NCBI GenBank assembly: GCA_030424845.1
Contig: JAUHWC010000005.1
Span: 51,001 to 115,000, forward strand
Source: Alphaproteobacteria bacterium
GTDB taxonomy: Bacteria > Pseudomonadota > Alphaproteobacteria > Sphingomonadales > Sphingomonadaceae
Length of the DNA: 64,000 nucleotides
Reading direction: 5' to 3'
The position numbers and the translations under genes were made by a program. Within the stretch, counting starts at the first letter, position 1. Every line of letters starts with the position of its first letter. Shown piece after piece: positions 1 through 64,000 of this stretch. The notes below the pieces were generated by a model. That model was given only the letters and a program-made list of their open reading frames with translations. It did no database searches and had not been told where the DNA came from.

Positions 1-333
1 GTCGATACCATGCACCAGCGCAAGCAGGCCTTCACCGACCTTTCGGACGGTTTCGTAACCCTGCCCGGCGGGGTCGGCACGATGGACGAATTGTGGGAAG
101 CGGTCAGCTGGGCGCAACTGGGCTATCACACGAAACCCGTGGGCCTTCTCAATGCTTTCGGCTATTATGACGGGCTGCTGGCCTTCAACAGGCAGATGGC
201 GGAAACCGGCTTCGTACGCGAGGCCCATCGCGGTATCATCCTTGATGCCGGGACGATCGGGGGGCTGTTGGACAAGATGGCGAATTACACGCCCATCACC
301 ACCGTGCTGCAGATGCGGCGCGAGGACCTGTGA
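1..333 (+). CDS. LOG family protein (TIGR00730-like), C-terminal part, truncated by window start
   Basis: Frame open to position 1 (VDTMHQRKQAF...), motif LPGGVGTMDELWEAVSWAQLG typical of LOG/lysine decarboxylase-like family. Confidence 0.88.
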   Translation, partial: VDTMHQRKQAFTDLSDGFVTLPGGVGTMDELWEAVSWAQLGYHTKPVGLLNAFGYYDGLLAFNRQMAETGFVREAHRGIILDAGTIGGLLDKMANYTPITTVLQMRREDL

Positions 334-1415
334 AGCGGCCGCGCACGCTGATCCCTTCGCGCCACGTGCGCGAAACTCCGCGGCAAAGCGGTGGCGGCCG
401 CCCGCGCGAGGACCTGGTGAGGCTGGCCCGCGAATCCATCCAGAAGGGATCGAAGAGCTTTTCCGCCGCGTCGATGCTGTTCGATCGCGACACGCGAGAC
501 CGCGCCCACCTGCTTTACGCCTGGTGCCGCCGCTGCGATGATATTGCCGACGGGCAGGACCATGGCGGCGAACTGAAGCTGGACGGCAGCGATCCGCGTG
601 ACCGGGTGGAAGCCATCCGCGTGCTGACCCATCGCGCGCTGGATGGCCAGCCGACTGCCGATGTCGCCTTCGACGCGCTGGGACAGGTGGCGGCCGAGTG
701 CAAGCTGACGCGTGAAATGGCTGATGACGTGATTGACGGCTTCGCCCTCGATGCAGCTGACTGGCGCCCGCGCACCGAGGGGGACCTGATGCGCTATTGC
801 TTCCACGTGGCAGGGGCCGTCGGGGTGATGATGGCAAGGGTGATGGGTGTTCCCGCCAATGATCACGAGACGATGGACCGGGCCTGCGACCTGGGCCTGG
901 CGTTCCAGCTGTCCAACATTGCCCGCGATATATGGGAGGATGATGCCGCAGGGCGCTGCTACCTGCCGCTGGAATGGCTGGTGGAGGCCGACATTCCGCC
1001 GGGCCAGCACATGAAGCCGCAGTTCCGCCCGCAGCTGGCTGCCATGGCCGCCCGGCTGGTGGACCTTGCCGAACAGCATGAAGCCGCCGCCCGGCTGGGT
1101 GCCGCGCAGCTCAGGTTCCGCCATCGCTGGGCAGTTCTGTCTGCCGCCAACATCTATGGCGCGATCGGGCGCGAGGTGCGCGAACGGGGCGAGGCTGCGT
1201 GGGACCACCGGGTACACACTTCCACCGCCGACAAGGTCAGGTTCCTGTGGCAGGGCCTGCGCGAGGCGCTGCGCGATCCGCAGCCAGTCGATCCCATGCC
1301 GAGGTGGACCCGCGGAGACCTGATGGTGATGGCGCGCATGGATGCCCCGCCCGCCCCCATGCCGACAACGCCGCTGCGTGACGAGGAAGTGCGCCCGGCG
1401 CGGCCGAGGGACTAG
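330..1415 (+). CDS. crtB: Phytoene/squalene synthase family protein (phytoene synthase)
   Basis: SFSAASMLFDRDTRDRAHLLYAWCRRCDDIADGQD and DLGLAFQLSNIARDIWEDDAAGRCYLP (Asp-rich motifs); GTG start overlaps preceding stop. Confidence 0.88.
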   Translation: MKRPRTLIPSRHVRETPRQSGGGRPREDLVRLARESIQKGSKSFSAASMLFDRDTRDRAHLLYAWCRRCDDIADGQDHGGELKLDGSDPRDRVEAIRVLTHRALDGQPTADVAFDALGQVAAECKLTREMADDVIDGFALDAADWRPRTEGDLMRYCFHVAGAVGVMMARVMGVPANDHETMDRACDLGLAFQLSNIARDIWEDDAAGRCYLPLEWLVEADIPPGQHMKPQFRPQLAAMAARLVDLAEQHEAAARLGAAQLRFRHRWAVLSAANIYGAIGREVRERGEAAWDHRVHTSTADKVRFLWQGLREALRDPQPVDPMPRWTRGDLMVMARMDAPPAPMPTTPLRDEEVRPARPRD

Positions 1416-1431
1416 GCCCCGGCGGGCAGGC

Positions 1432-2916
1432 CTAGCCGCCCATGAATTCTGCCAGCGCGGCCTGTTCGTCTGCGTCCATGTGCAGGCCCAGCTTGGTGCG
1501 CCGCCACAGCACGTCTTCGGCCGTTTCGGCCCATTCGACTTCGCGCAAGTGCCTTACCTCCGCTTCGCTGAGGCCAGCGCCGAAATTGCGGCCCAGGTCC
1601 GCCCAGCTCCCGGCATCGCCCAGCCAGTTGATCGCATCGAGGCCATAGGCACGGGCGATGCGCGTGGCATCGCTGCGCATGAGGAAGGGATATTCACGCA
1701 GCAGTTCACCCACCAGCAGGCCTTGCGCATCGCGCGGGAAATCGCCGCCCGGCAAAGGCTCGCTGTCGGTCCAGCCCTTGCCCTCGAGCACCGGCAGGCG
1801 CTTGGCCAGCAAGTCCACCACCTCCTCTGCCACATGGCGATAGGAGGTGATCTTGCCGCCATAAATGCCCAGCAGGGGTGCACCTGCTTCCTTTTCGCTC
1901 AGCACCAGCCGGTATCCGCGCGTGGCGGCTTCGGGGCGGCCTTCACCGAAATCGACCAGGGCACGCACCCCGGCGTATGACCAGACGACATCGGCAGGCG
2001 TGATGTTGTGCGTGAAATAGCGGTTCACCGCGTCGCACAGGTAGCGGATCTCCTCCTTGTCCGCCTGCACGTCATCCAGCGACCCGTCATGTTCGGCATC
2101 GGTGGTGCCGATCAGGGTGAATTCGTCCTCATAGGGAATGGCAAAGCAGATGCGCGTGTCGGGCTGCTGGAAGATATAGGCAAAATCGTGGTCGAACAGC
2201 TTGCGCACCACGATATGCGACCCCCGCACGCGGCGGATACCGTATTTCGGGGTGAGGCCGGCCAGCTTCGCCAGGTCATCTGCCGCAGGTCCGGCGGCAT
2301 TGACCACTGCATGGGCGCAAAAGCGTTCCCCGCCCGCCGTGACGTTCCACAGATCGCCCACGCGTTCCAGCGAAGTCACCGGGCAACGGGTGCGCACTTC
2401 CGCCCCGCGCTGCCGGGCATCAAGGGCGTTCAGCACCACCAGCCGGGCATCGTCCACCCAGCCGTCGGAATATTCGAAACCCCTGGTGCAATTGCCCTTC
2501 AGCGGCTCGCCCGCCGGGTGGCTGGAGAGGTTCACCGCATCGCTGTCCGGCAAGGTGCCCTTGCCGCCGATATGGTCATAGAGGAACAGCCCGGCGCGCA
2601 ACTTCCAGTGCGCGCGCATCGCCTTGTTCACCGGCAGCACGAAGCGCATCGGGCGAATGATGTGCGGGGCGATTTCCCACAAGGTCTCCCGCTCGCCCAG
2701 CGCCTCGCGGACAAGGCCGAATTCCATGTATTCGAGATAGCGCAGCCCGCCATGCACCAGCTTGGTGGACTTGGACGAGGTGCCGCTGGCCAGGTCGCCC
2801 GCTTCCAGCAGCAGCACCCTGGCACCGCGCCCCGCGGCATCGCGGGCAACCCCTGCGCCGTTCACCCCGCCACCGATCACGATCAGGTCGAACGGGGTAT
2901 TCGCGGCAGTGGTCAC
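1432..2916 (-). CDS. glpD: Glycerol-3-phosphate dehydrogenase (FAD-dependent)
   Basis: FDLIVIGGGVNGAGVARDAAGRGARVLLLEAGDLASGTSSKSTKLVHGGLRYLE. Confidence 0.95.
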   Translation of the reverse strand: MTTAANTPFDLIVIGGGVNGAGVARDAAGRGARVLLLEAGDLASGTSSKSTKLVHGGLRYLEYMEFGLVREALGERETLWEIAPHIIRPMRFVLPVNKAMRAHWKLRAGLFLYDHIGGKGTLPDSDAVNLSSHPAGEPLKGNCTRGFEYSDGWVDDARLVVLNALDARQRGAEVRTRCPVTSLERVGDLWNVTAGGERFCAHAVVNAAGPAADDLAKLAGLTPKYGIRRVRGSHIVVRKLFDHDFAYIFQQPDTRICFAIPYEDEFTLIGTTDAEHDGSLDDVQADKEEIRYLCDAVNRYFTHNITPADVVWSYAGVRALVDFGEGRPEAATRGYRLVLSEKEAGAPLLGIYGGKITSYRHVAEEVVDLLAKRLPVLEGKGWTDSEPLPGGDFPRDAQGLLVGELLREYPFLMRSDATRIARAYGLDAINWLGDAGSWADLGRNFGAGLSEAEVRHLREVEWAETAEDVLWRRTKLGLHMDADEQAALAEFMGG

Positions 2917-4172
2917 GGTACGATACGCTCCTTGGGAGGCTTCACATTCAGGCGGCGGAACAGCACGCCCTTTTCACTGTAGAGCACGAAAAGCAGCGCC
3001 AGGGTAGAACTGATCAGCAAGGAAAGCGCGAACGGCTTTGCCGTGCCATCGAAAGCCTGCCCGATCACAAGGCCCACCATCGCTGCGCCGAACATGCGGA
3101 AGAAGCTCTGCACACTGGAGGCAGCACCCGCGATATGTGCGAAGGGCTGCATCGCGATGGAGCCGAAATTGGCACCGAGGAAACCCAGCAGGCCGAGGTT
3201 CAGCGCCGTCAGCGGCAGGAACCACGAAAGGTCCCCCGGGCGGTAATGGCTTGCCCAGACCTGCACGGCGGAAACGGTAATGAAGATCAGCACGCCGGTA
3301 TGCGACACGCGGCGCGCGCCGAAACGCATGACGATGCGCGAATTGGTGAGGTTGGCCACCGCCATCATCGCGGCCGTGCTGCCGAAGACGATGGGGAAAC
3401 TGGCATCGCTGACACCGAAATGTTCGGAATAGAGCTGCTGTGCGGTGTTCACGTAACCGAACACGCCGCCCATCACCAGCATGGTGCCGATGACGTATCC
3501 GATGGACTGCCGGTTCACCAACGCATCATGCATGTTGCGGGCGATCACCGGGATGTTGATCTCCTGCCGGTTCTCAGGCGCGAGCGTTTCCGGCAAGCGG
3601 TAATAGACCCATATCGCCGCCAGCGCGCCGACAGCGGCAAGCGCCACGAAGATCCAGCGCCAGCCCGCCACCAGCTGCACGGCCTGCCCCATGCTGGGCG
3701 CGATCACCGGAACGGTGATGAATACCGCGGCAATCACGCTCATCAGCCGGGCCATGGCATCGCCTTCGTAAAGGTCGCGCACGATCGCCATCGGCGCCAC
3801 CATCAGCCCGGCAGCCATCAGCCCGCCGATACCGCGCGCAAGCAGCACGAATTCGAAATTGTGGAGTAGCGCCACCAACAGGGAAAAGGCGGCGTAGAAG
3901 CCGAGCGACATCAGCAGGATCGGACGGCGGCCGTACCTGTCGGCATAGGAGCCGGGGATCAGGCAACCGATACCCATGGTGATCGAATAGACCGCCACCA
4001 CCAGCTGGCGGCTGTTGCCTTCCATCGCGCCCAGTTCGCGCGCCATGTCGTCCAGCGCCGGCAACATCGCGTCGATGGACAGTCCATTCAGGCTCATCAG
4101 CAAGGCCAGCAGCACGATCAGTTCGCGCTTGCCCATCGGCATTGAATCAAGCGGGTCGGCGGTGCTGGTCAT
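2913..4172 (-). CDS. MFS transporter, Bcr/CflA-like multidrug efflux
   Basis: 12-TM-like protein; SIDAMLPALDDMARELGA and SYADRYGRRPILLMSLGFYA. Confidence 0.82.
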   Translation of the reverse strand: MTSTADPLDSMPMGKRELIVLLALLMSLNGLSIDAMLPALDDMARELGAMEGNSRQLVVAVYSITMGIGCLIPGSYADRYGRRPILLMSLGFYAAFSLLVALLHNFEFVLLARGIGGLMAAGLMVAPMAIVRDLYEGDAMARLMSVIAAVFITVPVIAPSMGQAVQLVAGWRWIFVALAAVGALAAIWVYYRLPETLAPENRQEINIPVIARNMHDALVNRQSIGYVIGTMLVMGGVFGYVNTAQQLYSEHFGVSDASFPIVFGSTAAMMAVANLTNSRIVMRFGARRVSHTGVLIFITVSAVQVWASHYRPGDLSWFLPLTALNLGLLGFLGANFGSIAMQPFAHIAGAASSVQSFFRMFGAAMVGLVIGQAFDGTAKPFALSLLISSTLALLFVLYSEKGVLFRRLNVKPPKERIVP

Positions 4173-4289
4173 GCAGCGCCTCTAGACAAAGCCACTGGCC
4201 GGGAAAAGGCCAATTGCGGGCAACATATCCGGTCGCGGTGCCCCATTTCGCGGGATGACGGGCTGTGCGCCAAGCCCTAGATTGCCGGC

Positions 4290-5420
4290 ATGGCAGAGCT
4301 TGCAGGTGACAATGGCGATGACGAGGAGGCCATCCTGGGCCTGCGCAAGATCATCCATGTCGACATGGATGCCTTCTTTGCTAGCGTTGAGCAGCGCGAC
4401 AATCTCGAATTGCGCGGCAAGCCCGTGGCCGTGGGCGGTGCCGGCGGGCGCGGCGTGGTGGCTGCCGCCAGCTATGAAGCGCGCAAGTTCGGCGTGCGCA
4501 GCGCCATGCCGTCCGTCACGGCCAGGCGCAAATGCCCTGACCTGATCTTCGTACGCCACCGTTTCGAGGTGTATCGCGAGGTGTCGAACCAGATCCGCGG
4601 GATCTTCCGCCACTACACGCCGCATGTCGAACCCCTGAGCCTGGACGAGGCCTATCTGGACGTGACCGAGGATATCCGCGGCATCGGTTCGGCAACCCGC
4701 ATCGCCGAGCTGATCCGGCAGAAGATCCGCGAGGAGACCGGCCTGACAGCCAGCGCGGGCTTGTCCTACAACAAGTTCCTGGCCAAGCTGGCGAGCGACC
4801 AGAACAAGCCTGACGGGCTGTGCGTGATCCGCCCGGGACAAGGCGCGGCCTTCGTCCAGTCGCTGCCCGTGCGCCGCTTCCACGGCATCGGTCCCAAGGG
4901 CGCGGACAAGATGGCCCGCCTCGGCATCGAGACCGGGGCGGATCTTGCCGCCAAGGATGCCGAATGGCTGCGCCAGCACTTCGGCAGCTTCGGCGATTAC
5001 CTTTACCGCGCGGCCCGCGGCATCGACTTGCGCCCGGTACGCGCCAACCGCATCCGCAAGTCCATCGGCGGCGAGCGCACCTTCGGCGAGGATATCTCGG
5101 ACGAGGATGCCTTGCGCGATACGCTGGAGCGGATCATCACCATCGTTTGGGACAGGATTGCCGAGAAGAAGGCGCGCGGGCGCACGGTGACGCTGAAGCT
5201 GAAATACAATGATTTCCAGCTGGCCACCCGCTCACGATCCCTGCCCCGGCCGGTCACGGACAAGCAGCTCTTTGCCGAAACGGCCCGCGCCATTCTGGAA
5301 GACGAAATGCCCCTGCCCATGCCGATCCGGCTGATGGGCCTGACGATCAGCAACCTGGAGCGCGACGGCAAGCCGCAGGAAGAACCGCCAAGGGACGATG
5401 CGCAATTGTCGCTGCTCTAG
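4290..5420 (+). CDS. dinB: DNA polymerase IV (Y-family)
   Basis: IIHVDMDAFFASVEQRDNLELRGKPVAVGG, SLDEAYLDVTE, SYNKFLAKLASDQNKPDG. Confidence 0.96.
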   Translation: MAELAGDNGDDEEAILGLRKIIHVDMDAFFASVEQRDNLELRGKPVAVGGAGGRGVVAAASYEARKFGVRSAMPSVTARRKCPDLIFVRHRFEVYREVSNQIRGIFRHYTPHVEPLSLDEAYLDVTEDIRGIGSATRIAELIRQKIREETGLTASAGLSYNKFLAKLASDQNKPDGLCVIRPGQGAAFVQSLPVRRFHGIGPKGADKMARLGIETGADLAAKDAEWLRQHFGSFGDYLYRAARGIDLRPVRANRIRKSIGGERTFGEDISDEDALRDTLERIITIVWDRIAEKKARGRTVTLKLKYNDFQLATRSRSLPRPVTDKQLFAETARAILEDEMPLPMPIRLMGLTISNLERDGKPQEEPPRDDAQLSLL

Positions 5421-5446
5421 GCAGCTCTAGGCAGCTCTAGGCAGCG

Positions 5447-5923
5447 CTATTCCTCGTCCCAGATCAGCAGCGCCAGCCTGCGCGAGACCATCGGCGCGGT
5501 ATCATGCGGCAACTCGTGGCGATGGAAGAAGCCGACCTCCACGATCTCGCGCATGTCCGGTCTCGGCGCACCCTTCACCTGCCCCACCACCACATGCACC
5601 TGGTTGCTGCCGCCGTAATAGGGCTCCTGCAACCGGGTGAGGAAGCGCGGCTCGTGCAGCGAACAATCCAGCTCCTCGGCAATCTCGCGCAAGGCAGTGC
5701 GGACCGGGTCCTCGCCCTTGCGCATACCGCCACCGGGCACCGTCCATTGCGGCGTGCCATAGGAATGGCGCACCAGCAGGATGCGCCGCTGTTCGTCCAG
5801 CGCGACGATGGAACAGCCGGTCAATTCCGCATTGAAGGTCCGCACCAGAACGGACCGCACGGTGAAGGCAAGGCGATAGAGCGCGCGGTGAAGCGGCTTG
5901 GGAATGGCCGACAGCAAGCTCAA
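5447..5923 (-). CDS. NUDIX hydrolase
   Basis: GGGMRKGEDPVRTALREIAEELDCS (Nudix box). Confidence 0.9.
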   Translation of the reverse strand: MSLLSAIPKPLHRALYRLAFTVRSVLVRTFNAELTGCSIVALDEQRRILLVRHSYGTPQWTVPGGGMRKGEDPVRTALREIAEELDCSLHEPRFLTRLQEPYYGGSNQVHVVVGQVKGAPRPDMREIVEVGFFHRHELPHDTAPMVSRRLALLIWDEE

Positions 5924-6540
5924 GTGAAACAGGTGACAGGCTGTTGCGCCGCGCCCAGCAGGCGGGCGATGGGCAAGTCATGTTCGCCGGCCACCGCCGC
6001 ATCGAACACTGCACGCTTGTCATCCCCGCGGATCACGAAGACCAGCGCATCGCTGTCAAGAAGTGCCGGGATCGTCAGCGTGATCCGGTCGAAAGGCGCT
6101 TCTGGCGGCAGCGGGTCGGGCGTCAGGCGGCGCACCGCTTGCGGATCTGCCGGATCGGGATCGGTATTGGGAAACAGGCTGGCGATATGCCCGTCCGCTC
6201 CCATGCCGAGCCAGCTGACCGCGAAATGCGGCGGCTGGGCATCTTCGCCAAGCGCCACGACGCGCGCTCCGACAGGCTCGAGCAAGGCGCGGATCTTGCC
6301 GGTGTTGCTGGCCGCATGGTCTTCCGGAACCAGCCGGTCATCGCCAGGCCATACGGCAATGCGCGAAAAGTCGAGCTCGCGCCTCGCCAGTTCCTCGAAG
6401 ATCGGGAACGGGGTGGAGCCGCCCGGAACGGTGATCGCCACTTCGCCATCGCTGGCAGCAAGGGCCGCGGCGAGGCGGGTTTCCAGCCAGTCCGCAATGG
6501 CGGCCGCGCTGGCATTCTCGACAAAGCTGATGGTGGTCAT
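5920..6540 (-). CDS. pgl: 6-phosphogluconolactonase
   Basis: VPGGSTPFPIFEELARRELDFSRIAVWPGDDRLVPEDHAASNTGKIRALL; ATG at 6540. Confidence 0.92.
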   Translation of the reverse strand: MTTISFVENASAAAIADWLETRLAAALAASDGEVAITVPGGSTPFPIFEELARRELDFSRIAVWPGDDRLVPEDHAASNTGKIRALLEPVGARVVALGEDAQPPHFAVSWLGMGADGHIASLFPNTDPDPADPQAVRRLTPDPLPPEAPFDRITLTIPALLDSDALVFVIRGDDKRAVFDAAVAGEHDLPIARLLGAAQQPVTCFT

Positions 6541-6558
6541 GCAGCCAGCCATAACGCA

Positions 6559-6593
6559 AAGGCCGCCGGGACGCGATGGTCTCCGGCGGCCTT
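6559..6593. terminator. Strong inverted repeat, terminator-like
   Basis: AAGGCCGCCGG...CCGGCGGCCTT followed on + by CTTTTTA. Confidence 0.55.
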
Positions 6594-6652
6594 CTTTTTA
6601 CCGCACCCCGTGGAGGGGGAAGGGGATCAGGGTGCGGCGGGGATCAATCCGG

Positions 6653-7114
6653 TCAGTGCAGCATGCTGGAGAGGAACCACACGCGTTCCTCTGCCTGGTC
6701 GGTCCAATCATCGATCATTCCGTCGGTCGCGTTGTCGCCGGCCTTGTCGGCATGCTCCTTCAACGCCTTCAGCCGCGTGACCAACCCGGCATTGTCATCG
6801 CGCAGTTCGGCGATCATTTCTTCGGCAGAAAGGCCGGTATTGTCCTGGTCGGCAATGCTGGTGTGCGAGACGACCGAGCCGATCGAGGTCAGCGTGTTCG
6901 CACCGTTCTTGCGCACGCGCTCGCCGATGGCATCGATCTGGCCCTGGATTTCCAGCGCCTGCTCGTCAAAGGCAAGGTGCAGGTCGCGGAAACGCGGCCC
7001 CTTCACATGCCAGTGGAAATTCTTGGTCTTGAAATATAGCGCGAGGTGATCGGCCAACAGGCCATTGAGGCCTTCGATCAGTGCGGTTTTCGAATTGTCG
7101 CCAGTGGTGGCCAT
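6653..7114 (-). CDS. dps: Dps family ferritin-like protein
   Basis: LADHLALYFKTKNFHWHVKGPRFRDLHLAFDEQ; ATG at 7114. Confidence 0.92.
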   Translation of the reverse strand: MATTGDNSKTALIEGLNGLLADHLALYFKTKNFHWHVKGPRFRDLHLAFDEQALEIQGQIDAIGERVRKNGANTLTSIGSVVSHTSIADQDNTGLSAEEMIAELRDDNAGLVTRLKALKEHADKAGDNATDGMIDDWTDQAEERVWFLSSMLH

Positions 7115-7219
7115 GAGAAATCCCCTTTGCATTCGTGTTCGTGTTCACCCAACCAACGGCTGGAAACAGATCGAGTTTCACAAAAGGAAATGGTCAGTTT
7201 GATCGATTTTATCGATTGA

Positions 7220-7780
7220 TTACAGGATGCCCCGTGCAGACAGGCCCAGGATGATGGCAATCAGGGCCGGCACGCCGGCAAGACCATAGGACAGCAGTTT
7301 CTGCGGAACGCGGGCTTCCCATTCACTCCCCGCCATGACGGCGGCGGTCAAGGCCAGCGCGCTGCCGATCGCACCGCCGGCGGCAGCCAGCACCGGCTCG
7401 CCTGTCTGCAAGGTCAGCGCAACGACCAGGAAGCGCGCAGCATCGGTCAGCTGGGCGGCAAAGATCACGATCGCGATCGCTCCGGCAGAGCGGGTGGGTT
7501 CCCTCGGCGCAGGGCCTGCACGCAGGAAGGCCAGCTCCAGCGCGGACAGCAGCAGCGCGATGGCCACGAACATCTGCTTGGTTTGCGGTGCGAGCATGGG
7601 GGCCAGCAGGGTTCCCGCCCACGCCGCGATGGCGGATGTGGCAATGGCACTGGCCCAGATGATCGCCAGCAATATGCCGCCCTTGCCCAGCGCCCCGGAA
7701 AGCCGCGCTGTGCGCACCTGCTCGCGCCCGGCAAGGGTCACGACAAGGCAGGCCATCAGGGTTAGGAAGAAGGCGGGCAT
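7220..7780 (-). CDS. TMEM165/GDT1-like membrane protein
   Basis: Hydrophobic ~186 aa protein with duplicated helical layout (TKQMFVAIALLLSALELAFL); family call tentative. Confidence 0.5.
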   Translation of the reverse strand: MPAFFLTLMACLVVTLAGREQVRTARLSGALGKGGILLAIIWASAIATSAIAAWAGTLLAPMLAPQTKQMFVAIALLLSALELAFLRAGPAPREPTRSAGAIAIVIFAAQLTDAARFLVVALTLQTGEPVLAAAGGAIGSALALTAAVMAGSEWEARVPQKLLSYGLAGVPALIAIILGLSARGIL

Positions 7781-7856
7781 GGCCCCTGTCTAGCGCCAAT
7801 GGCCGATCATGGAAGCCCGTCGCTCAGTCAGCGAAGCAGCAGGACGACGCACAAAC

Positions 7857-7873
7857 TGGAGCGGTGAAGGGAA
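7857..7873 (+). repeat. Candidate att copy (distal): TGGAGCGGTGAAGGGAA
   Basis: Matches the tRNA-Gly 3' end at 35171-35188 (TGGAGCGGGTGAAGGGAA) in the same orientation with one single-base gap. Confidence 0.75.
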
Positions 7874-7931
7874 GCCAATAGAACTAGCAAGCAATTGAAT
7901 ACAAATAATTTTCTGAAACTGACAAATTCAA

Positions 7932-7952
7932 TGGCCCCCAATCTGGCCCCCA
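7932..7952 (+). repeat. Two TGGCCCCCA direct repeats, 12-bp period (candidate integrase arm-type sites)
   Basis: TGGCCCCCA at 7932-7940 and 7944-7952; the same motif occurs beside the integrase at 34993-35056. Confidence 0.6.
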
Positions 7953-8298
7953 GCGCTCCGCGCTTCTGTGGAAAAAGACGAGGCGAGCCGAAACCATCTC
8001 GCCTTTCGTAGAGGCTGGCGTTTGGCATTGCGAACAATGGTTGGGCATGGCCAGTGAGAGCAAATCACCCACGAGCAAAGTGCCGCCACGGCACATCAAG
8101 GCAGAGGAAATTTTTCGGATCGCGGACAACTCGCAGCCGTCAACACGGCCGGAAAGGAACGGGTTGCCGTCCTCAGCTGACCTGGTTCAGGACTGTTCGC
8201 GGAGAAAGCCGGATGGGTATCAGGTGCGGGTCTGAAGGTTAGCTATTGCGGGTTTCGAGTTTGGTGCTCAAGAGCATCTGCACAATTGAGACCTATTC

Positions 8299-9384
8299 AT
8301 GAAACTCTCCGGTGTTTGGTATCCGCTGATTTCTGATATTGGGAGACTATGGGTGGAAAGAACTGATCGGCCCATTCGCGTGACTTCCTTCGACGTAGCT
8401 GAAAAGGCCGGCGTCAACCAATCGACTGTCTCAAGAGCGTTGAACGACGATCCTGCAATAAAGGATTCCACAAAAGCGAAGGTCCGGACTGCTGCCGAGG
8501 CGCTTGGCTACTACGTCGACACCCGCGCATCGGCCCTGAGGCGGGACCGCACGGGCACGCTGGCAATCGTCGTCATCGGACGTCCAGGCACAGATGCACA
8601 CGCAATCAATCCTTTCCACTACAGCCTGCTGGGAAGTATTTGCGCCGCGGCTGCCGGAAGGGGTTATCAGTCGCTGGTCTCTTTCCAGTCCGAGCCCACA
8701 GACTTTTCCGACCACTTCGTGCGCAGTCGCCAGGCTGACGGCCTGATCCTGATCGGCACGAGAAACAACGATGAGGCATGGGAATTCCATCGAGGCGGCG
8801 CCAACGCCGGCAAGGTCGCGATCTGGGGTTCGACGCTCGATGATCCCGGCAGCATTGCTTCCGACAATGTCACAGCTGGAAAACTGGCGGCGGAAAGACT
8901 GTTGGCTGCGGGACGCAAGCGGCTTCTCTTCGTCGGCGATATCGACGATCCGCAGCGCCAGTTTCGTGAGCGTTATTCGGGCTTTTGCGATTATCTTCGC
9001 GCGACAGGCCACACCGTTACCGATCCCGTCTTCGCAGACGGGCAGACGCGGTTCGATCAGGGCCGCGCTTCTGTCGCCCGGCTACTGGCTTCGAAATGCG
9101 AGTTCGATGCCCTCTTCTGCTGCTGCGATTCTCTGGCGCTGGGCGTATTGGATGGGCTGCGAAGCGCAAAGGTTCGCGTGCCGGAAGACGTCAGCGTGAT
9201 CGGCTTTGACGGACTGGAAAGCGGCCTGCACTGCATACCGCCGCTGGCGACTATCCAGCCGGATTTTGGGGCAGCTGGCGTCATGCTGGTGGATGCGGCA
9301 TTGGGCAGCATCGCGCCCGGCGAACAGCAACGGGTTCCGGTGAAATTGATAGAGCGTGCAAGTGCAGGGCCAGTTGCAAAGTGA
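8299..9384 (+). CDS. LacI family transcriptional regulator
   Basis: VTSFDVAEKAGVNQSTVSRALNDDPAIKDSTKAKVRTAAEALGY; periplasmic-binding-like C-terminal domain; exact start uncertain. Confidence 0.93.
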   Translation: MKLSGVWYPLISDIGRLWVERTDRPIRVTSFDVAEKAGVNQSTVSRALNDDPAIKDSTKAKVRTAAEALGYYVDTRASALRRDRTGTLAIVVIGRPGTDAHAINPFHYSLLGSICAAAAGRGYQSLVSFQSEPTDFSDHFVRSRQADGLILIGTRNNDEAWEFHRGGANAGKVAIWGSTLDDPGSIASDNVTAGKLAAERLLAAGRKRLLFVGDIDDPQRQFRERYSGFCDYLRATGHTVTDPVFADGQTRFDQGRASVARLLASKCEFDALFCCCDSLALGVLDGLRSAKVRVPEDVSVIGFDGLESGLHCIPPLATIQPDFGAAGVMLVDAALGSIAPGEQQRVPVKLIERASAGPVAK

Positions 9385-9430
9385 TCGATCTCCCGCGAAA
9401 CTTCGGACATCGCCATGGCAAGAAGGGACA

Positions 9431-10342
9431 ATGCTGATGCGTGGCGCAGGATTACGGCGAACACTGGCTCAATCCGGGATCGAGATTTCGCCCCTGGCAT
9501 GGGGCATGTGGCGCACCACGGATACCGGGCAGCGCATCGAAGATATCGACCGGCTCCTGCACGCGGCGCTGGATTCACGCATTAACCTCGTCGACACTGC
9601 TGACATCTATGGCTTCGATGGTAGGTCTGGGTTCGGCTCGGCAGAGGAACTGCTCGGGCAGGTCCTGGCGGGATCTGCGGGATTGCGGAATCGCATTGTT
9701 TTGGCGACCAAGGGCGGGATCAGGCCGGGGTCCCCATACGATCAGTCACCCGCTTACCTGAAAGATGCGATCGATGCCTCGCTGCGCCGGTTGCGCATCG
9801 ATCACATCGACATCTACCAGATTCATCGGCCCGATATCCTCGCCCATCCGCAGGAAACTGCGCGTGTCCTTGAAGACGGGCTGGCGAGCGGCAAGATCCG
9901 TGCCCTCGGGGTTTCCAACCACACGCCTTCGCAGATCGAGGCGCTGGCCGGTTTCCTTGATGCATCCCTCACCGTTACACAGCCCGAGATCAGCGCCCTG
10001 CGCATTGATTGTTTCGAGAACGGCGAGCTGGACCAAGCTATGGGCATGGGCCTCACGCCGCTGGCGTGGTCGCCGCTTGGCGGCGGGCGGTTGCTCAATC
10101 CGCAAAACGAACGCGAGCTTGCCGTTGCCAGCTCTCTCGATCGCTTTGCCCACGACCGCAATGTGAGCCTGCCCGTCGCGGCCTATAGCTGGCTGATGGC
10201 GCATCCGGCGGGCATTGTACCCATTATCGGATCACAAAATGCGGATCGGATTGCCGAAGCGGTGCAGGCGCTCGACGTGGAATGGTCTCGCGGTGAATGG
10301 TATGAGGTGTTCACCGCAGCGCGCGGGGCGCCCTTACCCTGA
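9431..10342 (+). CDS. Aldo/keto reductase
   Basis: SPLAWGMWRTTD, NLVDTADIYGFDG, LRRLRIDHIDIYQIHRPD; ATG 9431 preferred over upstream 9356. Confidence 0.9.
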   Translation: MLMRGAGLRRTLAQSGIEISPLAWGMWRTTDTGQRIEDIDRLLHAALDSRINLVDTADIYGFDGRSGFGSAEELLGQVLAGSAGLRNRIVLATKGGIRPGSPYDQSPAYLKDAIDASLRRLRIDHIDIYQIHRPDILAHPQETARVLEDGLASGKIRALGVSNHTPSQIEALAGFLDASLTVTQPEISALRIDCFENGELDQAMGMGLTPLAWSPLGGGRLLNPQNERELAVASSLDRFAHDRNVSLPVAAYSWLMAHPAGIVPIIGSQNADRIAEAVQALDVEWSRGEWYEVFTAARGAPLP

Positions 10343-11971
10343 AGGCCCGCCGGACGCCGATGTGGCGAGGATGGTCCAGCCATAACCGTCCAGATACAAA
10401 GCCTCGTCTGCCTGCGCGGCCCCTTCGCCGAAGAGCAAGCTTGAACCGGAGAAATCGGCCATGCAGTCGTCCAGCCGCTTCTTCGCCCTGCTAAAGTTGA
10501 AGACGCAAAACAGCCTGTCTTCTCCGTCCGAGAGGCTCCAGGCGAGGACGTCACGGTCAGTCTCCAGCAGCGCAAGACTGCCCGTTCGCACACATCGACA
10601 ATTGCGGCGCCATGCGAGCAGTCTGCGATAGAGGTTTAACAATGATCCTTCGTCGCCGGTCTGCTGGTCAGCGGCCTTATCGACATGCGCATCGCCAATC
10701 GGCAACCAGGTCTTCCCCGCCTCGCTGAACCCTGCATTCGTGCGTCCCGCCTCCCACACCATCGGTGTGCGACAACCGTCGCGGCCCTTGCCCCTTGGCC
10801 ACATGGCGATGCCTTCAGGATCGCGCAGTTCCTCGAAGGTCAGTTCGACCTGCTCAAGTCCCAGTTCTTCGCCCTGATAGATGCAGATCGGCCCCGGCAG
10901 GCAGGCGTGAAAAGCTGCAAACATGCGCAATTGCGCGGGATCGGGCTGTCCGCCGGTCCACCGCGTAGCAACGCGCGGCACGTCGTGGTTTCCGATAGCC
11001 CAGACAGGAGTCCCCTCGCCTGCTTCGATCCATGTCTGCAGGATGGCGCGCAGGCGTTCGGGTGAAGCGTCGGGCGTGAGCAGGTCGAAACTGTAGGCCA
11101 TGTGCAACAGCCCGTCCCCGGCGGTGTACTCGATCTGGCGCTCCATGCCCTTGTCGTCGCCAATCTCGCCCAGCAGCAATCGGCCACCGTAACACTCCGC
11201 AAGCTGGCGCAGCCGGGCGAGGAAAGGAAGATTTTCGGGTTGGCTGCGGCAATGGACATGCGCTTGCCAGTCGTGCGGCTTGGCCCCCTGCCAGCCGTCC
11301 TTGCGCACCGGATTGTCCTCCAGACCCGGACTGTGAAAGTAGAAGTTGCAGACGTCGAGACGGAAGCCGTCGACCCCAAGATCGAACCAGAAGCGAGCAA
11401 TGTCCAGAACGGCGTCCTGCACCTGCGGGTTGTGGAAGTTTAGGTCCGGCTGCGAGGCTAGGAAGTTGTGCAGGAAATACTGGTGGCGACCGGAGTCCCA
11501 GGTCCACGCAGGACCGCCAAAGACCGAGAGCCAGTTGTTCGGCGGTGAGCCATCCGGTTTTGCATCGGCCCAGACGTACCAGTCGGCCCTTGGGTTGCTG
11601 CCGTCCGCCCTGCTCTGCACGAACCATGGGTGCTGGTCCGACGTATGTGACCAGACGTGGTCGATGATCACTTTCAGCCCCGCAGAATGGCATTCGGCGA
11701 GCAAGTTGCGGAAATCGTCCAGCGTACCGAAGATCGGATCGACGTCGCGGTAGTTCGCAACATCATAGCCAAAGTCCTTCATCGGACTGGGGTAGAAGGG
11801 CGAAATCCAGACAGCGTCCACGCCCAGCGCGGCAATGTAGTCAAGACGCTGGCGGATCCCTTCGAGGTCGCCGATACCGTCGCCGTTGCTGTCGTGGAAA
11901 GAGCGCGGGTAAATCTGGTAAATGGAACAGCCGTCGAACCATCGGCTCAGGCCAGGACCTTTCCCCTTCAT
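10334..11971 (-). CDS. GH13 family alpha-glucosidase-like enzyme
   Basis: IYQIYPRSFHDSNGDGIGDLEGIRQRLDYIAALGVDAVWISPFYPSPMKDFGYDVANYRDVDP; GFRLDVCN; IGNHDVPR. Confidence 0.94.
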   Translation of the reverse strand: MKGKGPGLSRWFDGCSIYQIYPRSFHDSNGDGIGDLEGIRQRLDYIAALGVDAVWISPFYPSPMKDFGYDVANYRDVDPIFGTLDDFRNLLAECHSAGLKVIIDHVWSHTSDQHPWFVQSRADGSNPRADWYVWADAKPDGSPPNNWLSVFGGPAWTWDSGRHQYFLHNFLASQPDLNFHNPQVQDAVLDIARFWFDLGVDGFRLDVCNFYFHSPGLEDNPVRKDGWQGAKPHDWQAHVHCRSQPENLPFLARLRQLAECYGGRLLLGEIGDDKGMERQIEYTAGDGLLHMAYSFDLLTPDASPERLRAILQTWIEAGEGTPVWAIGNHDVPRVATRWTGGQPDPAQLRMFAAFHACLPGPICIYQGEELGLEQVELTFEELRDPEGIAMWPRGKGRDGCRTPMVWEAGRTNAGFSEAGKTWLPIGDAHVDKAADQQTGDEGSLLNLYRRLLAWRRNCRCVRTGSLALLETDRDVLAWSLSDGEDRLFCVFNFSRAKKRLDDCMADFSGSSLLFGEGAAQADEALYLDGYGWTILATSASGGPSG

Positions 11972-12963
11972 GTGGCTTGCTCATCGCTGTCGGGCGCCTC
12001 GAACTTGCTGCAAACCATATCCATGGCACGCTGCTGGCGAAGGATCGCCTCGCCTTCTGTTGGTAGCGGTGTGCCATCCGTAATCGCCTCGCAGACCGCT
12101 TTCAGCTGGTGCGCGAAGGTCGTGCCCGAACCCAGATCGAACGTCGCTATCTGCTTTCCGTTGAGCACGATACGACTGCCATCGTGCGGCGCGAGCGGGT
12201 TGGCGAAATCCAGCACGCCGCGCGAGCCCGTAACCCGCAGGCTGCGAACAAGCGGCTGCCCCGGTGCGATGGATGTGCGAAACCGACCGACGACACCTGA
12301 GGCAAAACGCAACTGCCCGGATACCGTCTCGTCCACCCCCGAAGCTGCTTTCGCGACCTCCACCTCCAGATGCGCAATCGATGTCGGATCGACGCTTTGC
12401 AGCCAGTGCAGCGGGTAGCATCCCAGATCGCGCATCGCGCCGCCACCAAGTTCGGGATTACGCTGAATCAACCCCTGATCGACCGGCAATTCGAGACTGA
12501 ATTCGGCGTCGACTTCCTCGATCTCGCCCAGCTCGCCGCGGCCGAGGACTTCAAGGAAACGGGCGAACGCCGGGTGATAGCGATGGTGCAGCGCCTCCAC
12601 GATCCGGACGCCGTTCTCCCTGCCCGCATTCAACATCGACTTCGCTTCGTCTGCGTTCATGGCGAAGGATTTTTCAACCAGCACGTGCTTGCCTGCCTGC
12701 GCAGCCGCGATGGTCCATTGTGCATGGTGAGTGATCGGCAGCGCGACATAGACGATGTCGACATCCGGCGAATTGATTACCGCCTCGTATCTCTCGCAGG
12801 CCTGGGGAATATCGTGACGTAGCGCAAAAGCCCGTGCCGTGTCGCCGGATCGCGCGCCGATGGCGGTGACGCGCGCCCGCTCCAGATCACGCGATGGCTC
12901 GATGATCGCACTCGGCGCGATCTTCGCGGCTCCTAGGATGCCAATCCGTAGTGCGTTCGTCAT
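11968..12963 (-). CDS. Gfo/Idh/MocA family oxidoreductase
   Basis: RIGILGAAKIAPSAIIEPSRD, VYVALPITHHAQWTIAAAQAGKHVLVEKSFAMN; ATG at 12963. Confidence 0.93.
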   Translation of the reverse strand: MTNALRIGILGAAKIAPSAIIEPSRDLERARVTAIGARSGDTARAFALRHDIPQACERYEAVINSPDVDIVYVALPITHHAQWTIAAAQAGKHVLVEKSFAMNADEAKSMLNAGRENGVRIVEALHHRYHPAFARFLEVLGRGELGEIEEVDAEFSLELPVDQGLIQRNPELGGGAMRDLGCYPLHWLQSVDPTSIAHLEVEVAKAASGVDETVSGQLRFASGVVGRFRTSIAPGQPLVRSLRVTGSRGVLDFANPLAPHDGSRIVLNGKQIATFDLGSGTTFAHQLKAVCEAITDGTPLPTEGEAILRQQRAMDMVCSKFEAPDSDEQAT

Positions 12964-13040
12964 GCCGTCCCTGCCTCGCTCTCTCATCCCAAGCCAGCAG
13001 CCGCGCCGACAGCCTTCGGAGTAGCAACGGCACAGGTTTA

Positions 13041-13056
13041 TTGCAATCGATTGTAA
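13041..13056. promoter_or_regulatory. Candidate LacI-family operator TTGCAATCGATTGTAA
   Basis: Palindromic core CAATCGATTG between divergent Gfo/Idh and MFS genes; core recurs at 18824-18833, 26724-26733 and 26747-26756. Confidence 0.8.
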
Positions 13057-13091
13057 TTTCGCTTACCCGAGGCAATCGGGAGAGAGAATCA

Positions 13092-14468
13092 ATGCTAGAC
13101 GATCGCAAGCCACACCTGCCTATCCGGCAGATTCTGAGCATGAATCTGGGGTTCTTGGGCCTGCAGTTCAGCTTCGGGCTGCAGCAGGGCAACATGGCAC
13201 CGATCTACTCGTTCCTCGGAGCGCAGGAGAGCGAGTTGCCGATGCTGCAACTGGCCGGACCTATTACTGGCCTCGTGATCCAGCCAATTGTCGGGGCGCT
13301 CAGCGACCGCACCCTGTCACGCTTCGGGCGCCGCACCCCCTATTTCCTGATCGGTGCAATCATGTGCGCGGTGGGCCTGTTCTTCATGCCGCTGTCAGCC
13401 TCGATCATGTCAGCAATGATCTGGTTGTGGATCCTCGATGCCGGCAACAACACCACCATGGAACCCTATCGCGCCTATGTTGCAGACCGGCTCAACCCCG
13501 AACAGCGACAGACGGGCTTCCTCACCCAAAGCGCCTTTACCGGCCTCGCCCAGATGCTGGCCTTCCTGACACCCTCGTTTCTCGTGCTGCTCGGCATGGA
13601 TCGCGACTGGGTGGACGAGCACAACATTCCCTATACCGTGCGCTCCGTCTTCTGGTTCGGAGCGGCGCTCTCGCTGATAACTATCGCCTGGTCGGTTTGG
13701 CGCGTTCCTGAACTACCGCTCACCACCAAAGAGCGCGAATGGATCAAGGAACAGCCCAAGGGCTTTGGCGCGACTTTCAAAGAAATAGGCTCGGCAATCC
13801 GCGAAATGCCCTCCCCCATGCGCAAGCTGGGGGTGATGATGCTTTTCCAGTGGTTCGCCATGTCGGGCTATTGGGGTTATGTCATCTATTCCATCAGCCG
13901 CAGCGTCTACGACACTTCTGATCCCACCAGCGACGGGTTCCGCCAGGCAGTGCTGACCAATGGCGAGATGGCAGCATTCTATAATGGTATCGCCTTCCTT
14001 GGCGCATTCGCCATGGTTCCGATTGCCAAGCGTATCGGAGCAGGCCCGCTGCATGCCCTGGCGCTCGTTGCTGGCGGCGTCAGCATGTTGCTGCTGCCGG
14101 AAGTATCCGACAAGGCCATACTGTTTGCGGTGATCCTCGGAGTGGGGCTTGCCTGGGGCAGCATCATGGGCAACCCCTACGTCATCCTCTCCAACTCAAT
14201 CCCGGATGAGCGGGTTGGTGTCTACATGGGAATCTTCAACATGATGATCGTCCTGCCGATGCTGCTGTTCGCATTCATCATGAGCTCGCTCAACCTCGGG
14301 ATCATCAACATCGGGCTCGGCGTGTATGAGAATGTTTTGGGCAACGATCCGCGCAATGTCCTGCGCGTTTCCGGCGTCTGCATGTTCGTGGCCGCTTTTG
14401 CCGTGCTCTGGGTACGCGAAGGCTGGCGCAAGGTTGCTGACGATCAAACCAGCGAGGCAGCAGCCTGA
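13092..14468 (+). CDS. MFS/GPH-like sugar transporter (SLC45/sucrose-transporter-like)
   Basis: LGFLGLQFSFGLQQGNMAPIYSFLGA, GPITGLVIQPIVGALSDRTLSRFGRRTPYFLIGA; ATG 13092. Confidence 0.88.
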   Translation: MLDDRKPHLPIRQILSMNLGFLGLQFSFGLQQGNMAPIYSFLGAQESELPMLQLAGPITGLVIQPIVGALSDRTLSRFGRRTPYFLIGAIMCAVGLFFMPLSASIMSAMIWLWILDAGNNTTMEPYRAYVADRLNPEQRQTGFLTQSAFTGLAQMLAFLTPSFLVLLGMDRDWVDEHNIPYTVRSVFWFGAALSLITIAWSVWRVPELPLTTKEREWIKEQPKGFGATFKEIGSAIREMPSPMRKLGVMMLFQWFAMSGYWGYVIYSISRSVYDTSDPTSDGFRQAVLTNGEMAAFYNGIAFLGAFAMVPIAKRIGAGPLHALALVAGGVSMLLLPEVSDKAILFAVILGVGLAWGSIMGNPYVILSNSIPDERVGVYMGIFNMMIVLPMLLFAFIMSSLNLGIINIGLGVYENVLGNDPRNVLRVSGVCMFVAAFAVLWVREGWRKVADDQTSEAAA

Positions 14469-14471
14469 ACC

Positions 14472-16604
14472 ATGTCGAAGTTCCACGTTCTTCACAGCCA
14501 TGAGGCCAGCCTTGTTGTCGAGCAGGGCGAAGATGGTTCACTGATCTGGCGCCATTGCGGGGCACGGGTCGATCCTGATGGCATAGTGCCGTTGGCAGAT
14601 GCACGCGGACCGGCCTCGTTCTCGCTTGATTGCGATGTGCCGCCGATGGGCGTCCTGCCCGGCGGAATCGGGAGTTTCGGGCCCTCCGCTCTTGCGTTGC
14701 GGGGCACGGACGGCGTGGCGCTCACTCTCGCGCATGGCCCGTTCGAGGTGATTGCTGACGAAGGCTCGCTGGAATTCACCGCCACTGACCCGGCCAGCGG
14801 GGCGTGTTTCCGGCAGGAAATCGCCGTATTGGAAGGCGGCGCTTTCCGCTTCGTCGCCGAAGTGCGCAACGATGGCAGTGAGCCGCTGGTGGTGGACAGC
14901 CTTGCGAGCGTCACCCTGCCGCTGCCTGCGCAATCGCGCCAGCTCGTCTCGTGGCGCGGGCGGCACAATGCCGAACTGGTCGAATGTATCGAGGTTATGC
15001 CTCAGCATCGCTGGGAACGCCGCACGCGGCGTGGGATCAGCGGGCATGGCGGCCCACCCGGCGTCTACGTCCTGGGCGAGGATGCCGGCTGGCATTCCGG
15101 GCTCGCCATCGCGGCGCAGCTCGTCTGGTCGGGCGACAGCAGCCTTGCCGTTGAGCGCGACGATGAAGGCTTCTGGACGATCTCCGCCCGCGCAAGCCTT
15201 GCCGGGGGAGAGATCGTGTTGGCGCCCGGCAAGGTATACCGGACGCCTGCTGCGCTCGTTGCGATTTCCAGCCGTGGCCGCAACGGTGCGATGGCGCAGC
15301 AGCACGGTGCCGTGAGGGGACTGATGAACTGGCCGAGCGGCGAAATGCGCCCTCGCCCTGTCCACCTCAACAGCTGGGAAGCCTGCTATTTCGACCACAA
15401 CCATGCGCGGATCATGCAACTGGCGAAGGCCGGCGCCGACATCGGTATCGAGCGCTTCGTGCTGGACGATGGCTGGTTCAAGGGACGGCGTGATGACACC
15501 GCCGGGCTTGGCGACTGGGAGGTTGATCGCGCCATTTATCCGGACGGCCTCGTGCCGCTCGCGCAGGAGATAGAGCAGCTGGGCCTCGAGTTCGGCCTGT
15601 GGGTCGAGCCCGAGATGATCAACCCCGATAGCGACCTTTACCGGGCACACCCCGATTGGGCGCTGGCACAGCGCGGCACTGCCGGGCCGACCGCACGCAA
15701 CCAGTTGGTGCTGGACATGCGCAAGCCCAAGGTGCGCGATCACTTGTTCGAGCGTCTGGACGCGATCCTGCGCGAAGTGCCGGTTGGATACCTGAAGTGG
15801 GACCACAACCGCGATCACACGCCGTCGGGCGGGACAGCGCAGACGCTGGGTACTTACGACCTGCTGCAACGCCTGCGCGCTGCGCATCCAGCCGTCGAGA
15901 TCGAAGGCTGCGCGGGCGGCGGCGGACGCAGCGATGCGGGCATGGCGCAATATGTGCACCGCTTCTGGACCAGCGACACCATCGACGGGGTCTCGCGTGT
16001 TACCATGCAGCGGGGCTTTCTCGCCTTCCTGCCGCCGGAGATCATGGGCTCGCACGTCGGTGCCAGCCCCGCGCATGCCACCGGGCGCAGCCAGTCGATG
16101 GCGTTCCGCTGTGCCATGGCCGCAATGGGACACCTTGGTGTCGAGCTTGATCCTGCTTCGGTTCCTGAGACGGATCGCATCGAACTCGCCGAGTGGATCG
16201 CCTTCTACAAGCAATGGCGCGACCTGCTGCATGGACAGCAGGTGATGCTGGGCACCGGCAGTGACGGGCTCGTCTGGCAGGCGCAGGGCAATGCCGAGCG
16301 AAAACTGTTGTTCTGTATTCGCACCGATCCGCCACAAGACCGACGGCCGCAGCCGCTCACCCTGCCATTTGCGGCACAGCAGGACAGGTGGAACGTGTCG
16401 CTGCTGAAGATTGCCGAAACACCGGAGCACCAGCCCCCACGGGCAAACATGTTCGCGCCATTACCGAGCAAGCCTGTGCCCCTTTCCGGAAGCTGGCTGG
16501 CCGAGGCCGGACTGCCGATCCCCGCCATGAAGGCCGAGAGCGTCGCCGTCTTCCTGCTGGAAGCCTCCACTTTACCAACCAAGAATAGCAAAGCCTGCCA
16601 GTGA
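14472..16604 (+). CDS. GH36 alpha-galactosidase
   Basis: NSWEACYFDHNHARIMQLAKAGADIGIERFVLDDGWF, FGLWVEPEMINPDSDLYR, YLKWDHNRDH, EGCAGGGGRSDAGMAQYVHRFWTSDTID. Confidence 0.95.
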   Translation: MSKFHVLHSHEASLVVEQGEDGSLIWRHCGARVDPDGIVPLADARGPASFSLDCDVPPMGVLPGGIGSFGPSALALRGTDGVALTLAHGPFEVIADEGSLEFTATDPASGACFRQEIAVLEGGAFRFVAEVRNDGSEPLVVDSLASVTLPLPAQSRQLVSWRGRHNAELVECIEVMPQHRWERRTRRGISGHGGPPGVYVLGEDAGWHSGLAIAAQLVWSGDSSLAVERDDEGFWTISARASLAGGEIVLAPGKVYRTPAALVAISSRGRNGAMAQQHGAVRGLMNWPSGEMRPRPVHLNSWEACYFDHNHARIMQLAKAGADIGIERFVLDDGWFKGRRDDTAGLGDWEVDRAIYPDGLVPLAQEIEQLGLEFGLWVEPEMINPDSDLYRAHPDWALAQRGTAGPTARNQLVLDMRKPKVRDHLFERLDAILREVPVGYLKWDHNRDHTPSGGTAQTLGTYDLLQRLRAAHPAVEIEGCAGGGGRSDAGMAQYVHRFWTSDTIDGVSRVTMQRGFLAFLPPEIMGSHVGASPAHATGRSQSMAFRCAMAAMGHLGVELDPASVPETDRIELAEWIAFYKQWRDLLHGQQVMLGTGSDGLVWQAQGNAERKLLFCIRTDPPQDRRPQPLTLPFAAQQDRWNVSLLKIAETPEHQPPRANMFAPLPSKPVPLSGSWLAEAGLPIPAMKAESVAVFLLEASTLPTKNSKACQ

Positions 16605-17740
16605 ACATGCAAACAGACCTTGAAGCAGGCCCGGCGGCACGGCCCGCCATTTCGCGCTGGCACATTGCGAAGCCCTGGCAGGCTGCGGAATTGCCGGTCA
16701 TTTCGGCAGCGGATGTCGCGCCAATCATTCCGGGGATCGACCTGTGGGATTGCTGGCCGCTGCAAAACGAAGACGGTTCGACGGCCCAGATCGGTGGCGC
16801 GCAGTTCTGGTTCTTCCTCGCGGCCCCTTGCTTCGATGATCCGGTGGAACGCCACTTCCATGCCCGCATTCGCCTGCTGAAACGGCACGACGGCGTGTGG
16901 ACCGATCTGGGCAATGCCATGCCCGACGGCTTCTCGCCCGGTCATGCCGAATGGGCCGGATCGTGCATGCTGGATGCGGACGGAAAAGGCGTCACGCTGT
17001 ACTTCACCACCGCCGGCTACCGCGGGCAAGGACCCGGCTTTCAGCAGCGCATGTTTGCCAGCCGGGGCACGCTGGATGCGTCAACCGGTCCGGGAAACTG
17101 GCAGGAATGCATCGAGCTTTTCCGTCCAGACGGCATGCTGTTCCAGCCTGCCAACAAGGCGGAAGGCGCACCCGGCACGATCAAGGCCTTTCGCGATCCG
17201 GCCTGGTTTCGTGACCCCGCTGACGGACAGGCCTACGTGCTGTTCACCGGCAGCGCGGGGTGGAGCGATGATCCCTTCAACGGGCTGGTCGGATTTGCCA
17301 GCGAGACTGACCATGGCTGGGAACTGGGCCAGCCGCTGATCGAGGCGGTGGGCGTCAACAACGAGCTGGAACGCCCGCACATCGTGATGCGAGGCGGCCT
17401 GTACTACCTGTTCTGGTCAACCCAGCGGCACACCTTTTCTCCCGAGGTCACAGCCGGTCCCAATGGCCTTTATGGCGCGGTGGCAGACAGCTTCACAGGT
17501 GAGTGGCGGCCGATCAACGGCAACGGGCTGGTGGTCGCCAATCCGGCCAGCGAACCGACGCAATCCTACAGCTGGTGGGTGACCGGCGAAGGCGAGGTGT
17601 GGAGCTTTATCGACTATTGGGGAATGCGCGGCCGCACGCTGGGCGACCATCCCGAATTGCTGCGCAGCCAGTTCGGGGGGACTCCAGCCCCGCGCTTCAG
17701 GCTGGCGTTCGATGGGAACAGCGTAACCCTTGCCGCCTAG
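16601..17740 (+). CDS. GH68 family fructosyl hydrolase/transferase (levansucrase-like)
   Basis: GIDLWDCWPLQNEDGS, FRDPAWFRDPADGQAYVLFTG, NNELERPHIVMRGGLYYLFWSTQ give the D / RDP / ERP positions of GH68. Confidence 0.87.
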   Translation: MNMQTDLEAGPAARPAISRWHIAKPWQAAELPVISAADVAPIIPGIDLWDCWPLQNEDGSTAQIGGAQFWFFLAAPCFDDPVERHFHARIRLLKRHDGVWTDLGNAMPDGFSPGHAEWAGSCMLDADGKGVTLYFTTAGYRGQGPGFQQRMFASRGTLDASTGPGNWQECIELFRPDGMLFQPANKAEGAPGTIKAFRDPAWFRDPADGQAYVLFTGSAGWSDDPFNGLVGFASETDHGWELGQPLIEAVGVNNELERPHIVMRGGLYYLFWSTQRHTFSPEVTAGPNGLYGAVADSFTGEWRPINGNGLVVANPASEPTQSYSWWVTGEGEVWSFIDYWGMRGRTLGDHPELLRSQFGGTPAPRFRLAFDGNSVTLAA

Positions 17741-18774
17741 GCGCTGGCCCTGACGATAAGTTCTGGCGACATGACAAGCGCCTCTGCCTCCGTCCCGGCG
17801 AGCCTTTGCATCAACCGTTCGACCATTTCCGCTGCGCCACCGGCGATGTTCTGACGTATCGTTGTCAGTTGAGGTACCGTGTGGCTGGCAAGCGGCAAGT
17901 CATCGAAGCCGATCACCGCGACATCGTCGGGCACCTTGATGCCGCGCTGGTCCAGCAGTCGGATCGCGCCCGTCGCGATCGTATCTGAAGCTGCAATGAT
18001 ACCATCGACACCCCGCTCGAGAGCCGCGAGGATTGCCGTCAGTTCATCGCTCATCTCTTCCATGGAAAGGTGGACGGGCAACTGCCGAAGATCCCCAAAT
18101 CCGTGATCGGCAACAAGGGCCGCTGCGCCGTGATAGCGTTCCTCGATTTCGATACCGGTGGTGTCCCCCAGGAACAGCAGGTTGCTCCGCCCCTTGCCGA
18201 TAAGGAATTCTGCGGCAAGCTGACCACCCGCTCGGTTGTCCGAACCGACGCTGCAATGAACCTGCCCGTCGCGATGACTGCCCCAAACCACCAGTGGGCG
18301 ATACTCGCCAGCAACCTCCTCAATGACGTCGAACTGGTCCGACTGGCCGATCATCAGCACGCCATCAATCATGCCCGAACTCACGATCCGCTCCAGCCAT
18401 GCAGGATCGTCCTGCGGAATGGCGCGCGACAGCATCAGGTCATAACCCCGTTCGGTCAGCTCGTCCGCCAGCGCGCCGAGCAAGGTCATGAAGAAGGGGT
18501 CCGAAACATGCTGTCGCCGATCATGGCCAAGCGGGATCACCACGGCGATCACACCGGTCTCCTGCCGCCGCAGCTTGCTGGCCATCTGGTTGACCCTGAA
18601 GCCATGCTCTCGCGCAAGGGCCTGTATCCGGTCCCGCGTCTTGGCATTCACCACCGACTTGTTGGCAAGCGCCCGCGACACCGTCCCCGCCGAAACGCCG
18701 GCGATGGCAGCCAGTTCGGCGATGTTGCGAATGCGCTTTGGCGAGGAACTGCGGTTATCAGAGGTATCTGTCAT
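17737..18774 (-). CDS. LacI family transcriptional regulator
   Basis: IRNIAELAAIAGVSAGTVSRALANKSVVNAKTRDRIQALAREHGF. Confidence 0.94.
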   Translation of the reverse strand: MTDTSDNRSSSPKRIRNIAELAAIAGVSAGTVSRALANKSVVNAKTRDRIQALAREHGFRVNQMASKLRRQETGVIAVVIPLGHDRRQHVSDPFFMTLLGALADELTERGYDLMLSRAIPQDDPAWLERIVSSGMIDGVLMIGQSDQFDVIEEVAGEYRPLVVWGSHRDGQVHCSVGSDNRAGGQLAAEFLIGKGRSNLLFLGDTTGIEIEERYHGAAALVADHGFGDLRQLPVHLSMEEMSDELTAILAALERGVDGIIAASDTIATGAIRLLDQRGIKVPDDVAVIGFDDLPLASHTVPQLTTIRQNIAGGAAEMVERLMQRLAGTEAEALVMSPELIVRASA

Positions 18775-18818
18775 CTTGCCCCGTGACTAAAACACTTGGC
18801 CGATAATTGCACTGGTTT

Positions 18819-18838
18819 TGCCACAATCGATTGTGGCA
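18819..18838. promoter_or_regulatory. Perfect 20-bp palindrome TGCCACAATCGATTGTGGCA, candidate LacI-family operator
   Basis: Perfect inverted repeat in the divergent lacI/GH32 intergenic region. Confidence 0.85.
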
Positions 18839-18871
18839 TTATCGAACCTTGCGATTGCACGAGAGAAAGCC

Positions 18872-20188
18872 TTGCGCCCCAGCTACCATTTCACGCCCGA
18901 GAAGAACTGGCTGAGCGATCCGAATGGCCTGGTTCACGACGGGCGGGACTGGCACATGTTCTACCAGTACAACCCCAATGACGAGGATTGGGGCGACATG
19001 TCCTGGGGCCATGCAATGAGCGCGGACCTTGCCAGCTGGCAAGAGCTTGAACCGGCGCTATTGTGCGATGACCGGGAGATGGTTTTCTCCGGCAGCGCCG
19101 TGATGGACCCAACCGGAACCGCCGGACTGGGCCATGATGCAATGATCGCCCTGTACACGGCGTGTTCTCGGGCGGAGCCGGTGCGACAGACGCAGGCTCT
19201 CGCGTGGAGCAATGACCTTGGCCAGAACTGGCAACAGCTTCAGTCCAATCCTGTCCTCGACTTAGGCCTTGCCGATTTTCGCGACCCCTTCGTCTTTCGC
19301 CACGCCGCAAGTCGGAGCTGGATCATGGTGGTCGCCCGGTCGACCGAGCAGGCGGCTGAGGTGTATCGCTCGCCCGACCTCCAGAATTGGGAACTGGCCT
19401 CAACGATCTCCGGCATGAGTGCAACCGGTCGCGTGTGGGAATGCCCGACCCTTATCGAACTTCCGGTCATCGGGACGAACCGCTCCCGCTGGCTGTTCAA
19501 GGTGGACGCGCTGCACGATGCACTGGGTTCTGGTGCGCTCTACCGTGTGGGCGATTTCGACGGTCGCAACTTCATTCCCGACGGCGACTGGCAAGTCCTC
19601 GACCATGGGCGGGATTTCTATGCTGCCATCGGCTGGAACGGCCCAAGAGACGATCAATCGCGGCCCGCATGGATTGGGTGGATGGGCAACCACGCCTACC
19701 AGGCGCGTCTTCCCAGGAAGGGCTGGCGTGGCGTGATGAGCCTGCCGCGCCGGATGGAACTGCGCGAAAGCGGCAACGAATTGCGCCTTGCCCAGACGGT
19801 CGAACCTTCGATCTGCAACCTGTTCGCTGATCCCGTTGCGATGACGGGCGACGAGACGACGGTGCCGGTCGCGTGCCGGATCGATCTGGCTGGCGACTTC
19901 CATGGCCAGTTGCATCTGGACGACAGCGGAGACAGCCGATTCACGGCGTTGGCGGACAACCAGCGATGGCAATTGCTGCGCGAGGACACGGCCCTCCCGT
20001 TCCTCGATGCCCGATCAGAAATGCAGCGCAGCGATGACGGGTTGAGCCTCTGGATCGACAGCGAAACGATTGAAGCGATCAGCTATGACGGCACGCAATG
20101 CGCCAGCTTCCAGCATCGTCCTGCCAGCGCGGCGCTGACCCTCGCCACAGACTGTCCGCAATGCGTTTCAATCGCCCGGCTGCGCTGA
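18872..20188 (+). CDS. GH32 family beta-fructosidase/invertase
   Basis: YHFTPEKNWLSDPNGLVHDGRDWHMFYQYNPNDEDWGDMSWGHAMS, FRDPFVF, WECPTLIELP; TTG start at 18872 inferred because the upstream ORF start overlaps the operator. Confidence 0.93.
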   Translation: MRPSYHFTPEKNWLSDPNGLVHDGRDWHMFYQYNPNDEDWGDMSWGHAMSADLASWQELEPALLCDDREMVFSGSAVMDPTGTAGLGHDAMIALYTACSRAEPVRQTQALAWSNDLGQNWQQLQSNPVLDLGLADFRDPFVFRHAASRSWIMVVARSTEQAAEVYRSPDLQNWELASTISGMSATGRVWECPTLIELPVIGTNRSRWLFKVDALHDALGSGALYRVGDFDGRNFIPDGDWQVLDHGRDFYAAIGWNGPRDDQSRPAWIGWMGNHAYQARLPRKGWRGVMSLPRRMELRESGNELRLAQTVEPSICNLFADPVAMTGDETTVPVACRIDLAGDFHGQLHLDDSGDSRFTALADNQRWQLLREDTALPFLDARSEMQRSDDGLSLWIDSETIEAISYDGTQCASFQHRPASAALTLATDCPQCVSIARLR

Positions 20189-21082
20189 AGTGGCGCGCCG
20201 CCCGAGTTCGATGGCGCCGGTGATCCCGGCATCGTCACCCAGGCCCGGCACGACGATGTAGTCGCTCAGACCCGGTATGAGGCGCGGATGTTGGAGATAT
20301 CCGCCTAGCCGCACTTCCACTTGCCGCCGGACCTCCTCGATCAGGCCCGGCGCCTTCATCACCCCGCCACCGAAGATCAGACGATCCGGCATGTGAAGGA
20401 GCACCAGCGTCTTGGCGAAATCGGTCAGATAGGAAGCAATCAGCGGCACGGCATCGCTGTTCTTGTTGCTGACCTGATCAAGCGATGTGCCCCAACGATC
20501 AATGATCGCCGGACCGCAGACCAGCCCTTCCAGGCAATCACCATGAAACGGGCAGCGCCCGGCAAAGGGATCGCGCACCGTGTCATGGGGAACATGGATA
20601 TGCCCCGCCTCAAGGTGCGAAATGCCGCCCCGCGCCTGTCCGCGGTGGAGGATGCCGGTGCCGACGCCCGTGCCCACCGTGGTATAGGCCAGCGTATCGC
20701 ATCCTTGCCCTGCTCCTGAGAGCCACTCGCCAAGCGCAGCGCCGTTTACGTCGGTCTCGACCATGATCGGGGCATCGAATGGCTCAAGCGCATCATGGAA
20801 GCGCGCGCCGCTCCAGCCCGGCTTGGGGGTGGTGGTGAAGGTTCCGTAGGCGGGCGAGGACGGATCGATATCGATCGGGCCGAAGCTGGCGATGCCGAAT
20901 CCGGCAATCGGGCCATGCCGATCCTGCGCGGACATGAAGAACTGCCGCACATCGGGAAATGTCTCGGCAGCGCTGCGGGTATCGATCCTTGCGCGTTCGA
21001 CGATGGTGCCATCCGCACGCGCCAGCGCCAGGACGAACTTCGTACCACCCGCTTCGATGGCGCCGATAAGCTGCTGCGTCAT
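20168..21082 (-). CDS. ROK family fructokinase
   Basis: GAIEAGGTKFVLALARADGTI, TVGTGVGTGILHRGQARGGISHLEAGHIHVP, CPFHGDCLEGLVCGPAI. Confidence 0.92.
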   Translation of the reverse strand: MTQQLIGAIEAGGTKFVLALARADGTIVERARIDTRSAAETFPDVRQFFMSAQDRHGPIAGFGIASFGPIDIDPSSPAYGTFTTTPKPGWSGARFHDALEPFDAPIMVETDVNGAALGEWLSGAGQGCDTLAYTTVGTGVGTGILHRGQARGGISHLEAGHIHVPHDTVRDPFAGRCPFHGDCLEGLVCGPAIIDRWGTSLDQVSNKNSDAVPLIASYLTDFAKTLVLLHMPDRLIFGGGVMKAPGLIEEVRRQVEVRLGGYLQHPRLIPGLSDYIVVPGLGDDAGITGAIELGRRATSAQPGD

Positions 21083-22458
21083 GCGGCACCTCCTATCCCG
21101 GGGTCACCAGGTGCGACGTCGAAAGCAATGGTCAAACGCTCTTCTCCTTCAAAGGGTATCGTCCCGTGCCAGCTGGTGGAGGGAAACAGCGCCAGCCGTG
21201 CAGGCTTTGGCGTGATGTAGTGCAATGGCTCCAGCCCAAGGCCAAGTTCCGGCGGAGGCAGGCCGATTGCCAGATCCCCAGCATGGTCCTCTCCCATCTG
21301 CCGGGGCAGCGCCACATACAAAGCCGAGCTGGCCCAGCCGCGTGGATGTGTGTGGGCACTGTGGTGTCCTCCACTCGCCAGCCGCACCGACCAGCTGCCG
21401 GTGAAACGGATATTGCCCGGCTTGCGACCGAGGAGCGGATGCCCGGCATCGTCAGGCGGCAGCCTGTCGCGCCAGCCTTTCACAGCCTTTTCGATCTTTC
21501 CACGCAGCGCGCCGATAACCGGATCGTGATGCAGCAAAAGGTTCCTGTCGGTCTGGGTTCCGCCGCGAACGGACTGCTCGGGATAAGGCGCATCCATATT
21601 GTGCAGATCCCGCAGGAACGCAGCCAGCTTGCCAAGTGCGTTTTCGCCTAGCGGCAGGTCGACATGGCTCGCGAATAGCGGCTCTCCTTCCAGCCAGCCT
21701 TGCCGGGTATCCTCGGTCAACCTCCAGGCCAGGCTGCAATATGGCCAGAACTGGGGCGCCGCCGGTGTCGAGAGCCGCCGTTCGGCAATTGCCGCGGCCA
21801 GGCCGGGTTCACCGTTGCGCAGGTAGTGCCTGACGCGGAGCAGGTCGAAGCCCGGATCGTCGATCTTCTCCAGTCCGGCGAAAACCGCATCATCGCCTGC
21901 CGCCTGGCCGCTTTCGCAGGAAAGGTATGCCCGGGTCAGGTGTACACCTGACGCATCCGGAAAACGCGCTTCCATCAATTGCTGAACGCGTTCCGCACGC
22001 TCCCATTCATGCGCTGTCGCCAAACGGTGAAACCACGCGATATGTAGTGACAGGTTGCCGGGTTGCGCCACACAGGCGGAAGCATAGGCGCGTTCAGGAT
22101 CGTCATCGCCGCGCGTTGCCCGCAATGTGGCAAGTGTTGACTGCCCCTCCAGCCATGCAGGATCGCGTTCAAGCAAGGCCGTCAGCAGCTTCTCGGCACG
22201 GGCGCCCTGCCCTTCGGAAACCAGCGCGAGCAGGAAATTTCGCAGCACCTCGCGGTTGCCGGGGTTGAGCTGCACAGCCCGCTCGAACAATTCTACCGCC
22301 GGTCGCCAGCTTTCGTAGGCAATCTGTGCCCGCATGAAAGCCGCCAGCGGGTGATCGGGTGCCTTGCGGGTCGCGTCGGTGATTGCTCGCCAGCCTGCCT
22401 CGAGATCCTGCGCAGCGTAGGCAATCCGCGCCCGCTCGAGCAATCGCTCCGTGTCCAT
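21079..22458 (-). CDS. TPR protein with C-terminal putative 2OG-Fe(II) oxygenase domain (PF13759-like)
   Basis: TPR-like N-terminal helices; C-terminal FTGSWSVRLASGGHHSAHTHPRGWASSALYVALP ... LALFPSTSWHGTIPFEGEERLTIAFDV. Confidence 0.75.
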   Translation of the reverse strand: MDTERLLERARIAYAAQDLEAGWRAITDATRKAPDHPLAAFMRAQIAYESWRPAVELFERAVQLNPGNREVLRNFLLALVSEGQGARAEKLLTALLERDPAWLEGQSTLATLRATRGDDDPERAYASACVAQPGNLSLHIAWFHRLATAHEWERAERVQQLMEARFPDASGVHLTRAYLSCESGQAAGDDAVFAGLEKIDDPGFDLLRVRHYLRNGEPGLAAAIAERRLSTPAAPQFWPYCSLAWRLTEDTRQGWLEGEPLFASHVDLPLGENALGKLAAFLRDLHNMDAPYPEQSVRGGTQTDRNLLLHHDPVIGALRGKIEKAVKGWRDRLPPDDAGHPLLGRKPGNIRFTGSWSVRLASGGHHSAHTHPRGWASSALYVALPRQMGEDHAGDLAIGLPPPELGLGLEPLHYITPKPARLALFPSTSWHGTIPFEGEERLTIAFDVAPGDPGIGGAA

Positions 22459-22475
22459 GGCAACCTTGCCGACGT

Positions 22476-24008
22476 TCACACCGGAGGAGCCTTGCAGTGC
22501 CTGTCGATGAACTGCTGGTGGGTCGGCTGTTTGGCTGCCTCGGCCGTCATCGCCGCTCGCAGCTTGCCCAGCCATTCACCAGCGGGCTGGTCTCGATATC
22601 CTGCAACAGGATCGAAGCGTTCGGGCACATTACCCTGGCCGATATGCACGGCGTGCCAGCTGGGAGGGCCAAAAAGATCCATGTCCCGGGCGATATGACG
22701 GCCATAGCGGCGGAAATGCTCGATTTTGAACGCGAGCGTGTCGGGAATCTCCATGTCCCGACAGTAACGCCAAAGCTCGCTGTCATCGCGCTCTGTCAAC
22801 TTGTAGTGCAGCACCAGAAAGTCACGGATTCGCTCGAATTCGGTGCGGGCAATGTAATTGTACTCGTCGCGCACCATCGGATCGAAATCGCGATCCGGAA
22901 ACAGCGCGAGAAGTTTGGAAATGCCCGCCTGGATCAGGTGCAGGCTAGTCGATTCCAGCGGTTCCATGAATCCACTGGAAAGCCCGATGGCGATAACGTT
23001 TCGGTCCCAGAACTTGCGCCGCATGCCGGTAGTGAAACGCAACAGGTTCGGGTCCGCCAACGGCTCGCCATCGAGATTGGCCCGCAATGTCTCCAAAGCG
23101 CCATCGTCATCGATGAACTTGCTGCAATAGACATAGCCATTGCCGATTCGATGCTGGAGCGGAATGCGCCATTGCCAGCCCGCCTCGCGCGCCGTCGAAC
23201 GGGTGTAGGGCGTGAACTCGCCGCCATGCGTGCACGGCATGGCCACAGCCCGATCACATGGGAGCCAGTGCGTCCAGTCTTCGTAACCCGCTTTCAATGC
23301 GCCTTCGATCAACAGCCCGCGAAAGCCGGAGCAGTCGATAAACAGGTCTGCGGACAGTTCGCGGCCGTCCTCCATGGTCACATGGGTGACGAAGCCAGTC
23401 TCGCCATCGAGTGCGACGTCACCGATCTTGCCTTCCACCCGTGTGACGCCGCGCTGCTCCGAATAGCCGCGCAGATACCGGGCATAGCGGCCCGCGTCGA
23501 AATGGAAGGCGTAGTCAAAAGTCGACATGACATTGCGCGGATCGCTGCCGGGAATAGTGAAACGGCCCTCGCGCGCGAGGTTCCAGGCCATCGACAGGGT
23601 ATCGAATTCCCCCGCATCACCCTCGCTGCGGGCCTGCAACCACAGCTGGTGAACGTCGCGGATGTCGAAGGGTTTTCCATGCGGACCGAAGGGATGGAAG
23701 TAGCGGCTGTCTTGCCGCCCCCAGCCGACGAATTCGATCCCAAGCTTGAAAGTCCCCTGCGTCTCCCGCACGAACTCCCGCTCGTCGATGCCCAACATGG
23801 TGTTGAAGGTGCGGATCGGCGGGATCGTCGCCTCGCCTACGCCCACCGTCCCAATGGCTTCGGATTCGACCAGCGTGATCTGGCAGCCCTTTGGCAAGGC
23901 ATTGCACAGCGCCGCCGCCGTCATCCATCCTGCCGAGCCGCCGCCAACCACAAGGATCGAACGGATGGCGTTATCGTCGAGCGGAGCGTTGGAGGCTTTC
24001 GTCATCAC
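22476..24008 (-). CDS. Flavin-dependent tryptophan halogenase family protein
   Basis: [17 protein letters not shown] (GxGxxG), [13 protein letters not shown], and [18 protein letters not shown] (WxWxIP motif). Confidence 0.94.
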
Positions 24009-24030
24009 ATCACCTTAGGACCAAGAAAAA

Positions 24031-24059
24031 GGGACCGGTAGCTTGGAGCCACCGGTCCC
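24031..24059 (-). terminator. Rho-independent terminator downstream of the TonB receptor
   Basis: GGGACCGGT...ACCGGTCCC, followed by TTTTTC when read on the minus strand. Confidence 0.75.
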
Positions 24060-24120
24060 CGTGGATTTCCCGGACGCTGGGAGGAGCCGTGCGTCCGGGA
24101 TGGTAGACATCCTTGCGGGA

Positions 24121-26652
24121 TCAGAAGCTCAGGCGAACCGAACCGCTGACATAACGACCGGGCACAGGCGTACCGCTGATGATGGCGGGATTTGCGCCAC
24201 CATCGACCAGGTTGGCACCGTTGCCGCGCAGGTCGTATTCGTTGAAGAGGTTGTAGACGTTGAGCCCGAACTCGAGGTTGTCGATCGGAGTGAAGCGGAT
24301 GGAACCGTTCACGGTCGTGCCACCATCGAATTCACGCCCTGCTTCGTCCACCACGCTGGTCTGGCCGGTTGCGGACAGGCCAAGCGTGACGAGGTCGGCA
24401 AAGTCATAGCTGGCGGACAGCGAATAGCTCAGGTCCGGCAGACGGGGTGCCTTGATGAAGTTTGCCGCACCCGCGCCGCGCTGTTGCGCATCCGAGTAGG
24501 TGGCATTGGCCACCAACAGCAGGCCACCGTTGCGATAGGTGCCGAAGAATTCAAAGCCCTTCGACTCATATTCGCTGTCGATCACGCAGCCACCGGCACC
24601 GCCGGGACAACGGGTTGCCGACAGCTCGAACGTGCTCTGGCTGAAGTCACCCATTAGCAAGGTCAGTTCCGCCGTCCAGGCACCACCACCCAGATCGCCG
24701 CGAGCCTTGGCACCCAGTTCGTACTGGCTGACGAAGTCGACCGAAGGGGTCACGCCATCTGCCGAACAACCGTTGGTGCCAGCAAGAGCTTCTGAACCGG
24801 TGCACAGCGAACCGTCATCGGCGATCTTGCCGCCAAGCGTCTGGCGGTCGGCATTGAAGCGACCACCGCGCGATGCACGGGCGAAAAGCGAGATGTCGTC
24901 AGATGCCTTGAACAGGCCACCCACCGACCAGCTGGTGTAGCTGCGGCTGTAATCGAGCAGTTCACGGTTGCCGTTGGCAGTGATTGCTTCGATCTGCAGG
25001 CCGGGATTGCTCGGATCCGGGCTGACGAGGAAGGTGTTGCCACCGGCAATGGCATAGCCGCTGGCGCTCACCCGCTCAAAGCGGATCGAGGCATCGATGT
25101 TGAACAGGTCGTGGTCGAAAACCAGCTGCGCATATGGCGCGGTGTTGGTGTAGCCGAGATCATAGTCACGGGCACAGCAATCACCCCAGTTGTTGTTGTA
25201 GCCGGAGATGCCCTGGTAGGTGAGCTGGTTGCCGGCAGCGTCGAAGAGATCGAGCTGAGCCGGATTGTCACCTGAGAGTTCACGCGTTGACTTGTTCACG
25301 TGCCAGTCCATCGCAATGGTCTGGTCCATATAGAAGAAGCCGGCACGCGCCGTGATCTGAGAACCTGCGCCGACATCGAATTCGCCCGCCAGGACCAGGT
25401 CGTTCACGAATGCGCCAAGGTCGCGCATGTTGGTGGTCACGTTGACGTTGTTGTCGAGATACTGGCCGGTGAAGGTTTGGCCGGCATTGGGGCCATCGGC
25501 ATAACGGATTTCCGCGACGGTCGAGCCGTTTACCGTGGAACCGATCACGCTGGCAGCCGTGCCCACGTTCATGAACGGCGAGGAGAAGCTGCCGCTGACG
25601 TCAGAGTAACGCGCACGGTTGTCGACGGAGAAGTTGTCGGCAAACTCGAAGTGGAGGTGTGCACCGACATATTGCTGGTCGGTCGAGATACCGTTGATGC
25701 CAACGCGCTCGAACACGCCTTCACGGTTCAGGATCAGCTGTTCCTGGTTGAAGATCGAGTAGTTGGTCTGGCTGCGACCGTCGAATCCCGGGAAGGGACG
25801 CAGGTTGCTGATGTTGGTGCCATCGAAATCGGCCAGCGCCGGAGCACCGGTGTAGTTGATGCCCTGCGTATCGGCGACCTTGAAGAACAGGCGCAGGAAG
25901 GAAGCGCCGTCAGCGAATTCCTTGGTCAGGTTGCCGCGGACCTGAAGGCTGTCGTTGATGGTGTAGCCAACGCCCAGCGCATCGTCGCCGCGCTGGAAGA
26001 AGCCGCCGACGTGGAAATAGAGATCGTCAGCAAGCGGTCCACCATAGCGGAAGTCGAGACGCGTGTCGTTGTAATCGATGCCGCGGTTAAGCTGCACATG
26101 GCCGCCTTCGCGAGCACCGGTGTGGCTGATGTAGTTGATGACCGCACCCGGAGCCTGACTGGCAAAGGTCGTGGCAGAGCCGCCGCGAACCGCTTCCACG
26201 GAAGCAACAGTGGCGTCGAAACGGGTGAAGTAGTCGTTGTTGCCGAACTGGATATCGCCGAACAGCACCAGCGGCAGGCCGTCTTCCTGCAACTGCACGA
26301 ACGGGGCACCACCGGTCGCAACCGGCAGACCGCGCACGGCAATGTTGGCGTTACCGCCTGGGCCTGCGGTGCCCGGGGTCTGGATGCCCGGCAGCAGGCG
26401 CAGGAGCTCTGCTTCCGAGGCAGGCTGGAAGTTGTCGATGATCGAATCGTCGAGCGTGGTGACCGAGATCGAGCTCTCGAGCTGCGACTGGTTGCCAGCC
26501 GAGGCCGTGACCACGATCGTGTTCAGGCCACTGTATTCCCCTTCGGATTCCCCGGCGTCCGAGGTGTCCTGGGCCAAGGCCGGCATGGCGAAAGGCAGTG
26601 CGACGCTCAGGGCGAGCGCAGACGCACAGCTGCGATAGATAGACTTACTCAT
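24121..26652 (-). CDS. TonB-dependent receptor (carbohydrate-locus type)
   Basis: Signal peptide MSKSIYRSCASALALSVALPFAMPALAQ; plug NIAVRGLPVATGG; C-terminal GRYVSGSVRLSF. Confidence 0.94.
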   Translation of the reverse strand: MSKSIYRSCASALALSVALPFAMPALAQDTSDAGESEGEYSGLNTIVVTASAGNQSQLESSISVTTLDDSIIDNFQPASEAELLRLLPGIQTPGTAGPGGNANIAVRGLPVATGGAPFVQLQEDGLPLVLFGDIQFGNNDYFTRFDATVASVEAVRGGSATTFASQAPGAVINYISHTGAREGGHVQLNRGIDYNDTRLDFRYGGPLADDLYFHVGGFFQRGDDALGVGYTINDSLQVRGNLTKEFADGASFLRLFFKVADTQGINYTGAPALADFDGTNISNLRPFPGFDGRSQTNYSIFNQEQLILNREGVFERVGINGISTDQQYVGAHLHFEFADNFSVDNRARYSDVSGSFSSPFMNVGTAASVIGSTVNGSTVAEIRYADGPNAGQTFTGQYLDNNVNVTTNMRDLGAFVNDLVLAGEFDVGAGSQITARAGFFYMDQTIAMDWHVNKSTRELSGDNPAQLDLFDAAGNQLTYQGISGYNNNWGDCCARDYDLGYTNTAPYAQLVFDHDLFNIDASIRFERVSASGYAIAGGNTFLVSPDPSNPGLQIEAITANGNRELLDYSRSYTSWSVGGLFKASDDISLFARASRGGRFNADRQTLGGKIADDGSLCTGSEALAGTNGCSADGVTPSVDFVSQYELGAKARGDLGGGAWTAELTLLMGDFSQSTFELSATRCPGGAGGCVIDSEYESKGFEFFGTYRNGGLLLVANATYSDAQQRGAGAANFIKAPRLPDLSYSLSASYDFADLVTLGLSATGQTSVVDEAGREFDGGTTVNGSIRFTPIDNLEFGLNVYNLFNEYDLRGNGANLVDGGANPAIISGTPVPGRYVSGSVRLSF

Positions 26653-26721
26653 GAATTCCTCTCCCATGATCGACGCCGACTCTTACCTGCCGCGTCCGAC
26701 TCGAGACTTGAATACAAAACC

Positions 26722-26758
26722 TACAATCGATTGCAATCCAAAATTTCAATCGATTGCA
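26722..26758. promoter_or_regulatory. Tandem candidate LacI operators upstream of the TonB receptor
   Basis: CAATCGATTG at 26724-26733 and 26747-26756, 23 bp apart. Confidence 0.8.
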
Positions 26759-26889
26759 ATCGCGCTCGTTCAAGATGTTGCCGTTCTCCGTGGCATGGTC
26801 CGAAAAATCAGTTTGACGTGGAAACTGCGAACATCCCGAGCTCGACGCAGCATACCGGCGAATCCCCGCCGTAGCTTGATCGAACACAT

Positions 26890-26904
26890 ATTATCATATA
26901 ATTG
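26890..26904. promoter_or_regulatory. Candidate GntR/FCD operator (ATTATCATATAATTG) upstream of the sugar kinase
   Basis: Same TTATCATATAATTG string as at 28651-28667. Confidence 0.7.
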
Positions 26905-26935
26905 AGTCGCATGGTTGTCCAGTAGGGTTTTTGCA

Positions 26936-27946
26936 ATGGCGCGAATCGTTTGTTTTGGTGAGATTTTGTTGCGCCTTGCAAGCGCGCCGGAACAATTGTT
27001 GTTGCAAGACAACCGGTTGGAATCCACGTTTTGCGGGGCTGAAGCCAATGTCGGTATTGCCCTTGCAGGTTTCGGGCACGACTGCGCTATGGCTTCGGTC
27101 TTGCCCGACAATGCATTGGGGAAGGCGGCAACGGCCGAGTTGCGCCGGCATGGCATGGACGTTTCGGCCCTCGCTACAGGATACGGAAGGATGGGCCTGT
27201 ATTTCCTGTCCCCGGGCGCAATGGCCCGCACATCCCGCGTTACCTACGATCGGCAGGGGTCCGCGTTTGCGCTCTGCGAAACGGGTCGCTTCGATTGGCC
27301 AAAGCTTCTCCAGGGAGCTGATGTGCTGTTCGTAAGCGGCATCACCCCGGCGCTGGGCACAGGGCCGGACAAGGCACTCTCTGATGCCATTAATTGGGCA
27401 CGTGACGCCGGAGTGAAAGTTGCCTTCGACAGCAATTTCCGCCCTGCCCTGTGGCAAGGCCGCGAAGCCGAGGCTGCCATACGATTGCGCGAGCTGGCTG
27501 AACTGTCGGACGTGGTATTTGCCGGACGCCGTGCCATCGGACTTATGCTGGGTCGGACATTCGACCATCCCGATGGCGACACTGCCTTTGCTGAAGCGAC
27601 CGAGGCGATGTTCGATGCTGCGCCGGATATTCGCCACATCGCCGCGACCCGCCGGACGATCATTTCAAGCGATCACCATCAGTTGACAGCACTATTGGCA
27701 GCCCGTGATGGCGTCTCCCGGTCAAGGACAGTGGACCTTCACCAGATCGTCGACCGGGTCGGAACCGGAGATGCTTTCGCCGCCGGGATCGTTCATGGAC
27801 TAAGCCAGCACCTGCCCGGTAGCGAAATCGTGGAATTTGCCCTTGCCTGCTCGCGATGGGCGCACTCCATCAAAGGGGATTTCCTGCGCGCCGACCTCGC
27901 GGATATCGACACGATGATGGCAGGTAGCAGCGACGTATCGCGCTAA
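26936..27946 (+). CDS. kdgK: PfkB-family sugar kinase, 2-keto-3-deoxygluconate/galactonate kinase-like
   Basis: FGEILLRLASAPEQLLLQ, AEANVGIALAGFGHDCAMASVLPDNALG, DRVGTGDAFAAGIVHGL. Confidence 0.88.
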   Translation: MARIVCFGEILLRLASAPEQLLLQDNRLESTFCGAEANVGIALAGFGHDCAMASVLPDNALGKAATAELRRHGMDVSALATGYGRMGLYFLSPGAMARTSRVTYDRQGSAFALCETGRFDWPKLLQGADVLFVSGITPALGTGPDKALSDAINWARDAGVKVAFDSNFRPALWQGREAEAAIRLRELAELSDVVFAGRRAIGLMLGRTFDHPDGDTAFAEATEAMFDAAPDIRHIAATRRTIISSDHHQLTALLAARDGVSRSRTVDLHQIVDRVGTGDAFAAGIVHGLSQHLPGSEIVEFALACSRWAHSIKGDFLRADLADIDTMMAGSSDVSR

Positions 27947-27948
27947 CA

Positions 27949-28608
27949 CTATCCCTGCAGCTGCGCCTGCGCAGCCCGGAACGCGGCGACAATTTCGCGC
28001 GCATCTGCAGCGACGTCTTCCACCGGTTTGCCGGGCTTGAAGAGCGCGCTGCCCAGGCCGAAGCCCGTCGCACCTGCCTTCAAATAGTCCGCCATGTTGC
28101 CTGCATTGACTCCGCCAACGACAAACACCGGAAGCTCCGGCGGCAACACCGCGCGCACGGCCTTCACCGCAGCCGGAGTAAAGAGTTCTGCCGGGAAGAT
28201 CTTGAGGCCCGCAGCTCCGCTCTCGATGGCGGCGAACATCTCTGTCGGGGTCATGACACCGGGCAAGGCCAGCATGCCAAGGGCATCCGCACGCGCGATT
28301 ATGCGGTCATCGCAATTGGGGGCTACGACCAGGCTGGCGCCCAGTTGCGCAAGATCATCGACGGTCTTGACCGTCATGACGGTTCCGGCGCCGATCATGG
28401 CGCGCGCGTCGAATGCCTCGATGATGGCCGCAATGCTGCGCAGCGGCTCGGGCGAATTCATCGGAACCTCGATCAGTTCGATCCCGGCGTCGATCAGCAC
28501 CTGCGCGATTGCAACCGCCCGCTCAGGCTCCAAACCACGCAGGATTGCGACCAGCGGCAGGCAACGCGAAAAACGATCCCGGACATCCATTCGTTGTTGT
28601 TCCACCAT
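27949..28608 (-). CDS. dgoA: 2-dehydro-3-deoxy-6-phosphogalactonate aldolase
   Basis: LVAILRGLEPERAVAIAQVLIDAGIELIEVPMNSPEPLRSIAAI, GAGTVMTV, KIFPAELFTPAAVKAVRAVLP. Confidence 0.9.
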   Translation of the reverse strand: MVEQQRMDVRDRFSRCLPLVAILRGLEPERAVAIAQVLIDAGIELIEVPMNSPEPLRSIAAIIEAFDARAMIGAGTVMTVKTVDDLAQLGASLVVAPNCDDRIIARADALGMLALPGVMTPTEMFAAIESGAAGLKIFPAELFTPAAVKAVRAVLPPELPVFVVGGVNAGNMADYLKAGATGFGLGSALFKPGKPVEDVAADAREIVAAFRAAQAQLQG

Positions 28609-28650
28609 AGATTCCGCCTCTCCGGCTCATGAAGTCGATTGCCTATCTTC

Positions 28651-28667
28651 CAATTATCATATAATTG
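28651..28667. promoter_or_regulatory. Candidate GntR/FCD operator CAATTATCATATAATTG
   Basis: Inverted repeat CAATTAT-N3-ATAATTG in the divergent dgoA/SMP-30 intergenic region. Confidence 0.78.
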
Positions 28668-28755
28668 CAAGCCACAGAGAGAGGAAGGCGAGAATCAGTC
28701 TGATGGCACAGTTCACGATTGCATCTTTCGCCCTGCCGTGCGGGGACAGAACCTG

Positions 28756-29673
28756 ATGTCACCTCGGCTCAATCCAAGCATAGCATTCACCATCGATGTC
28801 GCCTGCACGCTTGGCGAAGGACCTGTCTGGGACGATCGCCTGCAGTGCCTGTGGTGGACCGACATAGCCGAACAGCGCCTCTATCGATGGAACTGGCATG
28901 ATCGCACGACGACCTGCCTCGACCTGCCCGAAAGGCTTGGCTCTCTCGGCCTCACGAGCGATCAGGAATGGCTTGTCTGCGCCTTTGCCAGCGGCTTTGC
29001 ACTGTTCAACCCGCAAACCGGGGAACATGACTGGCTGCACCAGGCCGAGCCGCACTATCGCGGCATTCGCATGAACGATGGTCGGGTCGATAACCGAGGC
29101 AATTTCTGGGCCGGTAGCATGGTCGAAGATGCCGCCCTTGCCGGTGATGCGAGGGGAACGCTCTACAGGCTTTCGCCAGATGGAACGGTCACGCACCATC
29201 GCGAAGGCATAGGCATCAGCAACGCGATCTGCTTTCCTCCCCACGGAAACTCTCTCTATTTTGCCGACACGCCGACCGGAGAAATACGGGAGTTGCCCTT
29301 GAATGACGATGACACCGTAGGGCCTGCCGCGCCGTTTGCTTCGGTGCAGGGCGCGGGACATCCCGATGGCGCGATTATCGACGCGGAAGGCTGTCTCTGG
29401 AACGCCGAGTGGGGCGCATCGCAGCTGACCGCCTACTGGCCCGACGGGTCGATCCGCCACCATATGCCGTTGCCCGTTTCCCAACCTACGTGCATGGCCT
29501 TCGGCGGACCTGACCTCGACCTGCTCTTTGTCACATCGGCGCGCGAGAATCTGGACGAAGCCGCACTTCGCCAGCAGCCCGATGCGGGCAAGGTGCTCGT
29601 CCTGGCGCAGGCTGGCCGGGGCATTCCGACAGCGCGCTTCCCGCTCGACCAATTGCGAGGACAGATCCGATGA
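28756..29673 (+). CDS. SMP-30/gluconolactonase family protein (likely galactonolactonase)
   Basis: LGEGPVWDDRLQCLWWTDI, RMNDGRVDNRGNFWAGSM, GISNAICFPPHGNSLYFADT. Confidence 0.92.
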   Translation: MSPRLNPSIAFTIDVACTLGEGPVWDDRLQCLWWTDIAEQRLYRWNWHDRTTTCLDLPERLGSLGLTSDQEWLVCAFASGFALFNPQTGEHDWLHQAEPHYRGIRMNDGRVDNRGNFWAGSMVEDAALAGDARGTLYRLSPDGTVTHHREGIGISNAICFPPHGNSLYFADTPTGEIRELPLNDDDTVGPAAPFASVQGAGHPDGAIIDAEGCLWNAEWGASQLTAYWPDGSIRHHMPLPVSQPTCMAFGGPDLDLLFVTSARENLDEAALRQQPDAGKVLVLAQAGRGIPTARFPLDQLRGQIR

Positions 29674-30395
29674 CATCCAGCACCGAAAACACGGAAAAGA
29701 CCGGCAACCTGACGCGCCGCATCGCCGACCAGATCGGCCGGGCCATCGTCGCGGGCGAATATGGTGACCGCCCCTTCCCTATCGAAGCGGATATTTCCGA
29801 GCAGTTCGATGCCAGCCGCAGCGTCACCCGCGAAGCGATCAAGATGCTCACGGCCAAGGGGCTGATCGCTTCACGCCCGCGTCGGGGCACTAGCGTTGCT
29901 CCCGAAGCGGACTGGAACTTCCTCGATCCCGATGTGCTGCGCTGGCTTCTCGGAAGGGGTTTCTCGCTCGACCTGCTGAGCGAATTTACCGCCTTTCGCA
30001 GTGCTATCGAGCCGCAAGCCGCATTGCAGGCGATCCGTCGCAATGATCCCGAGGCGCTTGTTCGTATCGAAGCCGCCATCGAACGGATGGAGAGCGTCAG
30101 CGCTGACGACCGCGAGGCAACCCTGGCTGCCGACATCGAATTCCACGTCGCCATCCTGCTGGCCAGCGGCAATCGCTTCATGATCCAGTGCTGCGACCTG
30201 GTGGAAACTGCCTTGCGCTATTCAATCCAGCTGACCGACCTTGAGAAAGGCGTGGCCGCAGCGGACATCGACGCTCACCGGGTCATCGCCAATGCCATTC
30301 TCGCAGGGGATGCGGCCCGCGCGGTAACGGCCAGTCAGGACCTGCTGAACGAAGCGGCCATGCTGATCGAGCGCGCACGACGGGCTGCGGGATGA
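29670..30395 (+). CDS. FadR/GntR family regulator with FCD domain (DgoR-like)
   Basis: EADISEQFDASRSVTREAIKMLTAKGLIASRPRRGTSVAP; FCD-type helical C-terminus. Confidence 0.92.
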   Translation: MTSSTENTEKTGNLTRRIADQIGRAIVAGEYGDRPFPIEADISEQFDASRSVTREAIKMLTAKGLIASRPRRGTSVAPEADWNFLDPDVLRWLLGRGFSLDLLSEFTAFRSAIEPQAALQAIRRNDPEALVRIEAAIERMESVSADDREATLAADIEFHVAILLASGNRFMIQCCDLVETALRYSIQLTDLEKGVAAADIDAHRVIANAILAGDAARAVTASQDLLNEAAMLIERARRAAG

Positions 30396-31423
30396 TGCAA
30401 GGCTCGGTAGTGGCTGCGCCGTTCGGCACGCTGTCGGACGGATCGCGGGCGATGTCATACAGCCTGTCGCTCGACAATGGCGTGGCTGCCATGCTGACCG
30501 ACTTCGGTGCCAGCCTGATCGGCTGGCGCGTGCCGGACCGCCACGGAAGGCTCGACGATGTCGTGCTGGGTTGCGACGACGTATCCGCATTGGCGCAACA
30601 AACCGCCTATCTCGGTGCTGCGGTTGGGCGCGTTGCGGGCCGTGTGCGCGCTGCACGCTTCCCGCTTGATGACCGTGAATATCACGTGGCCGCCAACAGT
30701 GCGCCGCACCATCTGCATGGCGGTGTTCGCGGTTTCAGCTATCGCCTCTGGTCTGCCGAGGTGCTCGACGACGACTTGCCCGCCGTGCGTTTCACCATCA
30801 CCAGCGAGGATGGCGACGAGGGCTATTCCGGCGAAGTGCAGGCAAGCCTCACCTACCGCCTCGAACCGCCTGCCCGCCTTGTCCTGACATTCGAAGCGGT
30901 AGCCAGTCGGCCCACACCGTTCAGCCCCACCTGCCACGCCTATTTCAATCTGGATGGCCACGGCGCCGGTAGCCTCGCCAGTCACACCCTGCACCTCCCA
31001 GCCTCGCGCTACACACCGGTCGATGAAGCGCTGATCCCAACCGGCGAGATCGCGCCCGTAAACGGCACGCCGATGGATTTCGGGGAGCCGAAGGGGTTCG
31101 CCCAAGAATATGACCACAACTTCGTCATCGATGAGCCGCCGGGCCAATTGCGGCACGCGGCGAGCCTTGTTTCCCATACTTCGGGGCGCGCGCTGTCCAT
31201 ATCGACGGATCGCCCCTGCATCCACCTCTACACCGGCGCAGGACTGGACATTCCCGGTGGCAAGCAGGGCACCAGCTATGGCCCCTTCAGCGGCCTTGCG
31301 CTTGAGACGCAGGGGTTTCCGGACGCCCTAAACCACGAGCTCTTCACCGCCAATGTCCTTCGCCCGGGCGAAACATTCCGCAGCCAGACAGTCTTTGAAT
31401 TTATCCAGGAACCAACACCGTGA
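30392..31423 (+). CDS. galM: Aldose 1-epimerase (galactose mutarotase)
   Basis: YLGAAVGRVAGRVRAARFPLDDREYHVAANSAPHHLHGGVRGFS, SPTCHAYFNLDGHGAGSLASHTLHL. Confidence 0.94.
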   Translation: MMQGSVVAAPFGTLSDGSRAMSYSLSLDNGVAAMLTDFGASLIGWRVPDRHGRLDDVVLGCDDVSALAQQTAYLGAAVGRVAGRVRAARFPLDDREYHVAANSAPHHLHGGVRGFSYRLWSAEVLDDDLPAVRFTITSEDGDEGYSGEVQASLTYRLEPPARLVLTFEAVASRPTPFSPTCHAYFNLDGHGAGSLASHTLHLPASRYTPVDEALIPTGEIAPVNGTPMDFGEPKGFAQEYDHNFVIDEPPGQLRHAASLVSHTSGRALSISTDRPCIHLYTGAGLDIPGGKQGTSYGPFSGLALETQGFPDALNHELFTANVLRPGETFRSQTVFEFIQEPTP

Positions 31424-32565
31424 ATGCAATACAATCCATCGAGACATTTCTTGTCCCGCCGCGCTGGCTCTTTGTCCGTGTCGAGACTTCCGAAGGCCTG
31501 ATCGGCTGGGGCGAAGCCAGCCTTGAAGGGCATGGCGAGGCGGTTATTGGAGCGTTTGCTTCACTGCGCGATCGCTTTGTCGGCGCGAATGCGGATCGCA
31601 TTGAGGACACCTGGCAGACCGCCTATCGCCTCGGGTTCTACCGCGGCGGTCCGGTGCTGATGTCGGCGCTTTCGGGGCTCGACCAAGCGCTGTGGGACAT
31701 CAAGGGCAAGACCCTGGGCGTGCCCGTCGCGCAGCTGCTGGGCGGCGAAGTACGGGATGCGATCCGGGTCTATAGCTGGATTGGCGGTGACGACCCGGCC
31801 TCGGTGAAAGAGGAGGCCGAGGTGCGCAAGGCGCAAGGCTTCGACACGGTGAAGATGAACGCCACCGGCGCACTCGCCCGGCTAGACAGTCGCACAGCGC
31901 TTGACGGCGTTGTCGAGCGCGTTTCTCTGGTGCGCGAAGCGGGCATGGACGTGGCGGTGGACTTCCACGGCAGGGTCCACAAGCCGATGGCAAAGCAGCT
32001 GGCCCAGGCGCTCGAGCCGCTGGCCCCGCTGTTCATCGAGGAGCCGCTGCTGAGCGAACAACCCGCTGAAATCGCCGAACTGGCGCGGCGGACCAACCTG
32101 CCGATTGCTCTGGGCGAGCGGCTCTACAGCCGCTGGGACTTCCGCCCATTCTTCGAAAGTTGTGCGATCGACGTTGCCCAACCCGACCTCTCGCACGCTG
32201 GCGGCCTGTCCGAGTGCCGCCGCATCGCCAATATGGCAGAGGCCTACGACGTCGCTATCGCCCCTCATTGCCCCTTGGGGCCGATTGCGCTCGCCGCCTG
32301 CTTCCAACTGGCCGCCGCAACACCCAACTTCGTGATTCAGGAGATGTCGCTGGGCATCCACTACAACCAGGACGGCCATGACCTGCTGAGCTATCTGGTG
32401 GAGCCTGACGTGTTCCGTGTCGACAACGGTCTGGTCGAGACCCTGAAGGCGCCCGGCCTCGGTATTGCCATTGACGAGGAGAAGGTGCGCCACCTTGCGG
32501 AAAGCCCGCACAGCTGGCGCAATCCGGTATGGCGCGGCCGGGATGGAGGGCTGAGTGAATGGTGA
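31420..32565 (+). CDS. dgoD: D-galactonate dehydratase (enolase superfamily)
   Basis: VETSEGLIGWGEASLEGHGEAVIGAF, LSGLDQALWDIKGKTLGVPVAQLLGG, VDFHGRVHKPMAK. Confidence 0.93.
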   Translation: MNAIQSIETFLVPPRWLFVRVETSEGLIGWGEASLEGHGEAVIGAFASLRDRFVGANADRIEDTWQTAYRLGFYRGGPVLMSALSGLDQALWDIKGKTLGVPVAQLLGGEVRDAIRVYSWIGGDDPASVKEEAEVRKAQGFDTVKMNATGALARLDSRTALDGVVERVSLVREAGMDVAVDFHGRVHKPMAKQLAQALEPLAPLFIEEPLLSEQPAEIAELARRTNLPIALGERLYSRWDFRPFFESCAIDVAQPDLSHAGGLSECRRIANMAEAYDVAIAPHCPLGPIALAACFQLAAATPNFVIQEMSLGIHYNQDGHDLLSYLVEPDVFRVDNGLVETLKAPGLGIAIDEEKVRHLAESPHSWRNPVWRGRDGGLSEW

Positions 32566-33302
32566 AACATGATTTTGCAGGCAGCGTCGTCCTGATAACC
32601 GGGGCGATCGGCGGGATTGGCAAGGCCACGGCGAGCGCGTTTGCCCGGGGTGGCGCATCTCTCGTCCTGGTCGATCTGGCAGAAGCAGAAGAAACAGAGT
32701 GCGCGCGCCTCATTGGGCTTGGCGCCGAGGTAGCCGCCAGCCTATCCTGCGACATCAGCGATGAGGCCGCCATTGCAGGCCTCGTCGATAAGGTGCTCGA
32801 AAAGTTCGGCAGGATTGACGTGATCGTCAATATCGCTGGTGCCATGATCTACCGTCCTGTGGCGGAAATGAGCGCTGACGACTGGAACAGGATGCTGGCG
32901 ATCAACCTCGTCGGCCCCGCCCTGCTGACCGGCGCTGGCCTGCGGCATATGCGTTCCGGCGGCTCCATCGTGAATATCGCATCGATCCACGCCCGGCAGA
33001 CGACCGCCGAAGTGGCTGGCTACGCGGCGGCAAAAGCCGGGATCTGCAGCGTGACAAGGACGGCGGCGATCGAAGGCAAGGCAAAGGGAATCCGGGTGAA
33101 TGCCGTTCTCCCGGGAGCGATAGACACGCCGATGCTGTGGAACAGTCCGACTATCAAATCGGGGGCCGAGAAACTCGATCCGTCGCAGGTCGGCAGGCCT
33201 GAGGACATCGCGGAAGTCGTTTGCTTTCTTGCGAGTGACTCGGCCGCTTTCATTACAGGCGAAGAGCTTATGGCTGACGGCGGCAGGATCGCGAGCCTTT
33301 AA
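32559..33302 (+). CDS. SDR family oxidoreductase, candidate galactose 1-dehydrogenase
   Basis: VVLITGAIGGIGKATASAFARGGA, NIAGAMIYRP, GYAAAKAG; in operon with dgoD/galM. Confidence 0.9.
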   Translation: MVKHDFAGSVVLITGAIGGIGKATASAFARGGASLVLVDLAEAEETECARLIGLGAEVAASLSCDISDEAAIAGLVDKVLEKFGRIDVIVNIAGAMIYRPVAEMSADDWNRMLAINLVGPALLTGAGLRHMRSGGSIVNIASIHARQTTAEVAGYAAAKAGICSVTRTAAIEGKAKGIRVNAVLPGAIDTPMLWNSPTIKSGAEKLDPSQVGRPEDIAEVVCFLASDSAAFITGEELMADGGRIASL

Positions 33303-33738
33303 GGATGCCAGAAAAGTGATCTGACCGAACCTTGCTGCCCTCGCGCAACCCGTACCGCCAAGGGGTTTGTCCTGAAACAGTCTTGCTGAACGCGACATTC
33401 GCGAGAAGCGGTCGTTTCTGGGACGAAATTTGCCTCAAGCGCCAGCGAGGCTCAAGATCCGCCCGCATGCAGAATCCAGCCCCGTTGACATCTTGTCTCG
33501 CCTTTCTGGGCTCTCCGCCGCAACTGGAAACCAAAGCACACCCTACCCCGCGATTTCGGGACCTATCTACCTAATATCATTGCGATATTGTGGTTTGGGC
33601 GAAAGTCACCCGTCTGCGAGTTGAGCGGGTTTGCACCGATCCGCAAGCAACTCAGTTTCCGATAACCCTCCGTAATTGCGCGGTATTTCGTGCCACTTGC
33701 GTGGGTCGTAGAAGAGTTACGGATTTTGGCGCAATCGG

Positions 33739-34968
33739 TCAGCGCTTCGCCGTTTTGATCGGCACCACCTGAGCCCCCGCTCGCAGCCTATCGAGGTAAT
33801 CGCTCCACCATTGCGCCATCTTCACGCGCTCCTTCCAATGGGCACCGCGATGATAGGCGGCGCGGACCTTGTCGCTGTCGCCGTGGGCCAGGGCGCGTTC
33901 TATGGCGTCGGGATTCCACTTGCCGCTTTCGTTCAGCAAGGTGGAGGCCATCGCGCGGAAGCCGTGGGCGGTCATTTCATCGGTGGTATAGCCGAGGCGG
34001 CGCAGGCCAGCGTTGATTGTGTTGTCACTCATCGGACGCCTGCGAGTGCGGACTGACGGGAATACAAAGCCAGTGGGACCGGTCAGTTGCTGCGCCTCGG
34101 CAAGGATCGCAATGGCCTGGCGCGAGAGCGGAACGAGGTGATCCTTGCGCATCTTCGTTTTGCTTGCCGGGATCGTCCATAACGCTCCATCAAAGTCGAA
34201 TTCGCTCCATTCTGCATGGCGAAGCTCGCCCGGCCTGACAAACACATGTGGAGCGAGTTGCATTGCCAGCTTGGTGATCGGTTGGCCTTCGTAGCCATCG
34301 ATTGCTCGAAGCAACGCCCCAGCCCCGTCAGGATCAAGGACCGCGCCGTAATGCGTCACGGTAGGGTTCATCAGTGCACCCCTCAAATCGCGTGTGGGAT
34401 CGGATTTGAGGCGCGCTGTGGCGACCGCATAGCGAAAGACCGAACCTGCCAGTTGCAGAGTCCGTTTAGCGCTCTCCAGCCTGCCCTTGCTCTCAATGCG
34501 GCGAACGGCGGTCAGGATGTCGGCAGGCTCGATGTCTGCAATCGGCAGATTGCCAATCGAGCTGTTAAGTACCGAGAGCAGATATTCGCAGCGCTTCGCC
34601 GTGGCAGGTGCCCATGCCCGTGAACCATCATTCCGGCGCTTCTCGCAGAACTCGGCAGCCAAGGCAGCAAAGGTATTCTCGGCATCCAGCCTCGCACGCG
34701 CCTTCTCACGCTGTTTTTCGCGCGACGGGTCCTTGCCCTTTGCCATCTGCTCTCGCGCCGCATCGCGCCTTCTCCGAGCCTCAGCCAACCCAACTTCCGG
34801 GTAAGTTCCGAGACCCAGTTTCTTTTCGCGGCCATCGACGCGGTACTTCATTCGCCACAGTTTTCCGCCGCTTGGCTGCACCAGGAGGAAGAGGCCTGAC
34901 GAGTCGCCCATTTTGTAGGGTTTCGGACCGGCCTTTGCTTTACGAATTGAAACGTCTGTTAGCGCCAT
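33739..34968 (-). CDS. int: Tyrosine recombinase/integrase, P4/CP4-57 type
   Basis: ALTDVSIRKAKAGPKPYKMGDSSGLFLLVQPSGGKLWRMKYR, RPGELRHAEWSEFD, TAHGFRAMASTLLNE. Confidence 0.96.
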   Translation of the reverse strand: MALTDVSIRKAKAGPKPYKMGDSSGLFLLVQPSGGKLWRMKYRVDGREKKLGLGTYPEVGLAEARRRRDAAREQMAKGKDPSREKQREKARARLDAENTFAALAAEFCEKRRNDGSRAWAPATAKRCEYLLSVLNSSIGNLPIADIEPADILTAVRRIESKGRLESAKRTLQLAGSVFRYAVATARLKSDPTRDLRGALMNPTVTHYGAVLDPDGAGALLRAIDGYEGQPITKLAMQLAPHVFVRPGELRHAEWSEFDFDGALWTIPASKTKMRKDHLVPLSRQAIAILAEAQQLTGPTGFVFPSVRTRRRPMSDNTINAGLRRLGYTTDEMTAHGFRAMASTLLNESGKWNPDAIERALAHGDSDKVRAAYHRGAHWKERVKMAQWWSDYLDRLRAGAQVVPIKTAKR

Positions 34969-34992
34969 GATTTCAGAGCCTTACCCGGTATG

Positions 34993-35056
34993 TGGCCCCC
35001 AGGCTGGGGGCCACTCGAATTGGCGGAAACCCATTAGGCCCCCAAAGTGGCCCCCA
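34993..35056 (+). repeat. Cluster of TGGCCCCCA repeats, candidate integrase arm sites
   Basis: TGGCCCCCA 34993-35001, its inverse TGGGGGCCA 35005-35013, AGGCCCCCA 35036-35044, TGGCCCCCA 35048-35056. Confidence 0.65.
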
Positions 35057-35170
35057 ATTCAGCGGGATTTGGCGAGACTAGCCGAGCAAATGCAGGACAA
35101 TCACACGCCAGAAACCCTCGGATTTCCAACGTTTTTATAGCGTTTCCGGGATGTTTTGGGAAGGCGGCGC

Positions 35171-35188
35171 TGGAGCGGGTGAAGGGAA
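35171..35188 (+). repeat. Candidate att copy (tRNA-proximal): TGGAGCGGGTGAAGGGAA
   Basis: 3' end of tRNA-Gly; matches 7857-7873. Confidence 0.75.
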
Positions 35189-35244
35189 TCGAACCCTCGT
35201 CGTCAGCTTGGGAAGCTGCTGCTCTACCATTGAGCTACACCCGC
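35171..35244 (-). tRNA. tRNA-Gly (anticodon CCC), CCA encoded
   Basis: Reverse complement GCGGGTGTAGCTCAATGGTAGAGCAGCAGCTTCCCAAGCTGACGACGAGGGTTCGATTCCCTTCACCCGCTCCA folds as a cloverleaf. Confidence 0.97.
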
Positions 35245-35431
35245 AAGGTGTTGTGAAACCGTGGCAAATCGCCTGTTCCCGTCCCGCGGTCCAGACCATC
35301 ACCAGCCATCCGACCGGCGCTTGCCACGATTGCGCGGGATTGGTCAACACTTGCCCTTGCCTGCCATGTGGCAAGCAGGGGCAAGCAGGAAGGTCCCGGC
35401 GCCACGCCTGCCGCGTGCCGCCGGTCCGCAA

Positions 35432-35959
35432 TCAGTCGATGGTGATGGTCACCGCACGGCGGTTCTGTGCCCATGCGGCTTCATTCGACGCCGTGGCCGC
35501 AGGGCGTTCCTCGCCATAGCTCAACACCGTGATGCGTGTTTCGCTGATGCCGAGGCTCACCAGATAGTTCTTGGCAGCATTGGCGCGGCGCTCGCCCAGG
35601 GCGAGGTTGTATTCGCGCGTGCCGCGTTCGTCGGCATGGCCTTCCACCCGGGCGCGCTTCTCGGGATATCGCGCCAGCCATTCGGCCTGGGCGCGCAGGG
35701 CCGCAGCATCCTCGCTGTCGATATTGTACCGGTCGGTATCAAAGAAGATCGTGTCCCGTCCGCTCATCTGGTTGACGAAATCCGCCTGGCTGCCGGGCAC
35801 GATGCGGGCCGGCGCGGCCGGCTGTTGCGTCGCTGCGGAAGGAGCGGTCTGGACCGCAGGTGGTGGAAGGGTTTCCGGCGCCTTCTTGGAGCAGGCCGAT
35901 ACGGAAACCGCGATGATGCAGCCTGCTGCCAGACCCAAATACTTGTTCATTGCATTCAC
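35432..35959 (-). CDS. pal: Peptidoglycan-associated lipoprotein (OmpA family)
   Basis: Lipobox VSACSKK; DTIFFDTDRYNID, VEGHADERGTREYNLALGERRANAAKNYLVSLGI. Confidence 0.95.
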   Translation of the reverse strand: MNAMNKYLGLAAGCIIAVSVSACSKKAPETLPPPAVQTAPSAATQQPAAPARIVPGSQADFVNQMSGRDTIFFDTDRYNIDSEDAAALRAQAEWLARYPEKRARVEGHADERGTREYNLALGERRANAAKNYLVSLGISETRITVLSYGEERPAATASNEAAWAQNRRAVTITID

Positions 35960-36042
35960 TCCAGATTGGCCGAGCGTTTCCCCACGACCGGCATTGGAGC
36001 TTTGATAGCGGGGGATTCCCGCCGCATGTTACAATGGCTTTT

Positions 36043-36735
36043 TTACGACCCATCCGGTGCAGTCACGCTGAGGCGATAGCCGACGCCGGGTTCGGTCAGG
36101 ATCAGTTCCGGTTCCGACGGGTCATACTCCAGCTTCTGCCGCAGGAGCGCCATGTAGCTGCGCAGGTACTGGTTGTCGGCATGGGGATCGTTCCAGCCGG
36201 CAACCAGGAGGCGCCGCTGGGTCACGACCTGACCGGCGCGCCGGCACAGTGCTTCGAGCAGTGCGAATTCCTTTGGCGAGAGCCTGACGCTTTCGCCCAG
36301 CAACAGCACTTCCCTGGTGCGAAAATCCACCTGCAACTCTTTCGACCTGAAGACGGAAACCTGTCCTTCTTCCTGTGTCCTGCCACGGCGTTCCGCCGCG
36401 CGGATGCGGGCGAGCAGTTCTTCGATGCCGAAGGGTTTGTTGACCTAGTCATCCGCACCCTCATCGAGCGCGCGGACCTTGTCCGCTTCCAGGTGGCGGG
36501 CGGAGAGGATGATCACCGCCGCATCCGAGAGTTCCTTGCATTTCGCGATAAGTTCGATGCCGTCAATGTCCGGCAAGCCAAGGTCGAGCAGGACCAGGCT
36601 AAAGCTTCCGGCGGAAAGCGTGGCCAAGGCAGTCCTGCCGTCGGTTGCGGTAACCACCTCGTGGCCCTGACTGGAAATGACCGGGGCCAGCGAATCGAGG
36701 ATCACCTCCTCGTCATCAACCAGCAGCACTCTCAT
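36043..36735 (-). pseudogene. kdpE: KdpE-like two-component response regulator interrupted by an in-frame TAG
   Basis: MRVLLVDDEEVILDSL...RALDEGADD*VNKPFGIEELLARIRAA...LSPKEFALLEALCRRAGQVVTQRRLL; stop at 36445-36447; both halves in the same frame. Confidence 0.85.
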
Positions 36736-38234
36736 TGTGCGGTTTCCTGCGTCAGGCTCTGTTCGGAAAGGGGCAGGCGGATGAACACGGCCGTTCCTTT
36801 TCCGGCCAGCACCGGGCTGAACAGCTCGATGGTGCCGTCGAACGCCTTGACGAAACCTTTCGCGATATACAGGCCAAGGCCGCTGCCGCCGCGATCGCTG
36901 CGATCCGATGCCTTGTAGAACCGATCGAAGATATGCGGCTGGTCGGACGGCCTTATGCCGGGGCCGTAATCCGTGACCTCGAGTACGGCCCAAGCGCCGT
37001 CATGATAGAGCCGCACCTGTAGCGGCTCGTTCACTCCGCCATGCACCACGGCATTCTCCATGATGTTGTAGACGGCTTGCTCCAGCATCACCGCATTGGC
37101 GAAGACGACTGCCATCTTGATGTTGTAGTCCTTGTTGATCGCCTGTTCGGGATATTTCCGGCGGATCCGGCCAATCACGACACCGACGATCTCGATCAGA
37201 TCGACCTTTTCGAAGCCGCTGGTGCTGATGCCGGACTGGATCCTGCCCATGTCGAGCAGGTTGGCCGTGTAACGGTTCAGCTGTTCGCATTGCTGCTCGA
37301 TGGTCAGCAGCATCTTCATCCGCTGTGCGTTGGAGAGGTTCTCGCCATAGGAACGCAGGCTACTCGCAGCAGCTTCTATCGCGGTCAAAGGCGTGCGAAG
37401 GTCATGGGAGACGGAGGACAGGATCGCGCTCTTCAATTCTTCTGATCGTTGCGCAGCACGCCCCTCCGCCAGTTCCTCAAGCAGGAGGCAGCGGTCCACC
37501 GCCAGGCCGAGCAGGTTGGCGATGGCCTTCAGTTCGGGCAGTTCGCCGCTCATCCAGCTGCGCTCGCGAAACACGAATTTCACGACACCGACTTCGCGAT
37601 CCACTCCCATCAGCGGAAGGACCTGGAAGCTCATGGTTTCCGAGCCGCTCGGCGCATCGGCCGGCATGAGGGCCATCACCCCATCGACAGGCAGATCGCC
37701 CTCATCGCCCGGAGCCCACAGCTCGCCATCGCGGGAGATGTAGATTTCCAGCTGGCTGAGACCCTGAACAGGGAGGAAATTCTGTGCGATCCGTTCGACA
37801 TCGGCGACGCGCAAGGCCTGCTGCAAACCATCGCTGATGCGCAACAGCAAGGCGCTCTTGGCCTCCGCGATGTTGGCCAGCTTCTCGCTGTCCCGCAAAC
37901 GGCCTGCCGCGGTGCCGGAAACGATGGCACTGATATTGAAGGCGATAAGCGGGACAACCTCGTCAGCGGAGGTCAATCCGAGGCGGAAGGCAGGCTCGCT
38001 CAGGAAGAAATTGTAGATGAAGGAGGCGCCCAGCGCGCCAAGCAACCCTGCAAGAAGGCCGGATCGCGCACCGATCAACACGACACCCGTGACGTAGATG
38101 AGCACCGCGGTGATGGGGCGGTCAGCGGCCTGTGCCAGGTAGACGGTCCCTGTCGCCAGGGCAAAAATCAACAGGTTGCCGAGAGGGCCCCTGAACACAT
38201 CGCGCGCAAGGTTCCAGATGCTTTGCAGTTTCAT
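36732..38234 (-). CDS. KdpD-like sensor histidine kinase without the N-terminal KdpD/Usp domains
   Basis: DUF4118-like TM region, SSVSHDLRTPLTAIEAAASSL, DRGGSGLGLYIAKGFVKAFDG; stop overlaps kdpE start (ATGA). Confidence 0.88.
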   Translation of the reverse strand: MKLQSIWNLARDVFRGPLGNLLIFALATGTVYLAQAADRPITAVLIYVTGVVLIGARSGLLAGLLGALGASFIYNFFLSEPAFRLGLTSADEVVPLIAFNISAIVSGTAAGRLRDSEKLANIAEAKSALLLRISDGLQQALRVADVERIAQNFLPVQGLSQLEIYISRDGELWAPGDEGDLPVDGVMALMPADAPSGSETMSFQVLPLMGVDREVGVVKFVFRERSWMSGELPELKAIANLLGLAVDRCLLLEELAEGRAAQRSEELKSAILSSVSHDLRTPLTAIEAAASSLRSYGENLSNAQRMKMLLTIEQQCEQLNRYTANLLDMGRIQSGISTSGFEKVDLIEIVGVVIGRIRRKYPEQAINKDYNIKMAVVFANAVMLEQAVYNIMENAVVHGGVNEPLQVRLYHDGAWAVLEVTDYGPGIRPSDQPHIFDRFYKASDRSDRGGSGLGLYIAKGFVKAFDGTIELFSPVLAGKGTAVFIRLPLSEQSLTQETAQ

Positions 38235-38445
38235 GGCCATGCAATAACAGATCGGCGCCATCGACGAGTGCATGGAATTTTGACACGCCAACGGCCTTGT
38301 CCCCTCGCACCCGTAAAAGAAGCGCAGCAGCCTCTGCAGGCGAGCGTCAAGCGCCCGGGGACAGCCGGTTTGACCGGGCTGCGATGCAAACCATTGATCC
38401 CATTTGCAATCAGCCTATCGTGTCGGTCCTGGATCGGGAGGGAAC

Positions 38446-39744
38446 ATGCGTCATTTGCCATTGCTTGTCGGCATCGCGACCGTGCTGGTGCTGGCCGCGC
38501 TGCCGGCAGCGGCGCAGGATTCGCCCGAGTTGAGGGACATGCAGCTCCCGCCCGAAGCGTCTCAGGTGCGTCCGGAACCGCCGATCATGATCGTGAGCGA
38601 CAGGCCCGCGCCCGCCCGGCCCGATTACGAACCGCTGCCGATCGAGGCGGAGAATGCACCCCAGCCGGATTCCCTGCCTGTGGTGGGATCGCTGGTAAAT
38701 CGCGCAAACAACCTGGCGGACGAAGGCAAATACGATGAAGCGCTGGCAGAACTGGATGCCGCCATCGCGATCGACCGCAACGATGTGTGGGCTTGGGCCA
38801 ACCGCGGCACCACCCTGCTCATGATGAACCGCCTAGAAGAAGCCGAGCAGGCTTTCGACAGGGCCGATGCCATTGCGCCCGGCAATTACGTGGCTTTGCG
38901 CGGACGCGGTTACGTGGTGCTGCAGCGCGACCGCGACTATGACCGGGCAACCTACCTGTTCAATCGCTCGCTCGAACTGGTCCCTGACAACGCCTGGGCC
39001 CATTTCTATCGCGGTGCCGCCCATTACGGGAACATGCATTTCAGCGCGGCACTCGCCGATGCGGAACGGGCCATCGCGCTCAGCCCGACGTGGGGGATGC
39101 CCTACACCATGCAGTTCACGCTGTTGCAGGTGCTGGGGCGCAAGGAGGATGCGATCGCGGCGGTGGATGTGATGCTGTCTGCCTTCCCCGACAACCCGGC
39201 CATGCAGGCTGCCGGGGGCGAGATGCTGCGACAGATCGGCGAATACGAGAGGGCCGATGCGCTCAATGCCCAATCGCTGGAAGGCGAGGAAACCCCGATG
39301 GGCCTGCTGAACCTCGCGCGCAGCCGCGAGATCGACGAGTTCGACCAGAAAATGCGCGAGATCAACCGTGCGCTGGAACTGGAGCCCGATTTCGTACCCG
39401 CCCTGATGGAACGCGGCGAGACGCTGTGGGCGGACTACAAGCTGCGCGAGGCGCTGGCCGATGCGGACCGGGTGATCGAACTCGCTCCCAACTGGCTCCC
39501 TGCCTATTACCTGCGCGGCAATATCCTGAAGGACATGGATCGCGATGCCGAAGTGGCACGCATGGCCGGCGAGCTGGTGGACGCCCATGCCGACGATCCG
39601 GATGTGCTGGGCATCGCGATGGTCCTTTACGACATGATCGACTACCGCACGCGGGCCGGCGAGGTGCGCGAACAGCTCAAGGCCATCGCTCCCGATCACC
39701 CCATGGCCAATGCGCCCGGGCCCATCACCATCGCCATAGACTGA
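38446..39744 (+). CDS. Secreted tetratricopeptide repeat protein
   Basis: Signal peptide MRHLPLLVGIATVLVLAALPAAAQ; repeated A-x3-ELDAAIAIDRNDVWAWANRG-type TPR units. Confidence 0.85.
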   Translation: MRHLPLLVGIATVLVLAALPAAAQDSPELRDMQLPPEASQVRPEPPIMIVSDRPAPARPDYEPLPIEAENAPQPDSLPVVGSLVNRANNLADEGKYDEALAELDAAIAIDRNDVWAWANRGTTLLMMNRLEEAEQAFDRADAIAPGNYVALRGRGYVVLQRDRDYDRATYLFNRSLELVPDNAWAHFYRGAAHYGNMHFSAALADAERAIALSPTWGMPYTMQFTLLQVLGRKEDAIAAVDVMLSAFPDNPAMQAAGGEMLRQIGEYERADALNAQSLEGEETPMGLLNLARSREIDEFDQKMREINRALELEPDFVPALMERGETLWADYKLREALADADRVIELAPNWLPAYYLRGNILKDMDRDAEVARMAGELVDAHADDPDVLGIAMVLYDMIDYRTRAGEVREQLKAIAPDHPMANAPGPITIAID

Positions 39745-39923
39745 CCCGCCGCAGCGCCGAATCCGCGCAATAATCATCCCTTCGGGCCAAAATTCGCGCA
39801 CCAATTGCAAATCTCTCGCAATGACGGGTGGCGGGCGCTGCCGAGTCTGGCTAAGGAGCCGAGTCGAAGGACCGCCCGGCTGGGGAGCATCGCGGGCGCC
39901 CGGATCAAAAAGGAGCTTTATTC

Positions 39924-40802
39924 ATGCCGCTGGTCAACATGAAACCGCTGCTGCGTCATGCCATGGACAATGGCTATGCCGTCGCTGCATTCAATCTCGT
40001 CGATTACAACTCCACCAAGGCAATGGTGAAGGCCGCAGAGGCGCTGGACGCCCCGGTCATCTGCCAGACGAGTTCCAAGACCATCGATTACTACAGCCAC
40101 GAGGAAATCGTTTCCTGGGTCCGCACCGTGGCAGACAATTCGCCCGTGCCCGTGGTGCTGCACCTCGACCACTGCAAGAACATCGAGATGATCGAGAAGT
40201 GCGCCCAGACCGGCTGGACCTCGATCATGATCGACGCGTCGGAATTCCCGTTCGAAGAGAACCTGGAAATGTCCAAGCGCGTGCGCGAGATCGCCGAGAA
40301 GTACAACGTCGGCATGGAAGCCGAACTGGGCCAGATCATGGGCGTGGAAGACGACATGGTCGTGGCCGAGGAAGACAGCGTGCTGACCGATCCTGAAGAT
40401 GCCAAGATCTTCTGCGATGCGCTGGACCTGTCCGCCTTCGCATGCGCCGTGGGCACCGCACACGGCTTCTACAAGGGCGAGCCGAAGGTCGATTTTGACC
40501 GGATCGCCGCGATCAACGCTGCCACCGGCACCCCGATGGCGCTGCACGGCGGCACCGGCCTTTCGGACGAGACTTTCGCCAAGGCCATCGCCCGGGGTTC
40601 GGCCAAGGTGAACATCTCCACCAACCTCAAGCATGTCTTCATCGAAAGCTTCGAGGAATATCGCCGCGCCAACCCGGACGATTACGAGCCGCTGCGCGTG
40701 ATCGATGCCCAGTACCAGGCCTGCAAGAACCTGTTCTCCGGCTTCATCGAGAAGTTCGGCGGCAAGGGCCAGGGTTCCGCCTTCCTCGCGAGCCAGAAGT
40801 AA
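39924..40802 (+). CDS. Class II fructose-bisphosphate/ketose-bisphosphate aldolase
   Basis: VPVVLHLDHCKNIEMIEKCAQTGWTSIMIDASEFPFEENLE, GTAHGFYKGEPKVDFDRI, LHGGTGLSDETF. Confidence 0.93.
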   Translation: MPLVNMKPLLRHAMDNGYAVAAFNLVDYNSTKAMVKAAEALDAPVICQTSSKTIDYYSHEEIVSWVRTVADNSPVPVVLHLDHCKNIEMIEKCAQTGWTSIMIDASEFPFEENLEMSKRVREIAEKYNVGMEAELGQIMGVEDDMVVAEEDSVLTDPEDAKIFCDALDLSAFACAVGTAHGFYKGEPKVDFDRIAAINAATGTPMALHGGTGLSDETFAKAIARGSAKVNISTNLKHVFIESFEEYRRANPDDYEPLRVIDAQYQACKNLFSGFIEKFGGKGQGSAFLASQK

Positions 40803-40824
40803 GCGCGAGGGAGCACAGAACACA

Positions 40825-41550
40825 ATGATCAAGGCACTGATTTTCGATTGTGACGGCGTCCTGGTGGATACCGAACGCGATGCCCACCGCGTGGGCTTCA
40901 ACCTGGCCTTCAAGCAATTCGGCATCGACGCGGAATGGAGCGTGGAATTCTATGCCAAGATGCTGCTGGTTGCCGGCGGCAAGGAACGCATGACCGCCTA
41001 TTTCGACGAGTTCGGCTGGCCGGAAGCGCAGGTGGCGGAACACGGCGGCAAGGCAGAGCTGATCCTGGCGCTGCACAAGACCAAGACCGCCCTCGTCTCC
41101 GACATCGTCAAGGACCTGCCGGTTCGCCCCGGTATCCTGCGCATCATCGACGAAGCGATGGCAGCGGGCGTGCGGCTGGGCGTGTGCACCACATCCAACC
41201 CCAAGTTCATCGACGCGGTGATGGACCTGTTCGGGCCGGAACGCAAAGCCGCCTTCGAATTCGTCCATGCGGGCGACGTGGTGTCGAAGAAGAAGCCGGA
41301 CCCGGAAATCTACAACCTTGCGCTGGAAACGCTGGGCCTGCCCGCATCCGATTGCATGGTTGTGGAAGACAGCCGCAACGGGCTGCGCGCATCGCACGGC
41401 GCGGGCATTCCCACGATCATCACCACCAGCACCTACACCGCGGAGGAGGACTTCTCCGAAGCCGTGAAGGTTGTGCCGGAACTGGGCGATGATCCCGTAT
41501 TGATCACACTGGAAGACCTGAACGCGCTCAACGCTGCGGCCGCAGCCTGA
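40825..41550 (+). CDS. HAD family hydrolase (CbbY/phosphoglycolate-phosphatase-like)
   Basis: IKALIFDCDGVLVDTERDAHR, CTTSNP, VSKKKPDPEIYNLALETLGL, VVEDSRNGLRAS. Confidence 0.92.
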   Translation: MIKALIFDCDGVLVDTERDAHRVGFNLAFKQFGIDAEWSVEFYAKMLLVAGGKERMTAYFDEFGWPEAQVAEHGGKAELILALHKTKTALVSDIVKDLPVRPGILRIIDEAMAAGVRLGVCTTSNPKFIDAVMDLFGPERKAAFEFVHAGDVVSKKKPDPEIYNLALETLGLPASDCMVVEDSRNGLRASHGAGIPTIITTSTYTAEEDFSEAVKVVPELGDDPVLITLEDLNALNAAAAA

Positions 41551-41571
41551 CGCGCCAAAGGGGAGGAAAAC

Positions 41572-42234
41572 ATGTCTACACTTTCTAGCGACCAGATTGC
41601 CAAGGCCATCGATGTCACTTGTGACACGGTGATCGCGAACGAGAAGTACTTCTCCGACCTTGACGGCCTGGCCGGCGACGGTGACTTCGGCACCTCGCTC
41701 GCCACCGGCTTCAAGGTCATCAAGAAGGAACTTCCCGAGATCGACAAGAGCGCCGTGGGCGCAATGCTGCTGAAGATCTCGATGATCTGTTCCAAGCATG
41801 TCGGTGGTTCGTCCGGCCCCATCTGGGGCACCGGCTTCATGCGGGCCGGCATGGCATCCAAGGGGCTGGAAGAAGTCACCTATGAACAGCTGACCGAAAT
41901 GCTCGGCTCCGCCATCGAAGGCATCGTGGCCCGCGGCGGCGCAAAGCGCGGCGACAAGACGCTGCTCGATGCGCTGTGGCCGATCCACGAGAAGATGCAG
42001 GAAATGGACGGTTCGGACCTCGGCGCCGTGCTGGCCGCCGTGGCTGCCGAAGCCGACAAGGCGATCGACGAGACCCGCTCGGCCGTGGCCCATCGCGGCC
42101 GCGCCAGCCAGGTGGGTGAACGCAGCGCCAACACGCCCGATCCGGGCATCGTTGGTGTCGCCACCATCCTCAAGGACTGGTGCGCGCACTATGGTGTTGA
42201 CTTTGTCCCGCAGGCAGCGGAACTCAAGCGTTAA
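41572..42234 (+). CDS. dhaL: Dihydroxyacetone kinase subunit DhaL
   Basis: LDGLAGDGDFGTSLATGF, KHVGGSSGPIWGTGFMRAG, RGGAKRGDKTLLDAL. Confidence 0.9.
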   Translation: MSTLSSDQIAKAIDVTCDTVIANEKYFSDLDGLAGDGDFGTSLATGFKVIKKELPEIDKSAVGAMLLKISMICSKHVGGSSGPIWGTGFMRAGMASKGLEEVTYEQLTEMLGSAIEGIVARGGAKRGDKTLLDALWPIHEKMQEMDGSDLGAVLAAVAAEADKAIDETRSAVAHRGRASQVGERSANTPDPGIVGVATILKDWCAHYGVDFVPQAAELKR

Positions 42235-42259
42235 CAGAGATTCGAGGGAGAGAGCTCTA

Positions 42260-43252
42260 ATGAAGAAGTTCGTAAACGATCCGGAAAACTTCGTTCCGGA
42301 ATTCATGGCCGGTGTGATCGCCGCCAATCCTGACCTGCTGGAAGCCATGCCGGAATTCCAGCTGATCAAGCGCAAGAACGTGGATGCCAGCAAGGTTGCC
42401 ATCGTCCAGGGTTCGGGCTCCGGCCACGAACCGGCGCACGTCATGGCCGTTGGCCCGGGCATGCTGACCGCCGCCTGCCAGGGCCCGGTCTTCGCCGCTC
42501 CCCCGGTCGATGCCTGCTATGAAACGATCAAGTCGGTTGCCACCGATGCCGGCGTGCTGGTGCTGGTCAACAACTACCAGGGTGACCGCATGGCATGGGA
42601 CATGGCCTGCGAAATGGCCGAAGCCGAAGGCATCAAGCTGAAGCAGTTCATCATCAATGATGACGTCGCCGTGCAGGACAGCCTCTACACCGTGGGCCGT
42701 CGCGGCGTGGCCGGCAACTTCTTCGTGATGAAGGCTTGCGGCGCTGCTGCTGAAGCCGGTGCCGACCTGGATGCCCTCTATGCAGTGGCTGACAAGGTCA
42801 ACTCCAACGTCCGCACGATGGGCCTGGCGCTGACCAGCTGCATCCCGCCGGCAAAGGGCGATCCCATCTTCGACATCGGCGACGATGAAATGGAAGTGGG
42901 CGTGGGCATCCACGGCGAACCCGGCCGCGAGCGCACCAAGATCAAGCCGGCTGACGAGATCACCGAGCTGCTGTTCGAAGCCGTCGCCAACGACCTGCCC
43001 TACAATTCGGGTGACCGCGTGGCGCTGATGATCAACGGCCTTGGCGGCACCCCGCCGGCAGAGCTTTACGTGCTCTACAACAAGGCTGCCCAGCTGTGCG
43101 CCGATCGCGGCCTGACGATCGCGCGCAACTATGTCGGCGAATATTGCACCGCCATCGAAATGGCCGGCTGCTCGCTGACCCTGCTGAAGCTGGATGACGA
43201 GCTGGAAAAGCTGCTGGCTGCTCCGGCCGAGACCGCTTGCCGCATCTTCTGA
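42260..43252 (+). CDS. dhaK: Dihydroxyacetone kinase subunit DhaK
   Basis: [73 protein letters not shown] (substrate-binding His). Confidence 0.93.
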
Positions 43253-43273
43253 TCTGACGGTCAGTCCCAAGGA

Positions 43274-43310
43274 AAAGGCCCGGCCCTCCACCTCGGAGGG
43301 CCGGGCCTTT
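43274..43310. terminator. Bidirectional rho-independent terminator
   Basis: 16-bp perfect stem AAAGGCCCGGCCCTCC / GGAGGGCCGGGCCTTT between convergent genes. Confidence 0.88.
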
Positions 43311-43339
43311 CTTCTTGGCCGATCGCCGTGCCTTGCGCC

Positions 43340-44299
43340 TTACCGCCCGGCGTCCCGTGCCGAGTTGATATCCACCGCTTTCGGGCTGCGTGCGAACAGC
43401 GCGGTATAGGGATCATCGCCCGTATCCATCGTGTGGGGTTCGGTGCCTTCGCGCACCGTCGTGCGGCGCATGTCGCGCTTGTAGGCGGTGTAATCATATT
43501 CCGCGCCGCGATGCATGGTGCACAGATTGTCCCAGATCACCATGTCGCCTGGGTTCCAGGCCACCTTGAAGGTATACTTGTCCTGCGTGATGTGGGCGAT
43601 CAGGTCCTCGATCAGCTGCCGGCCTTCGGGGCCTTCCATGCCTTCGATGTCCATCGTGTGCGCGGCGATGAAGATCGCCTTGCGGCCCGACCCCTTGTGG
43701 GTATGCACGATGGGATGGCGCGCCAGCGGACGTTCGAGGATTTCCTCCTCGCTGACATCGGCGCCCGCCTTCTTGCGGCTCCACCAAAGCGAATTGATGC
43801 TCACCAGGCCCTCGATCCTGTCCTTCATTTCCTGCGACAGGTCGTCATAGGCGGTGCGCGTGTCGGCAAACCACGTCTCGCCGCCTACGCCCGGGGGCGG
43901 GGTGATATGGGCCAGCAGCAGCGAATAGGAGGTGCGCTTTTCGAGGAAGGCGCTGTCGGTATGCCACAGCCGGTCACCCTTGCGGTATTCGACCGCTGCC
44001 GGGTCGGTGGTGATCTCGCCTTCCAGGTTGAGGTTGGAAGCATCGAACAGCTCGCGATAGGGCAAGCGCATCTTCTGCCCGTCCGGGCGCTTGGGCACGC
44101 GCTCCAGGTAACCGAAGTTGCGGCTGAACTCGACATGCTGCTCGTCCGTCAGTCCGGTGTTGCGCCACACGGTGACGCCCCACTTGTCCATCGCGTCCGT
44201 CACCTCTTTCAGCTCTTCGGCGGAAAGCGGCTTGGTCAGGTCCAGCCCGGAACACTCGGCTCCGAAATGAGGCAGGATGGGTTCAACTTTCAACGCCAT
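43340..44299 (-). CDS. TauD/TfdA family 2-oxoglutarate dioxygenase
   Basis: WHTDSAFLEKRTSYSLLLAHITPPPGVGGETWFADTRTAYDDL (HxD), NLCTMHRGAEYD, RDMRRTTV. Confidence 0.92.
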   Translation of the reverse strand: MALKVEPILPHFGAECSGLDLTKPLSAEELKEVTDAMDKWGVTVWRNTGLTDEQHVEFSRNFGYLERVPKRPDGQKMRLPYRELFDASNLNLEGEITTDPAAVEYRKGDRLWHTDSAFLEKRTSYSLLLAHITPPPGVGGETWFADTRTAYDDLSQEMKDRIEGLVSINSLWWSRKKAGADVSEEEILERPLARHPIVHTHKGSGRKAIFIAAHTMDIEGMEGPEGRQLIEDLIAHITQDKYTFKVAWNPGDMVIWDNLCTMHRGAEYDYTAYKRDMRRTTVREGTEPHTMDTGDDPYTALFARSPKAVDINSARDAGR

Positions 44300-44476
44300 G
44301 TCATTCTCCGCATTTCCCGAAGGGCCGGCGTGTCAGGCACCGCCGCCCCTACTCTTCGATTGTCTCACGGCACGAGGCAGCGCATAGTCGGCTTGAGCGC
44401 TGGCGCAGCTTCGCACATCATGCGAAGCCCTCTAGCCGTTTGGAACGAAGAAAGATAGCACGCTAATTTATTCGTC

Positions 44477-44800
44477 ATGACAAAAAAGACTTTCCTGCTC
44501 GCTCCCGCAGTCGCGCTGGCCTTGCCGCTGGCGGCTTGCGCAACCACCACGCCTGCCACCGACACAGAGGATGAGTACCGCGTCCGCGAACCTGAAGGCG
44601 AATGCGATGCCTCCGGGGTGCAGGACCTTGTCGGGCAGCAAGCCACGCAGGAACTTGGCGCGCGCTTGCTGGAACGCACCGGCGCGCGTGTCTTGCGCTG
44701 GGTGCCGCCGAATACCGCAGTGACCATGGATTACCGTCTGGACAGGCTGACCGTTTCTTATGATGCAGACATGGTGATCGAGAGGATTTCCTGTGGCTGA
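44477..44800 (+). CDS. I78 family peptidase inhibitor, lipoprotein-like
   Basis: LPLAACATT; CDASGVQDLVGQQATQELGARLLERTGARVLRWVPPNTAVTMDYRLDRLTV. Confidence 0.85.
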   Translation: MTKKTFLLAPAVALALPLAACATTTPATDTEDEYRVREPEGECDASGVQDLVGQQATQELGARLLERTGARVLRWVPPNTAVTMDYRLDRLTVSYDADMVIERISCG

Positions 44801-45206
44801 CACCATCGGGCCGAATGACGGCCGCCAGCGCATCCCGCCGCTTTCCCCCTTCGAGGAAGCTGCAAAGTTCACCCGTGCCATCCGCGTGGGTGACCGAATC
44901 ATCGTGTCCGGCAATATCGGTGTCGAAGCCGACGGCAGCATCTCGCAGGATGCCGGGCGGCAGGCCGAACGCTGCTTCGAACAGATCATCGACTATATCC
45001 AGCAACTGGGTGGCCAGTCGGGTGACCTCGTTCGCGTGCGCATGTTCGTGACCGACATTGCCGATGCAGAGGCGGTGACCGCCGCTTTCACCAAGTTCTG
45101 CGGCCATGCGCGGCCCACCGGAACACTGATCGGCATTTCCGCCCTTGCCGGCCCCGGCTTCAAGGTGGAGATCGAGGCCGAGGCGATTGTCGGCGCGGGG
45201 CAGTAA
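44793..45206 (+). CDS. RidA/YjgF family protein
   Basis: VGDRIIVSGNIGVEADGSISQDAGRQAERCFEQIIDYIQQLGGQ, RPTGTLIGISALAGPGFKVEIEAEAI. Confidence 0.92.
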   Translation: MADTIGPNDGRQRIPPLSPFEEAAKFTRAIRVGDRIIVSGNIGVEADGSISQDAGRQAERCFEQIIDYIQQLGGQSGDLVRVRMFVTDIADAEAVTAAFTKFCGHARPTGTLIGISALAGPGFKVEIEAEAIVGAGQ

Positions 45207-46250
45207 TTGGGCGAGATACTGACAGTTCGCGAAGGTTCTGCCGGGCGTATTTCGTTGAACCGCCCGCGCGCCCTCAACTCCCTTTCCCATGCCATGTGCC
45301 AGGGCATGACCGATGCCCTGCTGCAATGGCGGAACGATCCGTCCATTGAAGCCGTCATCATCGACCACAGCGGGACGCGCGGCTTCTGTGCCGGCGGGGA
45401 CGTGGTGGCCGTGCGCCGTTCGGTGCTGGACGATGGCGGGAAGGCAGGCCGCGCCTTCTTCATGGCGGAATATCGCCTGAACCACCTGCTGTTCACCTAT
45501 CCCAAGCCGGTGATCACCTTCATGGACGGGGTGACCATGGGCGGCGGCGTGGGCATTTCCATGCCTGCCACATACCGCGTGGCGACCGAGAACACGCTGT
45601 TTTCCATGCCCGAAGGCGCGATCGGCCTGTTTCCCGATGTGGGCGCGGGCTATTACCTGCCGCGCCTGCCGGGGCAGTTGGGCAAGTTCCTGGCGCTGAC
45701 GGCAGCAAGGCTCGACGGGTCCGAGTGCCTGTGGGCCGGCATCGCCACCCACTATCTCGACAGCAATGACCTGGACGAGGCGAAGGAACTGATCGCCGGG
45801 GAGCCGGCCGCAGCGGACGAGATACTGCGCGATCTTGCCACTACTCCCGCCAGGCCCCGGCTTGAGGGCAATGCCGCCGCCATCGACAAGCTGTTCGCGC
45901 CCGATACGCTGGAAGGCATCATCGAGGCCTTGCGGGCCGATGACAGCAGCTGGGCGGAAAAGGAATGGAAGGCCGTGACCGCCAAGTGCCCCACCACCGC
46001 CAAGGTGGCGCTGCGCCAAATGGCCAACGCACCCGATGATTTCGCCGCGGAAATGGCCATCGAATATGGTCTTGCAGCGCGCATGATCGCGCGTCCGGAC
46101 TTTGCCGAAGGCGTGCGCGCGGTTCTGGTGGACAAGGACAACAAGCCGCGCTGGAAGCCGGCAAGGCCCCGGGATGTTGCCGAAGACATGCTGGATGCCA
46201 TCTTCGCACCGCTGCCGGAAGGCGAGCGCTGGAGCCCGATCACGGGTTGA
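45207..46250 (+). CDS. 3-hydroxyisobutyryl-CoA hydrolase/enoyl-CoA hydratase family
   Basis: LNRPRALNSLSHAMC, GTRGFCAGGDVVAV, VTMGGGVGISMPATYRVATENTLFSMPEGAIGLFPDVGAGYYLPRLPG; TTG start. Confidence 0.9.
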   Translation: MGEILTVREGSAGRISLNRPRALNSLSHAMCQGMTDALLQWRNDPSIEAVIIDHSGTRGFCAGGDVVAVRRSVLDDGGKAGRAFFMAEYRLNHLLFTYPKPVITFMDGVTMGGGVGISMPATYRVATENTLFSMPEGAIGLFPDVGAGYYLPRLPGQLGKFLALTAARLDGSECLWAGIATHYLDSNDLDEAKELIAGEPAAADEILRDLATTPARPRLEGNAAAIDKLFAPDTLEGIIEALRADDSSWAEKEWKAVTAKCPTTAKVALRQMANAPDDFAAEMAIEYGLAARMIARPDFAEGVRAVLVDKDNKPRWKPARPRDVAEDMLDAIFAPLPEGERWSPITG

Positions 46251-46328
46251 TTTTGCAGCCCTGAAAGAAATTCTCACAACTACGCAGTCTTGCTATGCTG
46301 CATTGCAACAGGCATGGCACGGGGCAAT

Positions 46329-47240
46329 ATGAAGAAGCTGACTCATCTCCAGCGGCTTGAAGCCGAGAGCATCCACATCATGCGCGAGGTCGCCGCAGAG
46401 GCGCAGAAGCCGGTGATGCTCTATTCCATCGGCAAGGACAGCGCCGTGATGCTGCACCTTGCCAAGAAGGCCTTCTACCCCTCGCCCCCGCCCTTCCCGC
46501 TAATGCATGTCGACACCACCTGGAAGTTCAAGGACATGTATGCCCTGCGCGAAAAGAGCGCGAAGGATGCCGGGATGGAACTGATCGTCCACCAGAACCC
46601 GGAAGCGGCCGAACGCGGCATCAACCCGTTCGACCACGGCCCGCTGCATACCGACATGTGGAAGACCGAGGGGCTGAAGCAGGCGCTTGACCTTTATGGC
46701 TTCGATGCCGCTTTCGGCGGCGCGCGCCGTGACGAGGAGAAGAGCCGCGCGAAGGAGCGCATCTTCTCCTTCCGTACCGCCACCCATGCCTGGGATCCGA
46801 AGAACCAGCGCCCCGAGTTGTGGAACGTCTACAACACGCGCAAGGCCAAGGGGGAAAGCATCCGCGTCTTCCCGCTGTCCAACTGGACCGAGCTGGACAT
46901 CTGGCAGTACATCATGGCCGAGAATATCGAGATCGTGCCGCTCTATTTCGCGGCGGAGCGTCCCACCTATGAACACGAGGGCGGGCTGTTCATGGCTGAC
47001 GATATCGACAGGCTGGAAAAGGTGATGGGCAAGAAGCCGGACATCACCATGAAGTCCGTCCGCTTCCGCACACTGGGTTGCTTCCCGCTGACCGGCGCTG
47101 TCGAAAGCGAGGCCTCCACCTTGTCCGAAGTGGTGCAGGAAATGCTGCTGACCACCACCAGCGAACGGCAGGGCCGCGTGATCGACAAGGATGCAGGAGA
47201 CGGTTCGATGGAGAAGAAGAAGCAGGAGGGCTATTTCTGA
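46329..47240 (+). CDS. cysD: Sulfate adenylyltransferase subunit 2
   Basis: [46 protein letters not shown]. Confidence 0.97.
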
Positions 47241-49201
47241 TGGCTGACGCTTCCACCACCAACCATCCGGTCTACGAAACCGACGCGCTGATTGCCGAGG
47301 ATATCGAGGCCTATCTGGAAACCCACCAGAACAAGACGCTGCTGCGCTTCATCACCTGCGGCAGCGTGGATGACGGCAAGAGCACGCTTATCGGCCGCCT
47401 GCTGTATGATTCCAAGATGATCTTCGAGGACCAGCTGGCCGCGCTGGAGGCAGACAGCAAGCGCGTGGGCACGCAGGGACAGGAGATCGACTTCGCCCTG
47501 CTGGTCGATGGCCTTTCCGCAGAGCGCGAACAGGGCATCACGATCGACGTTGCCTATCGCTTCTTCGCCACCGAAAAGCGCAAGTTCATCGTGGCCGACA
47601 CGCCGGGGCACGAGCAATATACCCGCAACATGGTGACGGGCGCCTCCACGGCCGACCTTGCCGTGATCCTGGTCGATGCGCGCAAGGGCGTGCTGACGCA
47701 GACACGCCGCCACTCCTTCCTCGCCCACCTCGTCGGCATCCGCCACATCGTGCTGGCGGTGAACAAGATGGACCTTGTCGACTACGACCAGTCCACCTTC
47801 GATCGCATCGTCGCCGACTATCGCGATTTCGCGAAGGAAATCGGCATCAGCGAGTTCACCCCGATCCCGATTTCGGGCTTCAAGGGCGACAACATCACCA
47901 CCGCGCCGAGCGACAATACCGCGTGGTACAAGGGCCCCAGCCTGATCGACCACCTCGAGAGCGTGGAAGTGGCCAACACCGCGGCGCAGGAACGCAGCTT
48001 CCGCATGCCGGTGCAATGGGTGAACCGCCCCAACCTCGATTTCCGCGGCTTTTCCGGCCTCATCACCTCGGGCACCGTGAAGCCGGGCGATGCCGTGCGC
48101 ATCGTGCCTTCGGGCAAGACCAGCACGGTCAGCCGCATTGTGACGATGAACGGCGACCTCGACGAAGCGGTGGCTGGCGAAGCCGTGACCATCTGCCTTG
48201 CCGACGAGGTGGACGTGAGCCGGGGCAGCGTGATCGCCGCTTCTGACGATCCGCCCGAGAGCGCCGACCAGTTCGAAGCCAACATCATCTGGATGAGCGA
48301 GGAGGACCTGATCCCCGGCCGCGCCTACTGGCTGAAGCTGGCAACGCAGACGGTTTCCGCCACCATCCAGCACCCCAAGTACGAGATCGACGTCAACAGC
48401 CTCGATCACCTCGCGGCCAAGACGCTGTCCCTGAATGGCATCGGCGTTGCCGAAGTCACCACCGACAAGCCGATAACCTTCGAATCCTATGACAGCAGCC
48501 GCGCGCTGGGCGGGTTCATCCTGATCGACAAGCTGACCAATTCCACCGTGGGTGCAGGCACGATCAACTTCAGCCTGCGCCGGGCGCAGAACGTGCACTG
48601 GCAGTCTGTCGACATCACCCGCGAACAGCATGCCGCGCTGAAGAACCAGAAGCCTGCCGTGCTGTGGTTCACCGGCCTTTCCGGTTCGGGCAAGTCGACC
48701 ATCGCCAACATCGTGGAAAAGAAGCTGCACCGGATGAACCGGCACACCTTCCTGCTCGATGGTGACAACGTGCGCCACGGCCTCAACAAGGACCTGGGCT
48801 TCACCGAAAGCGACCGGATCGAGAATATCCGCCGCGTGGGCGAGGTGGCCAAGCTGATGGCCGATGCCGGCCTGATCGTGATCACCGCCTTCATCAGCCC
48901 CTTCCGCGCAGAGCGGCAGATGGTGCGTGACATGCTGCCCGAAGGCGAATTCATCGAAGTGCACGTCGACACCCCGCTGGAAGTGGCCGAAGCGCGCGAC
49001 GTGAAGGGCCTCTACAAGAAGGCACGTTCGGGCGAGTTGAAGAACTTCACCGGGATCGACAGCCCTTACGAGGAGCCGGAAAGCCCGGAAATCCGCGTCG
49101 ACACCACGGCGATCACGCCCGAGGAAGCAGCTGACATCATCATCGACAGGTTGCTGGGCGACGCCGGAGCAGGGAGGCCCCGCGGCCATGAGCATGACTG
49201 A
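47240..49201 (+). CDS. cysNC: Bifunctional sulfate adenylyltransferase subunit 1/adenylylsulfate kinase
   Basis: [30 protein letters not shown]-terminal [22 protein letters not shown] kinase P-loop. Confidence 0.97.
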
Positions 49202-49952
49202 CGCAGAACTCGCCGCACACCTTGCTGAAGTGGCAGGCCGCATTCTGCTGGAAGTGCGCGCCAGCGGCATGTTCGCCAATGACCCCAAGGGCAAGGCGCT
49301 GGGCAAGGCGGGCGACCAGACGGCCAACCAGTTCCTGGTCCACGCGCTTCGCCAGCAGCGCCCGGATGACGGCCTTCTTTCCGAAGAGAGCAAGGACACG
49401 AGGGAGCGCCTCGACAAGAGCCGCGTGTGGATCGTCGATCCGGTCGACGGCACGCGCGAATATGGCGAGGAACGCAGCGACTGGGCGGTGCATGTCGGCC
49501 TGGCCATCGATGGCGTTGCCACGGTCGGCGCGGTTGCCCTGCCCGGTCTCGATGGCGGCGTGGTGCTGCGCACTGACCAGCCGCAGCCGCTTCCGGAGCC
49601 GGCCGACAAGCCCCGCCTCGTTGTCAGCCGCACGCGGCCTGCGGCAGAAGCGGTAGCCGTGGCGGAAAAGCTGGGCGGCGAACTGGTGGCCATGGGCAGC
49701 GCCGGCGCCAAGGCCATGGCGGTGGTTCGCGGCGAGGCGGAAATCTATCTGCATTCCGGCGGCCAGTATGAGTGGGACAGCTGCGCACCCGTGGCCGTGG
49801 CTGCCGCACACGGCCTGCATTGCAGCCGCATCGATGGCAGCCCGATGCGCTACAACATGGAAGACACCTGGCTGCCGGACCTGCTCATCTGTCGCCCGGA
49901 ATGGGCGGAGGCCGCGCTGGCGGAAGTGCGCGCGATGGCGGTTACCAGCTGA
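49188..49952 (+). CDS. cysQ: 3'(2'),5'-bisphosphate nucleotidase, inositol monophosphatase family
   Basis: [60 protein letters not shown]. Confidence 0.9.
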
Positions 49953-49965
49953 GCCGGCGCCGCGG

Positions 49966-50748
49966 GTGGATTTCACCTATTCCCTGGCCGGCATCTTCGT
50001 CGGCTTCCTGGTCGGGTTGACCGGCGTTGGCGGGGGGTCGCTGATGGCACCGCTGCTGATCCTCCTGTTCGGCATCAACCCGGCTGTCGCCATCGGCACG
50101 GACCTGTGGTTCGCCGCGATTACCAAGACCGTTGGCGGCGCGATCCATCATCGGCTGGGTTTGGCCGACTGGCAGATCGTCAAGCGGCTGGCACTGGGCA
50201 GTATCCCGGCAGCGGTGATCACGGTGCTGTGGCTGTCCTTCTTCCATGACGGGCAGCTTCATTCCGATCTCTTGATGACACTGCTGGGGGCAGCGCTACT
50301 GCTGACGGCCATCCTGATTCTGGCAAAACAGCGCATCACCGCGCCGCTCAAGAAGTTGCACCGGAAGCTGACGCCCGCCATCGAGCGACGACAATTGCTG
50401 GCAACCATGGGGGGCGGCGCGGCCGTGGGCGTGCTGGTCACGCTGACCTCTGTAGGCGCAGGCGCGCTGGTCGCGGTGATGTTGGCGATGATCTATCCGC
50501 TACGGCTGAACGCCAAGACTATCGTCGGGACGGATATCATCCACGCTGTGCCGCTGACGCTTGTCGCAGCGCTGGGCCACAGCTGGCTGGGTAATGCCGA
50601 CATGTGGCTGCTCGCCAGCCTGCTAGTCGGCTCAATCCCCGGCATCGTGGTGGGATCACTCGCCGCAGGCAAGATGAACGATACGCTGGTGCGCTATGCC
50701 CTTGCCGCCATGCTGGCGGTGTCCGCGGTGAAGATGATCTGGAGCTGA
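49966..50748 (+). CDS. TSUP/TauE-SafE family transporter
   Basis: GIFVGFLVGLTGVGGGSLMAPLLILLFGINPAVAIGTDLWFAA; GTG start at 49966. Confidence 0.9.
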   Translation: MDFTYSLAGIFVGFLVGLTGVGGGSLMAPLLILLFGINPAVAIGTDLWFAAITKTVGGAIHHRLGLADWQIVKRLALGSIPAAVITVLWLSFFHDGQLHSDLLMTLLGAALLLTAILILAKQRITAPLKKLHRKLTPAIERRQLLATMGGGAAVGVLVTLTSVGAGALVAVMLAMIYPLRLNAKTIVGTDIIHAVPLTLVAALGHSWLGNADMWLLASLLVGSIPGIVVGSLAAGKMNDTLVRYALAAMLAVSAVKMIWS

Positions 50749-50756
50749 AGCGTGAG

Positions 50757-50774
50757 CTCCTGCTTTCGCAGGAG
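50757..50774. repeat. Palindromic REP-like hairpin CTCCTGC-TTTC-GCAGGAG
   Basis: Perfect 7-bp stem with 4-nt loop at the 3' edge of a decayed gene. Confidence 0.5.
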
Positions 50775-51040
50775 GTCCTTGTTGCAGTTCTTCTACCAAA
50801 ACTTTTGCCGCCGCGTGAACATCGGCCCAGGTGACTGCGAAGCCCTCGTCTCCGCCGTAATAGGGGTCAGCCACGGCCTAGCCCTCGCGGCCCGACACAA
50901 GGTCGAGCAGCAAACACACTTGCGCCGTTGCATCATACGGTATCATCGCGCTGATTGCATCGAGATTGTCGTGATCCATCGCGAAGATATGCGTGAAGCC
51001 TGCAAAATCGCCGTGCGAGAACTGGCGCGCGGATCAAAGT
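50775..51040 (-). pseudogene. Truncated low-molecular-weight protein tyrosine phosphatase
   Basis: Minus-strand reading RQFSHGDFAGFTHIFAMDHDNLDAISAMIPYDATAQVCLLLDLVSGREG*AVADPYYGGDEGFAVTWADVHAAAKVLVEEL; in-frame TAG and no N-terminal CX5R P-loop. Confidence 0.82.
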
Positions 51041-51041
51041 G

Positions 51042-52361
51042 TCAGAGCCATTTCCACGGCCCGGTAATGGCCAGCGTACGCGTGGGTGCATAGGCATTGA
51101 CGAACAGCGTGCGGCCATCGGGCGAGAAACACGCCCCGGCAGGTTCTGTCTGCAAGCGCAGCCGCGCGAAGGCATAAGCCTCGCCCTGCGGAGTAATGGC
51201 GCGCAGGTGGTTGTTCACCGTGTCGGTATACTGGTCCTCGCACACGATCAGGTGGCCGTCTGGCGCGATGGTCAAATTGTCGCCGAAGCTGTAGGTATCC
51301 CGGTCGGTGCTTTCATAGAACAGCTCCAGCGCGTCCGGCCCGTGCAGGCCGGGGCGCAAGCGGAAGATCTGCCCTTCCTTTGCCGCGCCGCCGCTGGTGC
51401 AGGTAAAGAACAGCTCGCCCTCGCCCATCCAGATGCCTTCGCCGCGCGCAAAAATGGCTGCGCCAGCCGCTGCGCCGCGCTGGCGCAGATCGTCTTCGGG
51501 AGCTTCGACATTGTCGAGCGTGATCCAGCGGCCTGCGATTGGCTGACTCACGGCGACGCTAACGGCGTCCCAGTTGCGGGTATCGGCCACCCCATCCAGA
51601 ACCAGCGCCTGCAGCGTGCCGCCGCGAGCAAGTTCACCCGGATAGATGGGAATAAAGCGGTAGAGCAGCGAATCGTTGCGGTCTTCGGTGAGGTAGACAA
51701 TCCCGGTCGCCGGATCGACGCAGGCCGCCTCATGCATGAAGCGGCCCATGGCGGTGAGCGCCACCGGCTCCACCTGCCGTTCGGTATTGGCAGGCACTTC
51801 GAACACCCAGCCGTGGTCCTTGTTGATGCGGCCGTCCGCCTTGGAGACATCTTCCTCGCAGGTCAGCCAGCTGCCCCACGGGGTAACGCCGCCAGCGCAA
51901 TTGCGGATCGTCCCGGCCAGCGAACGGTACTGGCGCTTCACGTCCAGCGTTGCAGCATCCAGCACCACGGTGGTGGTGCCGCCCGGAAGCGGGCGAAGGC
52001 TCCGTGCCACGGTGTCGAACGCAGCGCCGCTCGCGTCGCCGTCACTGTCTCCGGGGCGAAGCTCATGGTTGCGAACCAGCGCCAATTCGCCATTGCCAAG
52101 GTCGAAACAACCCATGCCATCGGCCTTGTCCGGCACGGTGCCGCCATCGTCCATCGCATCTCCCAGCGCGGAGATCACGCGGTAGGAAAAGCCGCGCGGC
52201 AGGTCGAGGATGCCGTCCGGGTCAGGCACCAGCGCGCCGTAGCTTTCGGCAATGGGAGCAGCAGCGGCGGGTGCCGTGGTGCGGCCTGCGCAACCGGCAG
52301 CGGCAAGCGCGGCGAAGGCGCTGCCCGTGCGGCGCAGGAACTGGCGACGATCATGTGGCAT
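51042..52361 (-). CDS. PhoX/DUF839 family alkaline phosphatase-like protein, Tat-like signal
   Basis: DRRQFLRRTGSAFAALAAAGCAG; RNCAGGVTPWGSWLTCEEDV, FMHEAACVDPATGIVYLTEDR. Confidence 0.9.
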   Translation of the reverse strand: MPHDRRQFLRRTGSAFAALAAAGCAGRTTAPAAAAPIAESYGALVPDPDGILDLPRGFSYRVISALGDAMDDGGTVPDKADGMGCFDLGNGELALVRNHELRPGDSDGDASGAAFDTVARSLRPLPGGTTTVVLDAATLDVKRQYRSLAGTIRNCAGGVTPWGSWLTCEEDVSKADGRINKDHGWVFEVPANTERQVEPVALTAMGRFMHEAACVDPATGIVYLTEDRNDSLLYRFIPIYPGELARGGTLQALVLDGVADTRNWDAVSVAVSQPIAGRWITLDNVEAPEDDLRQRGAAAGAAIFARGEGIWMGEGELFFTCTSGGAAKEGQIFRLRPGLHGPDALELFYESTDRDTYSFGDNLTIAPDGHLIVCEDQYTDTVNNHLRAITPQGEAYAFARLRLQTEPAGACFSPDGRTLFVNAYAPTRTLAITGPWKWL

Positions 52362-52423
52362 TTACAAATCCTTTCCAGCGCTTATGCCTCGCCCAATAGG
52401 GCCAAGGCAAGCACGGTAACGGC

Positions 52424-53449
52424 TCAATCCAGCCCCAGCGCGGCTTTGACATCAGCCCAGCTGACGAGTTTGAAGTTCTGCGCTTCAGCACCGTTCTGGC
52501 CGTCCTGCGCGATGAACAGGCCTTGCGGATAATCCGGCCCGAAATCGCCCATGTGCAGTTCGATTCCGTCGGTCTCTTCAGTGGAGCCGAGAGCGCCCTC
52601 AGCGATACGGAAACGGCCCAAAGGGGTGACATCGGGCAGGCTGAAAACGGCGTAGGCATTGTCACCCTGCGAGGAGGCGATCAGATATCCGCCAACGGCG
52701 CCCACGGTCTGGATCGCGAGGCCCTCGACGTCCGCCACCAGCCACGCATTGTCGATCGGGGCAACGAGTTCGCCGGTGGTTGCGCCATCGCGGAAGCGCC
52801 AGATACCGGCCACTTCCTCGCCCACATAGAGCGTGCCGTCGCGGTCATCATAGACACAGCCTTCGGGCTGGCTGGGAACAGACATTTCCCGGACAAACGC
52901 GGCTTGCGGTGTTTCGTCCGGCACCCCTTCGGCGATTTCGTATTCGCGCAACCGGCCATCCTTGATCACCGCCAGCGCGGAAAGCCCGCCGTGCTGGCTC
53001 ATGCAGAAGCCGTATCCCTCACCCGGACCGCTGGCGATGCGGCCCAGCGGGGTGAGTTCGCCGCTGACCGTATCCAGCGTGAAGGTGGAGATGTGCGAGT
53101 TTTCAAGGTCAATCCGGTCACTGGCTGCAACCAGCACGGTGCCATCAGCCAGCGTGACAAGATCGACATTGTTGACCGCGCCGGCATCGATGAAGCTGCG
53201 GATCGCCCCGTCGAGGCCATAGACATAGAGCCCGGCCTTCTTGTCGGTCGCCACGATCAGGCTTTGCGACGGGTCAGCCGCATTGTGCCAGATCGCAGGA
53301 TCGTCTGCCGCGTCCTCATTAGTGGTGCCGACCGGCGCGGTTTCGGCTTTCGCCGTCACCGCCACCGGGGGCAGGCCCTGCGGCGTGGTGACGCAAGCCG
53401 CAAGGCCGGCCGCCGCCACCACACATGTTGCAAGCTTCAGGGCGCGCAT
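52424..53449 (-). CDS. Beta-propeller phytase (3-phytase)
   Basis: DDPAIWHNAADPSQSLIVATDKKAGLYVYGLDG, PSQPEGCVYDDRDGTLYVGEEVAGIWRF. Confidence 0.93.
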   Translation of the reverse strand: MRALKLATCVVAAAGLAACVTTPQGLPPVAVTAKAETAPVGTTNEDAADDPAIWHNAADPSQSLIVATDKKAGLYVYGLDGAIRSFIDAGAVNNVDLVTLADGTVLVAASDRIDLENSHISTFTLDTVSGELTPLGRIASGPGEGYGFCMSQHGGLSALAVIKDGRLREYEIAEGVPDETPQAAFVREMSVPSQPEGCVYDDRDGTLYVGEEVAGIWRFRDGATTGELVAPIDNAWLVADVEGLAIQTVGAVGGYLIASSQGDNAYAVFSLPDVTPLGRFRIAEGALGSTEETDGIELHMGDFGPDYPQGLFIAQDGQNGAEAQNFKLVSWADVKAALGLD

Positions 53450-56328
53450 CAGAAGGTCACCCTCACGCCGCCCTTCATAGTCCAGCTGGAGAACTCGCTT
53501 TCATACACGTTCTGGCGGCCGCCATAGGTGTTGTAGGCGAAGAAATCCTCCTCGGTGATGTTGATCCACTCGTAGAAGACCTGGACGTTGTCGGTCACAC
53601 GATACTTGGCGCTGAAGTCCAGCTGGAAGTGATCGTCGATCAGGCGATCTGCCTCTGCCGAACCGCCCAGTTCATCAAGGAACATGTCGCGGTAGGTGCC
53701 TGCAAGGCGCAGCGAAAGCGGGCCCCATTCGTAACCCAGCACGGCGTTGAAGGTGTGCTTGGAGGTTGCCGGCAGCGAGATCGTGCGCGTGGCGGTGACG
53801 GCACCCAGAGTATCCGAAGCTGCATCGGGCACCGTGCCGGTGGCATCGGTGTAGGTGTAGTTGAACTGCGTCAGCAGGCCCGAAAGCGCACCGGGCAGCA
53901 TGGTCCACTGCTGGGCGAAGCCAAGTTCGATGCCCCACACTTCCGCGCTGTCACCGTTCAAGGGGATCACCGCCTCGTCAAAAGCGATGCCATTGAACAC
54001 CAGCCGCTCGGACGGGTCGATCACGTCGTTCCCGTTGAGGTCCTCGGCATTGTATTCCACGTCGACTACGAAGTTGCTGATGTCCTTGTAGAAGAACGCC
54101 GCCGTGATCGCGCCATTGCCGGAGAAATAATATTCAGCCGAAGCATCGAAGTTCCACGCATCATAAGGCTTCAGCGCCGGGTTGCCGAATTCACCTTCGA
54201 TCTCGTCAACATCGTTGATCTCGGTTGCAAAGCGCGGGGCGACCTTGGAGAACGGCGGCCGCACCACGGAGCGATAACCTGCGAGGCGCATCACGATATC
54301 GTCCTGCGGCTCGTAACGGATGTTCAGGCTGGGCAGCCAGTAGCCGTAGTTCTTCGGCGTGAAGCTGTCGGTCACGATCACCGTGTCGTCGGTCGCGGTG
54401 GAACCGTCCGGCAGGGTGCCGTCTTCTTCCACCAGCAGCACGTTGTTGCCGAAGATGTCCGTCTGCGTGTGCTCGAAGCGGACCCCGCCGATCACGCGCA
54501 GATTGTCGCTTTCCCAGCGGCCGAGCAGATATGCGGCGAGGATATCTTCCTCGATCACATAGTCCTCAACCGCGCTGTCGAACATGGTGTCCACGCCCTG
54601 GAGCTCGAAATCGGCGAAATTGTTCAGAAAGAACTCGGTGTGGCCGGTATAACTGGCCACGGGGCCGATATTGGCGCGGCGGAAAGTCTGCTCGCCCAGC
54701 ACATCAGCGAGGGTGTAGCTGCCAGGGCCGGCATATTCGTAGAATTCGACGTCGAGATTATAGCTCTTCTCGCGCCAGCGGCCCTTGAAGCCGGTCTGCA
54801 CGCTGAACAAACCGCTCTCCATCGGGAATTCACGGCCCACGTCGAAGCGGACGGCATATTCCTCGTCTTGCGCATCCGAGGTATCGACAAATTCTACATC
54901 CTTCAATTCGTATGTCGCCGGGTCAAGGAAATCAGCGACGCCGCTTGCCGCATAGAGCGGGGCGCGCGGATCAGAGAAATCCATGTCGAGTACAAGGCCT
55001 TCGCCCGAGAATTCGCGTTCGAACTGGGTCGGGTCGACATTGCCATCTTCAACTTCGGACGACTTGGCGTAGCTGGCCATGTATTCGATGGTCCACGGGC
55101 CAGTGAAGGTTTCGCCACCCAGCGCGAGCGACCAGGTGCGCTGGCGTTCAAAGCGATCCTTGATGTCCCGCTCGACCACAAGCTCGTCACCATCGGAGAA
55201 GCTGCCGGTGAAGCCGCTGCCAGAGATGTCGCCGTTCTTCAGCACCAGCGTGGTGCGGCGGCGGTATTCCTGGTCATCAAACTGGCTGAACAGGCCGCGG
55301 ACATAGAGCTCTGTGCTGTCAGAAGCGCGCACATCCAAGCCCAGCGTGGCGGACAAGCGCTCACGCTCCACGTCGTAATCGCGATACTGCACTTCTTCCG
55401 GGAAGATGAAGCCGTTGTCATCGTCCCAGTCGTCAGCCTCGATGGTATCGACTTCGTACTCGCGCTGGTAATAGCTGATGCCGCCTGACACGCCGACATT
55501 GTCGGCAAGGCGATAGGCGAAGTCCACGCTGCCCTTGGGGCCCAGCTCGCCGGAATAGTTGTTGTAGCTACCTTCGGCGCGCGCGGTCAGGTAGTTGCCG
55601 CGGCGGTCGAATGCGGAAACGGTGTTGATCTCGATGCTGGCGCCGATGGTGTCGGCATCCATGTCCGGTGTCAGCGACTTCTTCACCTCGATGCTTTCGA
55701 TGATGTCGCTGGAAACGACGTCCAGCGCCACTGCGCGAATGTCGCTCTCAGGCGCGGGAACGCGCACGCCGTTGATGGAGCTGGCGTTGAGGTTCGGATC
55801 AAGGCCGCGCACGGAAACGAAGCGGCCTTCGCCATGGTCATTCAGCACGTTGATGCCGGGCAGCCGACGCAGGCTTTCCGCCACGTTCTGGTCCGGGAAC
55901 TGGCCGATGGCATCGCGCGTCAGCACGTCGGATACGGTGTCCGAACCATATTTGCGCGACAGCGCGCTGGAAATGTTGGCGCCCTGGCCGATCACCAGGA
56001 TGCGCGAGGCATCGTCACCGCCCATGGAGAAGTTCAGCGTGACGGTGCCGGCTTCGGGCACGTCCACGGTCTGCGTGACATCGGGCGCACCGACATAGCG
56101 GGCAGTGATGGTGTAGGTGCCGGCAGGCAGGTCCGCGATGCGATAGGTGCCATCCCGGCCTGTCACGACCTGGCGGCCGAGTTCGGGAATGGTGATGGTG
56201 GCGGACTGCAGGTTCACCGTGGCGGTTTCGTCAACCACGGTGCCGGCGACATCGCCGGCGAATACGGGAGTGGCAGCCAGAGCGATTGCAGCAAGGCTGC
56301 TCGTGCCGAGAAGAATGTGGGATTTCAT
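53449..56328 (-). CDS. TonB-dependent receptor with carboxypeptidase-regulatory-like N-terminal domain
   Basis: AGTVVDETATVNLQSATITIPELGRQVVTGRDGTYRIADLPAGTYTITARYVG; plug FPDQNVAESLRRLPGINVLNDHGEGRFVSVRGLDPNLN. Confidence 0.95.
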   Translation of the reverse strand: MKSHILLGTSSLAAIALAATPVFAGDVAGTVVDETATVNLQSATITIPELGRQVVTGRDGTYRIADLPAGTYTITARYVGAPDVTQTVDVPEAGTVTLNFSMGGDDASRILVIGQGANISSALSRKYGSDTVSDVLTRDAIGQFPDQNVAESLRRLPGINVLNDHGEGRFVSVRGLDPNLNASSINGVRVPAPESDIRAVALDVVSSDIIESIEVKKSLTPDMDADTIGASIEINTVSAFDRRGNYLTARAEGSYNNYSGELGPKGSVDFAYRLADNVGVSGGISYYQREYEVDTIEADDWDDDNGFIFPEEVQYRDYDVERERLSATLGLDVRASDSTELYVRGLFSQFDDQEYRRRTTLVLKNGDISGSGFTGSFSDGDELVVERDIKDRFERQRTWSLALGGETFTGPWTIEYMASYAKSSEVEDGNVDPTQFEREFSGEGLVLDMDFSDPRAPLYAASGVADFLDPATYELKDVEFVDTSDAQDEEYAVRFDVGREFPMESGLFSVQTGFKGRWREKSYNLDVEFYEYAGPGSYTLADVLGEQTFRRANIGPVASYTGHTEFFLNNFADFELQGVDTMFDSAVEDYVIEEDILAAYLLGRWESDNLRVIGGVRFEHTQTDIFGNNVLLVEEDGTLPDGSTATDDTVIVTDSFTPKNYGYWLPSLNIRYEPQDDIVMRLAGYRSVVRPPFSKVAPRFATEINDVDEIEGEFGNPALKPYDAWNFDASAEYYFSGNGAITAAFFYKDISNFVVDVEYNAEDLNGNDVIDPSERLVFNGIAFDEAVIPLNGDSAEVWGIELGFAQQWTMLPGALSGLLTQFNYTYTDATGTVPDAASDTLGAVTATRTISLPATSKHTFNAVLGYEWGPLSLRLAGTYRDMFLDELGGSAEADRLIDDHFQLDFSAKYRVTDNVQVFYEWINITEEDFFAYNTYGGRQNVYESEFSSWTMKGGVRVTF

Positions 56329-56399
56329 GTTCGGGTTTCCTCCATCGAAGTGATGGAGCGCTCGCTAGGCGGCCTATATGACGCGCCCCTTGCAGCTTC

Positions 56400-56417
56400 G
56401 TGTCAGTTTGGTGTCAG
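56400..56417 (-). promoter_or_regulatory. Candidate PHO box CTGACAC-CAAA-CTGACAC
   Basis: 7-bp direct repeats with 4-bp spacer (11-bp period) upstream of the TonB receptor/phytase/PhoX operon. Confidence 0.7.
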
Positions 56418-56449
56418 GCCCAGGCTGTTGCGGGAAGGACACGGATACT

Positions 56450-56572
56450 TCATCCAGCGCCGATCCAGCTCCTCAGGATAAGGGCCACCACGCCCAGCAC
56501 GGCAACGCTGGCAAACCAGATGCCCGCCATCCATGCCAAGCGTTTCCAAAGTGGGGATTCTTCCGGTTCCAT
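56450..56572 (-). CDS. DUF2474-like small membrane protein associated with cytochrome bd (40 aa)
   Basis: [40 protein letters not shown]; immediately downstream of cydB; in-frame upstream ATG would give 53 aa. Confidence 0.78.
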
Positions 56573-56581
56573 GGTCGTTGT

Positions 56582-56648
56582 CCGCGCTACCGCTTCGCTG
56601 CTTGAATGCATCAATGAGCTATTGCCGCGCTACCGCTTCGCTGCTTGA
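56582..56648. repeat. 24-bp direct repeat CCGCGCTACCGCTTCGCTGCTTGA, 43-bp offset
   Basis: Exact copies at 56582-56605 and 56625-56648. Confidence 0.9.
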
Positions 56649-56653
56649 GCGCA

Positions 56654-57652
56654 TCAGTGATAACCCTCTCCGCCCACTTTGCCGCGGAACACCCAGTAAG
56701 CCCATGCAGTGTAGCCGACGATCAGCGGCAGGGTGAGCGCCACGCCGATCAGCATGAACACCTGGCTGCGCATCGGCGCGGCGGCATCCCAGATGGTGAT
56801 CGAAGGCGGCACGACATTGGGCCAGATCGTCACGCCGAGGCCCACCATGCCGAGCAGGAACAGGCCCAGCGCATACCAGAAGGGCGCGCTTTCGCCCCTG
56901 GCCAGCGAGCGCCACAGCAGCAGCGCAACAATCGCCGTGGCCATCGGCACCGGGGCCAGCCAGTAGACTTCGGGCGCGGTGAACCAGCGCGCGGCATATT
57001 CGGGGCGCAGTTCGAGGTTGTAGAGGCTGACCGCGCTCATCAGCGCAGCCGTTGCCAACGCCGCCTTGCGGGCCAGGCCGCGTGCCTTCTGCTGCACGTC
57101 CCCGTCCAGCCGCCAGACCAGCCATGTCGCGCCCAGCAGGGCATAGCCTGCCACCGTGCCAAGGCCGGTCAGCAGGGTGTAGGGTGTCAGCCAGTCGAAC
57201 CAGCTGCCGGCATAGGCGCGGTCGACCACGGTAATGCCTTGCAGCAGCGCGCCAAGGATCATGCCCTGGCTCATCGCGGCAACCAGCGATCCGCCCATGA
57301 AGGCCATGTCCCAGAAGGGGCGGTGCTTCTCGTCACGCCAGCGATATTCGAAAGCCACGCCGCGGAAGACGAGGCCCAGCAGCATGGCGATGACCAGCGG
57401 GTAGGTGGCAGGCAGGATGATGGCATAGGCCAGCGGGAAGGCCGCGAACAATCCGCCGCCACCCAGCACCAGCCATGTCTCGTTACCGTCCCAGAAGGGT
57501 GCGATGGAATTCATCGCCCGGTTGCGCCCCTCGCCCGGCTGGAAGCGCGGGAAAAGGATACCGATGCCAAGGTCGAACCCGTCCATCACCACATAGGCGA
57601 AGATACCGAAGGCGATGATCAGCGCCCATATCACGGTCAGGTCGATGCTCAT
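56654..57652 (-). CDS. cydB: Cytochrome bd-type quinol oxidase subunit II
   Basis: VIWALIIAFGIFAYVVMDGFDLGIGILFPRF, MNSIAPFWDGNETWLVLGGGGLFAAFPLAYA. Confidence 0.97.
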   Translation of the reverse strand: MSIDLTVIWALIIAFGIFAYVVMDGFDLGIGILFPRFQPGEGRNRAMNSIAPFWDGNETWLVLGGGGLFAAFPLAYAIILPATYPLVIAMLLGLVFRGVAFEYRWRDEKHRPFWDMAFMGGSLVAAMSQGMILGALLQGITVVDRAYAGSWFDWLTPYTLLTGLGTVAGYALLGATWLVWRLDGDVQQKARGLARKAALATAALMSAVSLYNLELRPEYAARWFTAPEVYWLAPVPMATAIVALLLWRSLARGESAPFWYALGLFLLGMVGLGVTIWPNVVPPSITIWDAAAPMRSQVFMLIGVALTLPLIVGYTAWAYWVFRGKVGGEGYH

Positions 57653-59106
57653 TGGACCTCCTCCTTCTTCACCAGGACGCTCTGCGGCAGGGTATCCCCT
57701 TCGCCCGGGTTCTGGGTCGGCCCCGGGGTGATGCCGGCGGTGCGGATGGGCGTGTTCTCGCCCTGCTTCCCGCCTGCCCCATGCGGCTTGGGTACAGCGG
57801 CCATCAGCCGCAACAGATACCAGGTGCCGACAGAGAAGACCGCGAAATAGACCACCACGAAGGCCAGCAGCGATGCCGCCACGGCAGGCGCATCCAGCGG
57901 GCTCGCGGCATCGGCAGTGCGCAGCAGGCCATAGATCACGTAAGGCTGCCGCCCGACCTCGGTAGTGATCCAGCCGGCAATCACCGCCACGAAGCCCGAT
58001 GGCCCCATGACCAGCGCGGCACGGTGCAGCAGGCTCCAGTCATAGAGCCTGCCCTTCATTCGGGCGAACAGGCTCCACATGCCAAGGCCCATCATGGCAA
58101 CACCGATGGCGACCATGATGCGGAAGGCCCAGAACACCATGAAGACGGGCGGCTGCTCGTCATCGGCCACCGTGTCCAGCCCCTCGATCGGGGCATCGAG
58201 GTCATGCTTCAGGATCAGGCTGGAGAGCTTGGGAATGCCCACCGCATAATCCAGCCGCTGCTCCTCGTCATTGGGGATGCCGAAGAGATAGAACGGCGCA
58301 CCATCGGGATGGCTTTCGTAATGCCCTTCCATCGCCATCACCTTGGCCGGCTGGTGCTCCATGGTGTTGAGGCCGTGCATGTCGCCGACGAAGATCTGGA
58401 TCGGGGCCACGATGGCCGCCATCCACATCGCCATGGAAAACATCTTGCGGGCATGAGCATTGGCCTTGTCCTTCAGCAAGTGCCATGCTCCCACGGCGCC
58501 GACCACGAAGGCCGTCGTCAGGTAAGCTGCCGTCACGGTGTGGACCAGCCGGTAAGGGAAGCTGGGGTTGAAGATGATTTCGATCCAGCTCGGCCCGGGC
58601 AGGAACTGGCCGTTCGCGCCCAACTCGAAGCCGGTCGGGGTCTGCATCCAGCTGTTCACCGAGAGGATCCAGAACGCCGAGACGAATGTGCCCGCCGCCA
58701 CCATCAGCGTGGCGAAGAAGTGCAACTTCCTGCCCACCTTCTCCATGCCGAACAGCATCACGCCAAGGAAGCCCGCCTCGAGGAAGAAGGCAGTCAGCAC
58801 CTCGTATGCCATCAACGGGCCGATCACCGGGCCTGCAACGTCGGAAAAGACCGACCAGTTGGTGCCGAACTGGTAGGACATCACGATCCCGCTGACCACG
58901 CCCATGGCAAAGGCAATGGCGAAGATCTTCAGCCAGTACCTGAACAGGTCGAGGTAAACCGCCTTCCCGGTCTTCAACCACAGCCCTTCTAGCACCGCGA
59001 GATAGCTGGCCAGCCCGATCGAGAACGCCGGGAAGATGAAGTGGAAGCTTACCGTGAAGGCAAACTGGATGCGCGCCAGCAATATGGCATCAAGAGACTC
59101 AAACAT
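57649..59106 (-). CDS. cydA: Cytochrome bd-type quinol oxidase subunit I
   Basis: LLARIQFAFTVSFHFIFPAFSIGLASYLAVLEG, GRQPYVIYGLLRTADA. Confidence 0.97.
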   Translation of the reverse strand: MFESLDAILLARIQFAFTVSFHFIFPAFSIGLASYLAVLEGLWLKTGKAVYLDLFRYWLKIFAIAFAMGVVSGIVMSYQFGTNWSVFSDVAGPVIGPLMAYEVLTAFFLEAGFLGVMLFGMEKVGRKLHFFATLMVAAGTFVSAFWILSVNSWMQTPTGFELGANGQFLPGPSWIEIIFNPSFPYRLVHTVTAAYLTTAFVVGAVGAWHLLKDKANAHARKMFSMAMWMAAIVAPIQIFVGDMHGLNTMEHQPAKVMAMEGHYESHPDGAPFYLFGIPNDEEQRLDYAVGIPKLSSLILKHDLDAPIEGLDTVADDEQPPVFMVFWAFRIMVAIGVAMMGLGMWSLFARMKGRLYDWSLLHRAALVMGPSGFVAVIAGWITTEVGRQPYVIYGLLRTADAASPLDAPAVAASLLAFVVVYFAVFSVGTWYLLRLMAAVPKPHGAGGKQGENTPIRTAGITPGPTQNPGEGDTLPQSVLVKKEEVQ

Positions 59107-59156
59107 TCGCTGATCCTCGCGTTCGGTCAGGGAGCCGGACAGGCTCTATGAAATGG

Positions 59157-59300
59157 CTACTTGGCGGTCGCCTTGCGCCAGCGGTAAAGCGTCTTTTCGG
59201 AGATGCCGTATTCACGGCAGCTTTCGGTCACGCCCTTGCCGGCTGCGATCATCTTTTCGATGGCGCGGCATTTCGCGTCCTTGTCGGGGATGGCGGTCAT
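59157..59300 (-). CDS. 47-aa helix-turn-helix protein (transposase-OrfA-like HTH), overlapping the sulP stop
   Basis: MTAIPDKDAKCRAIEKMIAAGKGVTESCREYGISEKTLYRWRKATAK*; ATGA overlap with SulP stop. Confidence 0.75.
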   Translation of the reverse strand: MTAIPDKDAKCRAIEKMIAAGKGVTESCREYGISEKTLYRWRKATAK

Positions 59301-61057
59301 CAGATCAGTCCTCTTGCCATTTCATGGTCAGTAGGTTCGGGCGGCTCGCCATTGTCCCTGGCCAGTTCCGACCATGCGCGATCCTGTGACAGGAACACGC
59401 GGCCATTCAGCTCTTCGAGGAAATGGGTGCCATTGAGCCTGTCCATCACCGGCCCCTTCACCTCGGAAAGGTGCAGGCCGATGCCCCCGTCGGACAAGCG
59501 GTGGTTGATCGCCTCCAGGCTTTCGAGCCCGGTTGCGTCAATCGCGTTCACCGCGCTGCACATCAGGATCACGTGGCGCAGTTCGGGCCTTTCGGCCACG
59601 CGCTCCAGCACATATTCCTCCAGCCAGCGGGCGTTGAGATAGGTGAGGCTTTCATCGATGCGGATCGAAAGAAGGTGCGGCAGGGTGAGCACCTTGTGCC
59701 GCTCGACATTTCGGAAATGCTCGGTTTCCGGCACGCGGCCGACGATGGCGGCATGCGGGCGCGAGGCCTTCCAGAGATAGAGCAGCAGGCCAAGCAGCAC
59801 GCCCGCGATCACGCCCATTTCCACGCCCGCCAGCAGCGTGGCGATGATGGTGGCCATGTGAGCGGAAAAGTCCGCCTTGGAATAGTTCCACAAGCGGCCC
59901 GGTGTCTTCAGGTCCACAAGGCTCAGCACTGCAACGATGATGGTCGCTGCCAGAGTGGCAATCGGCAAGTGGAACAGCAGCGGGGTCAGGAACAGCGAGG
60001 CCAGCGCAATGCCGCCGGCGGTATAGGCCCCGGCAGCAGGCGTCTGCGCGCCGGCATCGAAGTTCACCACCGAACGGGCAAAGCCGCCCGTCACCGGATA
60101 TCCGCCCGAAAACGCCGAGGCGATGTTGGAAGCGCCAAGGCCCACCAGTTCCTGGTCAGGCGCGATGCGCTGGCGGCGCTTGGCAGCGAGCGTCTGGGCC
60201 ACGGAGACACTTTCGACAAAGCCGATGATGGAGATCAGCAGCGCGGGCACCCACAATTGGGCGATCAGGTCAGGATTCGTGCTCGGCAGCGCAAATGGCG
60301 GCAGGCCTTGCGGCACAGCGCCCACCAGCGCCACGTCCCTGCCGCCAAGGTCGAACACCAGCACGGCGAGGATGGTGACGGCAACCGCGATCACCGGCCC
60401 CGCCTTGGCGGCCATGCCCGCGCCCTTCTTCGTCATGCCCAGCTTTTCGAGCAGCGGGGCAAAGCCCTTGCGCACCCAGAACAGGAATGCGGTCGCCCCG
60501 GCACCGATGGCAAGCGTGTGGAAATTGGTATCCGGCAGGTTGGCAACGAGCGCGCCGAGCATGTCGGGCCAGTTGTCGCCGCCACCCGAAATGCCCAGCA
60601 GGTGGCGCAATTGGCTGGTCGCGATCAGCACGCCCGAAGCGGTGATGAAACCGGCGATCACCGGGTGCGACAGCAGGTTTGCCAGAAAGCCCAGGCGCAG
60701 GAAACCGAGCACCGCCAGCATCACCCCCGAAAGCGCGGCCAGCGTGATCGCGGCTTCAAGATATTCCGCCGTGCCTTGCGCTGCCACCGCGCCGGCCGCG
60801 CTGGCCGTCATCAGCGAGATGACGGCCACCGGGCCAACGGCCAGCGTCCGGCTGGTGCCGAAGACTGCATAGGCGACCAGGGGAAGGATCGAAGCATAAA
60901 GCCCCACCACCGGCGGCAATCCCGCGAGCAAGGCGTAAGCCAGGCTCTGCGGGATGAGCATGATGGTGACGATGACCGCCGCCAGCATGTCTGCCGTCAG
61001 GATTTCGCGGTTATATTGCGCGCCCCATTCGAGGATCGGAAAATAGCGGCGAAACAT
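59300..61057 (-). CDS. SulP family sulfate permease/anion transporter with STAS domain
   Basis: MLIPQSLAYALLAGLPPVVGLYASILPLVAYAVFGTSRTLAVGPVAVISLM; C-terminal STAS-like NAIDATGLESLEAI. Confidence 0.95.
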   Translation of the reverse strand: MFRRYFPILEWGAQYNREILTADMLAAVIVTIMLIPQSLAYALLAGLPPVVGLYASILPLVAYAVFGTSRTLAVGPVAVISLMTASAAGAVAAQGTAEYLEAAITLAALSGVMLAVLGFLRLGFLANLLSHPVIAGFITASGVLIATSQLRHLLGISGGGDNWPDMLGALVANLPDTNFHTLAIGAGATAFLFWVRKGFAPLLEKLGMTKKGAGMAAKAGPVIAVAVTILAVLVFDLGGRDVALVGAVPQGLPPFALPSTNPDLIAQLWVPALLISIIGFVESVSVAQTLAAKRRQRIAPDQELVGLGASNIASAFSGGYPVTGGFARSVVNFDAGAQTPAAGAYTAGGIALASLFLTPLLFHLPIATLAATIIVAVLSLVDLKTPGRLWNYSKADFSAHMATIIATLLAGVEMGVIAGVLLGLLLYLWKASRPHAAIVGRVPETEHFRNVERHKVLTLPHLLSIRIDESLTYLNARWLEEYVLERVAERPELRHVILMCSAVNAIDATGLESLEAINHRLSDGGIGLHLSEVKGPVMDRLNGTHFLEELNGRVFLSQDRAWSELARDNGEPPEPTDHEMARGLI

Positions 61058-61120
61058 CCTGTTGCGACCCGGAGGGTTCCTTCCAATTCGTGTTGCTGTC
61101 TGAGCGTTACTGTGTGAGCG

Positions 61121-62347
61121 TTATTGGGCGATCATGTTGCCGGGACCGGCCAGCCATTCACGGCCCTTGAGCATCCCGTTCCAGTAGATCCACGGCAGCG
61201 CGTCAGCCTTCAGCATCCAGCTGAGGCGCGCGGGCTTGGTGCCGTCCACCAACCAGGTGGGGAAGCTGGGCATCAGCTTTCCGCCATAACCGAATTCGGC
61301 GAGCACGATCTTGCCGCGTTCCACTGTCAGCGGGCAGGAGCCGTATCCGTCGTAAGCCACGGTCGGTTCCAGTCCGTCGAGCACGCGCAGCGCGTTGACC
61401 GCTACCACCGGGGCCTGCTTGCGGGCAGCGGCTGCAGTCTTGGCATTGGGCGCGCTGCACCCGTCACCCAGTCCGAAGACATTGGGGTATCTGTTGTGGC
61501 GCAGGCTGAACTGGTCGACATCGACAAAACCGCTTGTCGCGGCCAGCGGGCTGTTGCGAATGAAATCCGGTGCAACCTGCGGCGGGACGACATGCATCAT
61601 ATCGAACTCCACCTGCTCCTCGCCGTCCTTGCCCTTGAAGGTGGCGACCTTGCCGGGGCCATCGACGGCTACCAGATTGCTCTCCAGCTCCAGGTCGATG
61701 CCGTATTTCTCGACATAGCTCATCAGCGCGGGAACATAATCGGCCACCCCGAACAGCACGGCTCCGGCGTTGCGGAACTGCACTTCGATATCGCCGAGCA
61801 CGCCGCCGCGCAGCCAATGGTCGCAGGACAGGTACATGCTCTTTTGCGGAGCACCGGCGCATTTGATCGGCATGGGCGGCTGGGTGAAGAGCGCGCGGCC
61901 CTTCTTCATCTGCTGCACCAGCTGCCAGGTATAGGGCGAGGTATCCGCGCCATAGTTGGAGGTGACGCCGTTCTTGCCCAGCGTATCGCGCAGCCCCTCG
62001 ATCTGGTCCCAGTCCAGCTTGATGCCGGGGGCGACGACAAGCATGTCGTAGGACACGGTGTCGCCGCTGGCGGTGGTGAGGCTGTTGTTGTCCGGATCGA
62101 AACTGGCGACATGCTGGTTGATCCAGGTGGTGCCCTTGGGGATCACGCTGGACATCGGGCGGCCCGTCACCGCCACGTCGAACACGCCGCCGCCAACCAT
62201 GGTCCAGCCCGGCTGGTAGTAATGCTCGGTAGCGCCGTCGATCAGCACGATATCGAGGTCGGGGCGGCGCTTGAGCATGCTGGACGCCGTGGCGATACCC
62301 GCGGCCCCTGCTCCGACGATTGCGACCGTGTGCTTGTATTGTGCCAT
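61121..62347 (-). CDS. sqr: Sulfide:quinone oxidoreductase-like FAD oxidoreductase
   Basis: VAIVGAGAAGIATASSMLKRRPDLDIVLIDGATEHYYQPGWTMVGGG; Cys-containing IKCAGAPQKSMYLSC and YDGYGSCPLTV. Confidence 0.9.
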   Translation of the reverse strand: MAQYKHTVAIVGAGAAGIATASSMLKRRPDLDIVLIDGATEHYYQPGWTMVGGGVFDVAVTGRPMSSVIPKGTTWINQHVASFDPDNNSLTTASGDTVSYDMLVVAPGIKLDWDQIEGLRDTLGKNGVTSNYGADTSPYTWQLVQQMKKGRALFTQPPMPIKCAGAPQKSMYLSCDHWLRGGVLGDIEVQFRNAGAVLFGVADYVPALMSYVEKYGIDLELESNLVAVDGPGKVATFKGKDGEEQVEFDMMHVVPPQVAPDFIRNSPLAATSGFVDVDQFSLRHNRYPNVFGLGDGCSAPNAKTAAAARKQAPVVAVNALRVLDGLEPTVAYDGYGSCPLTVERGKIVLAEFGYGGKLMPSFPTWLVDGTKPARLSWMLKADALPWIYWNGMLKGREWLAGPGNMIAQ

Positions 62348-62395
62348 TGTTTGCGATCCTCAGGGTTTGGACGGGCGAACGGGCATCGCCTCTTG

Positions 62396-62815
62396 TCAGG
62401 ATTTGCTGGTAGCCAGCCTGTGCAGCAGCATCCCGCCGACCATGGCGAGAACGAAGGTGCCGATCGCCGCGATGTCGGGTGCCGTGCCGAGCGAGGCGAT
62501 GGCAGGGCCAGGGCACAATCCGCCCAGGCCCCAACCTGCGCCGAACAGCACCGCGCCGCCCACCAGCTTGCCATCGATGTGGCGCGTGCCGGGAAGGTGG
62601 AAGGTCGTGTCGACAAGCGGCTTGACCATGCGCGGCTGGATCACCCATGCCACGGCCATCACCAGCAGTGCGCCGCCCATGACGAAGGCCAGCGTCGGGT
62701 CCCAGGCTCCGAACAGGTCCAGGAAACCGCGCACGCGCGCAGGATCGGTCATGCCGGAAACGGTCAGGCCGATGCCGAAGATCACGCCGGAAATCAGGGT
62801 CAGGATCTGTTTCAT
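62396..62815 (-). CDS. YeeE/YedE family membrane protein (DUF6691-like)
   Basis: GVIFGIGLTVSGMTDPARVRGFLDLFGAWDPTLAFVMGGAL, GLGGLCPGPAIASL. Confidence 0.87.
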   Translation of the reverse strand: MKQILTLISGVIFGIGLTVSGMTDPARVRGFLDLFGAWDPTLAFVMGGALLVMAVAWVIQPRMVKPLVDTTFHLPGTRHIDGKLVGGAVLFGAGWGLGGLCPGPAIASLGTAPDIAAIGTFVLAMVGGMLLHRLATSKS

Positions 62816-63261
62816 CACCACCCCCATCCCAGCGCATTGGCGATCGCGACGGTCACGATGCCGCTGGCCATGAACACCATGGTGGCGGTGATCGAACGAC
62901 GCGACAGGCGCGACATGCCGCACACGCCGTGGCCACTGGTGCAGCCAGAGCCCATGCGGGTGCCGAATCCAACCAGCAGTCCGGCCGCGGCGAGCAGAGG
63001 GAGGGAGGGGGAGTAGCTCACCGTGGCCGGACCGAAGACCAGTGCATAGGCCAGACCGCCCAGCACCAGCCCAACTATGAAATTCAACGCCATGATCCAG
63101 GGCGGACCGCTGTCGGCAATGCCGGTTGCGCGGGCCAGCAGGCCGCTGACACCGGCAATGCGGCCGGCACCCAGCAGCATGACTGCTGCCGAAATACCGA
63201 TCAGCACCCCGCCGATCAGGCCGCCGACGGGATCGGCATCAGGGAAACCGGGGATCGTCAT
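62815..63261 (-). CDS. YeeE/YedE family membrane protein
   Basis: [51 protein letters not shown]. Confidence 0.92.
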
Positions 63262-64000
63262 ACCGCGTTCACCGGAATCTTGATGTAGCTCACGCCATTG
63301 GATTCAGGCGCGGGCATGTGACCGCCGCGAATGTTCACCTGCACCGAAGGCATGATGAGTTCGGGCAGGTCGAGCGTGGCGTCGCGCTTGGTGCGCATGG
63401 CCACGAAGTCATCCTCGCTCACCCCGTCATGGACGTGCACATTGTTGTCGCGCTGTTCGCCCACGGTGGATTCCCAGGCGTAGACATCTCGGCCCGGCGC
63501 CTTGTAGTCATGGCACATGAACAGGCGCGTCTCGCGCGGCAGTTCCAGCAGGCGGCGGATGGACTTGAAGAGCTGGCGGGCATCGCCGCCGGGGAAGTCA
63601 GCCCTGGCCGTGCCGTAATCGGGCATGAACATCGTATCGCCCAGGAAGGCGGCATCACCGATGATATAGACCATGTCGGCAGGCGTATGGCCCGGCATAT
63701 GCAGCGAAATCGCCTTGATGTTGCCGATGTTGAAGGTGTGACCGTCCTCGAACAGGTGGTCGAACTGGGAACCGTCACGCTCGAAGTCGGTCCCGGCATT
63801 GAACAGTTTGCCGAAGACTTCCTGCACATGGGTTATCTGCTGGCCGATGGCGAGCTTACCACCGAGCTTTTCCTGCAGATAGGGCGCGGCAGAAAGATGG
63901 TCGGCATGTGCGTGGGTTTCGAGAAGCCACGTCACTTTCAGATTATGCGAAATGACATAGTCAATAACCGCGTCCGCCGAGGCAAAAGAGGTTCGGCCGG
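63258..64000 (-). CDS. MBL-fold persulfide dioxygenase-like hydrolase, 5' truncated by window end
   Basis: Frame open to 64000 (GRTSFASADAVIDYVISHNLKVTWLLETHAHADHLSAAPYLQEKLGGKLAIGQQI); THAHADH motif; HMPGHTPAD. Confidence 0.92.
   Translation of the reverse strand, partial: GRTSFASADAVIDYVISHNLKVTWLLETHAHADHLSAAPYLQEKLGGKLAIGQQITHVQEVFGKLFNAGTDFERDGSQFDHLFEDGHTFNIGNIKAISLHMPGHTPADMVYIIGDAAFLGDTMFMPDYGTARADFPGGDARQLFKSIRRLLELPRETRLFMCHDYKAPGRDVYAWESTVGEQRDNNVHVHDGVSEDDFVAMRTKRDATLDLPELIMPSVQVNIRGGHMPAPESNGVSYIKIPVNAV

Follow-up and report, generated by a model that had tools for sequence, protein, structure and literature searches.

The locus considered here carries genes for galactose oxidation together with two closely matching palindromes, which raises the question of whether the palindromes are operators, which protein would bind them, and which transcription units would thereby be controlled. 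The locus lies in a window of 64,000 nucleotides from a genome of the family Sphingomonadaceae, and its features are listed in Table 1. The kinase gene (+) and dgoA (-) are convergent, and dgoA diverges around operator 2 from an operon that runs from the SMP-30 lactonase gene through gntR, galM and dgoD to the SDR gene (28756-33302, +). Farther along the window, a tyrosine-recombinase-type integrase gene (33739-34968, -) adjoins a tRNA-Gly(ccc) gene (35171-35244, -).

Table 1. Genes of the galactose cluster and the two putative operators, with coordinates in the window
Feature	Coordinates	Strand	Support
Operator 1 (putative), 17-mer ATATTATCATATAATTG	26888..26904	.	Two outer mismatches; matrix 26.9 bits
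pfkB-family sugar kinase	26936..27946	+	Pfam PF00294
dgoA, 2-dehydro-3-deoxy-6-phosphogalactonate aldolase	27949..28608	-	NF006600, 273.5 bits (cut-off 207)
Operator 2 (putative), 17-mer CAATTATCATATAATTG	28651..28667	.	Perfect CAATTAT-CAT-ATAATTG; matrix 28.3 bits
SMP-30/gluconolactonase-type lactonase	28756..29673	+	PF08450, 1.1e-72
gntR (FadR/FCD), DgoR-like putative repressor	29670..30395	+	GntR and FCD domains
galM, aldose 1-epimerase	30392..31423	+	PF01263, 2.8e-73
dgoD, D-galactonate dehydratase	31420..32565	+	NF010624, 559 bits (cut-off 311)
SDR dehydrogenase	32559..33302	+	PF13561/PF00106

The gntR gene sits beside dgoA and dgoD, both of which score above curated NCBI cut-offs. For the kinase, the best NCBIfam models (KHG/KDPG aldolase-sugar kinase fusion; KDG/KDGal kinase) are matched at scores under their cut-offs, and its context suggests that it is probably a 2-keto-3-deoxygalactonate kinase replacing DgoK. 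The SMP-30 protein is probably, again from context, the galactonolactonase, and the SDR protein probably the D-galactose 1-dehydrogenase, given its place in the pathway operon. With these three roles read from context, the cluster covers the whole of the oxidative (De Ley-Doudoroff) pathway for galactose. Since a DgoD homologue was found in only one of the 40 congeneric genomes searched, namely the window's own genome, the cluster appears to belong to an acquired island; a search of positions 1-36000 for direct repeats marking island ends returned none that fitted.

Both palindromes contain the shared core ATTATCATATAAT (26890-26902 and 28653-28665), with ATTAT-N3-ATAAT in common, and TTATCATATAATTG occurs exactly at 26891-26904 and 28654-28667, the positions given in the preliminary description, against a chance expectation of 0.06 with up to two mismatches allowed. 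The 7+7 palindrome CAATTAT-N3-ATAATTG put forward there is complete at operator 2, whereas operator 1 carries two outer mismatches. Operator 1 lies 31 bp upstream of the ATG of the pfkB-family kinase gene, and operator 2 occupies the bidirectional promoter region between dgoA and the lactonase operon. The further proposal that the motif is confined to the promoters of the galactonate branch agrees with genome-wide counts obtained by pattern searches. In the 2.83-Mb genome (9 contigs), CAATTAT-N3-ATAATTG with up to two mismatches occurs at three places, so that numerous unrelated copies were not found; the third match (CAATTCTGCGAGAATTG, C7:458481, two mismatches) falls inside an unrelated ORF on another contig, and the window's two sites are the only intergenic near-matches. 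The stricter core WTTATNNNATAAW is present twice in the whole genome, and both occurrences are the window operators.

The gntR gene encodes a protein of 241 aa with an N-terminal GntR winged-helix domain (PF00392, 9.5e-11) and a C-terminal FCD domain (PF07729, 5.8e-22). Its best PDB match is E. coli DgoR (7c7e, 6e-29; next PDB match 1.4e-12), with 35% identity over 210 aa. Three FCD regulators are encoded in the genome, and E. coli DgoR matches the protein from this locus at 1e-30, another at 1e-7 and the remaining one not at all. The metal triad of DgoR (D146/H150/H195) is kept as D155/H159/H203 and R102 is retained as R110. The other ligand residues of the E. coli protein, Q173, R179, W181, D184, T191, S221 and R224, are non-identical in a MAFFT alignment whose certainty is moderate there, so the ligand of the regulator may differ from that of E. 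coli DgoR.

The sites follow homologues of this regulator across genomes. The 33 genomes in which a regulator homologue was found total 120 Mb and contain 14 WTTATCATATAAW sites, of which 12 are no more than 12 kb from an FCD regulator homologue, against 0.12 expected (p ~1e-23), and with the window genome left out the proportion is 10 of 12 (p ~1e-19); for the same half-sites with other centres it is 5 of 46. Across 401 genomes, the 13-mer is present in 16 of 59 with a close regulator homologue versus 18 of 342 without one (p = 2e-6), and some of the 13-mers in those 18 genomes are probably chance occurrences. Within 506 kb of FCD regulator loci, WTTATNNNATAAW with a spacer of 3 occurs 10 times and with other spacers 0-1 times, and the reversed pattern is found 0 times. 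Unbiased dyad counts, taken over 250-bp upstream regions and over whole loci, mostly return GC-rich and codon-periodic dyads and are uninformative alone, although TTAT-N3 was observed 13 times against 1.6 expected. A matrix trained on 15 sites, none of them from the window, the Novosphingobium loci or genome G190, ranks the window operators first and second (28.3 and 26.9 bits), 19 bits ahead of the next best score in the 64 kb (7.3).

In two Novosphingobium genomes the regulator is 77% identical and its conserved neighbours are the kinase gene, dgoA and gntR, the only three of the seven cluster proteins kept around the sites. There, TTTGTCATATAATTG precedes the kinase gene (the copy in the second genome ends in A) and the variant site ATTTATCATATTAATA lies between dgoA and gntR; both are preserved while their flanks have diverged, and the matrix ranks two sites per locus at the top (23.7-24.7 bits; next best 3.6 and 6.6). 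In G190, where the regulator is 68% identical, ATTATCATATAATTG precedes the kinase gene, a second site before dgoA was found by the matrix, and tandem operators (L166, 6075 and 6096; 21 bp apart) stand before a GH2 glycosidase gene. This glycosidase is probably a beta-galactosidase, and the regulon of G190 would thus reach galactoside breakdown. Where the regulators are about 50% identical, a site lies before dgoD, in the dgoD-dgoK intergenic region, or before galM, one such galM and its regulator gene being on separate contigs; at many of these loci a perfect site was not found within 6 kb.

As judged from sequence, the two palindromes are very probably operators of the FCD-type GntR protein (29670-30395), which would act as a DgoR-like repressor of the De Ley-Doudoroff galactose pathway. 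The assignment draws on three lines: orthologous clusters keep the sites, the sites co-localise with homologues of the regulator across genomes, and elimination favours this protein, as TTGTCnGACAA clusters at the second of the three FCD regulators. The same three lines support the earlier suggestion that this regulator controls all three transcription units, and by prediction it binds the two operators and thereby also regulates its own gene.

Since TATAAT lies within both copies of the motif, part of it could be kept as a -10 box, and the shared sequence might then be a plain core-promoter element rather than an operator. At operator 1, TATAAT (26897-26902) falls inside the right half-site and is the probable -10 box of the pfkB promoter; CTTGA/CTTGT is conserved about 16 bp upstream of it in the pfkB promoters of four genomes, a point in favour of this reading. 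However, ATTATC, the other half, shows the same degree of conservation and is dispensable for a -10 box, the spacer length is constant (3), WTTATNNNATAAW occurs just twice in the whole window genome, and the 13-mer is concentrated around FCD regulators, which together make it very improbable that the motif is nothing but a promoter element. The sites could also bind some other accompanying regulator, such as the LacI-type protein encoded at 17737-18774 or one encoded elsewhere, given that the co-localisation of sites and FCD genes is correlative and that LacI-like boxes lie about 125 bp from the operator. Two of these boxes (AATCGATTGCAATC) occupy 26725-26765, in the interval that separates pfkB from the TonB receptor gene, yet they are unlike the FCD operators in sequence. 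In addition, pfkB, dgoA and gntR alone of the seven cluster proteins are conserved around the Novosphingobium sites, and the 11-bp frame TTrTnnnAyAA is the frame of DgoR operators, so that recognition by a different protein is most unlikely. A further LacI-like box occurs at 13039-13058, in a sugar-transporter promoter, and the three boxes together would suit an alpha-galactoside/sucrose circuit of its own. Because LacI-like boxes share its upstream intergenic region, pfkB could respond to both regulators and be under dual LacI/FCD control; that the FCD regulator forms a layer apart from the LacI circuit, as the preliminary description proposed, is accordingly tentative.

With the FCD protein as the repressor, a simple mode of control can be envisaged, in which a homodimer would contact TTAT-N3-ATAA with one half-site per winged-helix domain. 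The coincidence of operator 1 with the probable -10 box favours steric repression, and at the kinase promoter the bound repressor would shut RNA polymerase out of this element; at the divergon, a single operator would silence the promoters of dgoA and of the lactonase operon, gntR's own included. As D-galactose is oxidised, galactonate (or KDGal) would enter the metal-containing FCD pocket and release the repressor, whereupon lactonase, dehydratase, kinase and aldolase would be induced together. Three transcription units would in this way be governed by a single regulator through two sites. The FCD protein may instead bind these sites yet answer to a different signal, be it KDGal, galactonolactone or an intermediate of the KDPGal type, and may behave as an activator at one promoter. 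The apparent lack of conservation of most sugar-contacting residues of E. coli DgoR speaks for such a variant, whereas the conserved metal triad and R110 (E. coli R102), together with sites at or near -10 that fit repression, speak against it, and on balance it appears rather unlikely, though a good deal less so than the two readings weighed above.

The closest known system is that of E. coli, where two inverted repeats bound by DgoR overlap the dgo promoter and galactonate is the effector (PMC12288454, PMC7674646). In the K-12 sequence these repeats read TTGTAGTACAA and TTGTACTACAT, and their 11-bp frame, TTrTnnnAyAA, is the same as in TTATCATATAA here; among the matches listed in an exact literature search for TTATCATATAA, none concerned a DgoR-like galactose regulon of the kind described here. 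Both systems place an FCD-type GntR protein with an Asp/His/His triad in a galactonate cluster (PDB 7C7E for E. coli DgoR), with a palindrome overlapping a promoter. They differ in that an A/T pair replaces the G/C pair of the operator (TTAT..ATAA here, TTGT..ACAA in E. coli), that each promoter region has one site here and two in E. coli, that the regulator here belongs to a divergon with the lactonase, galM and SDR genes, and that a PfkB-type kinase is found in place of DgoK. In a regulon reconstruction for Halomonas, the DgoR regulon likewise contains De Ley-Doudoroff genes, including the COG3386 lactonase DgoL; as described there, this gammaproteobacterial regulon includes a sugar transporter, whereas the one described here has none (PMC5507952). 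Operators of the FadR subfamily generally follow TKGT-N3-ACMA, with the G/C pair usual, and the BioR operator TTATMKATAA, also of the GntR family, is a listed exception (PMC4494728). The 3-nt centre of this consensus matches the window sites, spacer 3 alone being enriched in FCD loci, but its GT/AC pair is absent from them; BioR and the present sites share A/T-only TTAT..ATAA half-sites, with a spacing of 2 in the former and 3 in the latter. The targets of BioR are biotin genes, not galactonate genes.

The altered operator is accompanied by changes in the recognition helix, which reads SRSVTR, with Thr53, in the present regulator, SRNIIR in E. coli DgoR, and SRTVLR or SRTAVR in relatives with TTGT sites nearby. 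At loci whose regulator has Thr at the position of T53, there are 10 occurrences of TTATnnnATAA and none of TTGTnnnACAA, and two relatives that lack this Thr have TTGT sites; L156, a locus also lacking it, has TTAT sites as well. The idea that Thr53 is a specificity determinant is therefore only suggestive. HTH position 28, which is Arg in FadR, was considered as the cause of the loss of G and rejected, as Ala also stands there in TTGT-associated proteins, namely E. coli DgoR and the contig 9 paralogue, both with TTGT sites. It is plausible, from few cases, that specificity has switched, and we tentatively propose, at somewhat less than even odds, that the Sphingomonadaceae DgoR branch exchanged a GT..AC for an AT..AT operator through changes in the recognition helix, avoiding cross-talk with TTGT..ACAA sites like those near the second FCD regulator of this genome. 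Around the second FCD regulator (C9:512658), TTGTCnGACAA occurs seven times in 37 kb of contig 9 (486-523 kb; L161-L163), a set predicted to form a separate, larger FCD regulon. At a sphingomonad locus of genome G049 whose FCD regulator has the recognition helix SRTVLR, the core of the site ATTGTACTACAAA (L124, 3220) is almost identical to the inverted repeats of E. coli DgoR.

Taken together, a DgoR-like regulon whose operator is shifted is solid as a prediction from genomic sequence, with binding and ligand deduced rather than observed. For the oxidative breakdown of galactose in Sphingomonadaceae, the analysis defines an operator and a regulon of compact design, in which two sites and one autoregulated repressor would serve three transcription units and which seems to have been acquired as one block. 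Set beside the TTGT-associated regulators, it forms a natural series in which the change of DNA specificity among FCD-family repressors could be tested.
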